A DNA stretch of 50,148 nucleotides from Clostridia bacterium (GTDB lineage Bacteria; Bacillota; Clostridia; Oscillospirales; CAG-272): NCBI GenBank assembly GCA_017462545.1, contig JAFTQX010000028.1:1-50148 (forward strand). The letters are read 5' to 3'. The notes under the pieces were generated by a model. It made no database searches and had not been told where the DNA came from. It saw nothing but the letters and a program-made list of their open reading frames with translations. Below are positions 1 to 50,148 of this stretch, piece after piece. How positions within the stretch are numbered: position 1 is the stretch's first letter; the number at the start of each line of letters is the position of its first letter. A program made the position numbers and the translations under genes.

Positions 1-180
1 CCGGTCTCACCGCCGGTCTCACCACCGGTCTCACCGCCGGTCTCACCACCGGTCTCACCGCCGGTCTCGCCGCCGGTCTCACCGCCGGTCTCACCGCCGG
101 TCTCGCCGCCGGTCTCACCGCCGGTCTCGCCACCGGTCTCGCCACCGGTCTCGCCACCGGTTTCGCCGCCCGTTTCACCC
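1..180. repeat. 12-bp tandem repeat, about 15 units, coding for GETG
   Basis: The unit on the plus strand is CCGGTCTCRCCR. Fifteen units can be read before the pattern decays at 169-180 and ends at 180. Differences fall at third codon positions of the minus-strand reading frame (GGC/GGT). The array probably continues to the left of the window. A unit of 12 bases keeps the frame, so changes in copy number would change stalk length without breaking the gene. Confidence 0.95.
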
Positions 181-254
181 AAGCAGGCGGTCATGCCCAG
201 CGCGAGCGAAAGGATCATCAACAGAGAAAGAACCAGAGAAAAAACGCGTTTCAT
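1..254 (-). CDS. Repeat-rich lipoprotein, 3' part outside the window
   Basis: Only the first 84 codons are inside the window; the gene runs off the left edge. The start at 254 follows a strong AAGGAG about 7 bases upstream. Residues 1-24 are a lipoprotein signal peptide: two basic residues, a hydrophobic core, and a lipobox ending M-T-A-C. From there to the edge the protein is a continuous run of the tetrapeptide GETG, encoded by a 12-bp tandem repeat. Such a run suggests an extended, acidic stalk between the lipid anchor and a domain lying beyond the window. The function cannot be told from this part. Codon variants between units are nearly all synonymous, so the peptide is kept. Confidence 0.8.
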   Translation of the reverse strand, partial: MKRVFSLVLSLLMILSLALGMTACLGETGGETGGETGGETGGETGGETGGETGGETGGETGGETGGETGGETGGETGGETGGET

Positions 255-285
255 AAAAGTTCTCCTTGCAAAATAAAATCATTTC

Positions 286-314
286 ATTATATCATCGCTT
301 CGGGGAAAAATCAA
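286..314 (-). promoter_or_regulatory. Promoter of the repeat lipoprotein
   Basis: On the minus strand TTGATT (314-309) and TATAAT (291-286) are separated by 17 bases. The start codon at 254 lies about 30 bases downstream, with its ribosome binding site in between. This fits a vegetative SigA-type promoter for the lipoprotein. Confidence 0.7.
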
Positions 315-319
315 GAAAA

Positions 320-2140
320 TTATGTAAACTGCGCCCCATACAGCGTCGCGTAAAAGCCGCGGCGGGCAAGCAGCTCCTCGTGGGTCCCCTGCTCGGTAAT
401 GTGCCCGTCCTGCAAAACCAGGATCAGATCGGCATTTTGAATGGTAGAGAGGCGGTGCGCAATGACAAACGAGGTGCGCCCCTTCATCAGCTCCGCCATG
501 GCCGATTGAATTTGGATCTCGGTGCGGGAATCGACATTGGAGGTGGCCTCATCCAGAATGAGCAGTTGTGTCTTGGAGAGCATGGCTCGCGCGATGGTGA
601 TCAGCTGCCGCTGACCCTTCGAGATGTTGACACCGTCATCCGAGAGAATGGTGTCATACCCCTCGGGCAGGTGCTCGATATAGCTGTCAATGCGCGCCGC
701 CCGTGCGGCCGCCTTGACCTCCTCCAAGGTAGCCCCCTCCTTGCCGTAGGCAATGTTATCAAAAATGCTGCCATGAAAGAGCCAGGTATCCTGCAGCACC
801 ATGGTAAAGGCACCGCGCAGCGAGGCGCGTGTGATCTCGGTGATCCCCTTGCCGTCGATATAGATCGCCCCATCGGTGACATCGTAAAAGCGCATCAACA
901 GATTGATGATGGTGGTCTTGCCCGCGCCGGTCGGGCCTACGATGGCGATCGTCTGCCCCGGCGAGGTCTTTACCGAAACGGCTTGCAGGATGGTCTTTTC
1001 GGGGGTGTAGCCAAAGCTGACATCCCGCAGCTCTACCTCGCCGCGTGCGTCCTTCAGCGGCTGTGCATCTGCGGCATCCTCAGGCTCCGGCACCTCGTCG
1101 ATCACGCGGAAGACGCGATCGGCAGCCGAAAAGGCAGACTGAAACTCATGCAGGATGTTGGCAAACTCGTTGATCGGGCCGGCAAACTTGCGCGAATACT
1201 GGACAAACTGTGCCACCCCGCCCAGCGTGATGAAGAACATCGTGCCGGCAGCGGCTACACCGCTTTGCGAATACATATAGAGAATGCCGCCGAAGATGGT
1301 GACAAGGGAAATGGAGAGGTTGTTGATAAAGTTCACGCTGGGGCCGAGGGTTGCACCATAATATTCGGCGCGGTAGTAGGCCTCCATGGCCTCCTCGTTG
1401 CGTGCGTCAAACCGTGCGCCGATCTCGTCCTCCCGCCCATAGGCCTGAATGGTGCGGCAGCCCGAGAGCATTTCCTCGGCGTAGCCGTTCAGCTCACCCA
1501 GCTTTTGTGAGCGACGGTGATAGAGCGGGCGCACCTTTTTGGAGCGGTAGCGGGTAAAGAGGATCGAGGCGGGCACGGTCAGCGCAAAGACGCTGATCAA
1601 GGGCGGGGAGATCTGCCACATGAAGATCAAGGAGCCGATGACCGTGTACAGGCTGGTCATGACCTGCACCAGATCGTGCGAGAGCGAGGCGTTGACCACG
1701 TCGATATCGTAGGAGATATGACTGATGATATCGCCTGTGGCGTGTGTATCAAAGTAGCCGACCGGCAGACGCGTCAGCTTTTCAAAAAAGTGGCGGCGCA
1801 TGCGATAAACGATCTTTTGGCTGAGGTGGATCATCAGCACAGAAAGCAGATAGGCAAGAACGGCTGAGGCGATGTAGCAGACCAGCATGCGGATCACGTT
1901 TTCCCATGCGGCGGCAAAATTCACCCCGCCCTCGGCGGCGATGGCATCAATGGCCGCGCCGGAATACAGCGGCCCCATCAGCGAAAGCTGGTTGGAGAGC
2001 AGCGTGAGTGCAATGGCCAGCAAAAAGAGCGGCCAATAGGCAAGAATATAGCTGCCCATGCGCAGCAAAACACGTTTTGTCCGCGCGCGGTCAAGCTTTT
2101 CGGGCGCGCCCTTTGCGCGCGGCATTTGTCCCTTATTCAA
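320..2140 (-). CDS. ABC exporter subunit, catalytically competent half
   Basis: Half-transporter of 606 residues: six-helix ABC exporter membrane domain (roughly residues 30-330), then a nucleotide-binding domain. Walker A GPTGAGKT is at about 402-409, the Walker B catalytic Glu at about 531 and the switch His at about 562. The signature motif is the unusual ISKGQ instead of LSGGQ. I chose the TTG at 2140 because GGAGGT sits 7 bases upstream and the codon overlaps the partner's stop; an ATG at 2125 is the alternative. With the preceding gene it forms a heterodimer of the BmrCD/LmrCD/TM287-288 type, whose members usually export drugs or lipids. In such pairs a deviant signature motif faces the degenerate site of the partner, as here. 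The actual substrate is unknown. Confidence 0.9.
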   Translation of the reverse strand: MNKGQMPRAKGAPEKLDRARTKRVLLRMGSYILAYWPLFLLAIALTLLSNQLSLMGPLYSGAAIDAIAAEGGVNFAAAWENVIRMLVCYIASAVLAYLLSVLMIHLSQKIVYRMRRHFFEKLTRLPVGYFDTHATGDIISHISYDIDVVNASLSHDLVQVMTSLYTVIGSLIFMWQISPPLISVFALTVPASILFTRYRSKKVRPLYHRRSQKLGELNGYAEEMLSGCRTIQAYGREDEIGARFDARNEEAMEAYYRAEYYGATLGPSVNFINNLSISLVTIFGGILYMYSQSGVAAAGTMFFITLGGVAQFVQYSRKFAGPINEFANILHEFQSAFSAADRVFRVIDEVPEPEDAADAQPLKDARGEVELRDVSFGYTPEKTILQAVSVKTSPGQTIAIVGPTGAGKTTIINLLMRFYDVTDGAIYIDGKGITEITRASLRGAFTMVLQDTWLFHGSIFDNIAYGKEGATLEEVKAAARAARIDSYIEHLPEGYDTILSDDGVNISKGQRQLITIARAMLSKTQLLILDEATSNVDSRTEIQIQSAMAELMKGRTSFVIAHRLSTIQNADLILVLQDGHITEQGTHEELLARRGFYATLYGAQFT

Positions 2141-3857
2141 GAAAAGCACCTCCCATCTGCGAATCGCTGATCTCCTTGTAGGTCGGGCAGGTGGCCAGCA
2201 GCTCCTCATGCCGCCCGCTGCCAATGACACGCCCCTCCTCCAGCACCAGGATGAGGTCGCAGCCCATGACCGAGCTGACGCGCTGCGCCACCGTGATGGT
2301 GGTGGTGTGCGGCCGCGTAGCGGCCAACGCCTGCCGCAGGGCGGCGTCGGTCTTGTAATCAAGGGCAGAGGAGCTGTCGTCAAGCAGGAGAATGGGTGGG
2401 TCGGATGCCAGCGCGCGGGCAATCAGCAGGCGTTGCTTTTGTCCACCCGAGATGTTGGTGCCCTTTTGCGAGAGAAGGCGGTCATACCCCTCTGCAACGG
2501 CGGTGATAAAATCATGCGCCTGCGCGATGCGCGCAGCCTCCTCAAGCTGTGCTTGCGTGAGATCTCTGCCAAAGCGGATATTCTCGGCAATGGTGTCGGC
2601 ATACAGAAAATCCTGCTGCATGGCGGTGCCAAACATGGCGTACAGCTCGTCCTTTTCGATCGTGCGCAGGTCGCGGCCGTCGATATAAATGCTGCCCGCA
2701 TCTGCATCATAAAAGCGAAGCAGCAGCTTGATAAGGGTGGATTTGCCGCTGCCTGTGGCACCAATGATGCCAAGCGAGCCGCCGCGCGGCAGAGAAAAGG
2801 AAATATCGGTGAGGTCGTTTTTGCGACCGATGTAGGAAAAGGAAACATCACGAAAGACGATGTGATCGCTTGTTTGGAGAGGCGGGCATTCGGCGGTCGT
2901 CTTTACCGTCAGATCCTCAGGTGCCTCAAGCACCTCGGCAATGCGGCGGGCAGAGGCAGCGCACTTGGTGTACATGACGAAAATGCGGCTGACCGACATC
3001 ATCGCCATAGAGATCAGCGTGAAATACTGCATAAAGGCAATCACCGTTTCGGGATGGGAGCTGCCGTCCGATACGAACATGGCAGCCAGCGCCACCGCCA
3101 GCACGATGCCGCCATTCATCAGCATGGTCATAACGGGGTTGACCACACCCATGGTTATGCCCGCCCGCTTTTCGTTTGCCACCAGCGTGCGGTTAGCGGC
3201 ATCATAGCGGCGGTGCTCGTATTCATCCTTGGAAAGGGCCTTGATGACACGGATGCCCTGTATGTCCTCTCGCACGATGCGTACCATACCGTCCACCGAT
3301 TTTTGCACACGGGTATAGAGCGGTACGCCCTTTTTGGAGATCAGCACGACGGTGAGAAAAATAAAGGGGAGAAGAACGATCATGGCAAGGGCCAGCTTGG
3401 GGTCCATCAGCAGCGTGATGATGACACCGCCGATCAAGAGAATGGGGGCGCGTACGCCCATGCGCTGCATCATTCCCACAAAGTTGTGGACATGGTAGGT
3501 GTCGGTCGTGATGCGGGATTCCAGCGACGGAATGGTAAAACGGTCGGTCTGCGCGGCCGAGAGGCGCAGCGTGCGGGCAAACAGATCCTGCCGCACCCGC
3601 TGTGAAAAGCAGCGCGAGACGTGTGCTGCCATGCGGTTGGCAATGATGTTGCAGATCAGCGCGGCAGCGGCACACAGGATCATTACCCCGCCCCACAGCA
3701 GAATTTGCGCAAGCTCCTCTCGCGCCACCACCGTTTGCAGGATGTGGGTGAGGATGTAGGGGAGAAAAAGCTCCACCATCGTGCCTGCCACCTTAATGAA
3801 GAAGCCAAGCGACATGCGCCGCGCGTACGGGCGCAGATAGGAAAGCAGGGTTTTCAT
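2133..3857 (-). CDS. ABC exporter subunit, degenerate-site half
   Basis: Half-transporter of 574 residues with the same membrane plus nucleotide-binding architecture as the next gene. Walker A GATGSGKS is at about 366-373 and the signature ISGGQ is near-canonical. The Walker B catalytic Glu is replaced by Asp (about 494) and the switch His by Gln (about 525). These are the classic changes of the non-hydrolysing site in asymmetric heterodimeric ABC exporters. The ATG at 3857 overlaps the MarR stop as ATGA, so the two are translationally coupled, and the stop overlaps the TTG start of the second half. Expression is probably set by the MarR operator at 4321-4355. The substrate is not predictable; multidrug or toxic-metabolite efflux is the usual role of MarR-linked pairs. 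Confidence 0.9.
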   Translation of the reverse strand: MKTLLSYLRPYARRMSLGFFIKVAGTMVELFLPYILTHILQTVVAREELAQILLWGGVMILCAAAALICNIIANRMAAHVSRCFSQRVRQDLFARTLRLSAAQTDRFTIPSLESRITTDTYHVHNFVGMMQRMGVRAPILLIGGVIITLLMDPKLALAMIVLLPFIFLTVVLISKKGVPLYTRVQKSVDGMVRIVREDIQGIRVIKALSKDEYEHRRYDAANRTLVANEKRAGITMGVVNPVMTMLMNGGIVLAVALAAMFVSDGSSHPETVIAFMQYFTLISMAMMSVSRIFVMYTKCAASARRIAEVLEAPEDLTVKTTAECPPLQTSDHIVFRDVSFSYIGRKNDLTDISFSLPRGGSLGIIGATGSGKSTLIKLLLRFYDADAGSIYIDGRDLRTIEKDELYAMFGTAMQQDFLYADTIAENIRFGRDLTQAQLEEAARIAQAHDFITAVAEGYDRLLSQKGTNISGGQKQRLLIARALASDPPILLLDDSSSALDYKTDAALRQALAATRPHTTTITVAQRVSSVMGCDLILVLEEGRVIGSGRHEELLATCPTYKEISDSQMGGAFLE

Positions 3858-4297
3858 TCGATGCACGCCTCCCGCTCTCCCACATATTGCCGCGCACGGG
3901 CGGCGATCTTCTCCAGCGTGGCGTGAAAAACAGCCAGCTCCTCCTCGGGGATGCCGTCGGTCAGGTAATCGTTCCAATCCTCGGTGATGGCGCGTACGGC
4001 GGGCAAAAGGGCCAGCATCCGCTCGGTGGGGTATATGCGGAATTGCCGCTTGTCGCGCTCGTCGGGGGTGCGGGCAATATAGCCGTTTGCCTCCAGCCCC
4101 GCCAGCTGGCGAGCTACGTTGCTCTTGTTGATGCACAGGTGGCGAGAAAGCTCCTCTTGCGAAAGGCCGGGGTGGTTGCAAATGGCCAGCACATAGCTGT
4201 GGTGTACGGGGGAAAGCTGCGGTTCCTGCAGCTTGTCCGCGCGGTAGATGCTCTGCGCACGGCTGAGCAGATTGATATAACGCATGATGGCGATCAT
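3854..4297 (-). CDS. MarR-family transcriptional regulator
   Basis: 147-residue winged-helix regulator. The helix-turn-helix core (LSQEELSRHLCINKSNVARQ, about residues 45-64) and the wing segment (DERDKRQFRIYPTERM) are typical of MarR proteins. The start at 4297 is chosen because GGAG lies 8 bases upstream; a longer in-frame reading to 4351 would run through the operator and has no ribosome binding site. It is the first gene of a three-gene operon with the two ABC halves and overlaps the first by 4 bases. It most likely represses its own operon by binding the two palindromes next to the -10 box and releases it when a ligand, perhaps a transporter substrate, binds. Confidence 0.92.
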   Translation of the reverse strand: MIAIMRYINLLSRAQSIYRADKLQEPQLSPVHHSYVLAICNHPGLSQEELSRHLCINKSNVARQLAGLEANGYIARTPDERDKRQFRIYPTERMLALLPAVRAITEDWNDYLTDGIPEEELAVFHATLEKIAARARQYVGEREACIE

Positions 4298-4320
4298 AGG
4301 TGGTTCTCCGTTAATAAAAT

Positions 4321-4355
4321 ATCGTTGCGAACGCAACAGTTGCGTCCGCAACGAT
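4321..4355. promoter_or_regulatory. Double MarR operator
   Basis: Two copies of the 14-bp palindrome GTTGCG-NN-CGCAAC lie in tandem, at 4324-4337 and 4339-4352, one base apart. Together they also form a larger nested palindrome with 9-bp perfect arms (4321-4329 and 4347-4355). The block begins directly after the -10 box and covers the expected transcription start. A bound MarR dimer would therefore block promoter clearance. The TTGC-N4-GCAA core is common among MarR-family sites. Confidence 0.88.
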
Positions 4356-4384
4356 ATTATAGCATGTCAGTAAAGGGATGTCAA
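4356..4384 (-). promoter_or_regulatory. Consensus promoter of the MarR-ABC operon
   Basis: TTGACA (4384-4379) and TATAAT (4361-4356) are both perfect consensus, with a 17-base spacer. The -35 box sits immediately after the alanine racemase stop codon. Such a strong promoter makes sense only if it is normally held off by the repressor site beside it. Confidence 0.9.
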
Positions 4385-5566
4385 TTATTTTTCGATATAT
4401 ATTTTCTCCGCGCGCGGAGAAAGGTGACAGAGCAGCTCATAGGGGATGGTATGTGCGCGGCGGGCAAGAGCGGCAAGCTGGCGGCCGCTTTCCTCGGTCA
4501 CCACCACCGCCTCCCCCACGCGGGCTTGGGTGCTGCCAAGATCCAGCATGCATTGATCCATGCATACGCGGCCAATGATGGTGGCAGGCTGCCCACGCAC
4601 CAACAGCGTCCCTCCCGTGGCGGCGCGGGGCAGCCCATCGGCGTAGCCAATGGCGGCAAGGCCGACCCGTGTGTCGCGTACAGCACGAAAATCCCCTCCG
4701 TAGCCCAGTCGCTCTCCCGCGCGCAGGGTGAAAACGCGCGTCAGACGCGTCTCGACCCGCGCCACCGCCCGCAGGCGGGGGGCAAGGGCGGCGGGAAAGG
4801 CGCGCGCGGGCGGAATGCCGTACAGCGCAATGCCGGGGCGGTAGCCGTCAAAGCCCAGCGTGCCGAGCGAAAGTGCCGCTGCGCTGTTGGAAAAATGGTA
4901 AACATATCCCTCGCCCATCTGCCGTCGCACACGACAAAAGGCGCGCAGCTGCTCCTCGGTTTGGTGAGAGCGCGGCTCGTCAGCCGATGCCGGGTGGGTA
5001 TAAATGCCGCACAGCTGCACGCCGGGCAGAGCGGCCAGCGAGCGCAGGGCATAAGCGGTGCGCCGCCCATCCAGCGCGCGCGCGGCGGGAAAGCCAAGGC
5101 GGTGCATCCCCGTATCGAGCTTGACATGGCAGGAGAGAGAGCTGCCGCGCGGCAGCTCCCCCCGCGCAACAGCGCGCCGCACCTCTGCCGCATAGGCGCG
5201 GATATCCTGCTCGCTGCCCACCGTGGCGGTGATGCGTTGCGCGGCCATCTGCGGCGCATCCTCTCGCGCGATGGGGGAAAGAACAAGAAGCGCGACATCC
5301 GGCAATTCCCTTCGCAGGGCAAGTGCCTCGTCTGCCGTGGCTACGGCAAAAAAATCAGCCCCCGCCTTGTGCAACGTGCGGGCGCAGGGGATAGCCCCGT
5401 GGCCGTAGGCATTGGCCTTCAGCACGCAGATCGGGCGCGGCTTTTTTGCCCCCACGCAACACACGGGTGGGGGGATATGCTCGGCGTAGGCGCGAATTTG
5501 CAAGAAATTCTCGCGCAGGGCGGCAAGGTCGATCGTGATGCGACAGAGCGGATGCGTGCCCATCAT
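4385..5566 (-). CDS. alr: Alanine racemase
   Basis: Cytosolic PLP enzyme interconverting L- and D-alanine for peptidoglycan precursors. Length is 393 residues, near the usual 370-390. The PLP lysine is in V-L-K-A-N-A-Y-G-H-G (Lys about 50). The second catalytic base, a Tyr, lies in R-L-G-Y-G-G, and the M-D-Q-C-M-L-D segment near the carboxylated-Lys/active-site region is present. The ATG at 5566 overlaps the upstream lipoprotein stop (ATGA) and has GGGAGG about 7 bases before it; a second ATG at 5563 is equally possible. A residue run K-K-P-R near position 41 between the first strand and the PLP lysine is a small insertion compared with most Alr proteins. Confidence 0.93.
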   Translation of the reverse strand: MMGTHPLCRITIDLAALRENFLQIRAYAEHIPPPVCCVGAKKPRPICVLKANAYGHGAIPCARTLHKAGADFFAVATADEALALRRELPDVALLVLSPIAREDAPQMAAQRITATVGSEQDIRAYAAEVRRAVARGELPRGSSLSCHVKLDTGMHRLGFPAARALDGRRTAYALRSLAALPGVQLCGIYTHPASADEPRSHQTEEQLRAFCRVRRQMGEGYVYHFSNSAAALSLGTLGFDGYRPGIALYGIPPARAFPAALAPRLRAVARVETRLTRVFTLRAGERLGYGGDFRAVRDTRVGLAAIGYADGLPRAATGGTLLVRGQPATIIGRVCMDQCMLDLGSTQARVGEAVVVTEESGRQLAALARRAHTIPYELLCHLSPRAEKIYIEK

Positions 5567-6084
5567 GCCGCGCCTCCCGGCAAGAGACGCAGCGAAAGCG
5601 AGGGCGATGTAAAGAGAAGCTCGCATACCCGACCGTCCTTGTCGAGCTGCACGGTATAGTCTCCCTCCGCATCCGACATGCGCAGCTTATGGGAATCATC
5701 CTCCTGCGCCGTGGCCGCAAGGGCAGGAGAGAAAAAGCGCAGCATGGCGAAATGACCGTCTGCATCCCCCTGTATATCGTGCTTGACCCCGTCCAGCGTG
5801 AGTGTGATACGGCCGTCCTTCCTGTGCGCGGTCACCCCTTTCAGCGCGGCAGGCGCGGAATAGGTCAGGCGCGCCTCGCGCGCAGCGGGCTCATCTCCTG
5901 CCGTTAGCGTCAGATGGCCGATGTAGGTACGGTCATTCGCTGTCCAAATGATCTCGCCGTCGTAGCCTGCGCGGCAAAAATCCATATAGGCGGCACGCAA
6001 GCTGCTTTTCCCGCAGGCGGATGCCGTCAGCGCGAGGATGATGCAGGCAAGCAAGACACACGCCCGCCGGATGGTGATTTTCAT
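5563..6084 (-). CDS. Small lipoprotein, function unknown
   Basis: 173 residues. An N-terminal lipoprotein signal (basic start, hydrophobic core, lipobox L-T-A-S-A-C at about residue 21) is followed by a soluble beta-rich domain without recognised catalytic motifs. The pattern of alternating hydrophobic strands is reminiscent of small outer-surface lipoproteins that monitor or assist cell-wall assembly, but I do not recognise a family. The start at 6084 is set by the signal peptide; GGAGG lies 11 bases upstream, a slightly long distance. The stop overlaps the alr start, so the two are co-translated. A cell-wall link is inferred only from this pairing. Confidence 0.75.
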   Translation of the reverse strand: MKITIRRACVLLACIILALTASACGKSSLRAAYMDFCRAGYDGEIIWTANDRTYIGHLTLTAGDEPAAREARLTYSAPAALKGVTAHRKDGRITLTLDGVKHDIQGDADGHFAMLRFFSPALAATAQEDDSHKLRMSDAEGDYTVQLDKDGRVCELLFTSPSLSLRLLPGGAA

Positions 6085-6160
6085 GTCGTCCGTTACCTCC
6101 GTTTTCTTTGGTTCTCTCCCCATTTTATGCGCAACAAGCGGCAAAAATGAAGAAAAGCCA

Positions 6161-6189
6161 TTGCAAAATTCCCCCTCGTGTGCTACAAT
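6161..6189 (+). promoter_or_regulatory. Promoter of the cobalamin riboswitch transcript
   Basis: TTGCAA (6161-6166), a 17-base spacer and TACAAT (6184-6189). Transcription would start about 10 bases before the first paired element of the riboswitch. Confidence 0.75.
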
Positions 6190-6199
6190 ATCCTCGTTC

Positions 6200-6380
6200 G
6201 GGAAAGGGGTGTCCTTTGGGACTGAAACCGGAAGCGGGGTGAAAATCCCCCACGAACCCGTCGCCGTGTTTGGCGTTTCTCTATGCTCCCCACGCCGCGC
6301 CGCAAGCGGGGTGCTGCCACTGTGCATTGCATGGGAAGGTTGGGAGAGGAGAGCCATCAGTCGGAATACCTGCCCTTTGT
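6200..6380 (+). promoter_or_regulatory. Cobalamin (B12) riboswitch
   Basis: The leader carries the hallmarks of the adenosylcobalamin class. There is a GGTGAAAATCC-like P3 loop around 6237-6250, an ACCCGTCGCCGTG segment, a CCACTGTG segment at about 6317, and a GGGAAGG stretch. The B12 box AGTCGGAATACCTGCC lies at 6359-6374. AAAGGG (6203-6208) can pair with CCCTTT (6373-6378) to close P1. Downstream, GGCGT (about 6389-6393) and ACGCC (about 6428-6432) may form part of an expression platform before the ribosome binding site at 6452. Cobalamin would turn the downstream genes off. Confidence 0.93.
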
Positions 6381-6465
6381 CTGCCACAGGCGTGCTGCGA
6401 TGCTCAGCCGAGATCTTCTCCCTGTGACGCCGAGCGAAAAAATCAAAAAACAGGAGAAAAAAGAC

Positions 6466-6954
6466 ATGAAGAGACAAGTATGGACCTCTATTCTCTCCAT
6501 CCTTTTCGTCCTGCTGATTGCGGCAGCAGTGGTGATGACAGGATGTGCAACGCCAAACGACAACACCGGCAACGGTGACGTTGGCGGCGAAAACGGCGCA
6601 GAGACGCCGGAAACAGCCTACGGTGCCGAGATCGTGGCCGAGCGTGAGCTGGGCGATGGCGCCGTGGCCTTTACCTTTACTGTGGTAAATGCCGAGGGGA
6701 AGGCAACCGTTTACACCATCAAGACCGATGCCGCCGATCTGCGCACGGCGCTGACCGAAAACGGTCTGATTCCCGCCGGCAACAAGGGTGATCTGGTGAA
6801 CACGGTAGACGGTATTACGGCCGATTGGAATGTGGATCAGGGCTGGTGGAAGCTGCTGGCAAACGGCAGCATGGATATGCTGAATTACGGCGTCGATGAT
6901 GCTGCCATTACCGCGGGCGCAGATTACGCCTTCGTTTACACCAAGGGTTTTTAA
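6466..6954 (+). CDS. DUF4430 (transcobalamin-like) lipoprotein
   Basis: 162 residues: lipoprotein signal peptide with lipobox V-M-T-G-C at about residue 25, a low-complexity linker rich in Gly, Asn, Asp and Glu (about 26-45), then a single DUF4430 domain to the C-terminus. Recognised features are the Y-T-I-K-T-D-A-A-D-L-R-T-A-L segment, W-W-K-L-L-A-N-G, and the closing D-Y-A-F-V-Y-T pattern. DUF4430 matches the C-terminal beta domain of intrinsic factor and transcobalamin, which contacts cobalamin. It directly follows a cobalamin riboswitch and precedes an ECF S component by one base. I infer a surface-anchored B12 or corrinoid catcher handing ligand to the membrane transporter. The ribosome binding site AGGAG is at 6452. 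Confidence 0.88.
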   Translation: MKRQVWTSILSILFVLLIAAAVVMTGCATPNDNTGNGDVGGENGAETPETAYGAEIVAERELGDGAVAFTFTVVNAEGKATVYTIKTDAADLRTALTENGLIPAGNKGDLVNTVDGITADWNVDQGWWKLLANGSMDMLNYGVDDAAITAGADYAFVYTKGF

Positions 6955-6955
6955 G

Positions 6956-7492
6956 ATGGCAGAGGGGCATTCCTACCGCCGCTCGCTTGTGCGACTGCGT
7001 GCCCTCGTACGGGATGCGCTGCTTGGCGCGGTGCTGGTCTTTTGTAAGGAGCTGCTTGCCTTTTTGCCAAATGTAGAGATGGTCAGCATGCTGATCATCG
7101 CCTACACCGTGGTCTATCGGTGGCGAGCCTTGGTGCCGATCTATGTATTTGTGGTGCTGGAGGCGGTGCTTTACCCCTTTCCGCCCACGGTGGTAATGTA
7201 TCTTTACGTATGGGCGATCTTGTTTTTGGTCGTGCTGCTTTTGCCGCGGAAGGTGCTGCCTGCGCCTGTCTATATGCTGATCGGTGGGCTGTTCGGCCTG
7301 GCCTTCGGCGCGCTGTGCGCGCCGGTGCAGGCTGCCTTCTTCCACCTGAGCGCGCAGGGAACGCTTGCCTGGATCGCTGCCGGCTTTTCCTTTGATATCA
7401 CCCACGCTGTTGGCAATGTGGCGATCTGCTGTCTGACCCCTGTGGTCATCCGGCTGCTGCTGCGGCTGGAAAGACATTCATTTTCAAATTGA
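6956..7492 (+). CDS. ECF transporter S component, probable cobalamin type
   Basis: 178-residue membrane protein with about six hydrophobic segments after a basic N-terminus, the size and shape of energy-coupling-factor substrate-binding (S) components. It starts one base after the DUF4430 gene stop and has only a weak AAGGG before it, so it is probably coupled. No EcfA/EcfT genes are nearby, as usual for group II ECF systems that share one energising module encoded elsewhere. The riboswitch and the B12-domain lipoprotein suggest cobalamin or a precursor as substrate, similar in role to CbrT. This assignment rests on context, not on a substrate motif I can point to. Confidence 0.82.
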   Translation: MAEGHSYRRSLVRLRALVRDALLGAVLVFCKELLAFLPNVEMVSMLIIAYTVVYRWRALVPIYVFVVLEAVLYPFPPTVVMYLYVWAILFLVVLLLPRKVLPAPVYMLIGGLFGLAFGALCAPVQAAFFHLSAQGTLAWIAAGFSFDITHAVGNVAICCLTPVVIRLLLRLERHSFSN

Positions 7493-7530
7493 AAACCAAA
7501 AAAGGTTGCAATGCAACCTTTTTTGGTTTT
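7492..7530. terminator. Bidirectional terminator
   Basis: A perfect 19-bp inverted repeat (7492-7510 and 7512-7530) with A- and T-runs at the outer ends. It overlaps the last base of the S-component stop codon and can serve both this operon and the convergent SLOG gene. Confidence 0.9.
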
Positions 7531-7542
7531 GATATGTATGGG

Positions 7543-7872
7543 TTACTTGCAGATGATGACCTTGCACTCTTTTTCACATTTTTTGGCATATTTGATAACG
7601 GATAAGGCTCCTTTTGAGGTGCCGTTCCAAAAAACAATGACCTTATCCGCATAATCAACAATTTCTTTATTCCTTATAATCGGTGCTGCACGACCGTAAA
7701 GCGCATACTGGGGTAAAAATTCGGTCAGCTTCAACCCATTTTCCTTCGCATATTCTGCTGCACAGCGATCTACTCCTATTGCACCACCTGAAACAATCTC
7801 GTCACCCTCTGAAACAAAGTCTGTGATATTGTCTACGATAATGTTTCTTGAGCCAACAATTGCAATTTTCAT
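7543..7872 (-). CDS. Small SLOG-family (YspA-like) protein
   Basis: 109 residues with a Rossmann-like SLOG fold: I-V-G-S-R near the N-terminus, the nucleotide-binding S-G-G-A-I-G-V-D at about residues 28-35, and R-N-K-E-I-V at about 67-72. This resembles the cpYpsA/YspA (DUF2493) group, thought to bind nucleotide-derived ligands. Related SLOG proteins act in nucleotide signalling and some anti-phage systems, but a lone small member like this has no assigned role. AAGGAGGAATT precedes the ATG. Base composition is clearly more AT-rich than neighbouring genes, and the divergent neighbour is a ribbon-helix-helix protein, which suggests a recently acquired pair. Confidence 0.82.
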   Translation of the reverse strand: MKIAIVGSRNIIVDNITDFVSEGDEIVSGGAIGVDRCAAEYAKENGLKLTEFLPQYALYGRAAPIIRNKEIVDYADKVIVFWNGTSKGALSVIKYAKKCEKECKVIICK

Positions 7873-7976
7873 AATTCCTCCTTACAAAATGGTCTACTTA
7901 ATTTGAGTATACATACAACATTGTACCACAGAATAATCTTAAAATGTACTTATATTAAGTCATTTTGGAGATTTTT

Positions 7977-8168
7977 ATGAGAAACAAGAAAAACAAGCAT
8001 TTGGGAATAGAAATTGACCCTGCGTTGCACTATAAGCTGCATTATATTTCCAAGTATTATGGGCGGTCGGCAAATGGCGAAATTCTGTATTTGATCCGTC
8101 AGGAAATCAAGGCCTTTGAGAAAATGGAAGGAGAGATTGAGATTCCCGCGTCGACGGACACACCGTGA
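7977..8168 (+). CDS. Ribbon-helix-helix DNA-binding protein (Arc-like)
   Basis: 63 residues. A short basic N-terminus leads into a predicted beta strand (H-L-G-I-E-I-D) and two helices, the layout of Arc/MetJ ribbon-helix-helix repressors; S-A-N-G-E-I-L-Y-L-I-R-Q-E-I matches the second helix of the Arc family. The ATG at 7977 is used because GGAG lies 6 bases upstream; an in-frame TTG at 7965 would overlap that site. It is divergent from the SLOG gene, with about 100 bases of AT-rich DNA between them, and may regulate both. No toxin gene is adjacent, so a toxin-antitoxin role is not supported. Confidence 0.8.
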   Translation: MRNKKNKHLGIEIDPALHYKLHYISKYYGRSANGEILYLIRQEIKAFEKMEGEIEIPASTDTP

Positions 8169-8180
8169 TTTTGGCATAGC

Positions 8181-8213
8181 AAAGGCACTTATGGAAAATC
8201 CATAAGTGCCTTT
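8181..8213 (+). terminator. Intrinsic terminator after the RHH gene
   Basis: 15-bp perfect stem (8181-8195 and 8199-8213) with a 3-base loop, followed by a T-rich stretch. About 100 bases from here to the next gene hold nothing else recognisable. Confidence 0.88.
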
Positions 8214-8311
8214 GTTTATTTCGCCTGTCCCTACGATACGTTTGGCAAGCTCTCCCCTACCAAGTTGCAGGCGTGGGTTATGTCTTTTTTCAAAAAGTTT
8301 CTACACGTTCC

Positions 8312-9220
8312 TCATTCCAAAAACCGCAGAACGTCTTCCTTTTTTGGCGGCTGTGTGCCGGGGGTGAGGCAGGCGGCAGAGCCAAAGGCAACGGCCGTGT
8401 GCAGGCAGTCTGCGGGGCTTTTCCCCTCGGCCAGCGCAGAGAGAAAGCCGGCGATCGAGCTATCTCCCGCGCCAATGGTGGAAAGAGGGGTGATGGTGGG
8501 GGCGGTGACGGTAAAATCGCCCTCGGCACAGGCAAGCACCGCACCCGTGCCGCCTAAGCTGATCATCACGTTTTCGATGCCGCGCTCATGCAACGCCCGT
8601 GCGGCAGTCAGCGCATCGGCCGTGGTGCGGATGCGTTTGCCCGTGTAGGCGGCAATCTCTTCTTCGTTTGGCTTGATCAGAAAGGGGCGTACCTCGATCA
8701 GATCGTCAAGAGAGAAGGAGCGCGAGTCAATGACCACGCGTACCCCGCGCGCTGTCAGCCGTGCGATCAATTGCTTGACCTCGGAAATTGGCAGACCGTC
8801 GGGCAGCCGCCCGGTCAAGGTCAGCACGGTGCTCTCGTTGCAGAGCGGATCAAGGATTTCGGTCACGCGTGCCATCAGATCGGCAGGTGCCCGCGCTCCC
8901 GTAAAGCTCAGGCGTGTTTCACGTCCGCCCGGAACATGCACGGTAACATTTTCACGAATGCGACCGGGGATATATAGGGGGCGTGTGTCGAGTCCGTCCC
9001 GCGCAAGGGAAGCGGCAAAACTCTCACCGTTTTCTTCCCCCAGCACGACAACGGCGGTGCTGTTGATACCGTACGCCGTCAGCGCACGGGAAATATTCAC
9101 CCCCTTGCCGCCTGCATGTTGGTCGGTCACGGTGGCAAGGTTCTCTTGCTCGGCGGTAAAACTGCTTGCCGTGCAATGGATATCAAAGGCGGGGCAAAGC
9201 GTCAGGGTAACGATGTTCAT
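8312..9220 (-). CDS. fruK: 1-phosphofructokinase family sugar kinase
   Basis: 302-residue PfkB-fold kinase of the hexose-kinase/1-phosphofructokinase subfamily. The N-terminal substrate motif H-A-G-G-K-G-V-N-I-S-R-A is at about 35-46, and the ATP-site signature T-I-G-A-G-D-S with the catalytic Asp is near residue 255. It would phosphorylate fructose 1-phosphate to fructose 1,6-bisphosphate. No fructose PTS or FruR gene is adjacent, so tagatose 6-phosphate (LacC-like) or another phosphosugar cannot be excluded. It is a single gene on the minus strand with its own promoter and an AAGGATG ribosome binding site. Confidence 0.88.
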   Translation of the reverse strand: MNIVTLTLCPAFDIHCTASSFTAEQENLATVTDQHAGGKGVNISRALTAYGINSTAVVVLGEENGESFAASLARDGLDTRPLYIPGRIRENVTVHVPGGRETRLSFTGARAPADLMARVTEILDPLCNESTVLTLTGRLPDGLPISEVKQLIARLTARGVRVVIDSRSFSLDDLIEVRPFLIKPNEEEIAAYTGKRIRTTADALTAARALHERGIENVMISLGGTGAVLACAEGDFTVTAPTITPLSTIGAGDSSIAGFLSALAEGKSPADCLHTAVAFGSAACLTPGTQPPKKEDVLRFLE

Positions 9221-9252
9221 GGCAGCATCCTTTTTTTTCGTTTGATGCTTTT

Positions 9253-9281
9253 ATTATAGCCGCCCGTTGGGGAGAAGTCAA
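9253..9281 (-). promoter_or_regulatory. Promoter of the fruK-like gene
   Basis: On the minus strand TTGACT (9281-9276), 17-base spacer, TATAAT (9258-9253), about 35 bases before the start codon. Confidence 0.8.
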
Positions 9282-9322
9282 GCAAAAAGACGGATTTCTC
9301 GGGAAAGAAACGCGTCTGTGCC

Positions 9323-9351
9323 TTGACGGATGAGTGAAAAAATGCTACAAT
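9323..9351 (+). promoter_or_regulatory. Promoter of truB-addA
   Basis: TTGACG (9323-9328), 17-base spacer, TACAAT (9346-9351). The truB start codon follows 30 bases later with GAGGTG in between. Confidence 0.78.
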
Positions 9352-9380
9352 ATAAAATAATCAATCATGGTGAGGTGTCT

Positions 9381-10283
9381 ATGGAACAACATGCGCCAAT
9401 CAGCGGGCTTGCGCTGGTCAATAAAGAAAACGGTATGACCTCGCAGACGGCGGTCACACGCCTTCGTCGTCTGCTGGGGGCGCAAAAGGCAGGGCACACC
9501 GGCACGCTGGACCCCATGGCCGAGGGCGTGCTGCCCGTGCTGCTTGGTCGCGCGGTCAAGGCAAGCGAGTTTCTGTTAACGGGGGATAAGCATTACAGCG
9601 CCGTGCTGCTGCTGGGCACCGAGACCGATACCGAGGATGTGACCGGTACGGTGATTTCCACCTCGGAGAATATACCCGATGAGGCGCGTGTGCGCGAGGT
9701 ATGTGCCACGTTTGTCGGAGAAGGGCAGCAGGTGCCGCCCATGTATTCGGCCATCCGCGTAGGCGGAAGGCGGCTGATGGAGCTGGCGCGTGAGGGCAAG
9801 ACGGTGGAGCGCGAGGCACGCCCGATCACGGTCTATTCGCTTGGTGTTACTCGCCTTTCGGAAAAAACCTATCGTCTTGATGTGGTTTGCTCCAAGGGCA
9901 CCTATATCCGTACCCTGTGTGCCGATATTGGCCGCGCGCTTGGCTGCGGCGGCTGTATGCAGGCACTTTGCCGCACGATGGCGGCAGGCTATCCCATTGC
10001 CCGCGCCCATACGCTTGGCGAGTGGGAGAGCATGAGCGAGGAGGAGCGGGTGGCCGCCATCATTCCCGTAGAAGAGCTGTTTGCCGATTGCGCGGCAGTC
10101 AGGCTGCCCGCCTTCTTTGCCCGCCTGGCACACAACGGGCTGCCGATCTATCTCAAAAAGATCGGCATCAGCTATCCGCTCGGCACACGCCTGCGTCTTT
10201 TGGACGAGCATGGCTTTTTCGCCGTAGGCGAGGTGCGTGAGGAGGCAGAGGGGATCGCGGTGCGCCCCATCCGACAATTTTAA
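9381..10283 (+). CDS. truB: tRNA pseudouridine(55) synthase
   Basis: 300 residues. It converts U55 of the tRNA T-loop to pseudouridine. The catalytic aspartate is in G-H-T-G-T-L-D-P-M-A-E-G (Asp about 44), and the N-terminal L-A-L-V-N-K-E-N-G-M-T-S motif and the Y-S-A-I-R-V-G-G-R-R segment are characteristic. The start at 9381 has GAGGTG 7 bases upstream; an earlier in-frame ATG lies in the promoter region and is rejected. In many Firmicutes truB sits beside ribF; here it is followed by addA with an 11-base gap. Confidence 0.95.
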   Translation: MEQHAPISGLALVNKENGMTSQTAVTRLRRLLGAQKAGHTGTLDPMAEGVLPVLLGRAVKASEFLLTGDKHYSAVLLLGTETDTEDVTGTVISTSENIPDEARVREVCATFVGEGQQVPPMYSAIRVGGRRLMELAREGKTVEREARPITVYSLGVTRLSEKTYRLDVVCSKGTYIRTLCADIGRALGCGGCMQALCRTMAAGYPIARAHTLGEWESMSEEERVAAIIPVEELFADCAAVRLPAFFARLAHNGLPIYLKKIGISYPLGTRLRLLDEHGFFAVGEVREEAEGIAVRPIRQF

Positions 10284-10294
10284 GGAGAAGAGAT

Positions 10295-13200
10295 ATGGCA
10301 AGAGAATGGACGCCCGATCAGCTGGCGGCGATCAACGAGCGGGAGAAGACGCTGCTTGTTTCCGCAGCGGCCGGCTCGGGCAAGACGGCAACGCTGACAG
10401 AGCGGATCATCCGCACGCTGACTGACGGGGAGCACCCCGGCAGCCTTTCGCGCATGCTGGTGGTTACCTTTACGCGTGCCTCGGCTGCCGATCTGAAGAA
10501 TAAAATCGCCAAGGCACTTGGCGAGGCCATGGCAAGCGCGGGGGCACCGCGCCGTCACCTCTCCGAGCAGCTGCTTCTGCTGCCGGGGGCACACATCTCC
10601 ACCATTGACAGCTTTTGCGTGAATCTGGTGCGTGAAAACGCATCTCGTCTTGGTCTTTCGCCCGCCTTTCGCATGGCAGATAATGCCGAGGTGCGGCTTT
10701 TGCATGAGAGCGTGATGAGCCGTCTTATTGAGGATGGGTATGAGGGGAGCGAGGCCATCGGAGACCCCCGCGCCTTCCGCGAGCTGGTGGATTGCCTGAC
10801 CGATTCGCGAGGCGATAAAAGCCTGTCCGAAAAGCTGCTGCGGCTGTATCAAACGACCGGGGGCTTTGCCCGCTCCTACCATTGCGTGGCAGACATGGCA
10901 GAGGGGCTGCGCGCCGCCTCCGCGCTGCCTCCCTTTGAAACGCCCTGGGGGCAGTATATCCGTGAGAGCACGATAGATCTTCTTGAAAGCTACCTTGCGC
11001 GGTATGCGGAATGCTGCGCCGAGCTTTCGGCCGATGAGATCGCCGCAGAAAAATACCTGCCCGCCTTTGAAGAGGATCTTGCCAACCTGCGCGCGCTGCG
11101 CGCTGCGATGAGCACGGCCGATTATACCGCCGTGCGTGATGCGCTTTCCGCCTTCCCCAAGCCAAAGCTGGGCACCATTCCCGCCGCCAAAAAAAGTCAG
11201 GCGGCCATTGCCGCGCACGCCATGCGTAACGGCTTTTTTGAACGGCTTGGCAAGCAAAGAGATCGGTTTTTTGCCTACACGGCAGAGGAGTGGGCACCCA
11301 TGCTGACCTCCCTCTCCGACAAGATCGCGCTGCTTGGTCGCTTTCTTGTTGCCTTTGGCGAGAGCGTTTGGGAGGAAAAACGCCGCCGCGGCTTGTGTGA
11401 TTTTCATGATATCGAGCATGGTGCTTTGCGTCTTTTGTATGATGAAAAGGGCAATCGGACGCCGCTGGCGGCCGAGATCGCCTCGCGCTTTGATTATGTG
11501 TACGTTGACGAGTATCAGGATGTCAACGAGGTGCAGCATATGCTCTTTGAGGGGCTTTCCCAGCCGCGCGGCCGCTTTATGGTGGGCGACGTGAAGCAGA
11601 GCATTTACGGCTTCCGTGGGGCACAGCCCGAGATCTTTGCCAAAACGCGTCGCTCCTTTCCGCGTTTAGCCGAGAGCGGGGAGGCGGATGCGGCGGCAGC
11701 CCTGACGCTTTCGGCCAACTTCCGCTCGGACAAGCCGATTCTCGACTTTGTCAATATGGTCTTTGGCGGGATGATGGAGGGCGTTGGCGAGCACATTGGC
11801 TATGACCCCGTGACCGATGGACTCTGCCCCGGTATTGAAAAAGCGGCGCAGGCTGATCGCGTGACGGTGGCCTTCTTTGAAAAAAAGGCAGAGGAGCAGA
11901 ACACGCTGCCGGACGAGGATGCCGAACATGAGGAAGACGAGGAGCGGCAGCAGGAGCAGGAGGAGAGCGAGCGGCCGGATGAGGAGGCGTTCTATGTAGC
12001 CGCCGAGATCGAGCGGCTGCTGCGAGACGGCCTGCCCGGCGGCAAGCTGCTTTGCCCCGGGGATATTGCCATTCTTGTGCGCAAGGCCAAGGTTGGCGAG
12101 CGGTTTGCCAAGGCATTGGCCGCGCGCGGCATCAAGGTGGATCGACCAAGCGGCAAGGGCTTTTTCTTAAACCCCGAGATCCTGCTGGCGGTCAGCCTGC
12201 TCAATGTCATTGATAACCCCCGCAGAGACATCTATCTGGCAGGCGTGCTGCGCTCGCCGCTTTACGGCTTTTCGCTTGACGAGCTGATTGCCGTGCGGCG
12301 CGAGGCAGAGCAGGGGGGCGATCCCGATTGCACCCTCTACGAGGCATTGCTTGCGTATGCGGCAGCACACCTTGATTTTCAGAAGGGGGAGCGGTTTCTT
12401 GCCGAGCTGGCGGAATTTCGCCGCATGGCAGAGGGAATGCCGATCGACCGTCTGATCTGGCAGCTGTATCGCGCCACCGGTCTGCTTTCGATCGCGGGGG
12501 CAGATAAAAGCGGCTCACCGGAGGCGCGCCGCGCCAATCTCATGCTGCTCTACGACTATGCCCGCCGCTTTGAGGCAACCTCCTTCCGCGGTCTTTATAA
12601 CTTTATCGACTATATCAACGAGGTCATTTCACGCGATGAATCGATTGAGGAGGGGCGGATGCAGAGCAACCGCGCCGATACCGTGCGTATTATGACCATG
12701 CACCAATCAAAGGGACTGGAGTTCCCTGTTTGCTTTGTTGTGGGTGCGGGCGGCGAATTTGACAGGCGTGATGCCTCTGCCCCCCTGCTGCTGGAAGGGG
12801 AGCTTGGCTGCGCGCTCAAGCTGCGTGATCAAAGCGGCTTTGGACGTTTGCGCAACCCCGTGTATAACGCCATCGGCTCACGCATTCTGGAAAAGCAGTT
12901 AGAAGAAGAGATGCGCGTGCTGTACGTCGCACTCACGCGCCCCTATCATAAGCTTTATGTGACCGGCACGGTGAAAAAGCTGCAAGATGCCCTTACCGCG
13001 CGAGCCGAGCAGGGCAGACGCATCGGCGCAACCGAGGTTTATGCCTGTAAGACCTATGCGGACATGCTGCTGCTGACCATGCGCGAGGAGCCGTTTTGTG
13101 AACTGGTTCTCCCTGTGGTGAGCGAGGAATTGGTGGCAAACGAGGCGCTTCCCGACGAGACCTCCCTGCTGCCGGATGCCGCCGCCGTTTGCGAGGCAGA

Positions 13201-14035
13201 GGCTATTCTTGCCGAGCGATTTGCCTATGAATACCCCGATCGCCACCTCGGTGACATCCCGAGCAAGCTGTCGGTCTCTCGCCTGTATCCCGGTGTGCTG
13301 GATGAGGGGGAGGAAGAACCCCCCACCGCCCCCGGCGTGGTCGAGGAGCAGGGGGATGATGGCACCCGTGTGTTGCAAGAGCGCGAGATTTCCGAGGAAA
13401 TACCCGCGTATAAGCCGGCACTGCTGCCCCATTTTTTAGGCGGCGAGCGGGAGGATGCCGCCGCCCGCGCAGGTACGGCCACGCACCTGTTTATGCAGTT
13501 CTGTGACTTTGCCTCTCTTGCTGCAAACGGCGCAGAGGCAGAGCTTGCCCGCCTGCTGGAGAGACAGTTTATCTCACCGGAGGACGCCGCCCTTGTGCGG
13601 CTGAAGGAGATTACCGCCTTCTGCCATTCGCCCATGCTTTCTACGCTGACCGAGGAGGGGGGGCGGCTGTACCGTGAGCTGCGCTTTCATGTGCGCCTGC
13701 CCGCCGCCGCCTTTACCGAGACGCGTGAGAAAAAGGAGTCCCTTGCCGGTGAGAGTGTGCTTGTACAGGGCGTTATGGACGCGGTGCTCTGCCGTGCGGA
13801 CGGCAGCCTGTGGCTGATCGATTATAAGACCGACCGCCTGACGCGCGAGGAAAAGCAGAATCCCGCGGCCGCCGCGCAAAAGCTGTGCGCTCGCCATGGG
13901 ATGCAGCTTTCCTATTATGCAGCTGCCCTGCGCGAGATGTTTGGCCGCCTGCCCGACCGCGTGCTGATCTATTCCCTGGCTCTGGGCGATGCGATCGAGC
14001 TGCCGCAAAAGGACTTGCGCTTGCCGGAGGGATGA
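10295..14035 (+). CDS. addA: ATP-dependent helicase/nuclease subunit A
   Basis: 1246 residues, the usual AddA length. It is the superfamily-1 helicase plus nuclease subunit of the AddAB complex, which resects double-strand breaks for RecA repair. Seen in order: Walker A A-A-A-G-S-G-K-T (about 24-31), D-E-Y-Q-D-V-N-E-V-Q (Walker B), G-D-V-K-Q-S-I-Y-G-F-R-G-A, T-M-H-Q-S-K-G-L-E-F-P, and a C-terminal PD-(D/E)XK nuclease with G-V-M-D-A-V (Asp about 1162), L-I-D-Y-K-T-D (Lys about 1178) and Q-L-S-Y-Y. A very acidic linker (about 540-570) splits the helicase core. The AddB partner usually lies directly upstream but is absent here. Confidence 0.96.
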   Translation: MAREWTPDQLAAINEREKTLLVSAAAGSGKTATLTERIIRTLTDGEHPGSLSRMLVVTFTRASAADLKNKIAKALGEAMASAGAPRRHLSEQLLLLPGAHISTIDSFCVNLVRENASRLGLSPAFRMADNAEVRLLHESVMSRLIEDGYEGSEAIGDPRAFRELVDCLTDSRGDKSLSEKLLRLYQTTGGFARSYHCVADMAEGLRAASALPPFETPWGQYIRESTIDLLESYLARYAECCAELSADEIAAEKYLPAFEEDLANLRALRAAMSTADYTAVRDALSAFPKPKLGTIPAAKKSQAAIAAHAMRNGFFERLGKQRDRFFAYTAEEWAPMLTSLSDKIALLGRFLVAFGESVWEEKRRRGLCDFHDIEHGALRLLYDEKGNRTPLAAEIASRFDYVYVDEYQDVNEVQHMLFEGLSQPRGRFMVGDVKQSIYGFRGAQPEIFAKTRRSFPRLAESGEADAAAALTLSANFRSDKPILDFVNMVFGGMMEGVGEHIGYDPVTDGLCPGIEKAAQADRVTVAFFEKKAEEQNTLPDEDAEHEEDEERQQEQEESERPDEEAFYVAAEIERLLRDGLPGGKLLCPGDIAILVRKAKVGERFAKALAARGIKVDRPSGKGFFLNPEILLAVSLLNVIDNPRRDIYLAGVLRSPLYGFSLDELIAVRREAEQGGDPDCTLYEALLAYAAAHLDFQKGERFLAELAEFRRMAEGMPIDRLIWQLYRATGLLSIAGADKSGSPEARRANLMLLYDYARRFEATSFRGLYNFIDYINEVISRDESIEEGRMQSNRADTVRIMTMHQSKGLEFPVCFVVGAGGEFDRRDASAPLLLEGELGCALKLRDQSGFGRLRNPVYNAIGSRILEKQLEEEMRVLYVALTRPYHKLYVTGTVKKLQDALTARAEQGRRIGATEVYACKTYADMLLLTMREEPFCELVLPVVSEELVANEALPDETSLLPDAAAVCEAEAILAERFAYEYPDRHLGDIPSKLSVSRLYPGVLDEGEEEPPTAPGVVEEQGDDGTRVLQEREISEEIPAYKPALLPHFLGGEREDAAARAGTATHLFMQFCDFASLAANGAEAELARLLERQFISPEDAALVRLKEITAFCHSPMLSTLTEEGGRLYRELRFHVRLPAAAFTETREKKESLAGESVLVQGVMDAVLCRADGSLWLIDYKTDRLTREEKQNPAAAAQKLCARHGMQLSYYAAALREMFGRLPDRVLIYSLALGDAIELPQKDLRLPEG

Positions 14036-14122
14036 CCCCCCTCTTGGTGAAAACTTCCATGCATTTTCACACAAAAAGCACACGCCAAGGGTGGTTTATT
14101 AACAATTTGTTTATATATATAT

Positions 14123-14130
14123 GGTAAAAT
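14123..14130 (+). promoter_or_regulatory. Possible extended -10 promoter of the ABC/GldG operon
   Basis: TGGTAAAAT at the end of an AT-rich run between addA and the ABC operon looks like an extended -10 element (TAAAAT at 14125-14130). No good -35 box lies 16-18 bases upstream. This is the only likely promoter in the 168-base gap. Confidence 0.4.
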
Positions 14131-14203
14131 TCTTTTGTTGCGCCCTGCGCGCAGGAAAAACAGCAAAAACAGTAAAGGAAAGGGCAGTACGCCCGCCAAC
14201 GCT

Positions 14204-15178
14204 ATGATTAAAGTAGAGCATCTTGTCAAAAGCTACGGCACGCATTACGCGCTCAGCGACGTAAGCTTTGAAATTGCCGAGGGAGAGGTGGTTGGCTTTC
14301 TTGGGCCGAACGGCGCAGGAAAAAGCACAACCATGAATATTCTCACCGGCTGCCTTTCGTCCAATTCGGGCACCGTTACCGTCAACGGTGCGGATATTCT
14401 CAAAAACCCGGCAGAGGCTAAGCGGCAGATCGGCTATTTGCCCGAGCAGCCGCCCCTTTATACCGATATGACGGTAGAGGAATATCTCGGCTTTGTCTAT
14501 GACCTGAAGCGTTGCACGCTTGCCAAAAAGGAGCATATTGCCGAGGTATGCGAGGTCGTTCGCATTGCCGACGTGCGCCGTCGTCTGATCCGCAATCTCT
14601 CCAAGGGCTACCGTCAGCGCGTGGGCATTGCACAGGCACTCATTGGTAATCCACCCGTGATCATTTTTGACGAGCCGACCGTCGGCCTTGATCCCAAGCA
14701 GATCATTGAGGTGCGCAACCTGCTGCGCACGCTGGGCAAAAAGCACACGGTTATTCTCAGCACGCACATCCTGCCCGAGGTGCAGGCCATCTGCGACCGC
14801 CTGTTGATTATCAGCGAGGGGCGCATCGTGGCCGACCGCTCGACAGACGAGCTGACCCGCGTGATCCGCGACAGCCGCCGCTGGCGGTTGAAGGTGGCGG
14901 GGCCGGAGCGCGAGGTGCTGGGCGTTTTGCGCGGAATTCCCGGTGTGCTGCGGGCCGAGCCGCAGGCCGACCGCGAGGGCGGCGAGGTCAGCACCTTCAG
15001 CTTTGAAAGTGCTGCCGGCACCGATGTGCGCGCCGATATCTTCTATGCCCTGGCTGAACGAAAGTGGCCGGTTTACGGGCTGGAGGCAGTCGGCACCGAT
15101 CTTGAGGACGTTTTCCTGCAGCTGGTTGAGCACGGTGGAGAGCTGCCCACCGAAAAGACCGCCAGACGGCGCAAATAA
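14204..15178 (+). CDS. ABC transporter ATPase, GldA-like
   Basis: 324 residues. Single nucleotide-binding domain with Walker A G-P-N-G-A-G-K-S (about 37-44), Q-loop L-P-E-Q-P-P-L-Y, signature L-S-K-G-Y-R-Q-R, Walker B V-I-I-F-D-E-P-T-V-G-L-D and switch His in S-T-H-I-L-P-E-V. The C-terminal 100 residues are the accessory domain of the NatA/GldA group. It powers the ABC-2 permease encoded next. The ATG at 14204 matches the normal protein start, but the only purine-rich site (AAGGAAAGGG, 14174-14183) is 20 bases away, separated by a small GGGC/GCCC hairpin that might shorten the distance. First gene of the six-gene operon. Confidence 0.93.
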   Translation: MIKVEHLVKSYGTHYALSDVSFEIAEGEVVGFLGPNGAGKSTTMNILTGCLSSNSGTVTVNGADILKNPAEAKRQIGYLPEQPPLYTDMTVEEYLGFVYDLKRCTLAKKEHIAEVCEVVRIADVRRRLIRNLSKGYRQRVGIAQALIGNPPVIIFDEPTVGLDPKQIIEVRNLLRTLGKKHTVILSTHILPEVQAICDRLLIISEGRIVADRSTDELTRVIRDSRRWRLKVAGPEREVLGVLRGIPGVLRAEPQADREGGEVSTFSFESAAGTDVRADIFYALAERKWPVYGLEAVGTDLEDVFLQLVEHGGELPTEKTARRRK

Positions 15179-15217
15179 TCGGGAGGGACCAATATACTGG
15201 CTATCTATAAGCGCGAA

Positions 15218-15898
15218 ATGCGCTCCTATTTCACAACCCCCATCGGCTACGTTTTTGCAGCCATCTTTCTGTCTTTGAGTGCGGCGGTGTTTTGCTATAC
15301 CACGCTCTACGCACTCTCGGCAGATACCTCTACCTATTTTACCGCCATGCTGGTCGCCTTTGTGGTGCTTTTGCCCCTTTTGACCATGAAAACGCTCAGC
15401 GAGGAGCGAAAAATGCGTACAGAGCAGCTGCTGCTTTCCTCCCCCGTGTCGCTTAGCGGCATGGTGGTGGCCAAGTTCCTTGCTGCCTTTACCGTCTTTT
15501 TTGGCTGCATTTTGCTCTCCTCTCTGAATTTTATCATTCTCTACACCCATGCAGAGCCGAATACCGCCACCATCCTTGGCAACCTGCTTGCCTTGATTTT
15601 GGTGGGCATGGCCTTCCTTGCCATCGGTATCTTCGTCTCCTCGCTGACCGAAAGCCAGCTCGCCGCCTCTGTCATTACGGTGGCCATTCTGCTGGTGCTG
15701 ATGATCATCAGCTTTGCCAACAGCCTCATCAGTGTTTCTTGGCTGCGCTTTTTGCTCAGCGGCCTGTCGGTCTTTTCCCGTTTTCAGAATTTTGCAAACG
15801 GCATCTTTGATGTGGCCTCTCTTGTCTACTACCTCTCTCTGACAGCGGTCTTCCTTTTTCTTACCGTGCGCGTTTATGACCGCCGCCGCTACGCCTGA
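15218..15898 (+). CDS. ABC-2 permease, GldF-like
   Basis: Membrane protein of about 226 residues with six hydrophobic helices; opening M-R-S-Y-F-T-T-P-I-G-Y-V-F-A is typical of GldF/NosY-type ABC-2 permeases. The conventional ATG at 15218 has no ribosome binding site. Reading upstream in frame gives I-L-A-I-Y-K-R-E before that ATG, which matches the usual family start (M-L-A-I-Y-K-R-E), and GGGAGGG (15181-15187) sits 6 bases before the ATA at 15194 and 9 bases before the CTG at 15197. The true start is therefore probably non-standard and 7-8 codons upstream. It forms the membrane channel with the ATPase before it; both GldG-type genes follow. Confidence 0.9.
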   Translation: MRSYFTTPIGYVFAAIFLSLSAAVFCYTTLYALSADTSTYFTAMLVAFVVLLPLLTMKTLSEERKMRTEQLLLSSPVSLSGMVVAKFLAAFTVFFGCILLSSLNFIILYTHAEPNTATILGNLLALILVGMAFLAIGIFVSSLTESQLAASVITVAILLVLMIISFANSLISVSWLRFLLSGLSVFSRFQNFANGIFDVASLVYYLSLTAVFLFLTVRVYDRRRYA

Positions 15899-15912
15899 GG
15901 CGGGAGGCACGC

Positions 15913-17400
15913 ATGAAGGAAAAGCTGAAAGCCTTTTTTGCCTCGCGCGCAACGCGTCATGCAGGCGGTATGGCCGCCTTTACTGCGTTGGTGCTGGCAC
16001 TCTTTTACCTGGTCAATCTGATCGTGCTCGGCTTTGCCAACAAGTTCACATGGTATTTCTACACCTCCGAGCAGCCGGAGATCACGGTCAGCGGCGCGGC
16101 AGACGAGCTCTTTCGCGATATTGACACAAGCGAGGGCAAGGTCAAGATCCGTTTTTGCGACCTGGAGGAGAATATCAAAGCACACAACCAGCTTGACTAT
16201 GTGTATGAGACGGCGGTGCTGCTGCGCGATCGCTACCCCGATCTGATCGAGCTGGATTTTATCAGCCTGTGGCTGGAGCCGGAGCAGGTCTCTGCTTATC
16301 GTGTGGCAGAGGATGGCAGCGAGAATACCATCACCACCTCTACCGTCATCATTGACTATTGCGGCGAGTTTGTGCTCAACGCCCCCGTCAACTTCTACAC
16401 GCTGGATGAAAAACAATACGCCACCTCCTACAACGGGGAGGAGGTCTTTGTGGCCAACATTCTGTGGGTCAGCGCCAAGGAGCATCCCGTTGCTTACTTC
16501 ACCGGCAACCATGGTGAGGAGGTCCCCTATGCTTTGCAGCGCATGCTGATCTATGCCGGCTATCGCGTGGAGATGTTGGATCTTTCTACCGTGCGCGGTG
16601 TGCCGGAGGATGCCGGCATGCTGGTGATCGCCGATCCGATCTACAATTTCCAAAAAGCGGCCGAGGGCTCTGTGGAAAAGGCAGAGCTGACCTTTGTTGA
16701 AGACTATCTGGCACGCGGTGGGCAGGTGCTTGTGATGCTTGCCCCCACCTATGCCGAGACCATGAAGCTGCCAAACGGCAAGCCGCCACACCTGCTGACA
16801 TTCCTCTCGGAATACGGCATCACCGTTCCGGGCGGAACACTGATCGACCGTGAAAGCGCACTGCCCGGCTCGGGTGGCTATTCGCTGATTACCTCGTATG
16901 CGGGAGAGGGGCTTGGTGCCTCGCTTGGCAAGATCGCCACAGCGGGCGGGCGTCGTACTGTGCTTTCTATGGCTACCCCGCTTTCGCTTGGCGAGAGCGA
17001 GAAGGCTACGGTCTCTCCCATTCTCTACACCTCCGCCTCCACCACGCTGATCGGCACAGACGGCAGCGAGAGCAGCATGGGGTCTGCCCCTGTGCTGGCC
17101 ATGGCCGAGCTGAAGGAGGGGGATGGTCGCCTGCTGGTGGCAGGCAGCCCGTATTTAGCCGATATCGGTATGGTAGACGGTGCCTCCTACGGCAACAAGG
17201 CGCTCATCAACGCCCTGCTTTCCGAAATGGGGGCAGAGCGGGTGCCCGCCGGTGTGGAGAATATTCAGATCGACCGTACCGCCATTGAAAATCTGACCAT
17301 GGGTGAGGTGGATATCTACCTGACCGTGGCGGCCGTGGTGCTGCCCGTCTGTATTCTCGCCCTCTGCTTTATTCTCCTGCGCCGCAGGAAAAATCATTGA
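15913..17400 (+). CDS. GldG-family ABC auxiliary protein 1
   Basis: 495 residues. One transmembrane helix near the N-terminus (about 20-42), a large extracytoplasmic domain of the ABC_transp_aux/GldG type, and a C-terminal helix (about 468-488) followed by a basic tail. Segments such as P-V-A-Y-F-T-G-N-H-G-E-E and G-G-Q-V-L-V-M-L-A-P match the family's Rossmann-like core, which resembles a glutamine-amidotransferase/DUF4350 fold without its catalytic residues. In Bacteroidota GldG works with GldA and GldF in gliding; in Firmicutes the role is unknown. Good ribosome binding site (GGGAGG) and only 14 bases from the permease gene. Co-transcribed. Confidence 0.88.
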   Translation: MKEKLKAFFASRATRHAGGMAAFTALVLALFYLVNLIVLGFANKFTWYFYTSEQPEITVSGAADELFRDIDTSEGKVKIRFCDLEENIKAHNQLDYVYETAVLLRDRYPDLIELDFISLWLEPEQVSAYRVAEDGSENTITTSTVIIDYCGEFVLNAPVNFYTLDEKQYATSYNGEEVFVANILWVSAKEHPVAYFTGNHGEEVPYALQRMLIYAGYRVEMLDLSTVRGVPEDAGMLVIADPIYNFQKAAEGSVEKAELTFVEDYLARGGQVLVMLAPTYAETMKLPNGKPPHLLTFLSEYGITVPGGTLIDRESALPGSGGYSLITSYAGEGLGASLGKIATAGGRRTVLSMATPLSLGESEKATVSPILYTSASTTLIGTDGSESSMGSAPVLAMAELKEGDGRLLVAGSPYLADIGMVDGASYGNKALINALLSEMGAERVPAGVENIQIDRTAIENLTMGEVDIYLTVAAVVLPVCILALCFILLRRRKNH

Positions 17401-17417
17401 TCACAAGAGGAGATACT

Positions 17418-19061
17418 ATGTGGAAAGTGCAAATACGGATGAAAAAGAGCCTGCTCGCCACCGCGCTGACGGTTCTTGTCGTCCTTGCGCTGCTGGTCGC
17501 CAACCTCGCCTTTACGGCACTGGCACAGCAAAACAACCTGTTTGTTGATACCACCACCGAGGGGCGGTATAGCCTGCGCCCGCGTATGGTGGAGATCTTA
17601 AAAGAGGCGAATATGCAGGCGGATGTGGATATCATTTTCTGCGCAGAGGATGATATTCTCCGCTCGAATTATAACACCTCTCTTGTTTATATCATGGCGC
17701 TGGAGCTGGAAAAGCAGGTGCGCAACATTCACGTCTCCTGCGTGGATGCTACGCGCCACCCGGAGCTGGTTGCCGCCTATCGCCGTACCTCTGCCACCAC
17801 CATCAAATGGAACGATGTCATCATCAGCAGCGGTACCGAGTACCGCGTGTATAATACCAAGAGCTTTTTCACCGTTTCCTCCGAGGATGAGAATGAGATT
17901 CTCGGCTTCAATGGTGAGCAGAAGATGTGTGAGGCCATTCTTTCCCTCACCGCCAAGGATCTGCCGCTTGCCTGCTTTACCGTGGGCAACGGTGAGGTGC
18001 TGCCCAGTCAGGGAGATGAGGAGACCGGCTATCTCTTCGAGTGCATTCGTGATGCGGGCTTCCGCGTGACCGCCGTCGATCTGGAGACCGAGGATATCCC
18101 CTCCGATTGCGCGGTGCTCATTCTCAACGGCCCCACCGAGGACTATGCCTCCGGCCGCCTTGAGGATATGAACTACAATTCGCCCATCACCAAGATCGAC
18201 CGTTTTCTCGATCAGTACGGCACCGTCTTCTATTTCCGGAATACCGCTGCCGGCACGCTCCCGAATTTAGAGGAGTTTCTTGCCGAGTGGGGAATTGGGT
18301 TTACGGTGAAGGATAGTGCCGGCAACCTCTTCCCGAACACGGTGCTCTCGGATAGTGCCTCTGCGCTTTCGGGGGATCCCAACCGCATTTGCGGCACCTA
18401 TGGTGACTCCTCCATTTATGAGGATATCACCGCGCTCTCCTCGCCCCCCAAAACGGTGTTTGAATCGGCGGCACCGCTGCGCATCCTCTGGCAGGATGGC
18501 ATTTCGTCGATCAACAGCGCAGGGCGCAAGGTCAGCACGCTGTTTTCCACCGGCAGTAAGGCACAGGCATTGGATGATAGCTACAGCACGGTAAAAACAG
18601 GCACCTTCCCCCTTATGACCATGACAAGCGAGACGCGCATTGTGGATAGTGAGTATTACACTGCCACCCTGTTCGTCTGCGCCACCGACCTGTATCACAG
18701 CGCATCCTACATGGCTGATAATGTGTATGCCAACCGTGAGGTGCTGCAAAGCGCCCTGCGCGGGGCGGCACGCACCACCGTCAGCGTGGCAGAGGAGCTG
18801 GAATTCAAGTATTACGAATCGACCGATTTTACAACCTCTTATGACCAAGAGGAAAATACCATTTTGAAACGCGATGAAAACGGCAAGGTCATCTGGACCA
18901 TGAATCCCGAAACCGGTGTCAGTGAGCGGCATGTGATCCGCATCATTCGCCCCATTGAGGCAAACGAGCTGACGGCATGGACAGTCGTCTTGATCCTTTT
19001 GCCGCTTGCGGCATTGGTGGTTACCTGTGCCGTGATGACCCTTCGCCGTAAGAACCGTTAA
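17418..19061 (+). CDS. GldG-family ABC auxiliary protein 2
   Basis: 547 residues with the same plan as the preceding protein: N-terminal membrane helix (about 12-36), large outside domain, C-terminal helix (about 520-542) and basic end. The segments L-P-L-A-C-F-T-V-G-N-G-E and R-Y-S-L-R-P-R-M-V-E-I-L correspond to conserved GldG positions (the latter like Y-S-L-S-x-x-T in GldG). The start at 17418 follows AGAGGAG; the in-frame TTG at 17397 would overlap the previous gene and is rejected. The two proteins are distant paralogues and may form a heterodimeric extracytoplasmic collar on the transporter; that is inference. Confidence 0.87.
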   Translation: MWKVQIRMKKSLLATALTVLVVLALLVANLAFTALAQQNNLFVDTTTEGRYSLRPRMVEILKEANMQADVDIIFCAEDDILRSNYNTSLVYIMALELEKQVRNIHVSCVDATRHPELVAAYRRTSATTIKWNDVIISSGTEYRVYNTKSFFTVSSEDENEILGFNGEQKMCEAILSLTAKDLPLACFTVGNGEVLPSQGDEETGYLFECIRDAGFRVTAVDLETEDIPSDCAVLILNGPTEDYASGRLEDMNYNSPITKIDRFLDQYGTVFYFRNTAAGTLPNLEEFLAEWGIGFTVKDSAGNLFPNTVLSDSASALSGDPNRICGTYGDSSIYEDITALSSPPKTVFESAAPLRILWQDGISSINSAGRKVSTLFSTGSKAQALDDSYSTVKTGTFPLMTMTSETRIVDSEYYTATLFVCATDLYHSASYMADNVYANREVLQSALRGAARTTVSVAEELEFKYYESTDFTTSYDQEENTILKRDENGKVIWTMNPETGVSERHVIRIIRPIEANELTAWTVVLILLPLAALVVTCAVMTLRRKNR

Positions 19062-19075
19062 GGAGCTTTTTGGAT

Positions 19076-20881
19076 ATGAGAAAACCGCCAAAACCGAATA
19101 AAACCGGCATACTGCTTCTCTCGCTCCTTTGCGTGTTTGTTGTGCTGCTGGTGCTGTATCTTGCCGTCCTTTCTCCCTTCTTTGCCGAGACGGGGGATAG
19201 CGGCAGCTCTACGCCCACCGTCAGCACCAAGCCGGGAGAGGGGACCGGGCTTGTCAATGGCATGGTGATGATGTTCCCGCGCGTAGAGCGCGCGGATATG
19301 TCCTCGATCCGTGTCTTTAACAGCTATGATGAAAAGACCGGCCAATATGAGGAGTATTGCTTTACAAAGGATGGAGAGGATAAGGACCAGGATGGAGATA
19401 CCGCCGACTTTATCATCGAGGGACATCCTGTCAATATCTACAACGAGGAAAAATTCTCCCAGCTGGTGGTCGACGCGGGCTATACGCTCTGTCTTGGCCG
19501 CTTGGATTCTCTTGATTTTTCGGGCGGGGCAGATGCAGTCTATGCACGCTATGGCCTGAGCGAGACGCAGCACCCCACCTACTATATCCTGACGACCGCC
19601 GCCGGAGAGAGCTATACCGTGTATATCGGTGCCAAGTCGCCGGATGGCAACTATTATGCGCGTCTTGCGGGCAGAGAGGCCGTTTACATCCTCTATTCTA
19701 CCCTGCAAAACTCCCTTCTTGCCCCGCTCTCCTACTTTGTGGAGCCGGGTCTGACCTTTGAGGCCGATACCACCTATGGGTATATCTATATCCGCAATTT
19801 CTCCATCTTCCATGACCGCTCGCTTGTAGACGGCATGTTCGGCGAGACGGAGGAAAAGCCCTCCTTTGGCGAGGGCAGCAAGCTGGATCCGTTTGTGATG
19901 TTCACCTACCTCACCGCGCCGGAGAGAGACGTGTACCACGCCTCTACCATTTATGCCATGCTGGCCCCTTCTTCTGCCTATACGGCAGATGACCTGGCTG
20001 TAGACGCGGCCATGAACAAGCTGCCGGGCCTGACAGGCACAGAGGTGCTGAAGCTTGGTCTCTCGGACACCGACTTTGCCGAGGGCGGGCTTTTGGAAAA
20101 CGTGGCCTATACCATCTATTACGAGATGCCCTATAACATCACCTATGATGAAAACGAAGACCCGATCGTGGGCAGCTACATCAAGAACATCCTGTTTATC
20201 ACGCCCCTCTCACCGGAGGATCAAACCTACACCGTAGGCAGCCTTTCCTACCGCGAGGATGGCGAGGTCTTCTACAATATGATCGCCAAGGTGGCCTATG
20301 AGGAGCTTTCCTTCCTGGAATACACGCTCTTTGATTGGATCATGGAGCAGATGTTCTCCGTTTCGATTGATAACGTAGCAAAGATGGAGTTTTCCTCCTC
20401 TTACGGTGACTACCTCTTCCGTCTGGAGGGCGATGGCACCTCCGGGCAGGTGGTGACGGAGCTGCATTCGGGCTACAAGTGGAGCTACAAGGGCAGAAAC
20501 CACCCGTTTGAGCTGAATGACCAAGGCTATTGTGAGGATATTGCCCAGTTCCGTGATGTGTATCTCTTGCTCCTGCAGCTTTGCTACAGCGGCGAAATTG
20601 CCGCCGACGGCTGGACAGAGGAGGAGATTGCCGCACACATGGCAGATGACTCTGCCTGTATCCTCACCTTTATTCTCACGCTGGAGGACGGGCGGGAAAT
20701 GACCTACCGCTTCTACCCGTACACCGAGCGGCATTGCATGGTCTCTGTTTCGGGGGATGGCATTGATACCATGACTGCCTTCTACACCTCCTCCACCGCC
20801 GTGCGCCGCCTGGCCAACGCTACCTACCAGCTGATGAACGGCATTGAGATCAATCCCGATCACAGATATGATGTTTCTTGA
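19076..20881 (+). CDS. DUF4340-domain membrane-anchored protein
   Basis: About 601 residues: cytoplasmic basic start rich in Pro and Lys, one transmembrane helix (about 11-35), then a long extracytoplasmic part that fits DUF4340. Segments such as Y-T-V-Y-I-G-A-K-S-P-D-G-N-Y-Y-A-R show the paired-strand repeats of that domain, which commonly follows GldG genes. ATG 19076 is chosen because AAGGAG lies 10 bases upstream; a TTG at 19070 is only 4 bases from it. No enzymatic motif is visible. It probably completes the envelope-side part of the ABC complex. Confidence 0.87.
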   Translation: MRKPPKPNKTGILLLSLLCVFVVLLVLYLAVLSPFFAETGDSGSSTPTVSTKPGEGTGLVNGMVMMFPRVERADMSSIRVFNSYDEKTGQYEEYCFTKDGEDKDQDGDTADFIIEGHPVNIYNEEKFSQLVVDAGYTLCLGRLDSLDFSGGADAVYARYGLSETQHPTYYILTTAAGESYTVYIGAKSPDGNYYARLAGREAVYILYSTLQNSLLAPLSYFVEPGLTFEADTTYGYIYIRNFSIFHDRSLVDGMFGETEEKPSFGEGSKLDPFVMFTYLTAPERDVYHASTIYAMLAPSSAYTADDLAVDAAMNKLPGLTGTEVLKLGLSDTDFAEGGLLENVAYTIYYEMPYNITYDENEDPIVGSYIKNILFITPLSPEDQTYTVGSLSYREDGEVFYNMIAKVAYEELSFLEYTLFDWIMEQMFSVSIDNVAKMEFSSSYGDYLFRLEGDGTSGQVVTELHSGYKWSYKGRNHPFELNDQGYCEDIAQFRDVYLLLLQLCYSGEIAADGWTEEEIAAHMADDSACILTFILTLEDGREMTYRFYPYTERHCMVSVSGDGIDTMTAFYTSSTAVRRLANATYQLMNGIEINPDHRYDVS

Positions 20882-20890
20882 GGGTGAATT

Positions 20891-22495
20891 ATGTTTTTAA
20901 GCCTGCTATATCCGGATGAAGAGAGTGCCGCGCGCGGCGCACGAAAAGAAGGAACCCCGCACATCGACGCACGCGTATGCGCCGAGCTGGGGCTTGACCT
21001 GCTGCTGCCCCTGCGCGGCAGCGAGCTCTCTCCCTTCTTCACCGCCGAGCCGGAGGTGATTGCCTATCGGCAGGAGATCTTTGCCGATATGCGCCGCACG
21101 CCTGCCTTGTGTGATGTGCTGGGGGATGCCATTCCTGTGCTTTTTGATATTTTAGAGCTTCGCCGCATGGACGAGGAGCTTTCTGCCGGGAGTGAATCTT
21201 ACCTTTACAGCATTACCGAGATCGAGCTGTACGTCAGCTGCATCGATAGTCTTGCCAAGGGGCTTTTGCCGCTTTCCGATCGGGTAGAGAGCCGCGGCTT
21301 TCGCGCGCTCTGCGATCGCATTCGCGAGCTTTCGGAAAGTGACTACTACCGCGAGCTGAATCGCGGCCTTTCCCAGCTTTCCTCCCGCATTCGGGAGGTC
21401 AAGAGCATTACCGTGGGTGTTAATCTGGATGCCCGCCTGCGCCCTGCCTCGGCCGGTGTGGTCTCGGTGAATGCCGAGCCGTTCAAATCAGGCGAGCTGC
21501 TCGATAAGATCTTGCGTATGAGCTTCCGCAATGACAGCTTTACCTGCATCGCGCAGCTGCAGGCCTACGATAAAAGCCAGCCGGAAAATCGTCGGGATGC
21601 CATGACCTACGCGTTCCATTCCGCTCTGTCGGATGTGTTCCGCTCCTCTGTGCGCGGCTGGCGCAAGATCGTGGGCGAATACGTGCTGGAAAACACCGAT
21701 TTCCTGCTGAAAATTCTGCCCGAGATCGAGTTTGTCACCTGTGCCTCGGCACTCATGGCCTCACTTGCAGAGCGCGGATGCACGCTTTGCCTGCCCCGCA
21801 TCCTGCCGCAGGAGGAAAAAGCCTTTGCGGCCAAGGAGCTTTACAATGCAGATGTGGCACTGCGTATTGATGATGAGATCGTGTGCAACGATTTCTCCTT
21901 TGATGATAATGGTCGCATCTATATCCTGACAGGCCCGAACCGCGGCGGTAAGTCGGTGATTACCTGCGCCGTAGGACAGGCGCAGGCACTTGCTCAGCTT
22001 GGGCTGTACGCCCCCGCTGCGGAGCTTGCGATCTCCCCGGTTGACGGTATCTTTACGCATTTCCCCGAGGGGGCAGAGGACACCATTGACAAGGGACGCC
22101 TTGGCGAGGAGTGCGCCCGCCTGCGTGAGATCTTTGATGAGATGACCGAGCATTCGCTCGTACTGCTTGACGAGTCACTTTCCTCCACCGGCGCGTATGA
22201 GGCATCCTATATCGCCGCGCAGATCCTTGCCGGCTTTGGCACGGCGCGCTGCCGTGGCATCTTCTCCACGCACCTGCATGAGCTGGCCGCCGGTATTGAT
22301 GAGATCAATGCCCGCGTGGCTGAGGAGGGCGGTGTGCGACTGGACACGCTGGTGGCCGGCATTGAGGAAGGAAAACGCTCCTTCCGCATCTGGCGCCGCA
22401 AGCCGGATGGCAAGAGCTACGCCCGCGATATTGCCGATAAATACGGCCTCTCGTTTGAGAGCCTGAAGGCACAGCTTGACGGGAAAAAGGCATAA
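20891..22495 (+). CDS. MutS-like ATPase without mismatch-recognition domain
   Basis: 534 residues. The C-terminal MutS ATPase domain is intact: Walker A T-G-P-N-R-G-G-K-S (about 347-355; most MutS proteins have Met instead of Arg), Walker B L-V-L-L-D-E-S (about 423-429), and F-S-T-H-L-H-E-L. The first 300 residues resemble the lever/core region, but the mismatch-recognition and connector domains of canonical MutS (about 850 residues) are absent, as is a Smr nuclease domain. It belongs to the MutS-related, non-mismatch-repair group. It lies 9 bases after the DUF4340 gene, with a terminator right after it, so it is the last gene of the transporter operon. Why a MutS-type ATPase is there is unknown. 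Confidence 0.88.
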   Translation: MFLSLLYPDEESAARGARKEGTPHIDARVCAELGLDLLLPLRGSELSPFFTAEPEVIAYRQEIFADMRRTPALCDVLGDAIPVLFDILELRRMDEELSAGSESYLYSITEIELYVSCIDSLAKGLLPLSDRVESRGFRALCDRIRELSESDYYRELNRGLSQLSSRIREVKSITVGVNLDARLRPASAGVVSVNAEPFKSGELLDKILRMSFRNDSFTCIAQLQAYDKSQPENRRDAMTYAFHSALSDVFRSSVRGWRKIVGEYVLENTDFLLKILPEIEFVTCASALMASLAERGCTLCLPRILPQEEKAFAAKELYNADVALRIDDEIVCNDFSFDDNGRIYILTGPNRGGKSVITCAVGQAQALAQLGLYAPAAELAISPVDGIFTHFPEGAEDTIDKGRLGEECARLREIFDEMTEHSLVLLDESLSSTGAYEASYIAAQILAGFGTARCRGIFSTHLHELAAGIDEINARVAEEGGVRLDTLVAGIEEGKRSFRIWRRKPDGKSYARDIADKYGLSFESLKAQLDGKKA

Positions 22496-22528
22496 GAAAA
22501 AACAGGTGCGATCAGCACCTGTTTTTTC
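22496..22528. terminator. Terminator of the ABC/GldG/MutS operon
   Basis: 14-bp stem (22496-22509 and 22515-22528) with a 5-base loop and T6. It overlaps nothing coding and also faces the end of the convergent DUF4143 gene. Its right arm (22514-22527) is repeated exactly at 23940-23953. Confidence 0.88.
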
Positions 22529-22530
22529 TT

Positions 22531-23724
22531 TCATTCATTCAGCAACCAATCTGCAAGATCAACAATCCTTACACCCTCGTACTGATATTCATCGTGCCGT
22601 GTGCGAGCAATCACGATTTTGGGATAGGCGTCCTTGATTTGCAAAAGCGGCGAAACTTCGCGTTCAAAAGTCTTTTCCTCGATGATTTGATCCGAAACCT
22701 GGATATAAATCTTTTCGTTGCGCTTGATGGCAACAAAGTCGATCTCTTTTTTGTAAAGCACACCGACATAGACCTCATATCCTCTGCGGAGCAGCTCTAT
22801 GGCGACCACGTTTTCAAGAATTCTGCCGTAGTCCATATTTTTGGTGCCGAGCTTGGCGTAACGGAACGTATGGTCACTCAGATAATACTTATCGTTGCTT
22901 GACAGATATTTTTTGCCTTTGATGTCGTATCTGCGAACCTTGTAAAAGGCAAAGGCGTTGCATAAATATTGCATATATGAGCTGATCGTAACGTGGTTGA
23001 CCGTTTCCTTTAATCCGCTGAAGGTGCTTGTGATATTTCGCGCCGAGGTTAGGTTTGAGACATTGTCCATCAGAAAATCCACAAGTCTGTCCATAAGCTG
23101 CATATTGCGAATTTTATACTTTGTACGAATATCACGGACAATCAAGGTGTTAAAAACATCGGCAATATAATCATACTTGGCTTCTTGATCTTTATAGAGA
23201 TAGGAACCGGCCATGCCGCCCTCAATCATGTATTTATCCACCGCGGCATGCTTATCGCCATAATCATAATATTGCATATATTCGCTAAACGAGAATGGGA
23301 ACACCTTGATTTCAAAGGTTCTCCCGGTAAATAGCGTAGCAAGGTCAGAGCTCAAAAGAAAAGCGTTTGAGCCGGTAATATAAATATCAAATTTCTCAGA
23401 TGCGTGCAGACCGTTAATGGCTTTCTCAAAATCGGTACACATCTGGACTTCATCGATCAAAACAAAGTTCGCTTTGCCGACCACATACTGAGACTGGATA
23501 TAGTCGTACAAAGGTCTGTATGCAAGCAAATGGTCAAACTCCGGCAAGTTGAAATTGATTCCGATGATATTGTGGTTGGGTACAGTCTGTTCAATATGGT
23601 TTTTAAATGCTTCAAGTAGCTTGGATTTTCCACTGCGGCGAACACCCGTGATGACCTTAATATCCGGAGTGCCGATGACATTGATCAGCTTTTCTAAGTA
23701 TTGATTTCGAGTAATAAGTTTCAT
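22531..23724 (-). CDS. AAA_14/DUF4143 ATPase
   Basis: 397 residues. N-terminal AAA_14 P-loop domain with Walker A G-V-R-R-S-G-K-S (about 27-34), Walker B F-V-L-I-D-E-V-Q, sensor I-T-G-S-N-A-F-L-L, and the C-terminal DUF4143 domain, which resembles restriction-type nuclease folds (E-I-D-F-V-A near residue 337). Members are frequent, often mobile, single genes of unknown function. Codon choice is clearly more AT-rich than its neighbours, and the gene is flanked by a 14-bp direct repeat, so it looks inserted. AGAGGTGAT precedes the start, with its own promoter upstream. Confidence 0.9.
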   Translation of the reverse strand: MKLITRNQYLEKLINVIGTPDIKVITGVRRSGKSKLLEAFKNHIEQTVPNHNIIGINFNLPEFDHLLAYRPLYDYIQSQYVVGKANFVLIDEVQMCTDFEKAINGLHASEKFDIYITGSNAFLLSSDLATLFTGRTFEIKVFPFSFSEYMQYYDYGDKHAAVDKYMIEGGMAGSYLYKDQEAKYDYIADVFNTLIVRDIRTKYKIRNMQLMDRLVDFLMDNVSNLTSARNITSTFSGLKETVNHVTISSYMQYLCNAFAFYKVRRYDIKGKKYLSSNDKYYLSDHTFRYAKLGTKNMDYGRILENVVAIELLRRGYEVYVGVLYKKEIDFVAIKRNEKIYIQVSDQIIEEKTFEREVSPLLQIKDAYPKIVIARTRHDEYQYEGVRIVDLADWLLNE

Positions 23725-23746
23725 GGCATATCACCTCTTGTATGGT

Positions 23747-23775
23747 ATTATACCACAGGTTCTTACCATTTTCAA
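23747..23775 (-). promoter_or_regulatory. Promoter of the DUF4143 gene
   Basis: On the minus strand TTGAAA (23775-23770), 17-base spacer, TATAAT (23752-23747). The -35 box lies inside one arm of the inverted repeat at 23763-23795. Confidence 0.75.
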
Positions 23776-23795
23776 CGATTTTTTGAAAATGGTAA
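23763..23795. repeat. 13-bp inverted repeat over the -35 box
   Basis: TTACCATTTTCAA (23763-23775) and its exact complement (23783-23795), separated by 7 bases. Its position over the -35 element suggests an operator. Confidence 0.7.
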
Positions 23796-23829
23796 ATAGA
23801 AATTTGCAAATCGGCAGCCTACACCAAAA

Positions 23830-23863
23830 CAGACGACACCCAACCGAAGTGGAATGTCGTCTG
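23830..23863. terminator. Possible terminator after metA
   Basis: Stem CAGACGACA (23830-23838) with its complement (23855-23863), followed on the plus strand by a T-rich stretch and on the minus strand by TTTTGG. It may end metA transcripts. The rest of the 230-base gap between the DUF4143 gene and metA holds no gene. Confidence 0.5.
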
Positions 23864-23954
23864 CTTTGTTTTTCAATTCTGTTTGAAAGATGCCGATTCC
23901 GTCATTTTCTCAGATCGCTGTCTTATCAGCATAGGGGAAAGCACCTGTTTTTTG

Positions 23955-24866
23955 TCAGATCTCGTCGCGGTTGTAGGGCGTGACCTGATAGACGTAATAG
24001 TTGAGCCAGTTGGAATAGATCATATTGGCCGTAGACATCCAGTTGGGCAGGATGAGCGTTTTTGCCACGTCGCGGAAGTAGTTCTTCGGCGGCTCGATGG
24101 GCAGGCCCTTGCGCAGGTCGCGCTCGTATTCCTTCTTCAACGTGTCGCGGTCATATTCCATGTGTCCCATAAAGAAGATCTGACGGCCATCGCGCGAACG
24201 GGCGACCGAGGGGCCGATCTCCTCCGAGCCGGCCAACACAATGATCTCCTTTGCCTTTGAAAGCTCTGCTGCGGTCATGGTGGTGTGACGAGAGTGGGGA
24301 ATGAAAAACTCCTCGTCCGTGCCCTTGAGCAGCGGGTCAAACTGGGTGTACTTGCGGTGGGGGAAGACGCCAAAGAGCTTTTTGTCCAAATCGATCTTCT
24401 CCAGCCCATAATAATAGTGCAGCGCAGCCTGCGCGCCCCAGCAGATAAAGATGGTGCTTTGTACGTTGGTCTTGACAAAGTCCATGATCTCACACAGCTC
24501 CGGCCAGTATTTGACCTCCTCAAAGGGCATCTGCTCTACCGGTGCGCCGGTAATGATCATACCGTCAAAGCGCTGGTGCTTGATCTCGTGAAAGGTCTTG
24601 TAGAACCGCTGCAGATGCTGCAGGGGGGTGTTTTTGCCAACATAAGACTCGGTGCCGACCAGCGTTACATGAATCTGCAGAGGCGAGTTGGAGAGCAGGC
24701 GGATCAGCTGCGTCTCGGTCTCGATCTTGGTGGGCATGAGGTTGAGAATGGCAATCTCAATGGGACGGATATCCTGCGTGGCAGCACGCCCCTCGTGCAT
24801 GACGAAAATGTTTTCGCCTGCCAGCGTGGTGTAGGCGGGAATATCTTGGGGAATGATAATCGGCAT
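23955..24866 (-). CDS. metAA: Homoserine O-acetyltransferase (MetA family)
   Basis: 303 residues, the normal MetA length. It acylates L-homoserine, the first step of methionine synthesis. The catalytic cysteine is Cys142 in F-I-C-W-G-A-Q-A-A, and the catalytic His lies in F-F-M-G-H-M-E-Y. Residue 111, in T-G-A-P-V-E, is Glu. In characterised MetA enzymes Glu111 goes with acetyl-CoA and Gly111 with succinyl-CoA, so this one should make O-acetylhomoserine. That fits the O-acetylhomoserine sulfhydrylase gene 11 bases upstream, with which it forms an operon. The ribosome binding site AAGAGG lies before the ATG. Confidence 0.95.
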   Translation of the reverse strand: MPIIIPQDIPAYTTLAGENIFVMHEGRAATQDIRPIEIAILNLMPTKIETETQLIRLLSNSPLQIHVTLVGTESYVGKNTPLQHLQRFYKTFHEIKHQRFDGMIITGAPVEQMPFEEVKYWPELCEIMDFVKTNVQSTIFICWGAQAALHYYYGLEKIDLDKKLFGVFPHRKYTQFDPLLKGTDEEFFIPHSRHTTMTAAELSKAKEIIVLAGSEEIGPSVARSRDGRQIFFMGHMEYDRDTLKKEYERDLRKGLPIEPPKNYFRDVAKTLILPNWMSTANMIYSNWLNYYVYQVTPYNRDEI

Positions 24867-24877
24867 ATGGCTACCTC

Positions 24878-26149
24878 TTAATCAATAGAATTCAGTGCCG
24901 CATCAATGTCGGCGATAATGTCCTCTGCGCTCTCAATACCAACAGACAGGCGGATCAGGTTGTCGGCAATGCCGATGGCAGCAAGATCAGCCGAGGAAAG
25001 CTGACGGTGGGTGGTGGAGGCGGGGTGCAGCACGCAGGAGCGTACGTCGGCCACATGGGTGACGATGCGAATCATCTTCAGCTTTTCCATAAAGGCCGCA
25101 GCCTTCTCGCTACCGCCCTTGACGCCAAAGCTCATCATGCCGCCCATGCCGCGCGGCATATATTTGCCGGCCAGCGCATAGTAGGGGTCGCTTGCAAGCG
25201 AGGGGTGCTTGACCCACTCAACCTTCTCATGGCTTGCAAGGAAGGCGGCTACCTTTTTCGCGTTTTCGCTGTGGCGTTCCATGCGCAGAGAAAGCGTCTC
25301 CATGCCCAGGTTGGTCAAAAAGGCGTTTTCCGGGCTCATGATCGCGCCCAGATCGCGCATCATCTGCACGCGGCACTTTACGCCAAAGGCGTTTTTGCCG
25401 AGCGAGGCGTATACAAGGCCGTGATAGCTCTCATCCGGTACAAGGAACTCGGGGTAGCGGTTCGTGGCGGTATAGTCAAAATTGCCGCCGTCTACGATCA
25501 CACCGCCAAGCGCGACGGCATGCCCGTCAAGATACTTGGAGGAGGAGTAGAGCACGATGTTCGCGCCAAAGTCCAGAGGGCGGCAGAGCACGGGGGTAAC
25601 CAGCGTGTTATCTACCATAAACAGCACCTTGTGCTTCTTGGCGATGGCGGCGATCTTGTCAAAATCCAGCACCACAATAGTGGGGTTGGCCAGCGTTTCG
25701 GCAAAGATCACGCGGGTCTTATCGTCCACCAGGCGGTCGATATTCTCCTGCGTGTCGTCCGGGTCAAAGAAACGGCACTCAATGCCGTACTTCTTCAGCG
25801 TAATGGAAAAGAGATTGTAGGTGCCGCCGTAGATGGCGCGCGAGGAAACGATGTTATCACCCGCGCCGCACACGTTCAAAACAGCAAGCAGCGTGGCGCT
25901 CATGCCGCTGGCACAGGCAATGGCGGAGGCACCGCCGTCAAGGACGGTCAGCTTGTTCTCCATTGCCGAGACGGTGGGGTTAGCCAGACGGGTATAGAAG
26001 TAGCCGTCTGCCTTTAAGTCAAAGAGGTCGGCAAGCTCGCCTGCCGTTTCATAGGCGTAGGTGGTGCTTTGTACGATCGGTACCACGCGGGGCTCGCCGC
26101 TCTTCGGCTCGTAGCCCGCCTGCACGCAAAGTGTATCTTGATTGGCCAT
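24878..26149 (-). CDS. metY: O-acetylhomoserine sulfhydrylase
   Basis: 423-residue PLP enzyme of the Cys/Met metabolism family that joins O-acetylhomoserine and sulfide to homocysteine. The PLP lysine is Lys205 in Y-S-S-S-K-Y-L-D-G-H, the cofactor-binding Y-T-R-L-A-N-P-T lies at about 52-59, and the C-terminal L-H-P-A-S-T-T-H-R-Q motif is intact. Length near 425 separates it from the shorter cystathionine gamma-synthases. It leads the metY-metA operon, giving direct sulfhydrylation of homoserine in two adjacent steps. No S-box or other leader was seen between its promoter and start. Confidence 0.94.
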   Translation of the reverse strand: MANQDTLCVQAGYEPKSGEPRVVPIVQSTTYAYETAGELADLFDLKADGYFYTRLANPTVSAMENKLTVLDGGASAIACASGMSATLLAVLNVCGAGDNIVSSRAIYGGTYNLFSITLKKYGIECRFFDPDDTQENIDRLVDDKTRVIFAETLANPTIVVLDFDKIAAIAKKHKVLFMVDNTLVTPVLCRPLDFGANIVLYSSSKYLDGHAVALGGVIVDGGNFDYTATNRYPEFLVPDESYHGLVYASLGKNAFGVKCRVQMMRDLGAIMSPENAFLTNLGMETLSLRMERHSENAKKVAAFLASHEKVEWVKHPSLASDPYYALAGKYMPRGMGGMMSFGVKGGSEKAAAFMEKLKMIRIVTHVADVRSCVLHPASTTHRQLSSADLAAIGIADNLIRLSVGIESAEDIIADIDAALNSID

Positions 26150-26190
26150 GATGGGATCCTTTCTTGTTGTGGGAATTTTCTAACATTTCT

Positions 26191-26219
26191 ATTATAACAC
26201 GAAAAACGCAGCTTTGCAA
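26191..26219 (-). promoter_or_regulatory. Promoter of metY-metA
   Basis: On the minus strand TTGCAA (26219-26214), 17-base spacer, TATAAT (26196-26191). The leader to the start codon is about 35 bases, too short for a SAM riboswitch. Confidence 0.75.
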
Positions 26220-26287
26220 GGCAGGAATGAGGCAAATTCCACAAAAAACAGCTGTTTTTTTCTACATCATCATTCTGTACACAGGTC

Positions 26288-26316
26288 TTGACGGCAGGGC
26301 GGGACTGTGTTACAAT
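26288..26316 (+). promoter_or_regulatory. Promoter of the CotH-like gene
   Basis: TTGACG (26288-26293), 17-base spacer, TACAAT (26311-26316), followed by TAGGAGG and the start codon. The form is vegetative (SigA), not a sporulation type. Confidence 0.75.
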
Positions 26317-26346
26317 AAATGTGTATATAGATTAGGAGGATATCCT

Positions 26347-27909
26347 ATGAACCAAAAGCATCAAAAAGCATGGCAACGCCCCTTGCGCGAGTTTTTGCCC
26401 GGGGTGATTTTGCTGGTTGTTTGTCTTGTGGCGGCATTCTTTCTGTTCGCCAATTATATTTATCACAATATCCACTTTTTTGAAAGTGAGACGATTGCCC
26501 CCACCTGCCACAGCGAGGGCTATACCGTGCATACCTGCACCCTGTGCGGGGATACGCGCACAGGGGACTATACCACCGCCGAGCATACCTATACGCTGCC
26601 CTATACCGTGCGCGAGCCGGGCAAGAGCACCGTCGGCATGCAGGCCTCTTATTGCACCGGCTGCGGCGATTGCGTGCTGACCGATCTTGCCCCGCTGCAG
26701 ATGATGCCGGTGGTGTACATCGAGGGCAGCTTGGCGGATGCCGCCGTTGGCTCTACGGTTACTCTGACCTATGAATCCTACGAGACCTGCTTTACCACCA
26801 CCGCGGTGATGAAGGTGCAGGGCTTTACGGCTGCCGGATTCCCCAAAAAGAATTACAACGTCCGCCTGTATACCGATGAAACGCTGCAAAACCGTCAAAA
26901 GGTCGATCTTGGCTGGGGCGGCTGGGGCGAACAGTCAAAATACACGATCAAGGCGAACTATATTGACTGCTCACACGCGCGGAACATTGTCTCCTGCCGT
27001 CTCTTTGGGCAGATGGTAAAAACGCGCACCAGCACCATTCCCGAGCTGCGGGCAGCGCCAAACGGCGGCTGCACCGATGGCTACCCGATCCGCATGTATC
27101 ACAACGGCGAGTTCTTTGGTATCTATACCATGAATATCCCCAAGGATAAATGGATGTTCGGGGTCGATGAAAACAAGCATCCCTATTCTGCGATCGTCAC
27201 GGCGCAGATGCACTCCGCGACCAACAAGTTCAACGGCACCACCGACCTCTACAACACCGTGGACTGGGATGTTGAATACTGCTCCACCGGCACGGATATG
27301 GATTGGTTGAACGAGAGCTTTAACGATCTCATTCGCTTTGTGCGGGATAGCGATGTCAGCACCTTCCGTCGGAATGCGCATAAATATATTGATATTGAGG
27401 CGGTGCTTGACTACGCGATTATGTGCTTTGTGATGTACGGCCCCGATAACTGGGATAAAAATGCCGTCTATGTGACCTATGATGGGGTCAAGTGGGCCCC
27501 CTCGCTCTATGATGCGGACTGTGCCTTTGGCTTGCATTGGAACGGCCAATCCTTCTGGAATTTCAGCGATATAGAGAACTGCGCCCCCTACGAGATCACA
27601 TGGAACAGAGCCTATACCAACAATCTGCTGCTCGTGCGTGTGATGTACGCCTTCTTTGATGATTTTGTCTATCGCTACTACACGCTGCGCGACACCGTGC
27701 TCAGCGATGAAAATATGATCGCCGCCTTCGAGTCCTTCTTTGACAGCGTTGGAGAAGAGAACTATGAGGCAGATGCCGACCGGTGGGGCTTGCCCAATCC
27801 GACCGATGCCGCCAGCGGCGAGAAGAACAATATTTACCAAATTCGCTACTTTATTCGTCGCCGTATGGCTGCGCTGGATAAGGCGATGGAAAACGTGAGG
27901 TTAGGATAG
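26347..27909 (+). CDS. CotH-family protein, membrane-anchored
   Basis: 520 residues. A membrane helix (about 18-40) is followed by a Cys-rich module (C-H-S-E-G-Y-T-V-H-T-C-T-L-C-G, later C-T-G-C-G-D) common on cell-surface proteins of gut Clostridia, then the CotH domain. CotH hallmarks: Y-T-I-K-A-N-Y-I-D with the following R-N, P-I-R-M-Y-H-N-G-E-F-F-G-I-Y, and the metal-binding-like Y-D-A-D-C-A-F-G. CotH proteins in Bacillus are atypical kinases phosphorylating spore coat proteins; many clostridial homologues are surface-anchored with unknown targets. The start at 26347 follows TAGGAGG. The next gene starts 2 bases after its stop. Confidence 0.9.
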   Translation: MNQKHQKAWQRPLREFLPGVILLVVCLVAAFFLFANYIYHNIHFFESETIAPTCHSEGYTVHTCTLCGDTRTGDYTTAEHTYTLPYTVREPGKSTVGMQASYCTGCGDCVLTDLAPLQMMPVVYIEGSLADAAVGSTVTLTYESYETCFTTTAVMKVQGFTAAGFPKKNYNVRLYTDETLQNRQKVDLGWGGWGEQSKYTIKANYIDCSHARNIVSCRLFGQMVKTRTSTIPELRAAPNGGCTDGYPIRMYHNGEFFGIYTMNIPKDKWMFGVDENKHPYSAIVTAQMHSATNKFNGTTDLYNTVDWDVEYCSTGTDMDWLNESFNDLIRFVRDSDVSTFRRNAHKYIDIEAVLDYAIMCFVMYGPDNWDKNAVYVTYDGVKWAPSLYDADCAFGLHWNGQSFWNFSDIENCAPYEITWNRAYTNNLLLVRVMYAFFDDFVYRYYTLRDTVLSDENMIAAFESFFDSVGEENYEADADRWGLPNPTDAASGEKNNIYQIRYFIRRRMAALDKAMENVRLG

Positions 27910-27911
27910 AC

Positions 27912-28739
27912 ATGAAACTTACTTTTTTAGGTACGGCGGCGGCAGAGGGAATTCCCGGGCTGTTTTGTGATTGCCGCGTTTGCCGCAATGCCCTTGCCGT
28001 GCGCGGTAAGGAGATCAAAACCAGAAGCCAGGCGTTGATCGATGATAAGATTTTGATCGATTTTCCGGCCGATACCTATATGCATATGCTGCAGCATGGG
28101 GTGGATCTGAAAAATATCCATACATGCGTGTTTACCCACAGCCATATGGATCACCTCTACGAGCGTGATCTCTGGTGCCGCAATAAGGGCATCGGCAACG
28201 AGATCGAGGAGATCCCGCTGCAGCTGTATCTCACGCAGGCAGGCTATGCGCAGACGATCGATTATATGGAAAAGCATGTCAATGCCGACCGCGTGCAGGC
28301 TCATCTGATCGTGCCGTTTGTGCCCTTTCTGGCAGAGGGGTATCGCTTTATCCCCTTAAAGGCCGACCACGATCAAAAGGCAGACCCCGTTTTTTACATC
28401 ATTGAGCATGAGGGCAAGCGTCTGCTCTATGCCAATGATACCGGGTATTTTCCGGAGGAGACTTGGGAATATCTGCAGAGCTACGGTCAATGCTTTGATA
28501 TGATCTCGCTCGATTGCACCGGCATGCTGTTAGAAAATTACCGCCACGGGCATATGGGCTTTTCTGTCAACCGTGAGGTAGTCGCTCGCCTGACCGAGAT
28601 GGGACTGTGTGACGAAAGGACGGTAAAATACGTCAATCATTTCAGCCACAACGGCGGCGCGACGCATGAGGAAATGGTGGCCGAGGCTGAAAAGTACGGC
28701 TACGGTGTGACCTATGACGGGCTGGAAGTGACATTTTGA
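27912..28739 (+). CDS. MBL-fold hydrolase, PhnP-like
   Basis: 275 residues, cytosolic metallo-beta-lactamase fold. T-H-S-H-M-D-H (about 75-81) binds the two active-site metals; further ligands are in the H-D-Q and D-T-G-Y segments and the C-terminal N-H-F-S-H-N-G. The N-terminal C-D-C-R-V-C motif at about 19-24 corresponds to the extra zinc site of PhnP-type phosphodiesterases. PhnP cleaves cyclic phosphoribosyl phosphate, but no other phosphonate gene is nearby, so the substrate is open. It is coupled to the CotH-family gene and followed by a terminator. Confidence 0.9.
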   Translation: MKLTFLGTAAAEGIPGLFCDCRVCRNALAVRGKEIKTRSQALIDDKILIDFPADTYMHMLQHGVDLKNIHTCVFTHSHMDHLYERDLWCRNKGIGNEIEEIPLQLYLTQAGYAQTIDYMEKHVNADRVQAHLIVPFVPFLAEGYRFIPLKADHDQKADPVFYIIEHEGKRLLYANDTGYFPEETWEYLQSYGQCFDMISLDCTGMLLENYRHGHMGFSVNREVVARLTEMGLCDERTVKYVNHFSHNGGATHEEMVAEAEKYGYGVTYDGLEVTF

Positions 28740-28766
28740 TTGTAACCCTGCAGCGCAGGATCTCAT

Positions 28767-28800
28767 GGAAAAAGCACTTGCTTTCGCAAGTGCTTTTTCC
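28767..28800. terminator. Terminator after the PhnP-like gene
   Basis: 15-bp perfect stem (28767-28781 and 28786-28800) around a 4-base loop, with A- and T-runs in the stem ends. It lies between convergent genes and could act both ways. Confidence 0.88.
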
Positions 28801-28809
28801 TTATGTCTG

Positions 28810-29052
28810 TTACGCTAACCCAAGAAGGTACGCGGGGGTTACGTGTAGAATTTTGGATAGTGCCAACAGCTCGTAATCTGCTACAAAGCGCGTTCCGATT
28901 TCAATTCGGCTAACGCTGTCCCTTTCGATAATAACACCCTCTAATTGTAGCCTTGCTGCGAGGTTCTCTTGCGAAAGACCTTGCTTTTTTCTTGCGTCCT
29001 TCACCCGGGCACCGCAAATGTTTTTGCTGCCGTTAAAGTCGTAAATCTTCAT
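28810..29052 (-). CDS. XRE-family helix-turn-helix regulator
   Basis: 80 residues. One Cro/CI-type domain: R-V-K-D-A-R-K-K-Q-G-L-S-Q-E-N-L-A-A-R-L (about 16-35) forms the first helices; D-S-V-S-R-I-E-I-G-T-R-F the recognition part. No ligand or dimer domain follows. GGAGAAGGT precedes the ATG at 29052. It begins 19 bases after the trkH stop and may be read from the same transcript as the potassium genes, although its own promoter is possible. Function beyond DNA binding cannot be told. Confidence 0.85.
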   Translation of the reverse strand: MKIYDFNGSKNICGARVKDARKKQGLSQENLAARLQLEGVIIERDSVSRIEIGTRFVADYELLALSKILHVTPAYLLGLA

Positions 29053-29071
29053 ACCTTCTCCACTTTTTGTG

Positions 29072-30511
29072 TTATCTCCGCCGCCAGGTGGAGGGAGAGA
29101 AGAGAATCATCATGGGCAGGATCTCCAGTCGGCCAAATAGCATGGTAAAAGAGAGGAGGACCTTGGAAAGAATGGAGTAGCCTCCAAAATTGCCGGCCGG
29201 CCCGACCTCGCCAAGACCCGGGCCGATATTATTGATGCAGGCCAGCACAGCAGTCAGGTCGCTTTCCAAGCCGAATCCGCCAAAGGAGACCAACAAAAAC
29301 GCAAGTAAGATCAGCACCAAGTATAGTGCCAAATAATTTGAGGCCGCGCGGCAGGTATCATCCGAGAGCGGCTCGCCATCTAACCGTGTGACATTGACCG
29401 AGCGTGGGTGCAGCACATGGCGAAATTCACGCAGAATATTTTTTCCAATAATAATGCAGCGTGAGACCTTTAATCCGCCGGCTGTGGAGCCTGCGCAAGA
29501 GCCAATGATCATGAGCAGCACAAGGATTGCTTTGGAAAAAGTAGGCCATACATTGTAATCCACAGTGGAAAAACCGGTAGTAGACATGATCGAGGAGGCC
29601 TGAAAAAAGGCGGTGCGGATACAGTCGCCCGCTGTGGAAAACAGGTGCGCGGTGTTCAGTGCGATGGCAGCAACGGCCACGCCGAACAATAGAAAATAGG
29701 CGCGCAGTTCCTCGCTTTTCAGCACATCACGAAAGCGGCGAATGAGCAGGAAAAAATACATATTGAAATTAATGCCGAAAAGGAACATGAAGATAGCGAT
29801 GATCCACTCGGCTGTGGGATTGGCATATCCCGCAATAGAGGCATTTTTCAGCGCAAAGCCGCCCGTACCGGCCGTTCCGAAGGAGGTGACAAGCGCATCA
29901 TAAAAGGGCAGGCCGGCGATACAAAGAGCCGCCGTTTGAATGGCGGTGAGCAAAACGTAAATGCCGTAGAGGATCAGGGCGGTCTGGCGCATACGGGGCA
30001 CCAGTTTACCCTTGGTGGGGCCGGGGACCTCGGCACGCATGAGATGGATAGAGCTACTGCCCGCCGAGGGCAGAACGGCCAGTACAAAGACCAAAACTCC
30101 CATGCCGCCGATCCAATGCGTGAAGGAGCGCCAAAACAGGATGCCGTAGGGGAGCCCCTCCACGGCCGAGAGAATGGTTGCGCCCGTGGTGGTAAAGCCG
30201 GAGACGGTTTCAAAAAAAGCGTCGGCATAGTGCGGAATAGCGCCGCTGAGAACAAAGGGCAGAGCGCCAAAGGCGGAGAGCAGTATCCAGCCGAGGGCCA
30301 CGCAAACAAAGCCCTCCTTGGCGTAGATGCGGGTGTTTTTTGGTCTTTGCAGCACAAGCGGAACGGCAATAGCCAGCAGTGCAGCTATAGTGATGAGAAA
30401 GGGCAATGGAGATTCCTGATACAGCAGTGCCGTTGCCGTTGGTGCCAACAGCAGCCCTGCCTCAGTGGATAGAATCAGGCCAAGGAGATAGCCAAGCATT
30501 CGGTAGTTCAT
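29072..30511 (-). CDS. trkH: Potassium uptake channel subunit TrkH
   Basis: 479 residues with the fourfold helix-pore-helix architecture of TrkH/KtrB channels. Four selectivity-filter loops are visible: S-G-F-T-T-T-G-A-T, S-F-G-T-A-G-T-G-G, S-I-M-S-T-T-G-F-S-T and N-N-I-G-P-G-L-G. A conserved S-C-A-G-S-T-A-G-G-L-K intramembrane loop is also present. It imports K+ across the plasma membrane under control of the RCK protein encoded just upstream. The start codon overlaps the trkA stop by one base (TAATG), so translation is coupled. Confidence 0.95.
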   Translation of the reverse strand: MNYRMLGYLLGLILSTEAGLLLAPTATALLYQESPLPFLITIAALLAIAVPLVLQRPKNTRIYAKEGFVCVALGWILLSAFGALPFVLSGAIPHYADAFFETVSGFTTTGATILSAVEGLPYGILFWRSFTHWIGGMGVLVFVLAVLPSAGSSSIHLMRAEVPGPTKGKLVPRMRQTALILYGIYVLLTAIQTAALCIAGLPFYDALVTSFGTAGTGGFALKNASIAGYANPTAEWIIAIFMFLFGINFNMYFFLLIRRFRDVLKSEELRAYFLLFGVAVAAIALNTAHLFSTAGDCIRTAFFQASSIMSTTGFSTVDYNVWPTFSKAILVLLMIIGSCAGSTAGGLKVSRCIIIGKNILREFRHVLHPRSVNVTRLDGEPLSDDTCRAASNYLALYLVLILLAFLLVSFGGFGLESDLTAVLACINNIGPGLGEVGPAGNFGGYSILSKVLLSFTMLFGRLEILPMMILFSPSTWRRR

Positions 30512-31869
30512 TATTCCAAAATATCCTTTATAGATTGCATCTGTCCGCCGGTGGTGACAATGATGACCGTATCTCCCTTTTCGATCTTGTCGTCACCGGA
30601 GGGGATGATGATCTGATCGCCATGCACGATGCAGGCAACCAGCACGCCCGCGCGTGAGCGCAAACTCTTGAGCGGCACGCCGGTCAGGCCACCGATCTCT
30701 TCTTTAATGATGAACTCCAGCGCCTCTGCTTGTCCGTCCATGAGGCGGTGCAGCGATTCAATTTCCGAGGCGCGGGAGGAATTCGCCTTGGCGCGTACAT
30801 AGCGCAGGATGAAGGAGGAGGTAGACGACTTGGGGGAGACAACGCTATCCAGTCCCACGCTCTTGAAAAAGTCGATATAGGACATGGCGCGGATCATGGT
30901 AATGACCTTGTGCACGTTTTGCGTTTTGGCAAACATAGAAATGATGGCATTTTCCTCATCCACATCCGAGAGGGCAAGCAGGGCATCGGTATTTTCGATG
31001 CCTTCCTCCAGCAAAAGTTCCTGCTTGGTGCCGTTATCGCAAACCACCGTGCAGGGGTACTGCTCGGCCAGCTCGCGGCACAGCTCCTCGTCCTTTTCGA
31101 TGACAGTAGAGCGGATCTTGCTCTTTTGCAAGAGCGCCTCAAGGTAGTAGGTGGTGCGTCCGCCGCCTACGATCAGCACGTCACGTACGGGCTGCTTGTA
31201 AAGCCCGATGGCCTTAAAGAATCGGGTGATCTCCTCATCCGGTGCGGTCACGCAGATCACGTCACCGGCCTCAATGACAAAGTTACCGGAGGGGATGTGT
31301 GCCTCGCCGCGGCGCAGCACGCTGTAAACGAGGAACTTGACATTCAGCTTGGCACGCAGATCGTACAGCGAGGTGCCGCACAGGGGGGAATCCTGGGCTA
31401 CGGTAAACTCGGCCAGCTCCACGCGGCCACGGCAGAAGGTGTCGATCTTGGCGGCGGCAGGAAAACGGAGCGTGCGGTAGATCTCCCGCGCGGCCATCAG
31501 CTCCGGGTTGATGGTCAGCGAAAGGCTCATTTCCTCACGCAAAAGCTGCATCAGATCGCTATATTCCGGGTTGCGCACACGCGCAATGGTGTGCTGCGTG
31601 CCCAGCTTTTTGGCGGCAGCGCAGGAAAGGATATTGATCTCGTCCTCTGCTGTGACGGCAATCAGCAGCTCGGCCTTGTCTGCCCCCGCCTTGCGCAGGG
31701 TAGAAACGACCGCGCCGTTGCCCTCTACCGCGTTGATGTCATAGGCGCCGGAAAGCTCGGCAAGGGCTGCGCTGTCGGTGTCTACTACCGTAATGTCATG
31801 CCCCTCATGCGCGAGCTGCGCGCTGATGGCGGTGCCCACTGAGCCGCCACCGATAATGATAATGTTCAT
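30511..31869 (-). CDS. trkA: Potassium uptake regulatory protein TrkA
   Basis: 452 residues in a duplicated layout: RCK_N (about 1-115), RCK_C (about 140-225), RCK_N (about 230-345), RCK_C (about 370-452). The first Rossmann motif G-G-G-S-V-G-T at about 7-13 is canonical for NAD(H) binding with Asp at about 30 in V-V-D-T-D. The second, G-G-G-R-T-T-Y, deviates and may not bind nucleotide. It gates the TrkH channel as a cytosolic ring in response to NADH/ATP/ADP-type ligands. AAAGGAG lies 7 bases before the start. Confidence 0.95.
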   Translation of the reverse strand: MNIIIIGGGSVGTAISAQLAHEGHDITVVDTDSAALAELSGAYDINAVEGNGAVVSTLRKAGADKAELLIAVTAEDEINILSCAAAKKLGTQHTIARVRNPEYSDLMQLLREEMSLSLTINPELMAAREIYRTLRFPAAAKIDTFCRGRVELAEFTVAQDSPLCGTSLYDLRAKLNVKFLVYSVLRRGEAHIPSGNFVIEAGDVICVTAPDEEITRFFKAIGLYKQPVRDVLIVGGGRTTYYLEALLQKSKIRSTVIEKDEELCRELAEQYPCTVVCDNGTKQELLLEEGIENTDALLALSDVDEENAIISMFAKTQNVHKVITMIRAMSYIDFFKSVGLDSVVSPKSSTSSFILRYVRAKANSSRASEIESLHRLMDGQAEALEFIIKEEIGGLTGVPLKSLRSRAGVLVACIVHGDQIIIPSGDDKIEKGDTVIIVTTGGQMQSIKDILE

Positions 31870-31904
31870 GGTATCTCCTTTTTTGGGTATCTCCCATTGG
31901 CATT

Positions 31905-31933
31905 ATTATACTACTTTCTTCCCAAGAATGCAA
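31905..31933 (-). promoter_or_regulatory. Promoter of trkA-trkH
   Basis: On the minus strand TTGCAT (31933-31928), 17-base spacer, TATAAT (31910-31905). About 35 bases to the trkA start. Confidence 0.75.
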
Positions 31934-31966
31934 GAGGGCAAGTGGATTTCCTGCTTTGTGTGCCCC

Positions 31967-31994
31967 TTGACAAAAAATGTGAATATTGTATAAT
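31967..31994 (+). promoter_or_regulatory. Promoter of the 32-kb lipoprotein gene
   Basis: TTGACA (31967-31972), 16-base spacer, TATAAT (31989-31994). The two consensus boxes make it one of the stronger promoters here, divergent from trkA. Confidence 0.8.
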
Positions 31995-32055
31995 AAAAGT
32001 AACCGAACCGGTGATTTTTCCGCCTGATAGGGTGAATAAAGAAGGAGGCCGCGCC

Positions 32056-32763
32056 ATGAAGAAAACAATTTGCCTGATGCTTCTTATAAGCATGTTGACC
32101 ATCCTTGCCGGTTGTGCGGCATCACCGACTACCACAAACGGAGCAAAAGAATGGATCAATGATGCTTCCTTTGAAACGTATATAGAAGAGATGGATGCAT
32201 GGCTGCAGGAAACGACGTTGCTGGAACGGTGCTCGTCATCCGAGATGACGGAAAAGACGCAGGACTGGTACTATGAAGGACGATCGGTTAAGGAAAACAT
32301 TCAATTTATGCATGTGTGCGGTATTCCACAGCACACCAGCGGAAACGCAGACGGCATGCTCTTTTTGGGATCCTCCGGCTCGTACGATGAAGAACGGAAT
32401 GCACAAGTTTTTCGGGAATATTGGTCGTTTCCGAAAGATTTGACCGGTTTGCGTTTCCCACAGGATATACGTATCGGTGATGGTTTTGCTGATGTGCTGC
32501 AAAAGCTGGAAATAACAGGTAGCATGTCACTTAGCGGAGAGAACACGGCAACGTTCCTGTATACCGAGGAGAGAAGGATTGCTTTACAGCAAGCAGAGAT
32601 GGAAGACGCAGTGACGTGGTCCTTGATTTATGAGAGGCAAATCACAGAGCTATTGACACATACGGTTACGCTTGCCTTCACAGCGCAAAAGGGAGGAACA
32701 CTTGCGCAAGCATCCCTCAGCACCATTTGCTTGGAAATGGAAGAGATTACTCCCTACAAGTAA
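32056..32763 (+). CDS. Lipoprotein of unknown function
   Basis: 235 residues. Lipoprotein signal peptide with lipobox I-L-A-G-C at about residue 20, then a mixed alpha/beta soluble domain without recognised motifs. GAAGGAGG lies 7 bases before the ATG at 32056; earlier in-frame starts are rejected because they precede the ribosome binding site. It stands alone between the divergent trk operon and a terminator. The AT content is somewhat higher than in the genes around it. It is probably a surface protein on the outer face of the membrane; I cannot assign a ligand or family. Confidence 0.78.
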   Translation: MKKTICLMLLISMLTILAGCAASPTTTNGAKEWINDASFETYIEEMDAWLQETTLLERCSSSEMTEKTQDWYYEGRSVKENIQFMHVCGIPQHTSGNADGMLFLGSSGSYDEERNAQVFREYWSFPKDLTGLRFPQDIRIGDGFADVLQKLEITGSMSLSGENTATFLYTEERRIALQQAEMEDAVTWSLIYERQITELLTHTVTLAFTAQKGGTLAQASLSTICLEMEEITPYK

Positions 32764-32794
32764 AGCAGGTATATGTTCAAAGGTTTTTGAAAGT

Positions 32795-32822
32795 CTGAAA
32801 ACTTTTTTCAAAAAGTTTTCAG
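32795..32822. terminator. Palindrome, possible terminator of the lipoprotein gene
   Basis: Arms CTGAAAACTTTTT (32795-32807) and its exact complement (32810-32822) leave a 2-base loop. The T-run is inside the stem rather than after it, so termination is uncertain. Its centre, CTTTTTTCAAAAAG, recurs at 37720-37733. Confidence 0.5.
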
Positions 32823-32839
32823 AAACCCCGTGTAACCAA

Positions 32840-32865
32840 GCCCGCCGCCTTGACAGGCGGCGGGC
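32840..32865 (+). terminator. GC-rich terminator hairpin
   Basis: GCCCGCCGCC (32840-32849), 6-base loop TTGACA, GGCGGCGGGC (32856-32865), followed by TTTTG. The loop is at the same time the -35 box of the next promoter. Confidence 0.75.
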
Positions 32866-32879
32866 TTTTGTGCTATAAT
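32850..32879 (+). promoter_or_regulatory. Promoter of mrnC-hisS-ygiQ with -35 in a hairpin loop
   Basis: TTGACA (32850-32855) is exactly the loop of the terminator hairpin; TATAAT lies at 32874-32879 after an 18-base spacer. Both boxes are perfect consensus. The mrnC start follows at 32912 with GGAGGT in between. Confidence 0.8.
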
Positions 32880-32911
32880 ACTACAATAGAAATAAAGCGG
32901 AGGTCGGGGTC

Positions 32912-33304
32912 TTGGATTATAAAGCAAGCGAGCTGCCAAGTGTGGCGGCGCTCTCCTTTCTCGGTGACGCGGTGCACGGTCTATATGTGCGGCGTATGCT
33001 GGTTGAGCGGGGGCTTTGCCGTTCGGGTGAGCTCAACGATGCCGCGCGCGTCTATGTTTCGGCCGAGGGGCAAGCGCAGCAGGCCGCGCGTGTGCTGCCG
33101 CACCTGCTTGAGCGCGAGCAGGATGTTTATCGCCGCGCCTACAATTCCGGCCACCTGAACCGCCCGCGCCACGCAAGCGGGGCAGATTACCGTGCCGCCA
33201 CAGGCTTTGAGGCGGTGCTTGGCATGCTCTCCTTTGAAGAAAAGGACGACCGCATTGCCGCGCTGATGCATATTGCCATCTGCGCAGACGATCAAAACGA
33301 CTAA
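32912..33304 (+). CDS. mrnC: Mini-ribonuclease 3
   Basis: 130 residues. RNase III catalytic domain without the double-stranded RNA-binding domain, which in Bacillus trims 23S rRNA precursor ends. The catalytic motif is seen as F-L-G-D-A-V-H (Asp about 19), with the second acidic cluster E-A-V-L-G-M-L near residue 100. The start is a TTG at 32912 with GGAGGT 8 bases before it; no in-frame ATG fits. It is followed by hisS after 21 bases, so a ribosome-linked operon is likely. Confidence 0.92.
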   Translation: MDYKASELPSVAALSFLGDAVHGLYVRRMLVERGLCRSGELNDAARVYVSAEGQAQQAARVLPHLLEREQDVYRRAYNSGHLNRPRHASGADYRAATGFEAVLGMLSFEEKDDRIAALMHIAICADDQND

Positions 33305-33325
33305 AAACAGACGGAGATAGAAGAC

Positions 33326-34573
33326 ATGATTCAAAAAATTAAAGGTACGATGGACATTTTCCCGGATGAGGCGGTGCTTTTCCGTTACTTGGAGGGTGTG
33401 ATGCGTGAGGAGGCCGAGAAATACGGCTTTGGCGAGATCCGCACCCCCACCTTTGAATGGACAGACCTGTTTGTACGCGGTGTGGGCGATACCACCGACG
33501 TGGTGCAAAAGGAGATGTACACCTTTGCCGACCGCGATGAGGAGCGCACCATCACCCTGCGCCCGGAGGGAACGGCATCGGTTGCCCGCGCGCTGATCGA
33601 AAGCGGCAAGTGCGGTGATGCCATGCCACAAAAGTTCTACTACATCATCAACTGTTTCCGCCATGAGAAACCGCAGGCAGGCCGCTCGCGCGAGTTTTTC
33701 CAGTTCGGCACCGAGATGTTCGGCTCGGAGAACCCCGCCGCTGATGCCACTGCCATTGCTGTGGCTGCCGCCGTTTTGCGCCGCATTGGTCTCAAGTCGG
33801 TGCGTCTGCACCTCAATTCGATTGGCTGTAAGGAGTGCCGCCCGCAGTATCGCGCGGCGCTGCTCTCGCATTTCTCCGCGCACAAGGACAGGCTGTGCGA
33901 CACCTGCCTTGACCGTATGGAAAAGAACCCCCTGCGCCTCTTGGATTGTAAAAATCCCCCCTGCGCCGAGGTGGCGAAAGAGGCACCCCGCACCATTGAC
34001 CACCTGTGCCCCGCGTGTGAAGCACACTTCAAGACCCTGTGTGCAACGCTGGAGAAGATGGGCATTTCCTATGTGGTTGACCCCTCGATCGTGCGCGGTC
34101 TTGACTATTACACCCGCACCGTATTTGAGTTTGTGGCCGAGGGCATCGGTGCCCAGTCTACCGTTTGCGGCGGTGGCCGTTATGACGGTCTGGTTGCCTC
34201 GCTCGGTGGCCCCGAGCTGCCCGGCATTGGCTTTGGCATGGGCATTACCCGCGTCATTCTCGCCATGAAGGCCGAGGGCGTGGAAATTCCCGTAGCCCCC
34301 GCACCGAAGCTCTATATCGCCGCGCTTGGCGAGGCTGCCGCCATCGAGGCCATGGCCATTACCGAGCGCCTGCGCCGCGAGGGGCAGTATGTCGAGTGCG
34401 ATGTGGTTGGCCGTAGCCTGAAGGCGCAGATGAAGTACGCCAATAAGCTGAATGCCGCCTACACCCTCATTTTGGGTGACAGCGAGGTCGAGAGTGGCCG
34501 CGCCCAGCTGCGCAACATGCAGGACGGCACGCAGACCGAGGTCACGCTTGCTGACTTTACCCTCCCCGCATGA
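33326..34573 (+). CDS. hisS: Histidine-tRNA ligase
   Basis: 415 residues, class II synthetase. Motif 2 is seen as C-F-R-H-E-K-P-Q-A-G-R-S-R-E-F-F-Q-F, the histidine-specific loop as V-R-G-L-D-Y-Y-T-R-T-V-F-E, and motif 3 within G-F-G-M-G-I-T-R. The C-terminal anticodon-binding domain covers about the last 90 residues. GGAGAT lies before the ATG. No T-box is present, so this copy is expressed from the mrnC promoter. The stop overlaps the ygiQ start (ATGA). A Cys-rich segment around residues 190-240 (C-K-E-C, C-D-T-C, C-P-A-C) is an insertion seen in a subset of Firmicutes HisRS. Confidence 0.95.
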   Translation: MIQKIKGTMDIFPDEAVLFRYLEGVMREEAEKYGFGEIRTPTFEWTDLFVRGVGDTTDVVQKEMYTFADRDEERTITLRPEGTASVARALIESGKCGDAMPQKFYYIINCFRHEKPQAGRSREFFQFGTEMFGSENPAADATAIAVAAAVLRRIGLKSVRLHLNSIGCKECRPQYRAALLSHFSAHKDRLCDTCLDRMEKNPLRLLDCKNPPCAEVAKEAPRTIDHLCPACEAHFKTLCATLEKMGISYVVDPSIVRGLDYYTRTVFEFVAEGIGAQSTVCGGGRYDGLVASLGGPELPGIGFGMGITRVILAMKAEGVEIPVAPAPKLYIAALGEAAAIEAMAITERLRREGQYVECDVVGRSLKAQMKYANKLNAAYTLILGDSEVESGRAQLRNMQDGTQTEVTLADFTLPA

Positions 34574-36543
34574 TGATGGAGCGAGAGAGGTTTTTGCCCG
34601 TTTCCGCCGCGGACGTTGCCGCCCGCGGCTGGGACGAGGTTGATTTTGTATATGTCACGGGAGATGCCTACGTCGATCACCCCTCCTTTGGGGTGGCCAT
34701 CATCTCCCGTGTTTTAGAAGCGGAGGGCTACCGCGTGGCGATCCTCGCCCAGCCGAACTATAAGAGCACCGAGGATTTTCGCCGCTTTGGGCGGCCGCGC
34801 CTCGGCTTTCTTGTGACGGCGGGCAACATTGATTCTATGGTCGCGCATTACACGGTGGCCAAGCGCCGCCGCACAAGCGACTATTATTCGCCCGGCGGTA
34901 AGGCAGGCGGGCGGCCTGATCGCGCCGTGATCGTCTACTGCAACCGCATTCGCGAGGCGTATGGCGATGTGCCCATCATTCTTGGGGGACTCGAGGCCTC
35001 CTTGCGCCGCTTTGCGCATTATGATTACTGGGATGACCGCATTCGCCGCAGCGTGCTGGTCGACTCCCGCGCCGATATCCTGACCTACGGCATGGGCGAA
35101 AACATCCTGCGCAGACTTGCCGAGCTGCTGGATCGCGGCATTCCGATCCGCAAGATCCGTGACGTGCGCGGCTGTGTCTACCTTGCGCCGCGCGAGGAGC
35201 GCGTGCATTATGAGGCGGTCGTGTGCGGCGATTATAACGAGATCAAACAGGGTGGTAAGGCTTATGCCGACGCCTTTGCCGTGCAGTACAACAACCAGGA
35301 TGCGATTACCGGCAAGGCCGTGATCGAATACTACGACGATAAAATGCTGGTGGCCAACCCGCCCATGCCGCCGCTTGAGCAGGCAGAGCTGGATGCGGTC
35401 TATGCTTTGCCGTATGCCCGCACCTATCACCCGGATTATGAGGCGGTGGGCGGCGTGCCTGCCATTGAGGAGGTCAAATTTTCGATCACGCATAACCGTG
35501 GTTGCTTTGGCTCCTGCAATTTCTGCGCCATCACCTTTAACCAGGGGCGGTCGGTGCGCTGTCGCAGCGAGGAGAGCGTGCTGCGCGAGGCAAGAGACAT
35601 TGCCGCCATGCCCGATTTTAAGGGCTACATTCATGATGTGGGCGGTCCTACCGCCAATTTCCGTGAGCCGGCGTGTGAAAAACAGCTGACAAAAGGCGTC
35701 TGCTTGAACCGCAAGTGCCTCTCGCCCACCCCCTGCCGCAACCTGCGTGTTGACCATAAGGAGTACGCACGCATGCTGCGCAAGATCGAAGAAATTCCGC
35801 GCGTGAAGAAGGTCTTTATCCGCTCGGGCATCCGCTATGATTATCTGATGGCCGACCCCGACCGTTCCTTCTTCCGTCAGCTGGTTACGCACCACGTCAG
35901 CGGGCAGCTTAAGGTCGCGCCCGAGCATTGCGCCGCCGCCACGCTTGCCTGCATGGGCAAGCCGTCGATTGGCGTATATGAGGCGTTTAAGAAAGAATAT
36001 TTCCGACTCTCGCGTGAGGCAGGATTGGAGCAGTACCTTGTGCCTTACCTCATGTCCAGCCACCCGGGTGCGGGGCTGCGTGAGGCAGTCGAATTGGCTC
36101 TTTTCCTCAAAAAGGAGGGCTACATGCCCGAGCAGGTGCAGGATTTTTATCCCACCCCCGGCACAGTCTCTACCGTGATGTACGCCACAGGGCTTGACCC
36201 CTTGACGGGTAAGAAGGTCTATGTGGCCAAGGACTACCACGAAAAGCAGCTCCAGCGCGCGCTGTTACAGTACAGCCGCCCGCAGAACGCGGATCTTGTG
36301 CGCGAGGCCTTGCGCAAGGTCGGCAGGGAAGACCTGATCGGCATGGGCAAGGAGTGCCTTGTGCGCCCCGAGCGACCAAATGCAGCCCAAGCCTACGGCA
36401 AACGAAAGCCGGGGCAAAAGGGCAGCGGTGTCCAGTATAACGGCCATCGGCCGTCCGGCAAGATCGCGCGGGCAGAAAAGCCAAGCAAGAGCAGCCGTGT
36501 AAAGCCCGGCGTAAAGAAAGCTGCCCCCCGCAAAAAGAAATAA
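34570..36543 (+). CDS. ygiQ: YgiQ-family radical SAM protein
   Basis: 657 residues. The N-terminal half holds the B12-binding-like/YgiQ leading region; the radical SAM [4Fe-4S] motif is G-C-F-G-S-C-N-F-C, near residues 314-322. The C-terminal part is the family's DUF3362-like extension, and the last 60 residues are strongly Lys/Arg/Pro/Gly-rich, suggesting RNA binding. The substrate of YgiQ proteins is not established. It starts with three ATG codons in a row; the first overlaps the hisS stop. A long antisense reading frame opposite this gene is only a codon-bias shadow. Confidence 0.93.
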   Translation: MMMERERFLPVSAADVAARGWDEVDFVYVTGDAYVDHPSFGVAIISRVLEAEGYRVAILAQPNYKSTEDFRRFGRPRLGFLVTAGNIDSMVAHYTVAKRRRTSDYYSPGGKAGGRPDRAVIVYCNRIREAYGDVPIILGGLEASLRRFAHYDYWDDRIRRSVLVDSRADILTYGMGENILRRLAELLDRGIPIRKIRDVRGCVYLAPREERVHYEAVVCGDYNEIKQGGKAYADAFAVQYNNQDAITGKAVIEYYDDKMLVANPPMPPLEQAELDAVYALPYARTYHPDYEAVGGVPAIEEVKFSITHNRGCFGSCNFCAITFNQGRSVRCRSEESVLREARDIAAMPDFKGYIHDVGGPTANFREPACEKQLTKGVCLNRKCLSPTPCRNLRVDHKEYARMLRKIEEIPRVKKVFIRSGIRYDYLMADPDRSFFRQLVTHHVSGQLKVAPEHCAAATLACMGKPSIGVYEAFKKEYFRLSREAGLEQYLVPYLMSSHPGAGLREAVELALFLKKEGYMPEQVQDFYPTPGTVSTVMYATGLDPLTGKKVYVAKDYHEKQLQRALLQYSRPQNADLVREALRKVGREDLIGMGKECLVRPERPNAAQAYGKRKPGQKGSGVQYNGHRPSGKIARAEKPSKSSRVKPGVKKAAPRKKK

Positions 36544-36584
36544 AAGAAGAGGATCTTGCCCATTGGGCAAGATCCTCTTCTTTT
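36542..36584. terminator. Bidirectional terminator
   Basis: 21-bp perfect arms (36542-36562 and 36564-36584) with A- and T-runs at both ends. It overlaps the ygiQ stop codon on one side and the stop of the convergent small gene on the other. Confidence 0.92.
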
Positions 36585-36849
36585 ATTTGTGTAGCATGGC
36601 CTCGGCGGTTATTTGCGCACCGGTCTTGTACCCCAGCGCAAAGGCCTCTTCCACAGCGGCATTCTCCAACGCCTCACAACAGCGGATAAGATTGTCCAAA
36701 TCCCTGTGCTGTGCCTCAGGCAGCACCTGCTGAAGGTGATCGATGTACATTTTCAGCTTGAAATATGCCTCGTGCGATGATTTTGCCCAGTGAAAATCCT
36801 TTGAGGCGCAAAGTGTCCCATCCCATATTTGCTTGATCGTTCCGTTCAT
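36583..36849 (-). CDS. Small alpha-helical protein, unknown
   Basis: 88 residues without signal peptide or membrane segment; the sequence looks entirely helical. The end E-E-A-F-A-L-G-Y-K-T-G-A-Q-I-T-A-E-A resembles the C-terminus of small DUF6809-type proteins common in gut Clostridia, but I am not sure of this. GGAGACGACA precedes the ATG at 36849; the longer reading frame to 36966 has no ribosome binding site. Upstream lies the block of nested inverted repeats at 36908-37090, which may be part of its leader or control region. Confidence 0.68.
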   Translation of the reverse strand: MNGTIKQIWDGTLCASKDFHWAKSSHEAYFKLKMYIDHLQQVLPEAQHRDLDNLIRCCEALENAAVEEAFALGYKTGAQITAEAMLHK

Positions 36850-36907
36850 TGTCGTCTCCTTCTCCCATATAAAATAAAAAGATGCGCCAACCGTAGTCAG
36901 CGCACCG

Positions 36908-37090
36908 AAAAACGCAAACTCCGATTGTCGCGAAACAAACCGAATGGAAAAAGAATGGCAAAGCACACACTTTTACACAGTCGTAGAATTTGCGTTTTTA
37001 CCAAATTCAAACTGTGTAAAAAGTTGCCAAAAAAAGAGTATTTTATGCCTTGTCAGAAAAATACCCTCTATATTATTCGGTTTGTTTCGC
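36908..37090. repeat. Nested inverted repeats in non-coding DNA
   Basis: Three exact inverted pairs overlap here: 16 bp (36930-36945 with 37075-37090), 11 bp (36971-36981 with 37011-37021, TTTTACACAGT) and 11 bp (36908-36918 with 36989-36999, AAAAACGCAAA). The AT-rich block between the small gene and the REP-like elements has no credible reading frame. It could be a MITE-like element or a structured RNA. Confidence 0.6.
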
Positions 37091-37173
37091 AGGCTTATTA
37101 TACCATCAATTTATTGATTTGTCAATGTTTCTTTGCGGTGAAATGGTGAAGAAGGGGGAAATTTTCTCTACGG

Positions 37174-37336
37174 TGTCATCCTGAGCACAGCGAAGGATCT
37201 TTTCGAGCGTAGCGAGAAATTCTGCACGTTGCACCTTTTTGTTTTGCCTAAAGGCGAAAGGATTTCCCCCAAGGGGACTTCCTCGCGGCTACGCCACTCA
37301 GGGCGCTTCGCACCCTGCGGGATGCTCAGAATGACA
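37174..37336. repeat. REP-like palindromic element I
   Basis: Begins TGTCATCCTGAGC and ends GCTCAGAATGACA, which are inverted copies with one mismatch. The inside holds short hairpins such as AGCGAAGGATC and GGCGCTTCGCACCC. This is the widespread intergenic GTCATCCTGAGC element seen in many bacterial genomes. Confidence 0.75.
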
Positions 37337-37508
37337 GGTTAACTTGGCACCCGTTTGCCGGTGCTCGTTTGCGGTACGCAAACAGGTTATGATCGGTATT
37401 GCATAACAGAAAAAACAAGGCCTGCAAAGGTAGTCCCTTGTAAGCCTTGTGTTGTCTATGCGGTAAATTCGTTGGGGCGGGAGGAAAACGGCGGCGACGC
37501 CCGCAGGG

Positions 37509-37628
37509 CGTCATCCTGAGCGTAGCCGAACTTTCGCCCTATGAGATTCTGCCACCTAACGGTGGCACCCCTACGGGGTTCGACTACGGGCTACGCCCTT
37601 CGCTCAGAATGACAGCATAGGGCGAAAG
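37509..37628. repeat. REP-like palindromic element II
   Basis: Second copy: CGTCATCCTGAGC (37509-37521) to GCTCAGAATGACA (37602-37614), with an extra exact pair CTTTCGCCCTATG (37531-37543) and its complement (37616-37628). Hairpins GCCACC/GGTGGC and CCCTACGGGG lie inside. No gene is seen between 37091 and 37755. Confidence 0.75.
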
Positions 37629-37712
37629 CGCCCGCAGGGCGGGATCTAGCCGCCGAACGGTTTTGTTCCTGCGGCGACAAAACTTTTATTTCATAAACGT
37701 TTTTGCGGGGCT

Positions 37713-37740
37713 TGGGGTGCTTTTTTCAAAAAGCACCCCA
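37713..37740. terminator. Palindrome after ileS, possible terminator
   Basis: TGGGGTGCTTTTT (37713-37725) and its complement (37728-37740) with a 2-base loop, 15 bases from the ileS stop. T- and A-runs are within the stem. Confidence 0.55.
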
Positions 37741-37755
37741 CCATAATCCCTCGTT

Positions 37756-40905
<3,150 letters not shown>

Positions 40906-40941
40906 AATCGCTCTCCTTTTCTTTTTTTACCGGAAAGGGAC

Positions 40942-41193
40942 AAAAAAACGCCTGCCCCGCGAAACACAGGACAAGGCGCAAGCCTTGCTATACCACCCGT
41001 TACGCATACCGGCATATGCTTCTCTTTTTACGGGGAGAGACCGGCAGCAGCTACTGGGCGCATGCCGTTTGCTACTGCAGCTCGGGAGTGATCTTCAAGC
41101 AGGGCTACCGGAGGTCGGCTCACACCGTACCCGACTCGCTTGCTCTTTTGCGTCTGCTCTACTGTCTCCGTCAATGCTTTTTGGTTTTTTACA
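40942..41193 (-). promoter_or_regulatory. T-box riboswitch, isoleucine (AUC specifier)
   Basis: Read on the minus strand. Stem I carries the AGTAGA and GAGTCGGG...GGTGTGAGCC elements; the specifier ATC (41092-41090) lies in a GAAGATCACTCC context. The T-box core AACGGGTGGTA, which pairs with the tRNA acceptor end, is at 41001-40991. The terminator stem (40978-40967 with 40959-40949) is followed by seven T (40948-40942). Uncharged tRNA-Ile would stabilise the antiterminator and switch on ileS. Confidence 0.95.
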
Positions 41194-41198
41194 TCTAT

Positions 41199-41227
41199 AT
41201 TATACAAATCTTGCAGGGGTTTGTCAA
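41199..41227 (-). promoter_or_regulatory. Promoter of the ileS T-box transcript
   Basis: On the minus strand TTGACA (41227-41222), 17-base spacer, TATAAT (41204-41199): perfect consensus, as expected for a gene controlled by attenuation rather than initiation. Confidence 0.9.
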
Positions 41228-41277
41228 GACCCCGAGAAAAAAACGCAAAAAATTGATATTTTTTCGCAAATATATCG

Positions 41278-41306
41278 TAGACGAATCAGAAAAAATATGC
41301 TATACT
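41278..41306 (+). promoter_or_regulatory. Promoter of the oxidoreductase gene
   Basis: TAGACG (41278-41283), 17-base spacer, TATACT (41301-41306), divergent from ileS. The -35 box is weak. Confidence 0.55.
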
Positions 41307-41350
41307 GGAAAAGCAAAACCCCTACATTTTTACATAAGGAGAATAAAATC

Positions 41351-42439
41351 ATGGTAGGAAATGTTGTAAAGGTCGGTATCATCGGCTGTGGCGGCATTGC
41401 TAACGGCAAGCATATGCCCAGCTTGAAGAAAGTTGCCGATTGCGAAATGGTCGCCTTCTGCGATATCATCGTAGAGCGCGCAGAGAAGGCAGCGAAGGAG
41501 TTCGGCACGCCGGACGCCAAGGTCTACACCGATTACAAGGAGCTTCTCAAAGATGAGAGCATTGACGTGGTGCACGTTTGTACCCCGAACCGCGCACACA
41601 GCTTTATTACGGTTGACGCGCTGGAGGCAGGCAAGCACGTCATGTGCGAAAAGCCCATGGCCATCAATTCGGCCGAGGCAAAGAAGATGCTGGATGCCGC
41701 AAAGCGCACCGGCAAGCTGCTTTCCATCGGTTATCAGAGCCGTTTCCGCCCCGATTCGATCTACATGAAGCAGGAGGCAGAGGCAGGCACGTTTGGTGAG
41801 GTTTACTACGCCAAGGCAACGGCCATCCGTCGTCGCGCCGTTCCTACCTGGGGCGTGTTCCTCAATGAATATGAGCAGGGCGGCGGTCCGCTGATCGACA
41901 TCGGCACGCACGCGCTTGACCTGACGCTGTGGATGATGGATAACTACAAGCCGAAGTACTGCGTAGGTACCACCTATCACAAGCTCAACAACGATCAAGA
42001 TCAGGGCAACGCCTGGGGCAACTGGGAGCCGGAGAAGTTTACGGTTGAGGATAGTGCCTTTGGCTTTATCGTGATGGAAAACGGCGCGACCATCGTGCTG
42101 GAGTCCTCTTGGGCACTCAACACGCTGGACGTGCGTGAGGCGGTTACCACGCTTTGCGGCACCAAGGCCGGTGGCGATATGAACGATGGTCTGCGCATCA
42201 ACGGCGTTCGCAACGGTCGCCAGTACGTCTTTAAGCCGGACTTTAACGCAGGCGGCGCTGCTTTCTTCGAGGGCAACGGGGCAGAGTCTCCCGCCGATAT
42301 GGAGGAGCGTTTGTGGATCGAGGCTGTTCGCGGCGGTGCCGCTCCGATCACCAAGCCGGAGCAGGCCTACTGCGTCACCCGTATCCTCGAGGGCATCTAT
42401 GAGTCCTCCAAGAGCGGCAAGCCGTTCTATTTCGACTAA
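41351..42439 (+). CDS. Gfo/Idh/MocA-family oxidoreductase
   Basis: 362 residues. N-terminal Rossmann domain with G-I-I-G-C-G-G-I-A at about 9-17 for NAD(P), the conserved E-K-P-M-A in the C-E-K-P motif near residue 98, and C-terminal alpha/beta substrate domain including G-G-G-P-L-I-D-I-G-T-H with the catalytic His. Such enzymes oxidise or reduce sugars, inositols or their derivatives; the substrate cannot be read from sequence. AAGGAG precedes the ATG at 41351; the longer reading frame to 40787 runs through the T-box and is rejected. Single gene with its own terminator. Confidence 0.93.
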   Translation: MVGNVVKVGIIGCGGIANGKHMPSLKKVADCEMVAFCDIIVERAEKAAKEFGTPDAKVYTDYKELLKDESIDVVHVCTPNRAHSFITVDALEAGKHVMCEKPMAINSAEAKKMLDAAKRTGKLLSIGYQSRFRPDSIYMKQEAEAGTFGEVYYAKATAIRRRAVPTWGVFLNEYEQGGGPLIDIGTHALDLTLWMMDNYKPKYCVGTTYHKLNNDQDQGNAWGNWEPEKFTVEDSAFGFIVMENGATIVLESSWALNTLDVREAVTTLCGTKAGGDMNDGLRINGVRNGRQYVFKPDFNAGGAAFFEGNGAESPADMEERLWIEAVRGGAAPITKPEQAYCVTRILEGIYESSKSGKPFYFD

Positions 42440-42453
42440 TTCCAAGAATAATG

Positions 42454-42492
42454 AACCCCCCAAGGCGCGGCCAACGGCCGCCCTTGGGGGTT
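42454..42492 (+). terminator. Terminator after the oxidoreductase gene
   Basis: Stem of AACCCCCCAAGG with CCTTGGGGGTT around a GC-rich inner pairing (GGCC/GGCC), followed by TTTATGTTTTT. Confidence 0.82.
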
Positions 42493-42506
42493 TATGTTTT
42501 TACAAT

Positions 42507-42577
42507 CCCTCCGTCACGGCAAGCCGTGCCACCTCCCTTTACACAAGGGAGGCAACGCCCCGCCGCAGAGCGGCGGG
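42507..42577. repeat. Chain of three short palindromes
   Basis: CACGGC/GCCGTG (42515-42528), CCTCCCTT/AAGGGAGG (42532-42552) and CCCGCCGC/GCGGCGGG (42559-42577) follow each other closely and end 8 bases before the BspA-like stop codon. This has the look of an interspersed palindromic repeat of gut Clostridia. Confidence 0.65.
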
Positions 42578-42584
42578 AACCGCG

Positions 42585-44882
42585 TTAGATGCGTTCCCAG
42601 TCGCAAATGGAATAAGTCGAACGGAGATATTCAGCAGCCTTGGTAGGATTAGAAAGATCGCTTTTGGTTAACCACGTACCGTCTACCATCCACCAGGTTG
42701 GTTTTTCAAACATTACACTCGTCAATATTGAGCAATCGTAGAATGCAGCGGCACCAATGCTTGTAACGCTATCGGGGATGGTGATGGAGGATAGGCTTGT
42801 GCAACTGTAGAATGCCATGTCCCCAATGCTTGTCACGCTATTGCCAATGTTGACGGTGGTTAGGCTTGTGCAGCCGTAGAATGCCTCGTTCCCAATGTCT
42901 ATCACGTTATCGGGAATGGTGATGGAAGTCAGGCTCGTACAGTTGGAGAAGGCAGAACTTCCAATGCTTGTCACGCTATTGGGGATAGTGATGGAGGTTA
43001 GGCTTGTGCAGCCTCCGAATGCCATACCCTCAATACTGGTACCACCGGTAATAACAACAGTTGTGAGAGAAGATTGGATGATAAACCCACAGATGGACCG
43101 CAAATTTATATTTGAATCAACAAAGGGAAGCGTGAGAGAGGTCAGACTTGTACAGCCGTAGAATGCACCGTCTCCAATGTCTTTCACGCCTTTACCGATG
43201 TTGACGGCGGTTAGACGCTTACAGCCTTGGAACGCATTTTTTCCAATGCTTGTCACGCTATCAGGGATGGTGATGGAGGTCAGACTAGTACAGTCGTAGA
43301 ATGCCCTGTCCCCAATGTCTGTTACGCCCTTATCGATGTTGATGGTGGTTAGACTCTTACAACCTTGGAATGCATATTTATCAATGCTTGTCACGCTATC
43401 GGGGATGGTGATGGAGGTTAGGCTTGTACAGTTCTGGAACGCATACCAACCAATACTTGTCACGCTGTCAGGGATGGTGATAGAGGTTAAACTTGTGCAG
43501 CCGTCGAAAATCCTGTAACCAATGCCTGTCACACCCTTACCGATGTTGACGGTGGTCAGATTCTTACAGTTTTGGAACGCATATTTACCAATGTTTGTCA
43601 CGTTATCGGGGATGGTGATGGAAGATAGGCTCGTACAGCCGCAGAACGCATTTTCCCCAATGCTTGTCACACTATCTGGGATGGTGATAGAGGTCAGACT
43701 CGTACATCCATGGAACGTAGCTTCCCCGATGCTGGTTCCCCCGGTAATGACAACAGTTGTGAGAGAAGAGGGGATGCTATTCCCAAAGATGGACTTGAAA
43801 TTTATGTTTGAACCAACAAATGGAATCGTAATGGAAGTTAGGTTTGTACAGCCAGAGAAGGCAGAACTTCCAATACTTGTCACGCTATCAGGGATGGTGA
43901 TAGATGTTAGGCTCGTGCAGTCTCGGAACTCAGCTTCTCCAATACTGGTACCCCCGGTAATAATAACAGTTGTGAGAGAAGAGGGGATGCTATCTCCAAA
44001 GATAGACTTAAAATTTATTTTTGACCCAACCAAGGGAATCGTAATGGAAGTAAGGCTTGTACAATCAGAGAACGCAGAACTCCCAATGCTTGTTACGCTA
44101 TTGGGGATGGTGATAGAGGTCACGCTCGTGCAGTTACGGAACGCTTCGGTACCAATAACTGTCACACTATCCGGGATGGTGACAGATGCAAGGTTCGTGC
44201 AACCGAAGAATGCAGAACTTCCAATATTTATCACGCTGTCGGGAATGGTGATAGAGATTAGATTTGAGCAACCGTTAAAGGCATATTGACCAACACTTGT
44301 GACGTTATTCTTGATTTCTACTGTTTTGAGGTTGGAAAAACCATCGCAAATGCGGTTAGGAACATAGTCTCCGCCAAACACAACCGTTTCAATCGACTTT
44401 GCGTTGAGAACGGGGTTTTCGGATGCAACATACGTACTGTTATAGTACACGGTTTTGAGGTTGTCGCACTTATAAAAAATTTGCGTACCTATTGAGGTGA
44501 CAGATGCGGGAATGGTCATTTCGGATAGGCCAGTACTGGCAAAAAAGGCGCGATTGCCGACAATCTTGACTGTTTCAGGAATATTAATTTTGGTCAGTGT
44601 CGGTTGCTCGGAAAATGCCTTGTTACCAATGGCGGTAACTGTGTAACCTTCAATTTCTTGGGGGATATAAATCTCGGTATCGGTGCAGGTACCAAGGCCG
44701 GTGACGGTACAACTCTTGCCATCGTTGTTTACGCTATAAGCAAGCCCTTGAGATTCTGGTATATTTGATCCGTCGGAGTCAGTATTGTCTGCGCTATTCG
44801 ATGCGTCACATGCCGGAAGCATGAAAACGCAGGCCATCGCAAACAGTATGCCAAGGAATATAAGCGGCCAAGTTTTTTTCAT
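42585..44882 (-). CDS. BspA-type leucine-rich-repeat lipoprotein
   Basis: 765 residues. A lipoprotein signal with lipobox M-L-P-A-C near residue 22 and an acidic Ser/Asp/Asn linker precede about 25 copies of the LRR_5 (BspA) repeat. The 23-residue unit is L-T-S-I-T-I-P-D-S-V-T-S-I-G-x-x-A-F-x-x-C-T-S. Three longer inserts (x-I-N-F-K-S-I-F-G-x-S-I-P-S-S-L-T-T-V) interrupt the series. The C-terminal 35 residues (W-W-M-V-D-G-T-W-L) cap the solenoid. It is exposed on the surface and such proteins bind host or polysaccharide ligands. The ATG at 44882 has GGAGG 6 bases upstream. Confidence 0.92.
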   Translation of the reverse strand: MKKTWPLIFLGILFAMACVFMLPACDASNSADNTDSDGSNIPESQGLAYSVNNDGKSCTVTGLGTCTDTEIYIPQEIEGYTVTAIGNKAFSEQPTLTKINIPETVKIVGNRAFFASTGLSEMTIPASVTSIGTQIFYKCDNLKTVYYNSTYVASENPVLNAKSIETVVFGGDYVPNRICDGFSNLKTVEIKNNVTSVGQYAFNGCSNLISITIPDSVINIGSSAFFGCTNLASVTIPDSVTVIGTEAFRNCTSVTSITIPNSVTSIGSSAFSDCTSLTSITIPLVGSKINFKSIFGDSIPSSLTTVIITGGTSIGEAEFRDCTSLTSITIPDSVTSIGSSAFSGCTNLTSITIPFVGSNINFKSIFGNSIPSSLTTVVITGGTSIGEATFHGCTSLTSITIPDSVTSIGENAFCGCTSLSSITIPDNVTNIGKYAFQNCKNLTTVNIGKGVTGIGYRIFDGCTSLTSITIPDSVTSIGWYAFQNCTSLTSITIPDSVTSIDKYAFQGCKSLTTINIDKGVTDIGDRAFYDCTSLTSITIPDSVTSIGKNAFQGCKRLTAVNIGKGVKDIGDGAFYGCTSLTSLTLPFVDSNINLRSICGFIIQSSLTTVVITGGTSIEGMAFGGCTSLTSITIPNSVTSIGSSAFSNCTSLTSITIPDNVIDIGNEAFYGCTSLTTVNIGNSVTSIGDMAFYSCTSLSSITIPDSVTSIGAAAFYDCSILTSVMFEKPTWWMVDGTWLTKSDLSNPTKAAEYLRSTYSICDWERI
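42765..44640. repeat. 69-bp coding repeat of the BspA-like gene
   Basis: Minus-strand 69-bp units with high nucleotide identity, in series through most of the gene. The longer composite units at about 43020-43165, 43725-43860 and 43935-44060 are close copies of one another and suggest internal duplication. Boundaries are approximate. Confidence 0.85.
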
Positions 44883-44951
44883 AATGTCCTCCAAGTGTTA
44901 AAATGCAAAGGTGTATTTTGTTTGTATTTGTTGATGACAGCTTGCTTTGTA

Positions 44952-45920
44952 TTATACTTTCGGTGTCGAGGCGGCGTCGATATCCTCCTGCGACATGCCC
45001 ATTTTGGCCATCAGACGGCGGTTGAACTCCTCGGCGGTGTTGTAGCCCATCATCTTTTGGCGGTGGTTCATGGCGGCAATCTCCAAAACGACCGCGATGT
45101 TTCGACCGGGGCAGACCGGCAGCGTGATCGAGGGGATCTGTACGCCGAGTATGTCGGTCATCTCGTTATCAAGACCAAGGCGGTCATACATCTTGCCGTT
45201 TTCCCACGGCTCCAGGTTGACGATCAGCTCGATCTTGGCGGTGTTTTCGACCGCACCCATACCAAACAGGCGGCATACATCCACAATGCCAATGCCGCGC
45301 AGCTCTACATAGTGACGAATGATCTCGGGCGCAGAGCCAACCAGCGTTTTGGAGGAAACGCGCTTGATCTCGACCGCGTCATCCGCGATCAGGCGGTGGC
45401 CGCGCTTGAGCAGCTCAATGGCCGTTTCGCTCTTGCCAATGCCGCTGTCGCCCAGCAGCAAAACACCCTCGCCGTAAATATTGACCAGCACGCCGTGACG
45501 GGTGATGCGGGGGGCAAGTGCCACGTTGAGATAGGCGATCAGGGCGGCCATAAAGTCACTGGTGCCGCGATTCGTGCGCAGCAGCGGAATGCGATATTTT
45601 TGCGCCATCACGCGCATCTCGTCAAAGGCCTCCAGCCCGGTGGTCAGCACCACGCCGACAGGACCTGCGGCAAAGAATTTTTCAAGGCTCTCGCGCCGCT
45701 CGTTATCATAGAGCTGCTTGAGATACAAATATTCCACCTTGCCGATGATCTCCAGCCGCGCCTTTTCAAAATGGTCAAAAAAGCCGACCAGCGGCAAACC
45801 GGGGCGGTTGACCTGGGTAGAGCAGACCATGATCTCCTCTGCCGGCTGCGGCAGATAGATGGCCTCCAGCTTGTGTTCACGAATGACCTCGGATAGCGGT
45901 ACGCTGTATATGTCCTCCAT
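44952..45920 (-). CDS. hprK: HPr(Ser) kinase/phosphorylase
   Basis: 322 residues. Bifunctional enzyme that phosphorylates and dephosphorylates Ser46 of HPr, controlling carbon catabolite repression in Firmicutes. The N-terminal domain (about 1-130) is followed by the kinase domain with P-loop G-D-S-G-I-G-K-S-E (157-165) and the HprK signature E-L-R-G-I-G-I-V-D-V (about 207-216). The ribosome binding site GGGAG precedes the ATG. The usual neighbour lgt is not present here. Confidence 0.96.
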   Translation of the reverse strand: MEDIYSVPLSEVIREHKLEAIYLPQPAEEIMVCSTQVNRPGLPLVGFFDHFEKARLEIIGKVEYLYLKQLYDNERRESLEKFFAAGPVGVVLTTGLEAFDEMRVMAQKYRIPLLRTNRGTSDFMAALIAYLNVALAPRITRHGVLVNIYGEGVLLLGDSGIGKSETAIELLKRGHRLIADDAVEIKRVSSKTLVGSAPEIIRHYVELRGIGIVDVCRLFGMGAVENTAKIELIVNLEPWENGKMYDRLGLDNEMTDILGVQIPSITLPVCPGRNIAVVLEIAAMNHRQKMMGYNTAEEFNRRLMAKMGMSQEDIDAASTPKV

Positions 45921-45947
45921 AGGCTCCCTCTTTCCGTTTTTTCTTCC

Positions 45948-45976
45948 ATTATAACGGAAAAACAGAAAAAAGTAAA
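45948..45976 (-). promoter_or_regulatory. Promoter of hprK
   Basis: On the minus strand TTTACT (45976-45971), 17-base spacer, TATAAT (45953-45948), about 28 bases before the start codon. Confidence 0.7.
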
Positions 45977-46068
45977 GAGAAAAAGATGAAAAAGAGTGGT
46001 CGCATTCACAAAAAAGTCACATTGTTCTGCTAAAATAGAGGATAAAAGAAAACAAGGAGCCTTTTTTG

Positions 46069-47019
46069 ATGAAACGATATACCTGTTTTCGCCGCGTGCT
46101 TGCCCTCCTTCTCCTGACCCTGATGCTGGTGGCAATGCCCGGCTGTTCCAAATACCGCGTGGAAATGTCCAACAGCCGCCAAAGCGAGACCATGCTGACG
46201 CTTGGTGAGACAACGGTTGCCTATGAGGTGGTTTATTTCTTCTATCACACCTATCTCGAGGCGTATCCTACCGAGAGCTTTGACGCGCGCATGGCGCGGG
46301 TCAAGAGCGGCGTGTGTGAGCTGTACGCCATCTTTGACGTTTGCCGCGATTACGGCATAGATCCCTACGGTGAAACGGTCAATGATGCATTGAATGAAAC
46401 GGTGAAAGAAATGATCGATGAGTTTCCTACCCGCCGTGACTATATTGATCGCATTACCGAGCAGCATATGACCGATACGGTTTCCCGCCTGCTGCTTCGC
46501 TCCTACCTGTGTCAGGAGATGCTGATGGAGGAGCTGGAGGGGGAGCTGGAAAATGATGCAGTGCTGGATGCGTTTCTTGCGCGTGAGGATGTTCTTCGCG
46601 TGCTGTCCTTGACCTTGAATTTTGGCACACAGACCGAGGCCATGCGCCGCCGCGCTGAGGAGATTGTGGCACTGCTTGCCGAGGCAGAGGATACCGACGA
46701 GGCGTTTATGGAGATTGCGCGTCGCAAGGCCACCATGGAGGATGAGCATACCTATATCACGGTGAGCCAATGGTACAGCCTGTGCGGTGAGGGAGCTCCC
46801 GCACCGGAGAAGGGCACCATCAGCGCCCCGCTTTACGAGGGGGAGACCTGCGTGATGATGCGCGTTTCCGATAAGGATGCCGATTATGCGAGAGCCCATC
46901 GTGACGAGATCACGCCCGGATATTTGGAGTGCCTGATTGCCGATCGGGCTGCTGAATTGGCTGCCGCGCTGCAGCAGACGGCAGCATACGATGCGCTGAC
47001 GGAGGACAGCTTCGCGTGA
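46069..47019 (+). CDS. PrsA/SurA-like lipoprotein
   Basis: 316 residues. Lipoprotein signal with lipobox A-M-P-G-C at about residue 26, then a helical domain like the N-terminal chaperone part of SurA/PrsA foldases, and a region (about 180-245) that could be a degenerate parvulin domain, though the usual catalytic signature is not clear. It probably helps fold proteins outside the membrane. The ATG at 46069 has AAGGAG 9 bases upstream; a TTG at 46066 is also in frame. The stop overlaps the GTG of the next gene, so the two work together. Confidence 0.75.
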   Translation: MKRYTCFRRVLALLLLTLMLVAMPGCSKYRVEMSNSRQSETMLTLGETTVAYEVVYFFYHTYLEAYPTESFDARMARVKSGVCELYAIFDVCRDYGIDPYGETVNDALNETVKEMIDEFPTRRDYIDRITEQHMTDTVSRLLLRSYLCQEMLMEELEGELENDAVLDAFLAREDVLRVLSLTLNFGTQTEAMRRRAEEIVALLAEAEDTDEAFMEIARRKATMEDEHTYITVSQWYSLCGEGAPAPEKGTISAPLYEGETCVMMRVSDKDADYARAHRDEITPGYLECLIADRAAELAAALQQTAAYDALTEDSFA

Positions 47020-47828
47020 GGCTGCGGTTTTTTCAATCGGAACGGGTAGACATGGTCGCCTACGCCGTCTACCGTGGCGGTCGCGTTTTGTTCCGCAATG
47101 CACTCTTTCGTGCTTACTTTGATGGCGAGGCGCACATGTGTGATGCCCTGCTTGAGACAAAAACGATCTATCATTTTCAAACGCCGATCGCGCATTACGC
47201 AATGCGATATCAGTTTTCGCTGGGCGGTGAGGACTATACGCTTTTGATCTGCCTGCCTGACGAGACGGTTGCCGGCAGAGAGCAGGAGATCGATACGCTG
47301 ATGCAATCGGCGGGCGATCTCTTCCGCGTGATTCTTGCCTTTACCGAGGCAAAAAACGCACCCCCTTCTCCCGTGGAGGTGCATATGCTGGTGCAGGATA
47401 TCTGCGTGGCGGTCAAGCAGCAATTCTCTGCTGCGCTTGCGATACAGGCGCAGGAGGGGACGGTCAGCCGCGGCACGGCTGTTCTGCTGAATCGAGAGGG
47501 CTTTTTGCTGACACTTGGTTTTCTCTTGCCCTGCCTCTTGGAGCGCGGACGGGTAACCGTGACGCTGGAAAAGGATGCAAATGATGCACTTGTCATCGCT
47601 TTTTGCGCGGAGAGAACGGTGAACAATTCCTTTCACCGTGCACTGGCACGGGAGATTGGTGCTGCTTGCGGCTTCTGCGTGTATTTTGAGGAAACCGGCC
47701 TCCGCTTTGTGATGGCCGCCTGCCATTCGATGCCGCATGTGCTGCATTCTGCCGATGTCACAGCCGATGTCGCCTGTCTGCAGATCGGCTCGCTGCTGTG
47801 TGCGGATGCCGAGGTCGCGCTTGCTTGA
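47016..47828 (+). CDS. Protein resembling a degenerate histidine-kinase ATPase region
   Basis: 270 residues, GTG start overlapping the previous stop (GTGA). No membrane helix or signal peptide. The last 150 residues follow the outline of a sensor-kinase HATPase domain: V-H-M-L-V-Q-D-I-C, a helix where the N box should be (F-L-L-P-C-L-L-E-R-G-R-V-T-V-T-L), and R-A-L-A-R-E-I-G-A-A-C-G near the end. The N-box Asn and the G1 D-x-G-x-G motif are absent, as is an H-box. It should therefore not bind ATP in the normal way. This is a pattern match by eye; the protein may belong to an unnamed family. Confidence 0.55.
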   Translation: MRLRFFQSERVDMVAYAVYRGGRVLFRNALFRAYFDGEAHMCDALLETKTIYHFQTPIAHYAMRYQFSLGGEDYTLLICLPDETVAGREQEIDTLMQSAGDLFRVILAFTEAKNAPPSPVEVHMLVQDICVAVKQQFSAALAIQAQEGTVSRGTAVLLNREGFLLTLGFLLPCLLERGRVTVTLEKDANDALVIAFCAERTVNNSFHRALAREIGAACGFCVYFEETGLRFVMAACHSMPHVLHSADVTADVACLQIGSLLCADAEVALA

Positions 47829-47832
47829 TACG

Positions 47833-47883
47833 AAAAACCCCTTGTTACGCTTGCTGGATGGCAGGCGCGACAAGGGATTTTTT
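47833..47883. terminator. Bidirectional terminator
   Basis: CCCTTGT (47839-47845) pairs with ACAAGGG (47870-47876), with inner pairing around a GGATGG loop, A5 on the left and T6 on the right. It ends the lipoprotein pair and, from the other side, spoVM. Confidence 0.8.
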
Positions 47884-47884
47884 G

Positions 47885-47968
47885 TTATGCGTCTTTGCGG
47901 CCAATGTGGAAAAGCCGCCGCAGCAGGGGAGAAAGAAAGCGCGGAGAACGAACAACGACGATTTTCAT
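47885..47968 (-). CDS. spoVM: Stage V sporulation protein SpoVM
   Basis: 27 codons. The peptide aligns without gaps to Bacillus subtilis SpoVM (26 residues), with identical Met1, Lys2, Pro9, Phe11, Leu12, Arg17 and the end R-K-D (24-26). SpoVM is an amphipathic helix that binds the convex forespore membrane, anchors the SpoIVA coat basement layer and inhibits FtsH. Pro9, needed for membrane targeting, is present. GAGG lies 8 bases before the ATG. A start-to-stop frame this short is easily missed by gene callers. It follows the 51-residue membrane gene by 29 bases on the same strand. Confidence 0.88.
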   Translation of the reverse strand: MKIVVVRSPRFLSPLLRRLFHIGRKDA

Positions 47969-47997
47969 AAGTAGTACCTCGGCCGGGATGCTTTTTG

Positions 47998-48153
47998 TTA
48001 TTTCCCGGAAAAATAGATCAATCCGACGCCGATAATGGTCAGCGCCTCAATGACCACCAGCACCTGCTCCGGTAGGAAAAACGAAACCAAAATTCCAACG
48101 CCGAAGGCAAGCACAGCGATCCCCAGCGTCCTGCACAGCTGTATAGACTTCAT
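47998..48153 (-). CDS. 51-residue membrane protein upstream of spoVM
   Basis: Two hydrophobic stretches (about 10-27 and 31-48) joined by a short L-P-E-Q turn make a helical hairpin; the N-terminus is basic and the C-terminus ends S-G-K. AGGAGG lies 8 bases before the ATG, so the frame is convincingly a gene despite its size. Placement just upstream of spoVM in the same direction suggests a sporulation-time transcript. A CATATGAT sequence about 45 bases upstream of the start resembles a SigE/SigK -10 box, but no clear -35 partner was found. Family not recognised. Confidence 0.75.
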   Translation of the reverse strand: MKSIQLCRTLGIAVLAFGVGILVSFFLPEQVLVVIEALTIIGVGLIYFSGK

Positions 48154-48226
48154 CACCTTTTCCTCCTATACGCGAAAACGCGCTTTGTTACCATCATATG
48201 CGTGAAAAGGAAAAAGTGTGTCTTTT

Positions 48227-49141
48227 TTATGCAGGATAGTCGTTGCCCACCGGCTCGCCCTTGCGTAACCGGTCAACCACCGTTTCGATAGCGGGGAAGA
48301 TCTGATTCCAGCCGTGGTCACGCTCCATCACCTGCAGACCTACGTTGCCAATGCTGTCATTTGGAAATGTGATCCAGGTGTAGAAGAGCAGCCCGCCCGG
48401 GTTCTTTTCCTTTTCCAGACAACGCGCGAAGTTGTAGAGGTGCTCAAGGGCGTACTGCTCCTCCTTGTCACCGCGGTAGTTCATGGTGCCGGGCACATAC
48501 CAAACGCGGATCTTGTCTACCATGTCGCCCATGCGCTCGTGCATCTCCTCATGGATCTTGTCATAGGTCTCGGATTTGTAGGGATGGTAGAGGTCGTAGG
48601 CAATATCCGTGATATAGCGGATGCAATCGGGCGTGATGCTGTCTACATGCGGGATCGTCCAATAATTTGGCGCGACCGGTGCAATGCAGAAGCAGGGAAT
48701 GATGCGCATCTCGGGCAGGATCTCACGCATCGCCCGGGTGGCTTTGGTAAAATCAGCGGCAGAGATGCCCTGCAAAAAGGGCTCGTCTACATAAAAGCCG
48801 AGAATGGCATCCTTGTAGGGGCGCGCATCCAGCGCGGCCTTCATCTCTACCAGACGCTCGCGATAGTCGGCGTGCAGCTCCTGCTTGGCGTAGTATTCAC
48901 CGCCCACGTCTACCATCATCTCCTCACGGCTCACGCGGCGAAAGAGAAGATAGGTGAAGGTGATAAAGGCCCGCTTGCCTGCGGCCGCGATCTCGCGCAG
49001 CTGGGTGTCAAACACCTCGCCACGGTAGTCGCATTCACAAATAAACAGGTCAAGGGCGGGGTTCTTCAGGGCAAAATCAAAGCCCTCACGCCCCTTTTCA
49101 AGCCCCGTGTGAAACATGCCAAAGTGCAATTCTCTTTCCAT
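48227..49141 (-). CDS. Putative TIM-barrel glycosidase-like protein
   Basis: 304 residues, no signal peptide. The order of strands and the conserved F-Y-V-D-E-P-F motif (about 116-122, Asp and Glu at a strand end) suggest a (beta/alpha)8 barrel related to glycoside hydrolases; Trp/Tyr/His-rich segments such as W-T-I-P-H-V-D-S-I-T-P and L-F-Y-T-W-I-T-F would line the pocket. I cannot assign a family. AAGGAGGT precedes the ATG. It lies after a terminator downstream of the DUF4091 gene, which may be functionally related. Confidence 0.68.
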   Translation of the reverse strand: MERELHFGMFHTGLEKGREGFDFALKNPALDLFICECDYRGEVFDTQLREIAAAGKRAFITFTYLLFRRVSREEMMVDVGGEYYAKQELHADYRERLVEMKAALDARPYKDAILGFYVDEPFLQGISAADFTKATRAMREILPEMRIIPCFCIAPVAPNYWTIPHVDSITPDCIRYITDIAYDLYHPYKSETYDKIHEEMHERMGDMVDKIRVWYVPGTMNYRGDKEEQYALEHLYNFARCLEKEKNPGGLLFYTWITFPNDSIGNVGLQVMERDHGWNQIFPAIETVVDRLRKGEPVGNDYPA

Positions 49142-49159
49142 AACGATGACCTCCTTTTT

Positions 49160-49198
49160 TAAAAAAACGGGTACCTGCTATAAAAAGTAGATACCCGT
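49160..49198 (-). terminator. Terminator after the DUF4091 gene
   Basis: On the minus strand ACGGGTA (49198-49192) pairs with TACCCGT (49173-49167), followed by seven T. It separates the two carbohydrate-related genes and may allow partial read-through. Confidence 0.8.
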
Positions 49199-49206
49199 GT
49201 GTTGCA

Positions 49207-50148
49207 TTAAGCCAGTTTTGCAGCGATCTTCTCGCACAGACGTGCCGTCAGGCGATCAAGCCAGCCGTGCTCGGTGGGATATACGTTCAGGCCGGTGACA
49301 CCCTCCTCATCAAGGAAGGCAAGGGCGGCCTCGCGCCCTGCAAGCGACTCATAGAGATAGAGCATGCGGGAAATCTTCATGCCCGTGCCCATGGCGTACA
49401 AACGCAGAGAGGCGTTGGCACCAAAGCCGGCATAGTCGGGGTAAACGATAAACGCGTCACCTGCCGAGAATACGGCATCCGAGTCGGTGTTGTTGTAGGG
49501 AATGATCGAGCGGCGGGAGTGCATGCTGTTGTAGAAGTTGAAGCCCCAGTGCAGGAACAGATCCATATCATAGCGATACAGCTGCAGACCGAGCACCGAA
49601 ACGCGGGGCAGGGGCAGAGAGAGGAAGCGGTTGGTAAAGTGGTTGTTTACCGGGCCGCAGCAGTAGTAGGTGCAGAGCGGGCGAATGCCTGCCTCAATAT
49701 ACTTATCGACCGTGGCAACAGAGCAAACCGAATACTCGCGGTCGGTCGTGCCGGCATACTCCAGGTGCGAGCAGGCATCCAAGGTGCGGCTCTTGCCGAT
49801 CAGGGGTATGATAAAGTTCTTGCAGGCCATGTACTGGTCATACTGCTCCAGGTTCGGCTCGTCCGAAATATGGAAGAAGGAGATCTCCTCTGCGCCAATC
49901 TCACGCAGGTTGGCGTTCAGCGCGGTCAGCATCTGACGCAAAAAGTCCTTATACTCGTCAGAGAGGGCGTCGGTCTCCCAGCCAAAGCGGCGGCGCAGGC
50001 GGCCGTTCTGGTCACGCACCATGATCTTGGGCGCGTTCTTGGCACCCCACTGGGTGTAGCAGGGGGGCATTTCCAGATATTTGATGCCGTGCGCGAGGGC
50101 AAAGCGGATAAACTCATTGGTTTTTGTAAAATCAAAGGTAAAGACGCC
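49207..50148 (-). CDS. DUF4091-type glycoside-hydrolase-like protein, 5' end missing
   Basis: The C-terminal 313 residues are in the window; the frame is open to the right edge, so the start lies outside (an in-frame ATG at 50070 is internal). The reading contains K-Y-L-E-M-P-P-C-Y-T-Q-W-G-A-K-N-A-P, I-S-F-F-H-I-S-D-E-P-N near the middle with a probable catalytic Glu, and a closing G-W-L-D-R-L-T segment, features of DUF4091 proteins, which carry a barrel domain associated with glycan breakdown. Substrate unknown. Confidence 0.8.
   Translation of the reverse strand, partial: GVFTFDFTKTNEFIRFALAHGIKYLEMPPCYTQWGAKNAPKIMVRDQNGRLRRRFGWETDALSDEYKDFLRQMLTALNANLREIGAEEISFFHISDEPNLEQYDQYMACKNFIIPLIGKSRTLDACSHLEYAGTTDREYSVCSVATVDKYIEAGIRPLCTYYCCGPVNNHFTNRFLSLPLPRVSVLGLQLYRYDMDLFLHWGFNFYNSMHSRRSIIPYNNTDSDAVFSAGDAFIVYPDYAGFGANASLRLYAMGTGMKISRMLYLYESLAGREAALAFLDEEGVTGLNVYPTEHGWLDRLTARLCEKIAAKLA

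Follow-up and report, generated by a model that had tools for sequence, protein, structure and literature searches.

A riboswitch-led gene pair in a Clostridia bacterium encodes a transcobalamin-beta-like putative lipoprotein and a CbrT-group ECF S component

Results

Layout of the locus

The window (the whole stretch of DNA analysed here, 50,148 nucleotides of contig JAFTQX010000028.1, assembly GCA_017462545.1) comes from a Clostridia bacterium of the order Oscillospirales. It holds a compact unit in which a cobalamin riboswitch, a gene for a putative lipoprotein and a gene for an ECF S component follow one another on the forward strand, in the order given by the original prediction (Table 1). 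The aptamer, the only RF00174 match in the 2.0-Mb, 81%-complete assembly, ends 74 nt before the lipoprotein gene, and the ATG of the S component stands one base 3′ of the lipoprotein stop codon.

Two further elements of the leader were considered and set aside as evidence. The unit had been credited with its own promoter, and a promoter-like site does end directly 5′ of the aptamer; two such sites were seen in the 1.7 kb scanned against 1.0 expected by chance, so that, being no rarer than chance, the site draws its sole support from its position next to the aptamer. The second element is a possible hairpin enclosing the Shine-Dalgarno sequence AGGAG at 6452–6456, which on the predicted fold would be a candidate translational off-switch. 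This fold was no better than that of shuffled sequences (z-score 0.18), and the hairpin is absent from the predicted fold of the whole leader (z-score 0.61).

The unit closes with a perfect palindrome, probably a bidirectional terminator common to the B12 unit and the convergent gene beyond it, although the terminator scan does not list it. That convergent gene is a small gene of the SLOG type (DNA_processg_A / YAcAr) that shares the palindrome. On the other side, a divergent gene starting about 100 bp from the riboswitch encodes a putative lipoprotein with the leader ...TASACGKSS and no Pfam match above cut-off.

Table 1 Features of the locus in the window and of related loci.
Feature	Position	Strand	Details
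Divergent putative lipoprotein gene	5563..6087	-	
Promoter-like site	6161..6189	+	TTGCAA-17-TACAAT, extended -10 TG; 9/12 consensus bases
Cobalamin riboswitch aptamer, RF00174	6190..6391	+	62.6 bits (gathering score 31.5); model 1-189, full-length
Possible hairpin	6416..6458	+	UUCUCC-CUGU pairing with the Shine-Dalgarno region ACAGGAGAA; stem in predicted fold of 6392-6500
Lipoprotein gene	6466..6954	+	ATG 6466, TAA 6952-6954; 162 aa
DUF4430-like domain of the lipoprotein	6649..6948	+	residues ~62-161
ECF S component gene, CbrT group by sequence match	6956..7492	+	ATG 6956, TGA 7490-7492; 178 aa
Perfect 19-bp palindrome	7492..7530	.	arms 7492-7510 and 7512-7530, 100% complementary
Convergent SLOG-type gene	7543..7872	-	
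Variant riboswitch R1, examples	L081:4298-4420		also 63 other loci of L062-L141; L016, L045, L028, L145 and others
Second lipoprotein gene beside a normal pair	L036:391-1278	-	
Larger ECF operon	L155:950-6499 with L166:106-789		also L154, L157, L160, L164, L167, L168
Secreted protein, 258-270 aa	L155:950-1759; L154:834-1607; L156:4564-5373; L163:612-1406		

The S component and its genomic setting

No Pfam or NCBIfam family matched the S component, and none was common to its 38 aligned members. Searched against the PDB, the window sequence alone finds nothing; a profile of the 38 members recovers one S component in the whole PDB, chain A of 6FNP (E 2.6e-20, profile positions 4–174 of 177). Up to E 10 the search lists just one further row, an MFS chain at E 4. 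The PDB names the 6FNP chain 'Membrane protein', and we identify it as CbrT from the paper on the complex (PMC5997447) and from its length of 182 aa. An FD-x2-H-x3-N motif is common to the family and 6FNP, and the structure model of the window protein (pLDDT 95.3) has an S-component fold. On this whole-length match, which extends to no other S component in the PDB, the protein is assigned to the CbrT group; the family check proposed at the outset thus came out on the side of cobalamin, and by its kinship to CbrT the protein is a putative cobalamin transporter. The ECF-CbrT complex of L. delbrueckii imports cobalamin and cobinamide with ATP; the purified complex is active in proteoliposomes, and it sustained growth of E. 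coli, according to the accessible text of PMC5997447.

As in ECF-CbrT, a shared motor serves the S gene. EcfT (PF02361) has one match in the genome, on contig C75 outside the window, where it is adjoined by two ABC-ATPase-like frames, one of them confirmed by Pfam; this is a group II ECF transporter, whose EcfA-EcfA-EcfT motor is encoded separately from its S component. A search with PF02310 finds one protein, which carries pterin-binding, homocysteine methyltransferase and both B12 domains and is MetH. Neither CobS (PF02654) nor CbiD (PF01888) was found in the 81%-complete genome. With MetH and EcfT present, this fits a B12 auxotroph that imports the finished cofactor.

The same data bear on whether the unit imports a B12 precursor (a lower-ligand base, alpha-ribazole or cobinamide) in place of complete cobalamin. 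B12 riboswitches also control precursor import, and import of this kind is attributed to the CblT group of S components. ECF-CbrT itself also takes cobinamide (PMC5997447, in the part accessible). A precursor would, however, need nucleotide-loop assembly, for which CobS was not found, and the S component matches CbrT, in a comparison that contained no CblT sequence and is therefore not a clean exclusion. We regard precursor import, which partly overlaps our preferred reading, as rather improbable.

The lipoprotein

The lipoprotein consists of a hydrophobic leader, a linker and a C-terminal domain. Cys27 lies in a lipobox-like VMTGC, recognized by eye and with a permissive pattern, and the protein is probably lipid-anchored. 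Of the 77 relatives from the second set of loci described below, whose start codons were chosen with the same pattern, 76 match it.

The domain had been labelled DUF4430, and the label holds in a looser form. PF14478 does not match the window protein at E ≤ 1, so that its gathering score is missed, and a six-frame search of the genome gave no PF14478 match either; filing the protein under this family by its own score was therefore rejected. PF14478 is matched, in turn, by 40 of the 42 aligned members (window included), and the window protein itself matches a solved bacterial protein, 3U7Z, directly at E 1.1e-4. On the strength of this kinship, the fold and the 3U7Z match, we call it DUF4430-like, a label that does not rest on the Pfam cut-off.

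The claim of a stand-alone transcobalamin-like domain was borne out by structure comparison, which gave a clear match to transcobalamin-type beta domains over the whole domain, well above unrelated folds. Members of the transcobalamin and intrinsic factor family combine an alpha toroid and a beta domain in one protein; the window protein has 162 aa and one domain, and as such would work like the beta half and is not a transcobalamin. Compared with the human transcobalamin, intrinsic factor and haptocorrin (5NP4, 2PMV and 4KKI; PMC5599065, accessible part), it shares the beta domain and differs in being single-domain, without an alpha domain, and presumably lipid-anchored.

The nearest solved relative, 3U7Z, is RUMGNA_00854 of Ruminococcus gnavus and is titled 'putative metal binding protein' in the PDB, which raises the question of another ligand such as a metal ion. 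That title is the depositor's guess, however; those fold neighbours whose ligands are known bind corrinoids, and the genes stand in a corrinoid context. A metal-binding lipoprotein is thus very improbable.

For the binding site we turned to the corrin-contact residues of haptocorrin, Arg357, Trp359 and Tyr362 as named in PMC4350170. HMMER alignment maps the haptocorrin loop to an 'xYGLY' stretch of the family, the residue assignment from the R-x-W-x2-Y spacing being our own. Across the 119 aligned rows (window included), aromatics occupy the Trp359 column in 103 and the Tyr362 column in 110, and Trp128 of the window protein corresponds to a tryptophan present in all 119; the L006 and L016 proteins are among those with the aromatic loop. 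The window protein lacks both loop aromatics: its loop is two residues shorter in the alignment, leaving a gap and a Leu at these columns, so that its site would not be the standard one. This absence counts against corrinoid capture by the window copy.

Recurrence of the pair

A survey of gene neighbourhoods was made in two sets, whose members are relatives and not independent samples. The first comprised 197 genomes of the same order, with a pair defined as an S-component place at most 700 bp after a lipoprotein place. The pair is present 61 times (window included) among 86 lipoprotein places; the other 25, many of them weak matches, are not followed by an S component. Conversely, 21 of 84 S-component places have no lipoprotein or DUF4430 before them among the matches listed, and many of these are weak too. 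At two such places, L033 and L039, a profile does find a lipoprotein, and at L053, L057 and L060 it does not.

A cobalamin-type riboswitch lies upstream, within about 900 bp, in 47 of the 61 pairs: RF00174 scores above gathering in 34 (30 of them among the matches listed), and a variant element, R1, accounts for 13 more. The remaining 14 pairs comprise 11 with none found, two with sub-threshold RF00174 and one at a contig end. We accordingly rejected the statement that RF00174 always precedes the pair.

The second set comprised 80 loci fetched by similarity to the S component, nearly all from Clostridia or their families, four of which overlap the first set. The lipoprotein is directly upstream of the S component in 77 of the 80, and a riboswitch is present in 71, R1 in 64 and RF00174 in seven (15 of the 80 loci were scanned for RF00174). 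In the three loci without the lipoprotein (L128, L132 and L134, of which L128 was the one scanned with Rfam) there was no R1 match. Leaving aside the pair itself and a frame that runs antisense to the S component, the largest neighbour family occurs in seven of the 80 loci. The two genes abut or overlap, with a median distance of -4 nt over 76 pairs, measured from the stop to the closest possible start codon, a choice that favours small gaps.

Such near-overlap would suit obligate partners, and a lipoprotein could serve its S component in another way, as a docking or gating partner that provides stability, orientation or a lid, while it binds no free corrinoid itself and the substrate is bound by the S component alone. 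The window copy, without the loop aromatics found in most relatives, agrees with this, as does the activity of L. delbrueckii ECF-CbrT in proteoliposomes and in E. coli growth with no extra binder, as far as PMC5997447 is accessible. Against it stand the fold match, which is specifically to corrin-binding beta domains, the aromatics at the loop positions in most family members, and lipoproteins without an adjacent S component, such as that of L031 behind RF00174, which suggest a role of their own. Weighing these, we consider a pure docking partner unlikely, if the most serious competitor to corrinoid capture.

The survey also bears on the supposed B12 context of DUF4430 proteins at large, which proved firm for the pair and looser outside it. 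Among the matches listed, 53 of 150 PF14478 places have RF00174 on the same strand and no more than 6 kb upstream; for those not followed by this S component, again among the matches listed, the figures are 41 of 121 with RF00174 in that range and 80 of 121 with none. DUF4430 outside the pair is thus less tightly tied to a B12 context.

Lipoproteins of the DUF4430 type stand without this S component alongside in L013, L014, L026 and L031. Those of L013, L014 and L026 are preceded by a similar 384-aa gene, that of L031 by a strong RF00174 match (88.6 bits).

Variant riboswitch and larger ECF operons

R1 is a conserved variant of the cobalamin-type riboswitch, with the core GCAACAGCCATTACCGTA ... 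AAGTCGGAATGC, that precedes most DUF4430–CbrT pairs of the second set. Its fold is supported by covariation: in the alignment from which the structure was itself derived, 20 pairs have 97.7% of cells paired, and in 11 of them both partners change; 500 shuffles produced nothing as good, and slid controls reached 31–47%. The model draws on 42 of the 80 loci later searched, and 22 of the other 38 match it at E < 1e-4. Rfam's RF00174 and AdoCbl-II mostly score R1 too low to pass their cut-offs. Of 50 of the 80 loci whose genomes were scanned, AdoCbl-II matches 33 at E ≤ 0.01 (three above the cut-off), with five of 14 control genomes also matching, and RF00174 matches 14 (five above the cut-off), with nine of 14 control genomes also matching. 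At L081, the one locus scanned, terminator-like hairpins lie between R1 and the gene.

Related loci hold larger ECF operons that encode proteins of 480–560 aa in which a toroid-like N-terminal half is followed by DUF4430 at the C-terminus, the same layout as in transcobalamin. The toroid-like half (Prenyltrans/SQHop) scores above the Pfam cut-off in L155, L160 and L164 and below it in L154 and L157. Pfam confirms EcfT and a double EcfA in L155 and the S components of L166, L168, L167 (partial) and L164 (fused to the ATPases); elsewhere these parts are recognized by frame size. Some of these operons have RF00174 upstream, among the matches listed. Together with R1, these operons strengthen the link of the pair to B12.

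Ahead of the large DUF4430 protein stands a conserved secreted protein of 258–270 aa that has a membrane segment at its C-terminus. It gave no convincing Pfam or PDB profile match, and by eye its N-terminal half resembles DUF4430.

Discussion

The gene order, the riboswitch, the fold, the CbrT kinship, the recurrence of the pair and the presence of MetH and EcfT in the genome point to a self-contained, B12-switched unit: a corrinoid would be caught by the lipoprotein at the cell surface and imported by the CbrT-group S component through the shared ECF motor. We assign this reading a probability of about 0.7. Low intracellular cobalamin would leave the RF00174 aptamer empty and both genes expressed, as its riboswitch class suggests, and cobalamin would repress them, with the hairpin masking the Shine-Dalgarno sequence as a candidate switch. 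The lipoprotein would be anchored by its lipid on the outer face of the membrane and would bind a corrinoid with its single transcobalamin-beta-like domain, much as the isolated beta domain of human transcobalamin binds cyanocobalamin and cobinamide. From there the S component would take over the corrinoid, the EcfA-EcfA-EcfT motor encoded elsewhere in the genome would drive it across the membrane, and the imported cofactor would then serve MetH. The capture unit put forward in the original prediction is partly supported: the CbrT grouping, the pair context and the fold speak for it, and the two missing aromatics aligned with corrin-contact residues of haptocorrin speak against it.

In the usual account of ECF transporters, to our knowledge, there is no separate binding protein, and the vitamin is caught by the S component itself. 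ECF-CbrT conforms to this and differs in that respect from the window unit; no extracytoplasmic binder is described for it, and the words 'lipoprotein' and 'riboswitch' are absent from the main text of PMC5997447, as accessible. The surface binder is nevertheless less novel than had been claimed, since K8Q211 of L. rhamnosus is already labelled 'additional lipoprotein component of putative cobalamin ECF transporter' in the accessible text of PMC9963975, the same role as predicted here. That annotation is a string in a proteomics table that does not state identity with a DUF4430 protein, and we liken K8Q211 to the window protein by annotation, not by sequence; the same source also mentions LGG_02295, a DUF4430 protein whose gene lies near rtpR. 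The idea of a B12 ECF lipoprotein thus exists as an annotation, and to this predicted kind the window unit adds a divergent binding loop. We found no functional study of a bacterial DUF4430 protein in the open literature searched.

The nearest functional parallel is BtuG of Bacteroides, a lipoprotein that, as proposed for the window protein, captures B12 at the cell surface on behalf of a membrane transporter (PMC6143338, accessible part). Its partner, however, is the outer-membrane transporter BtuB and its femtomolar affinity has been measured; the likeness drawn here is one of role. In the surveyed loci a B12-switched, transcobalamin-beta-like lipoprotein is tied to CbrT, which suggests that under B12 scarcity many Clostridia deploy an additional catcher on their surface. 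Such a catcher would help to account for the ability of Gram-positive auxotrophs to hold their own against BtuG-bearing Bacteroides and host carriers. Its domain would be a bacterial counterpart to a domain of the human B12 carriers.

A more speculative extension, which we hold as tentative and would sooner doubt than accept, is that lipoprotein and S component form a composite corrinoid clamp, the beta-like domain closing over the outward cavity of the S component as beta closes over the alpha domain in transcobalamin. The ECF-operon proteins with an alpha toroid and DUF4430 would then be the missing middle form, and bacterial ECF accessory proteins of this kind would be the ancestors of the vertebrate B12 carriers.

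The lipoprotein itself varies among relatives. L004, L009, L012, L015 and L020 retain the pair, but their DUF4430 protein lacks the lipobox cysteine and carries a hydrophobic helix at its N-terminus, so that its anchor seems to be a different one. In L036, a second lipoprotein gene adjoining a normal pair encodes two DUF4430-like repeats.
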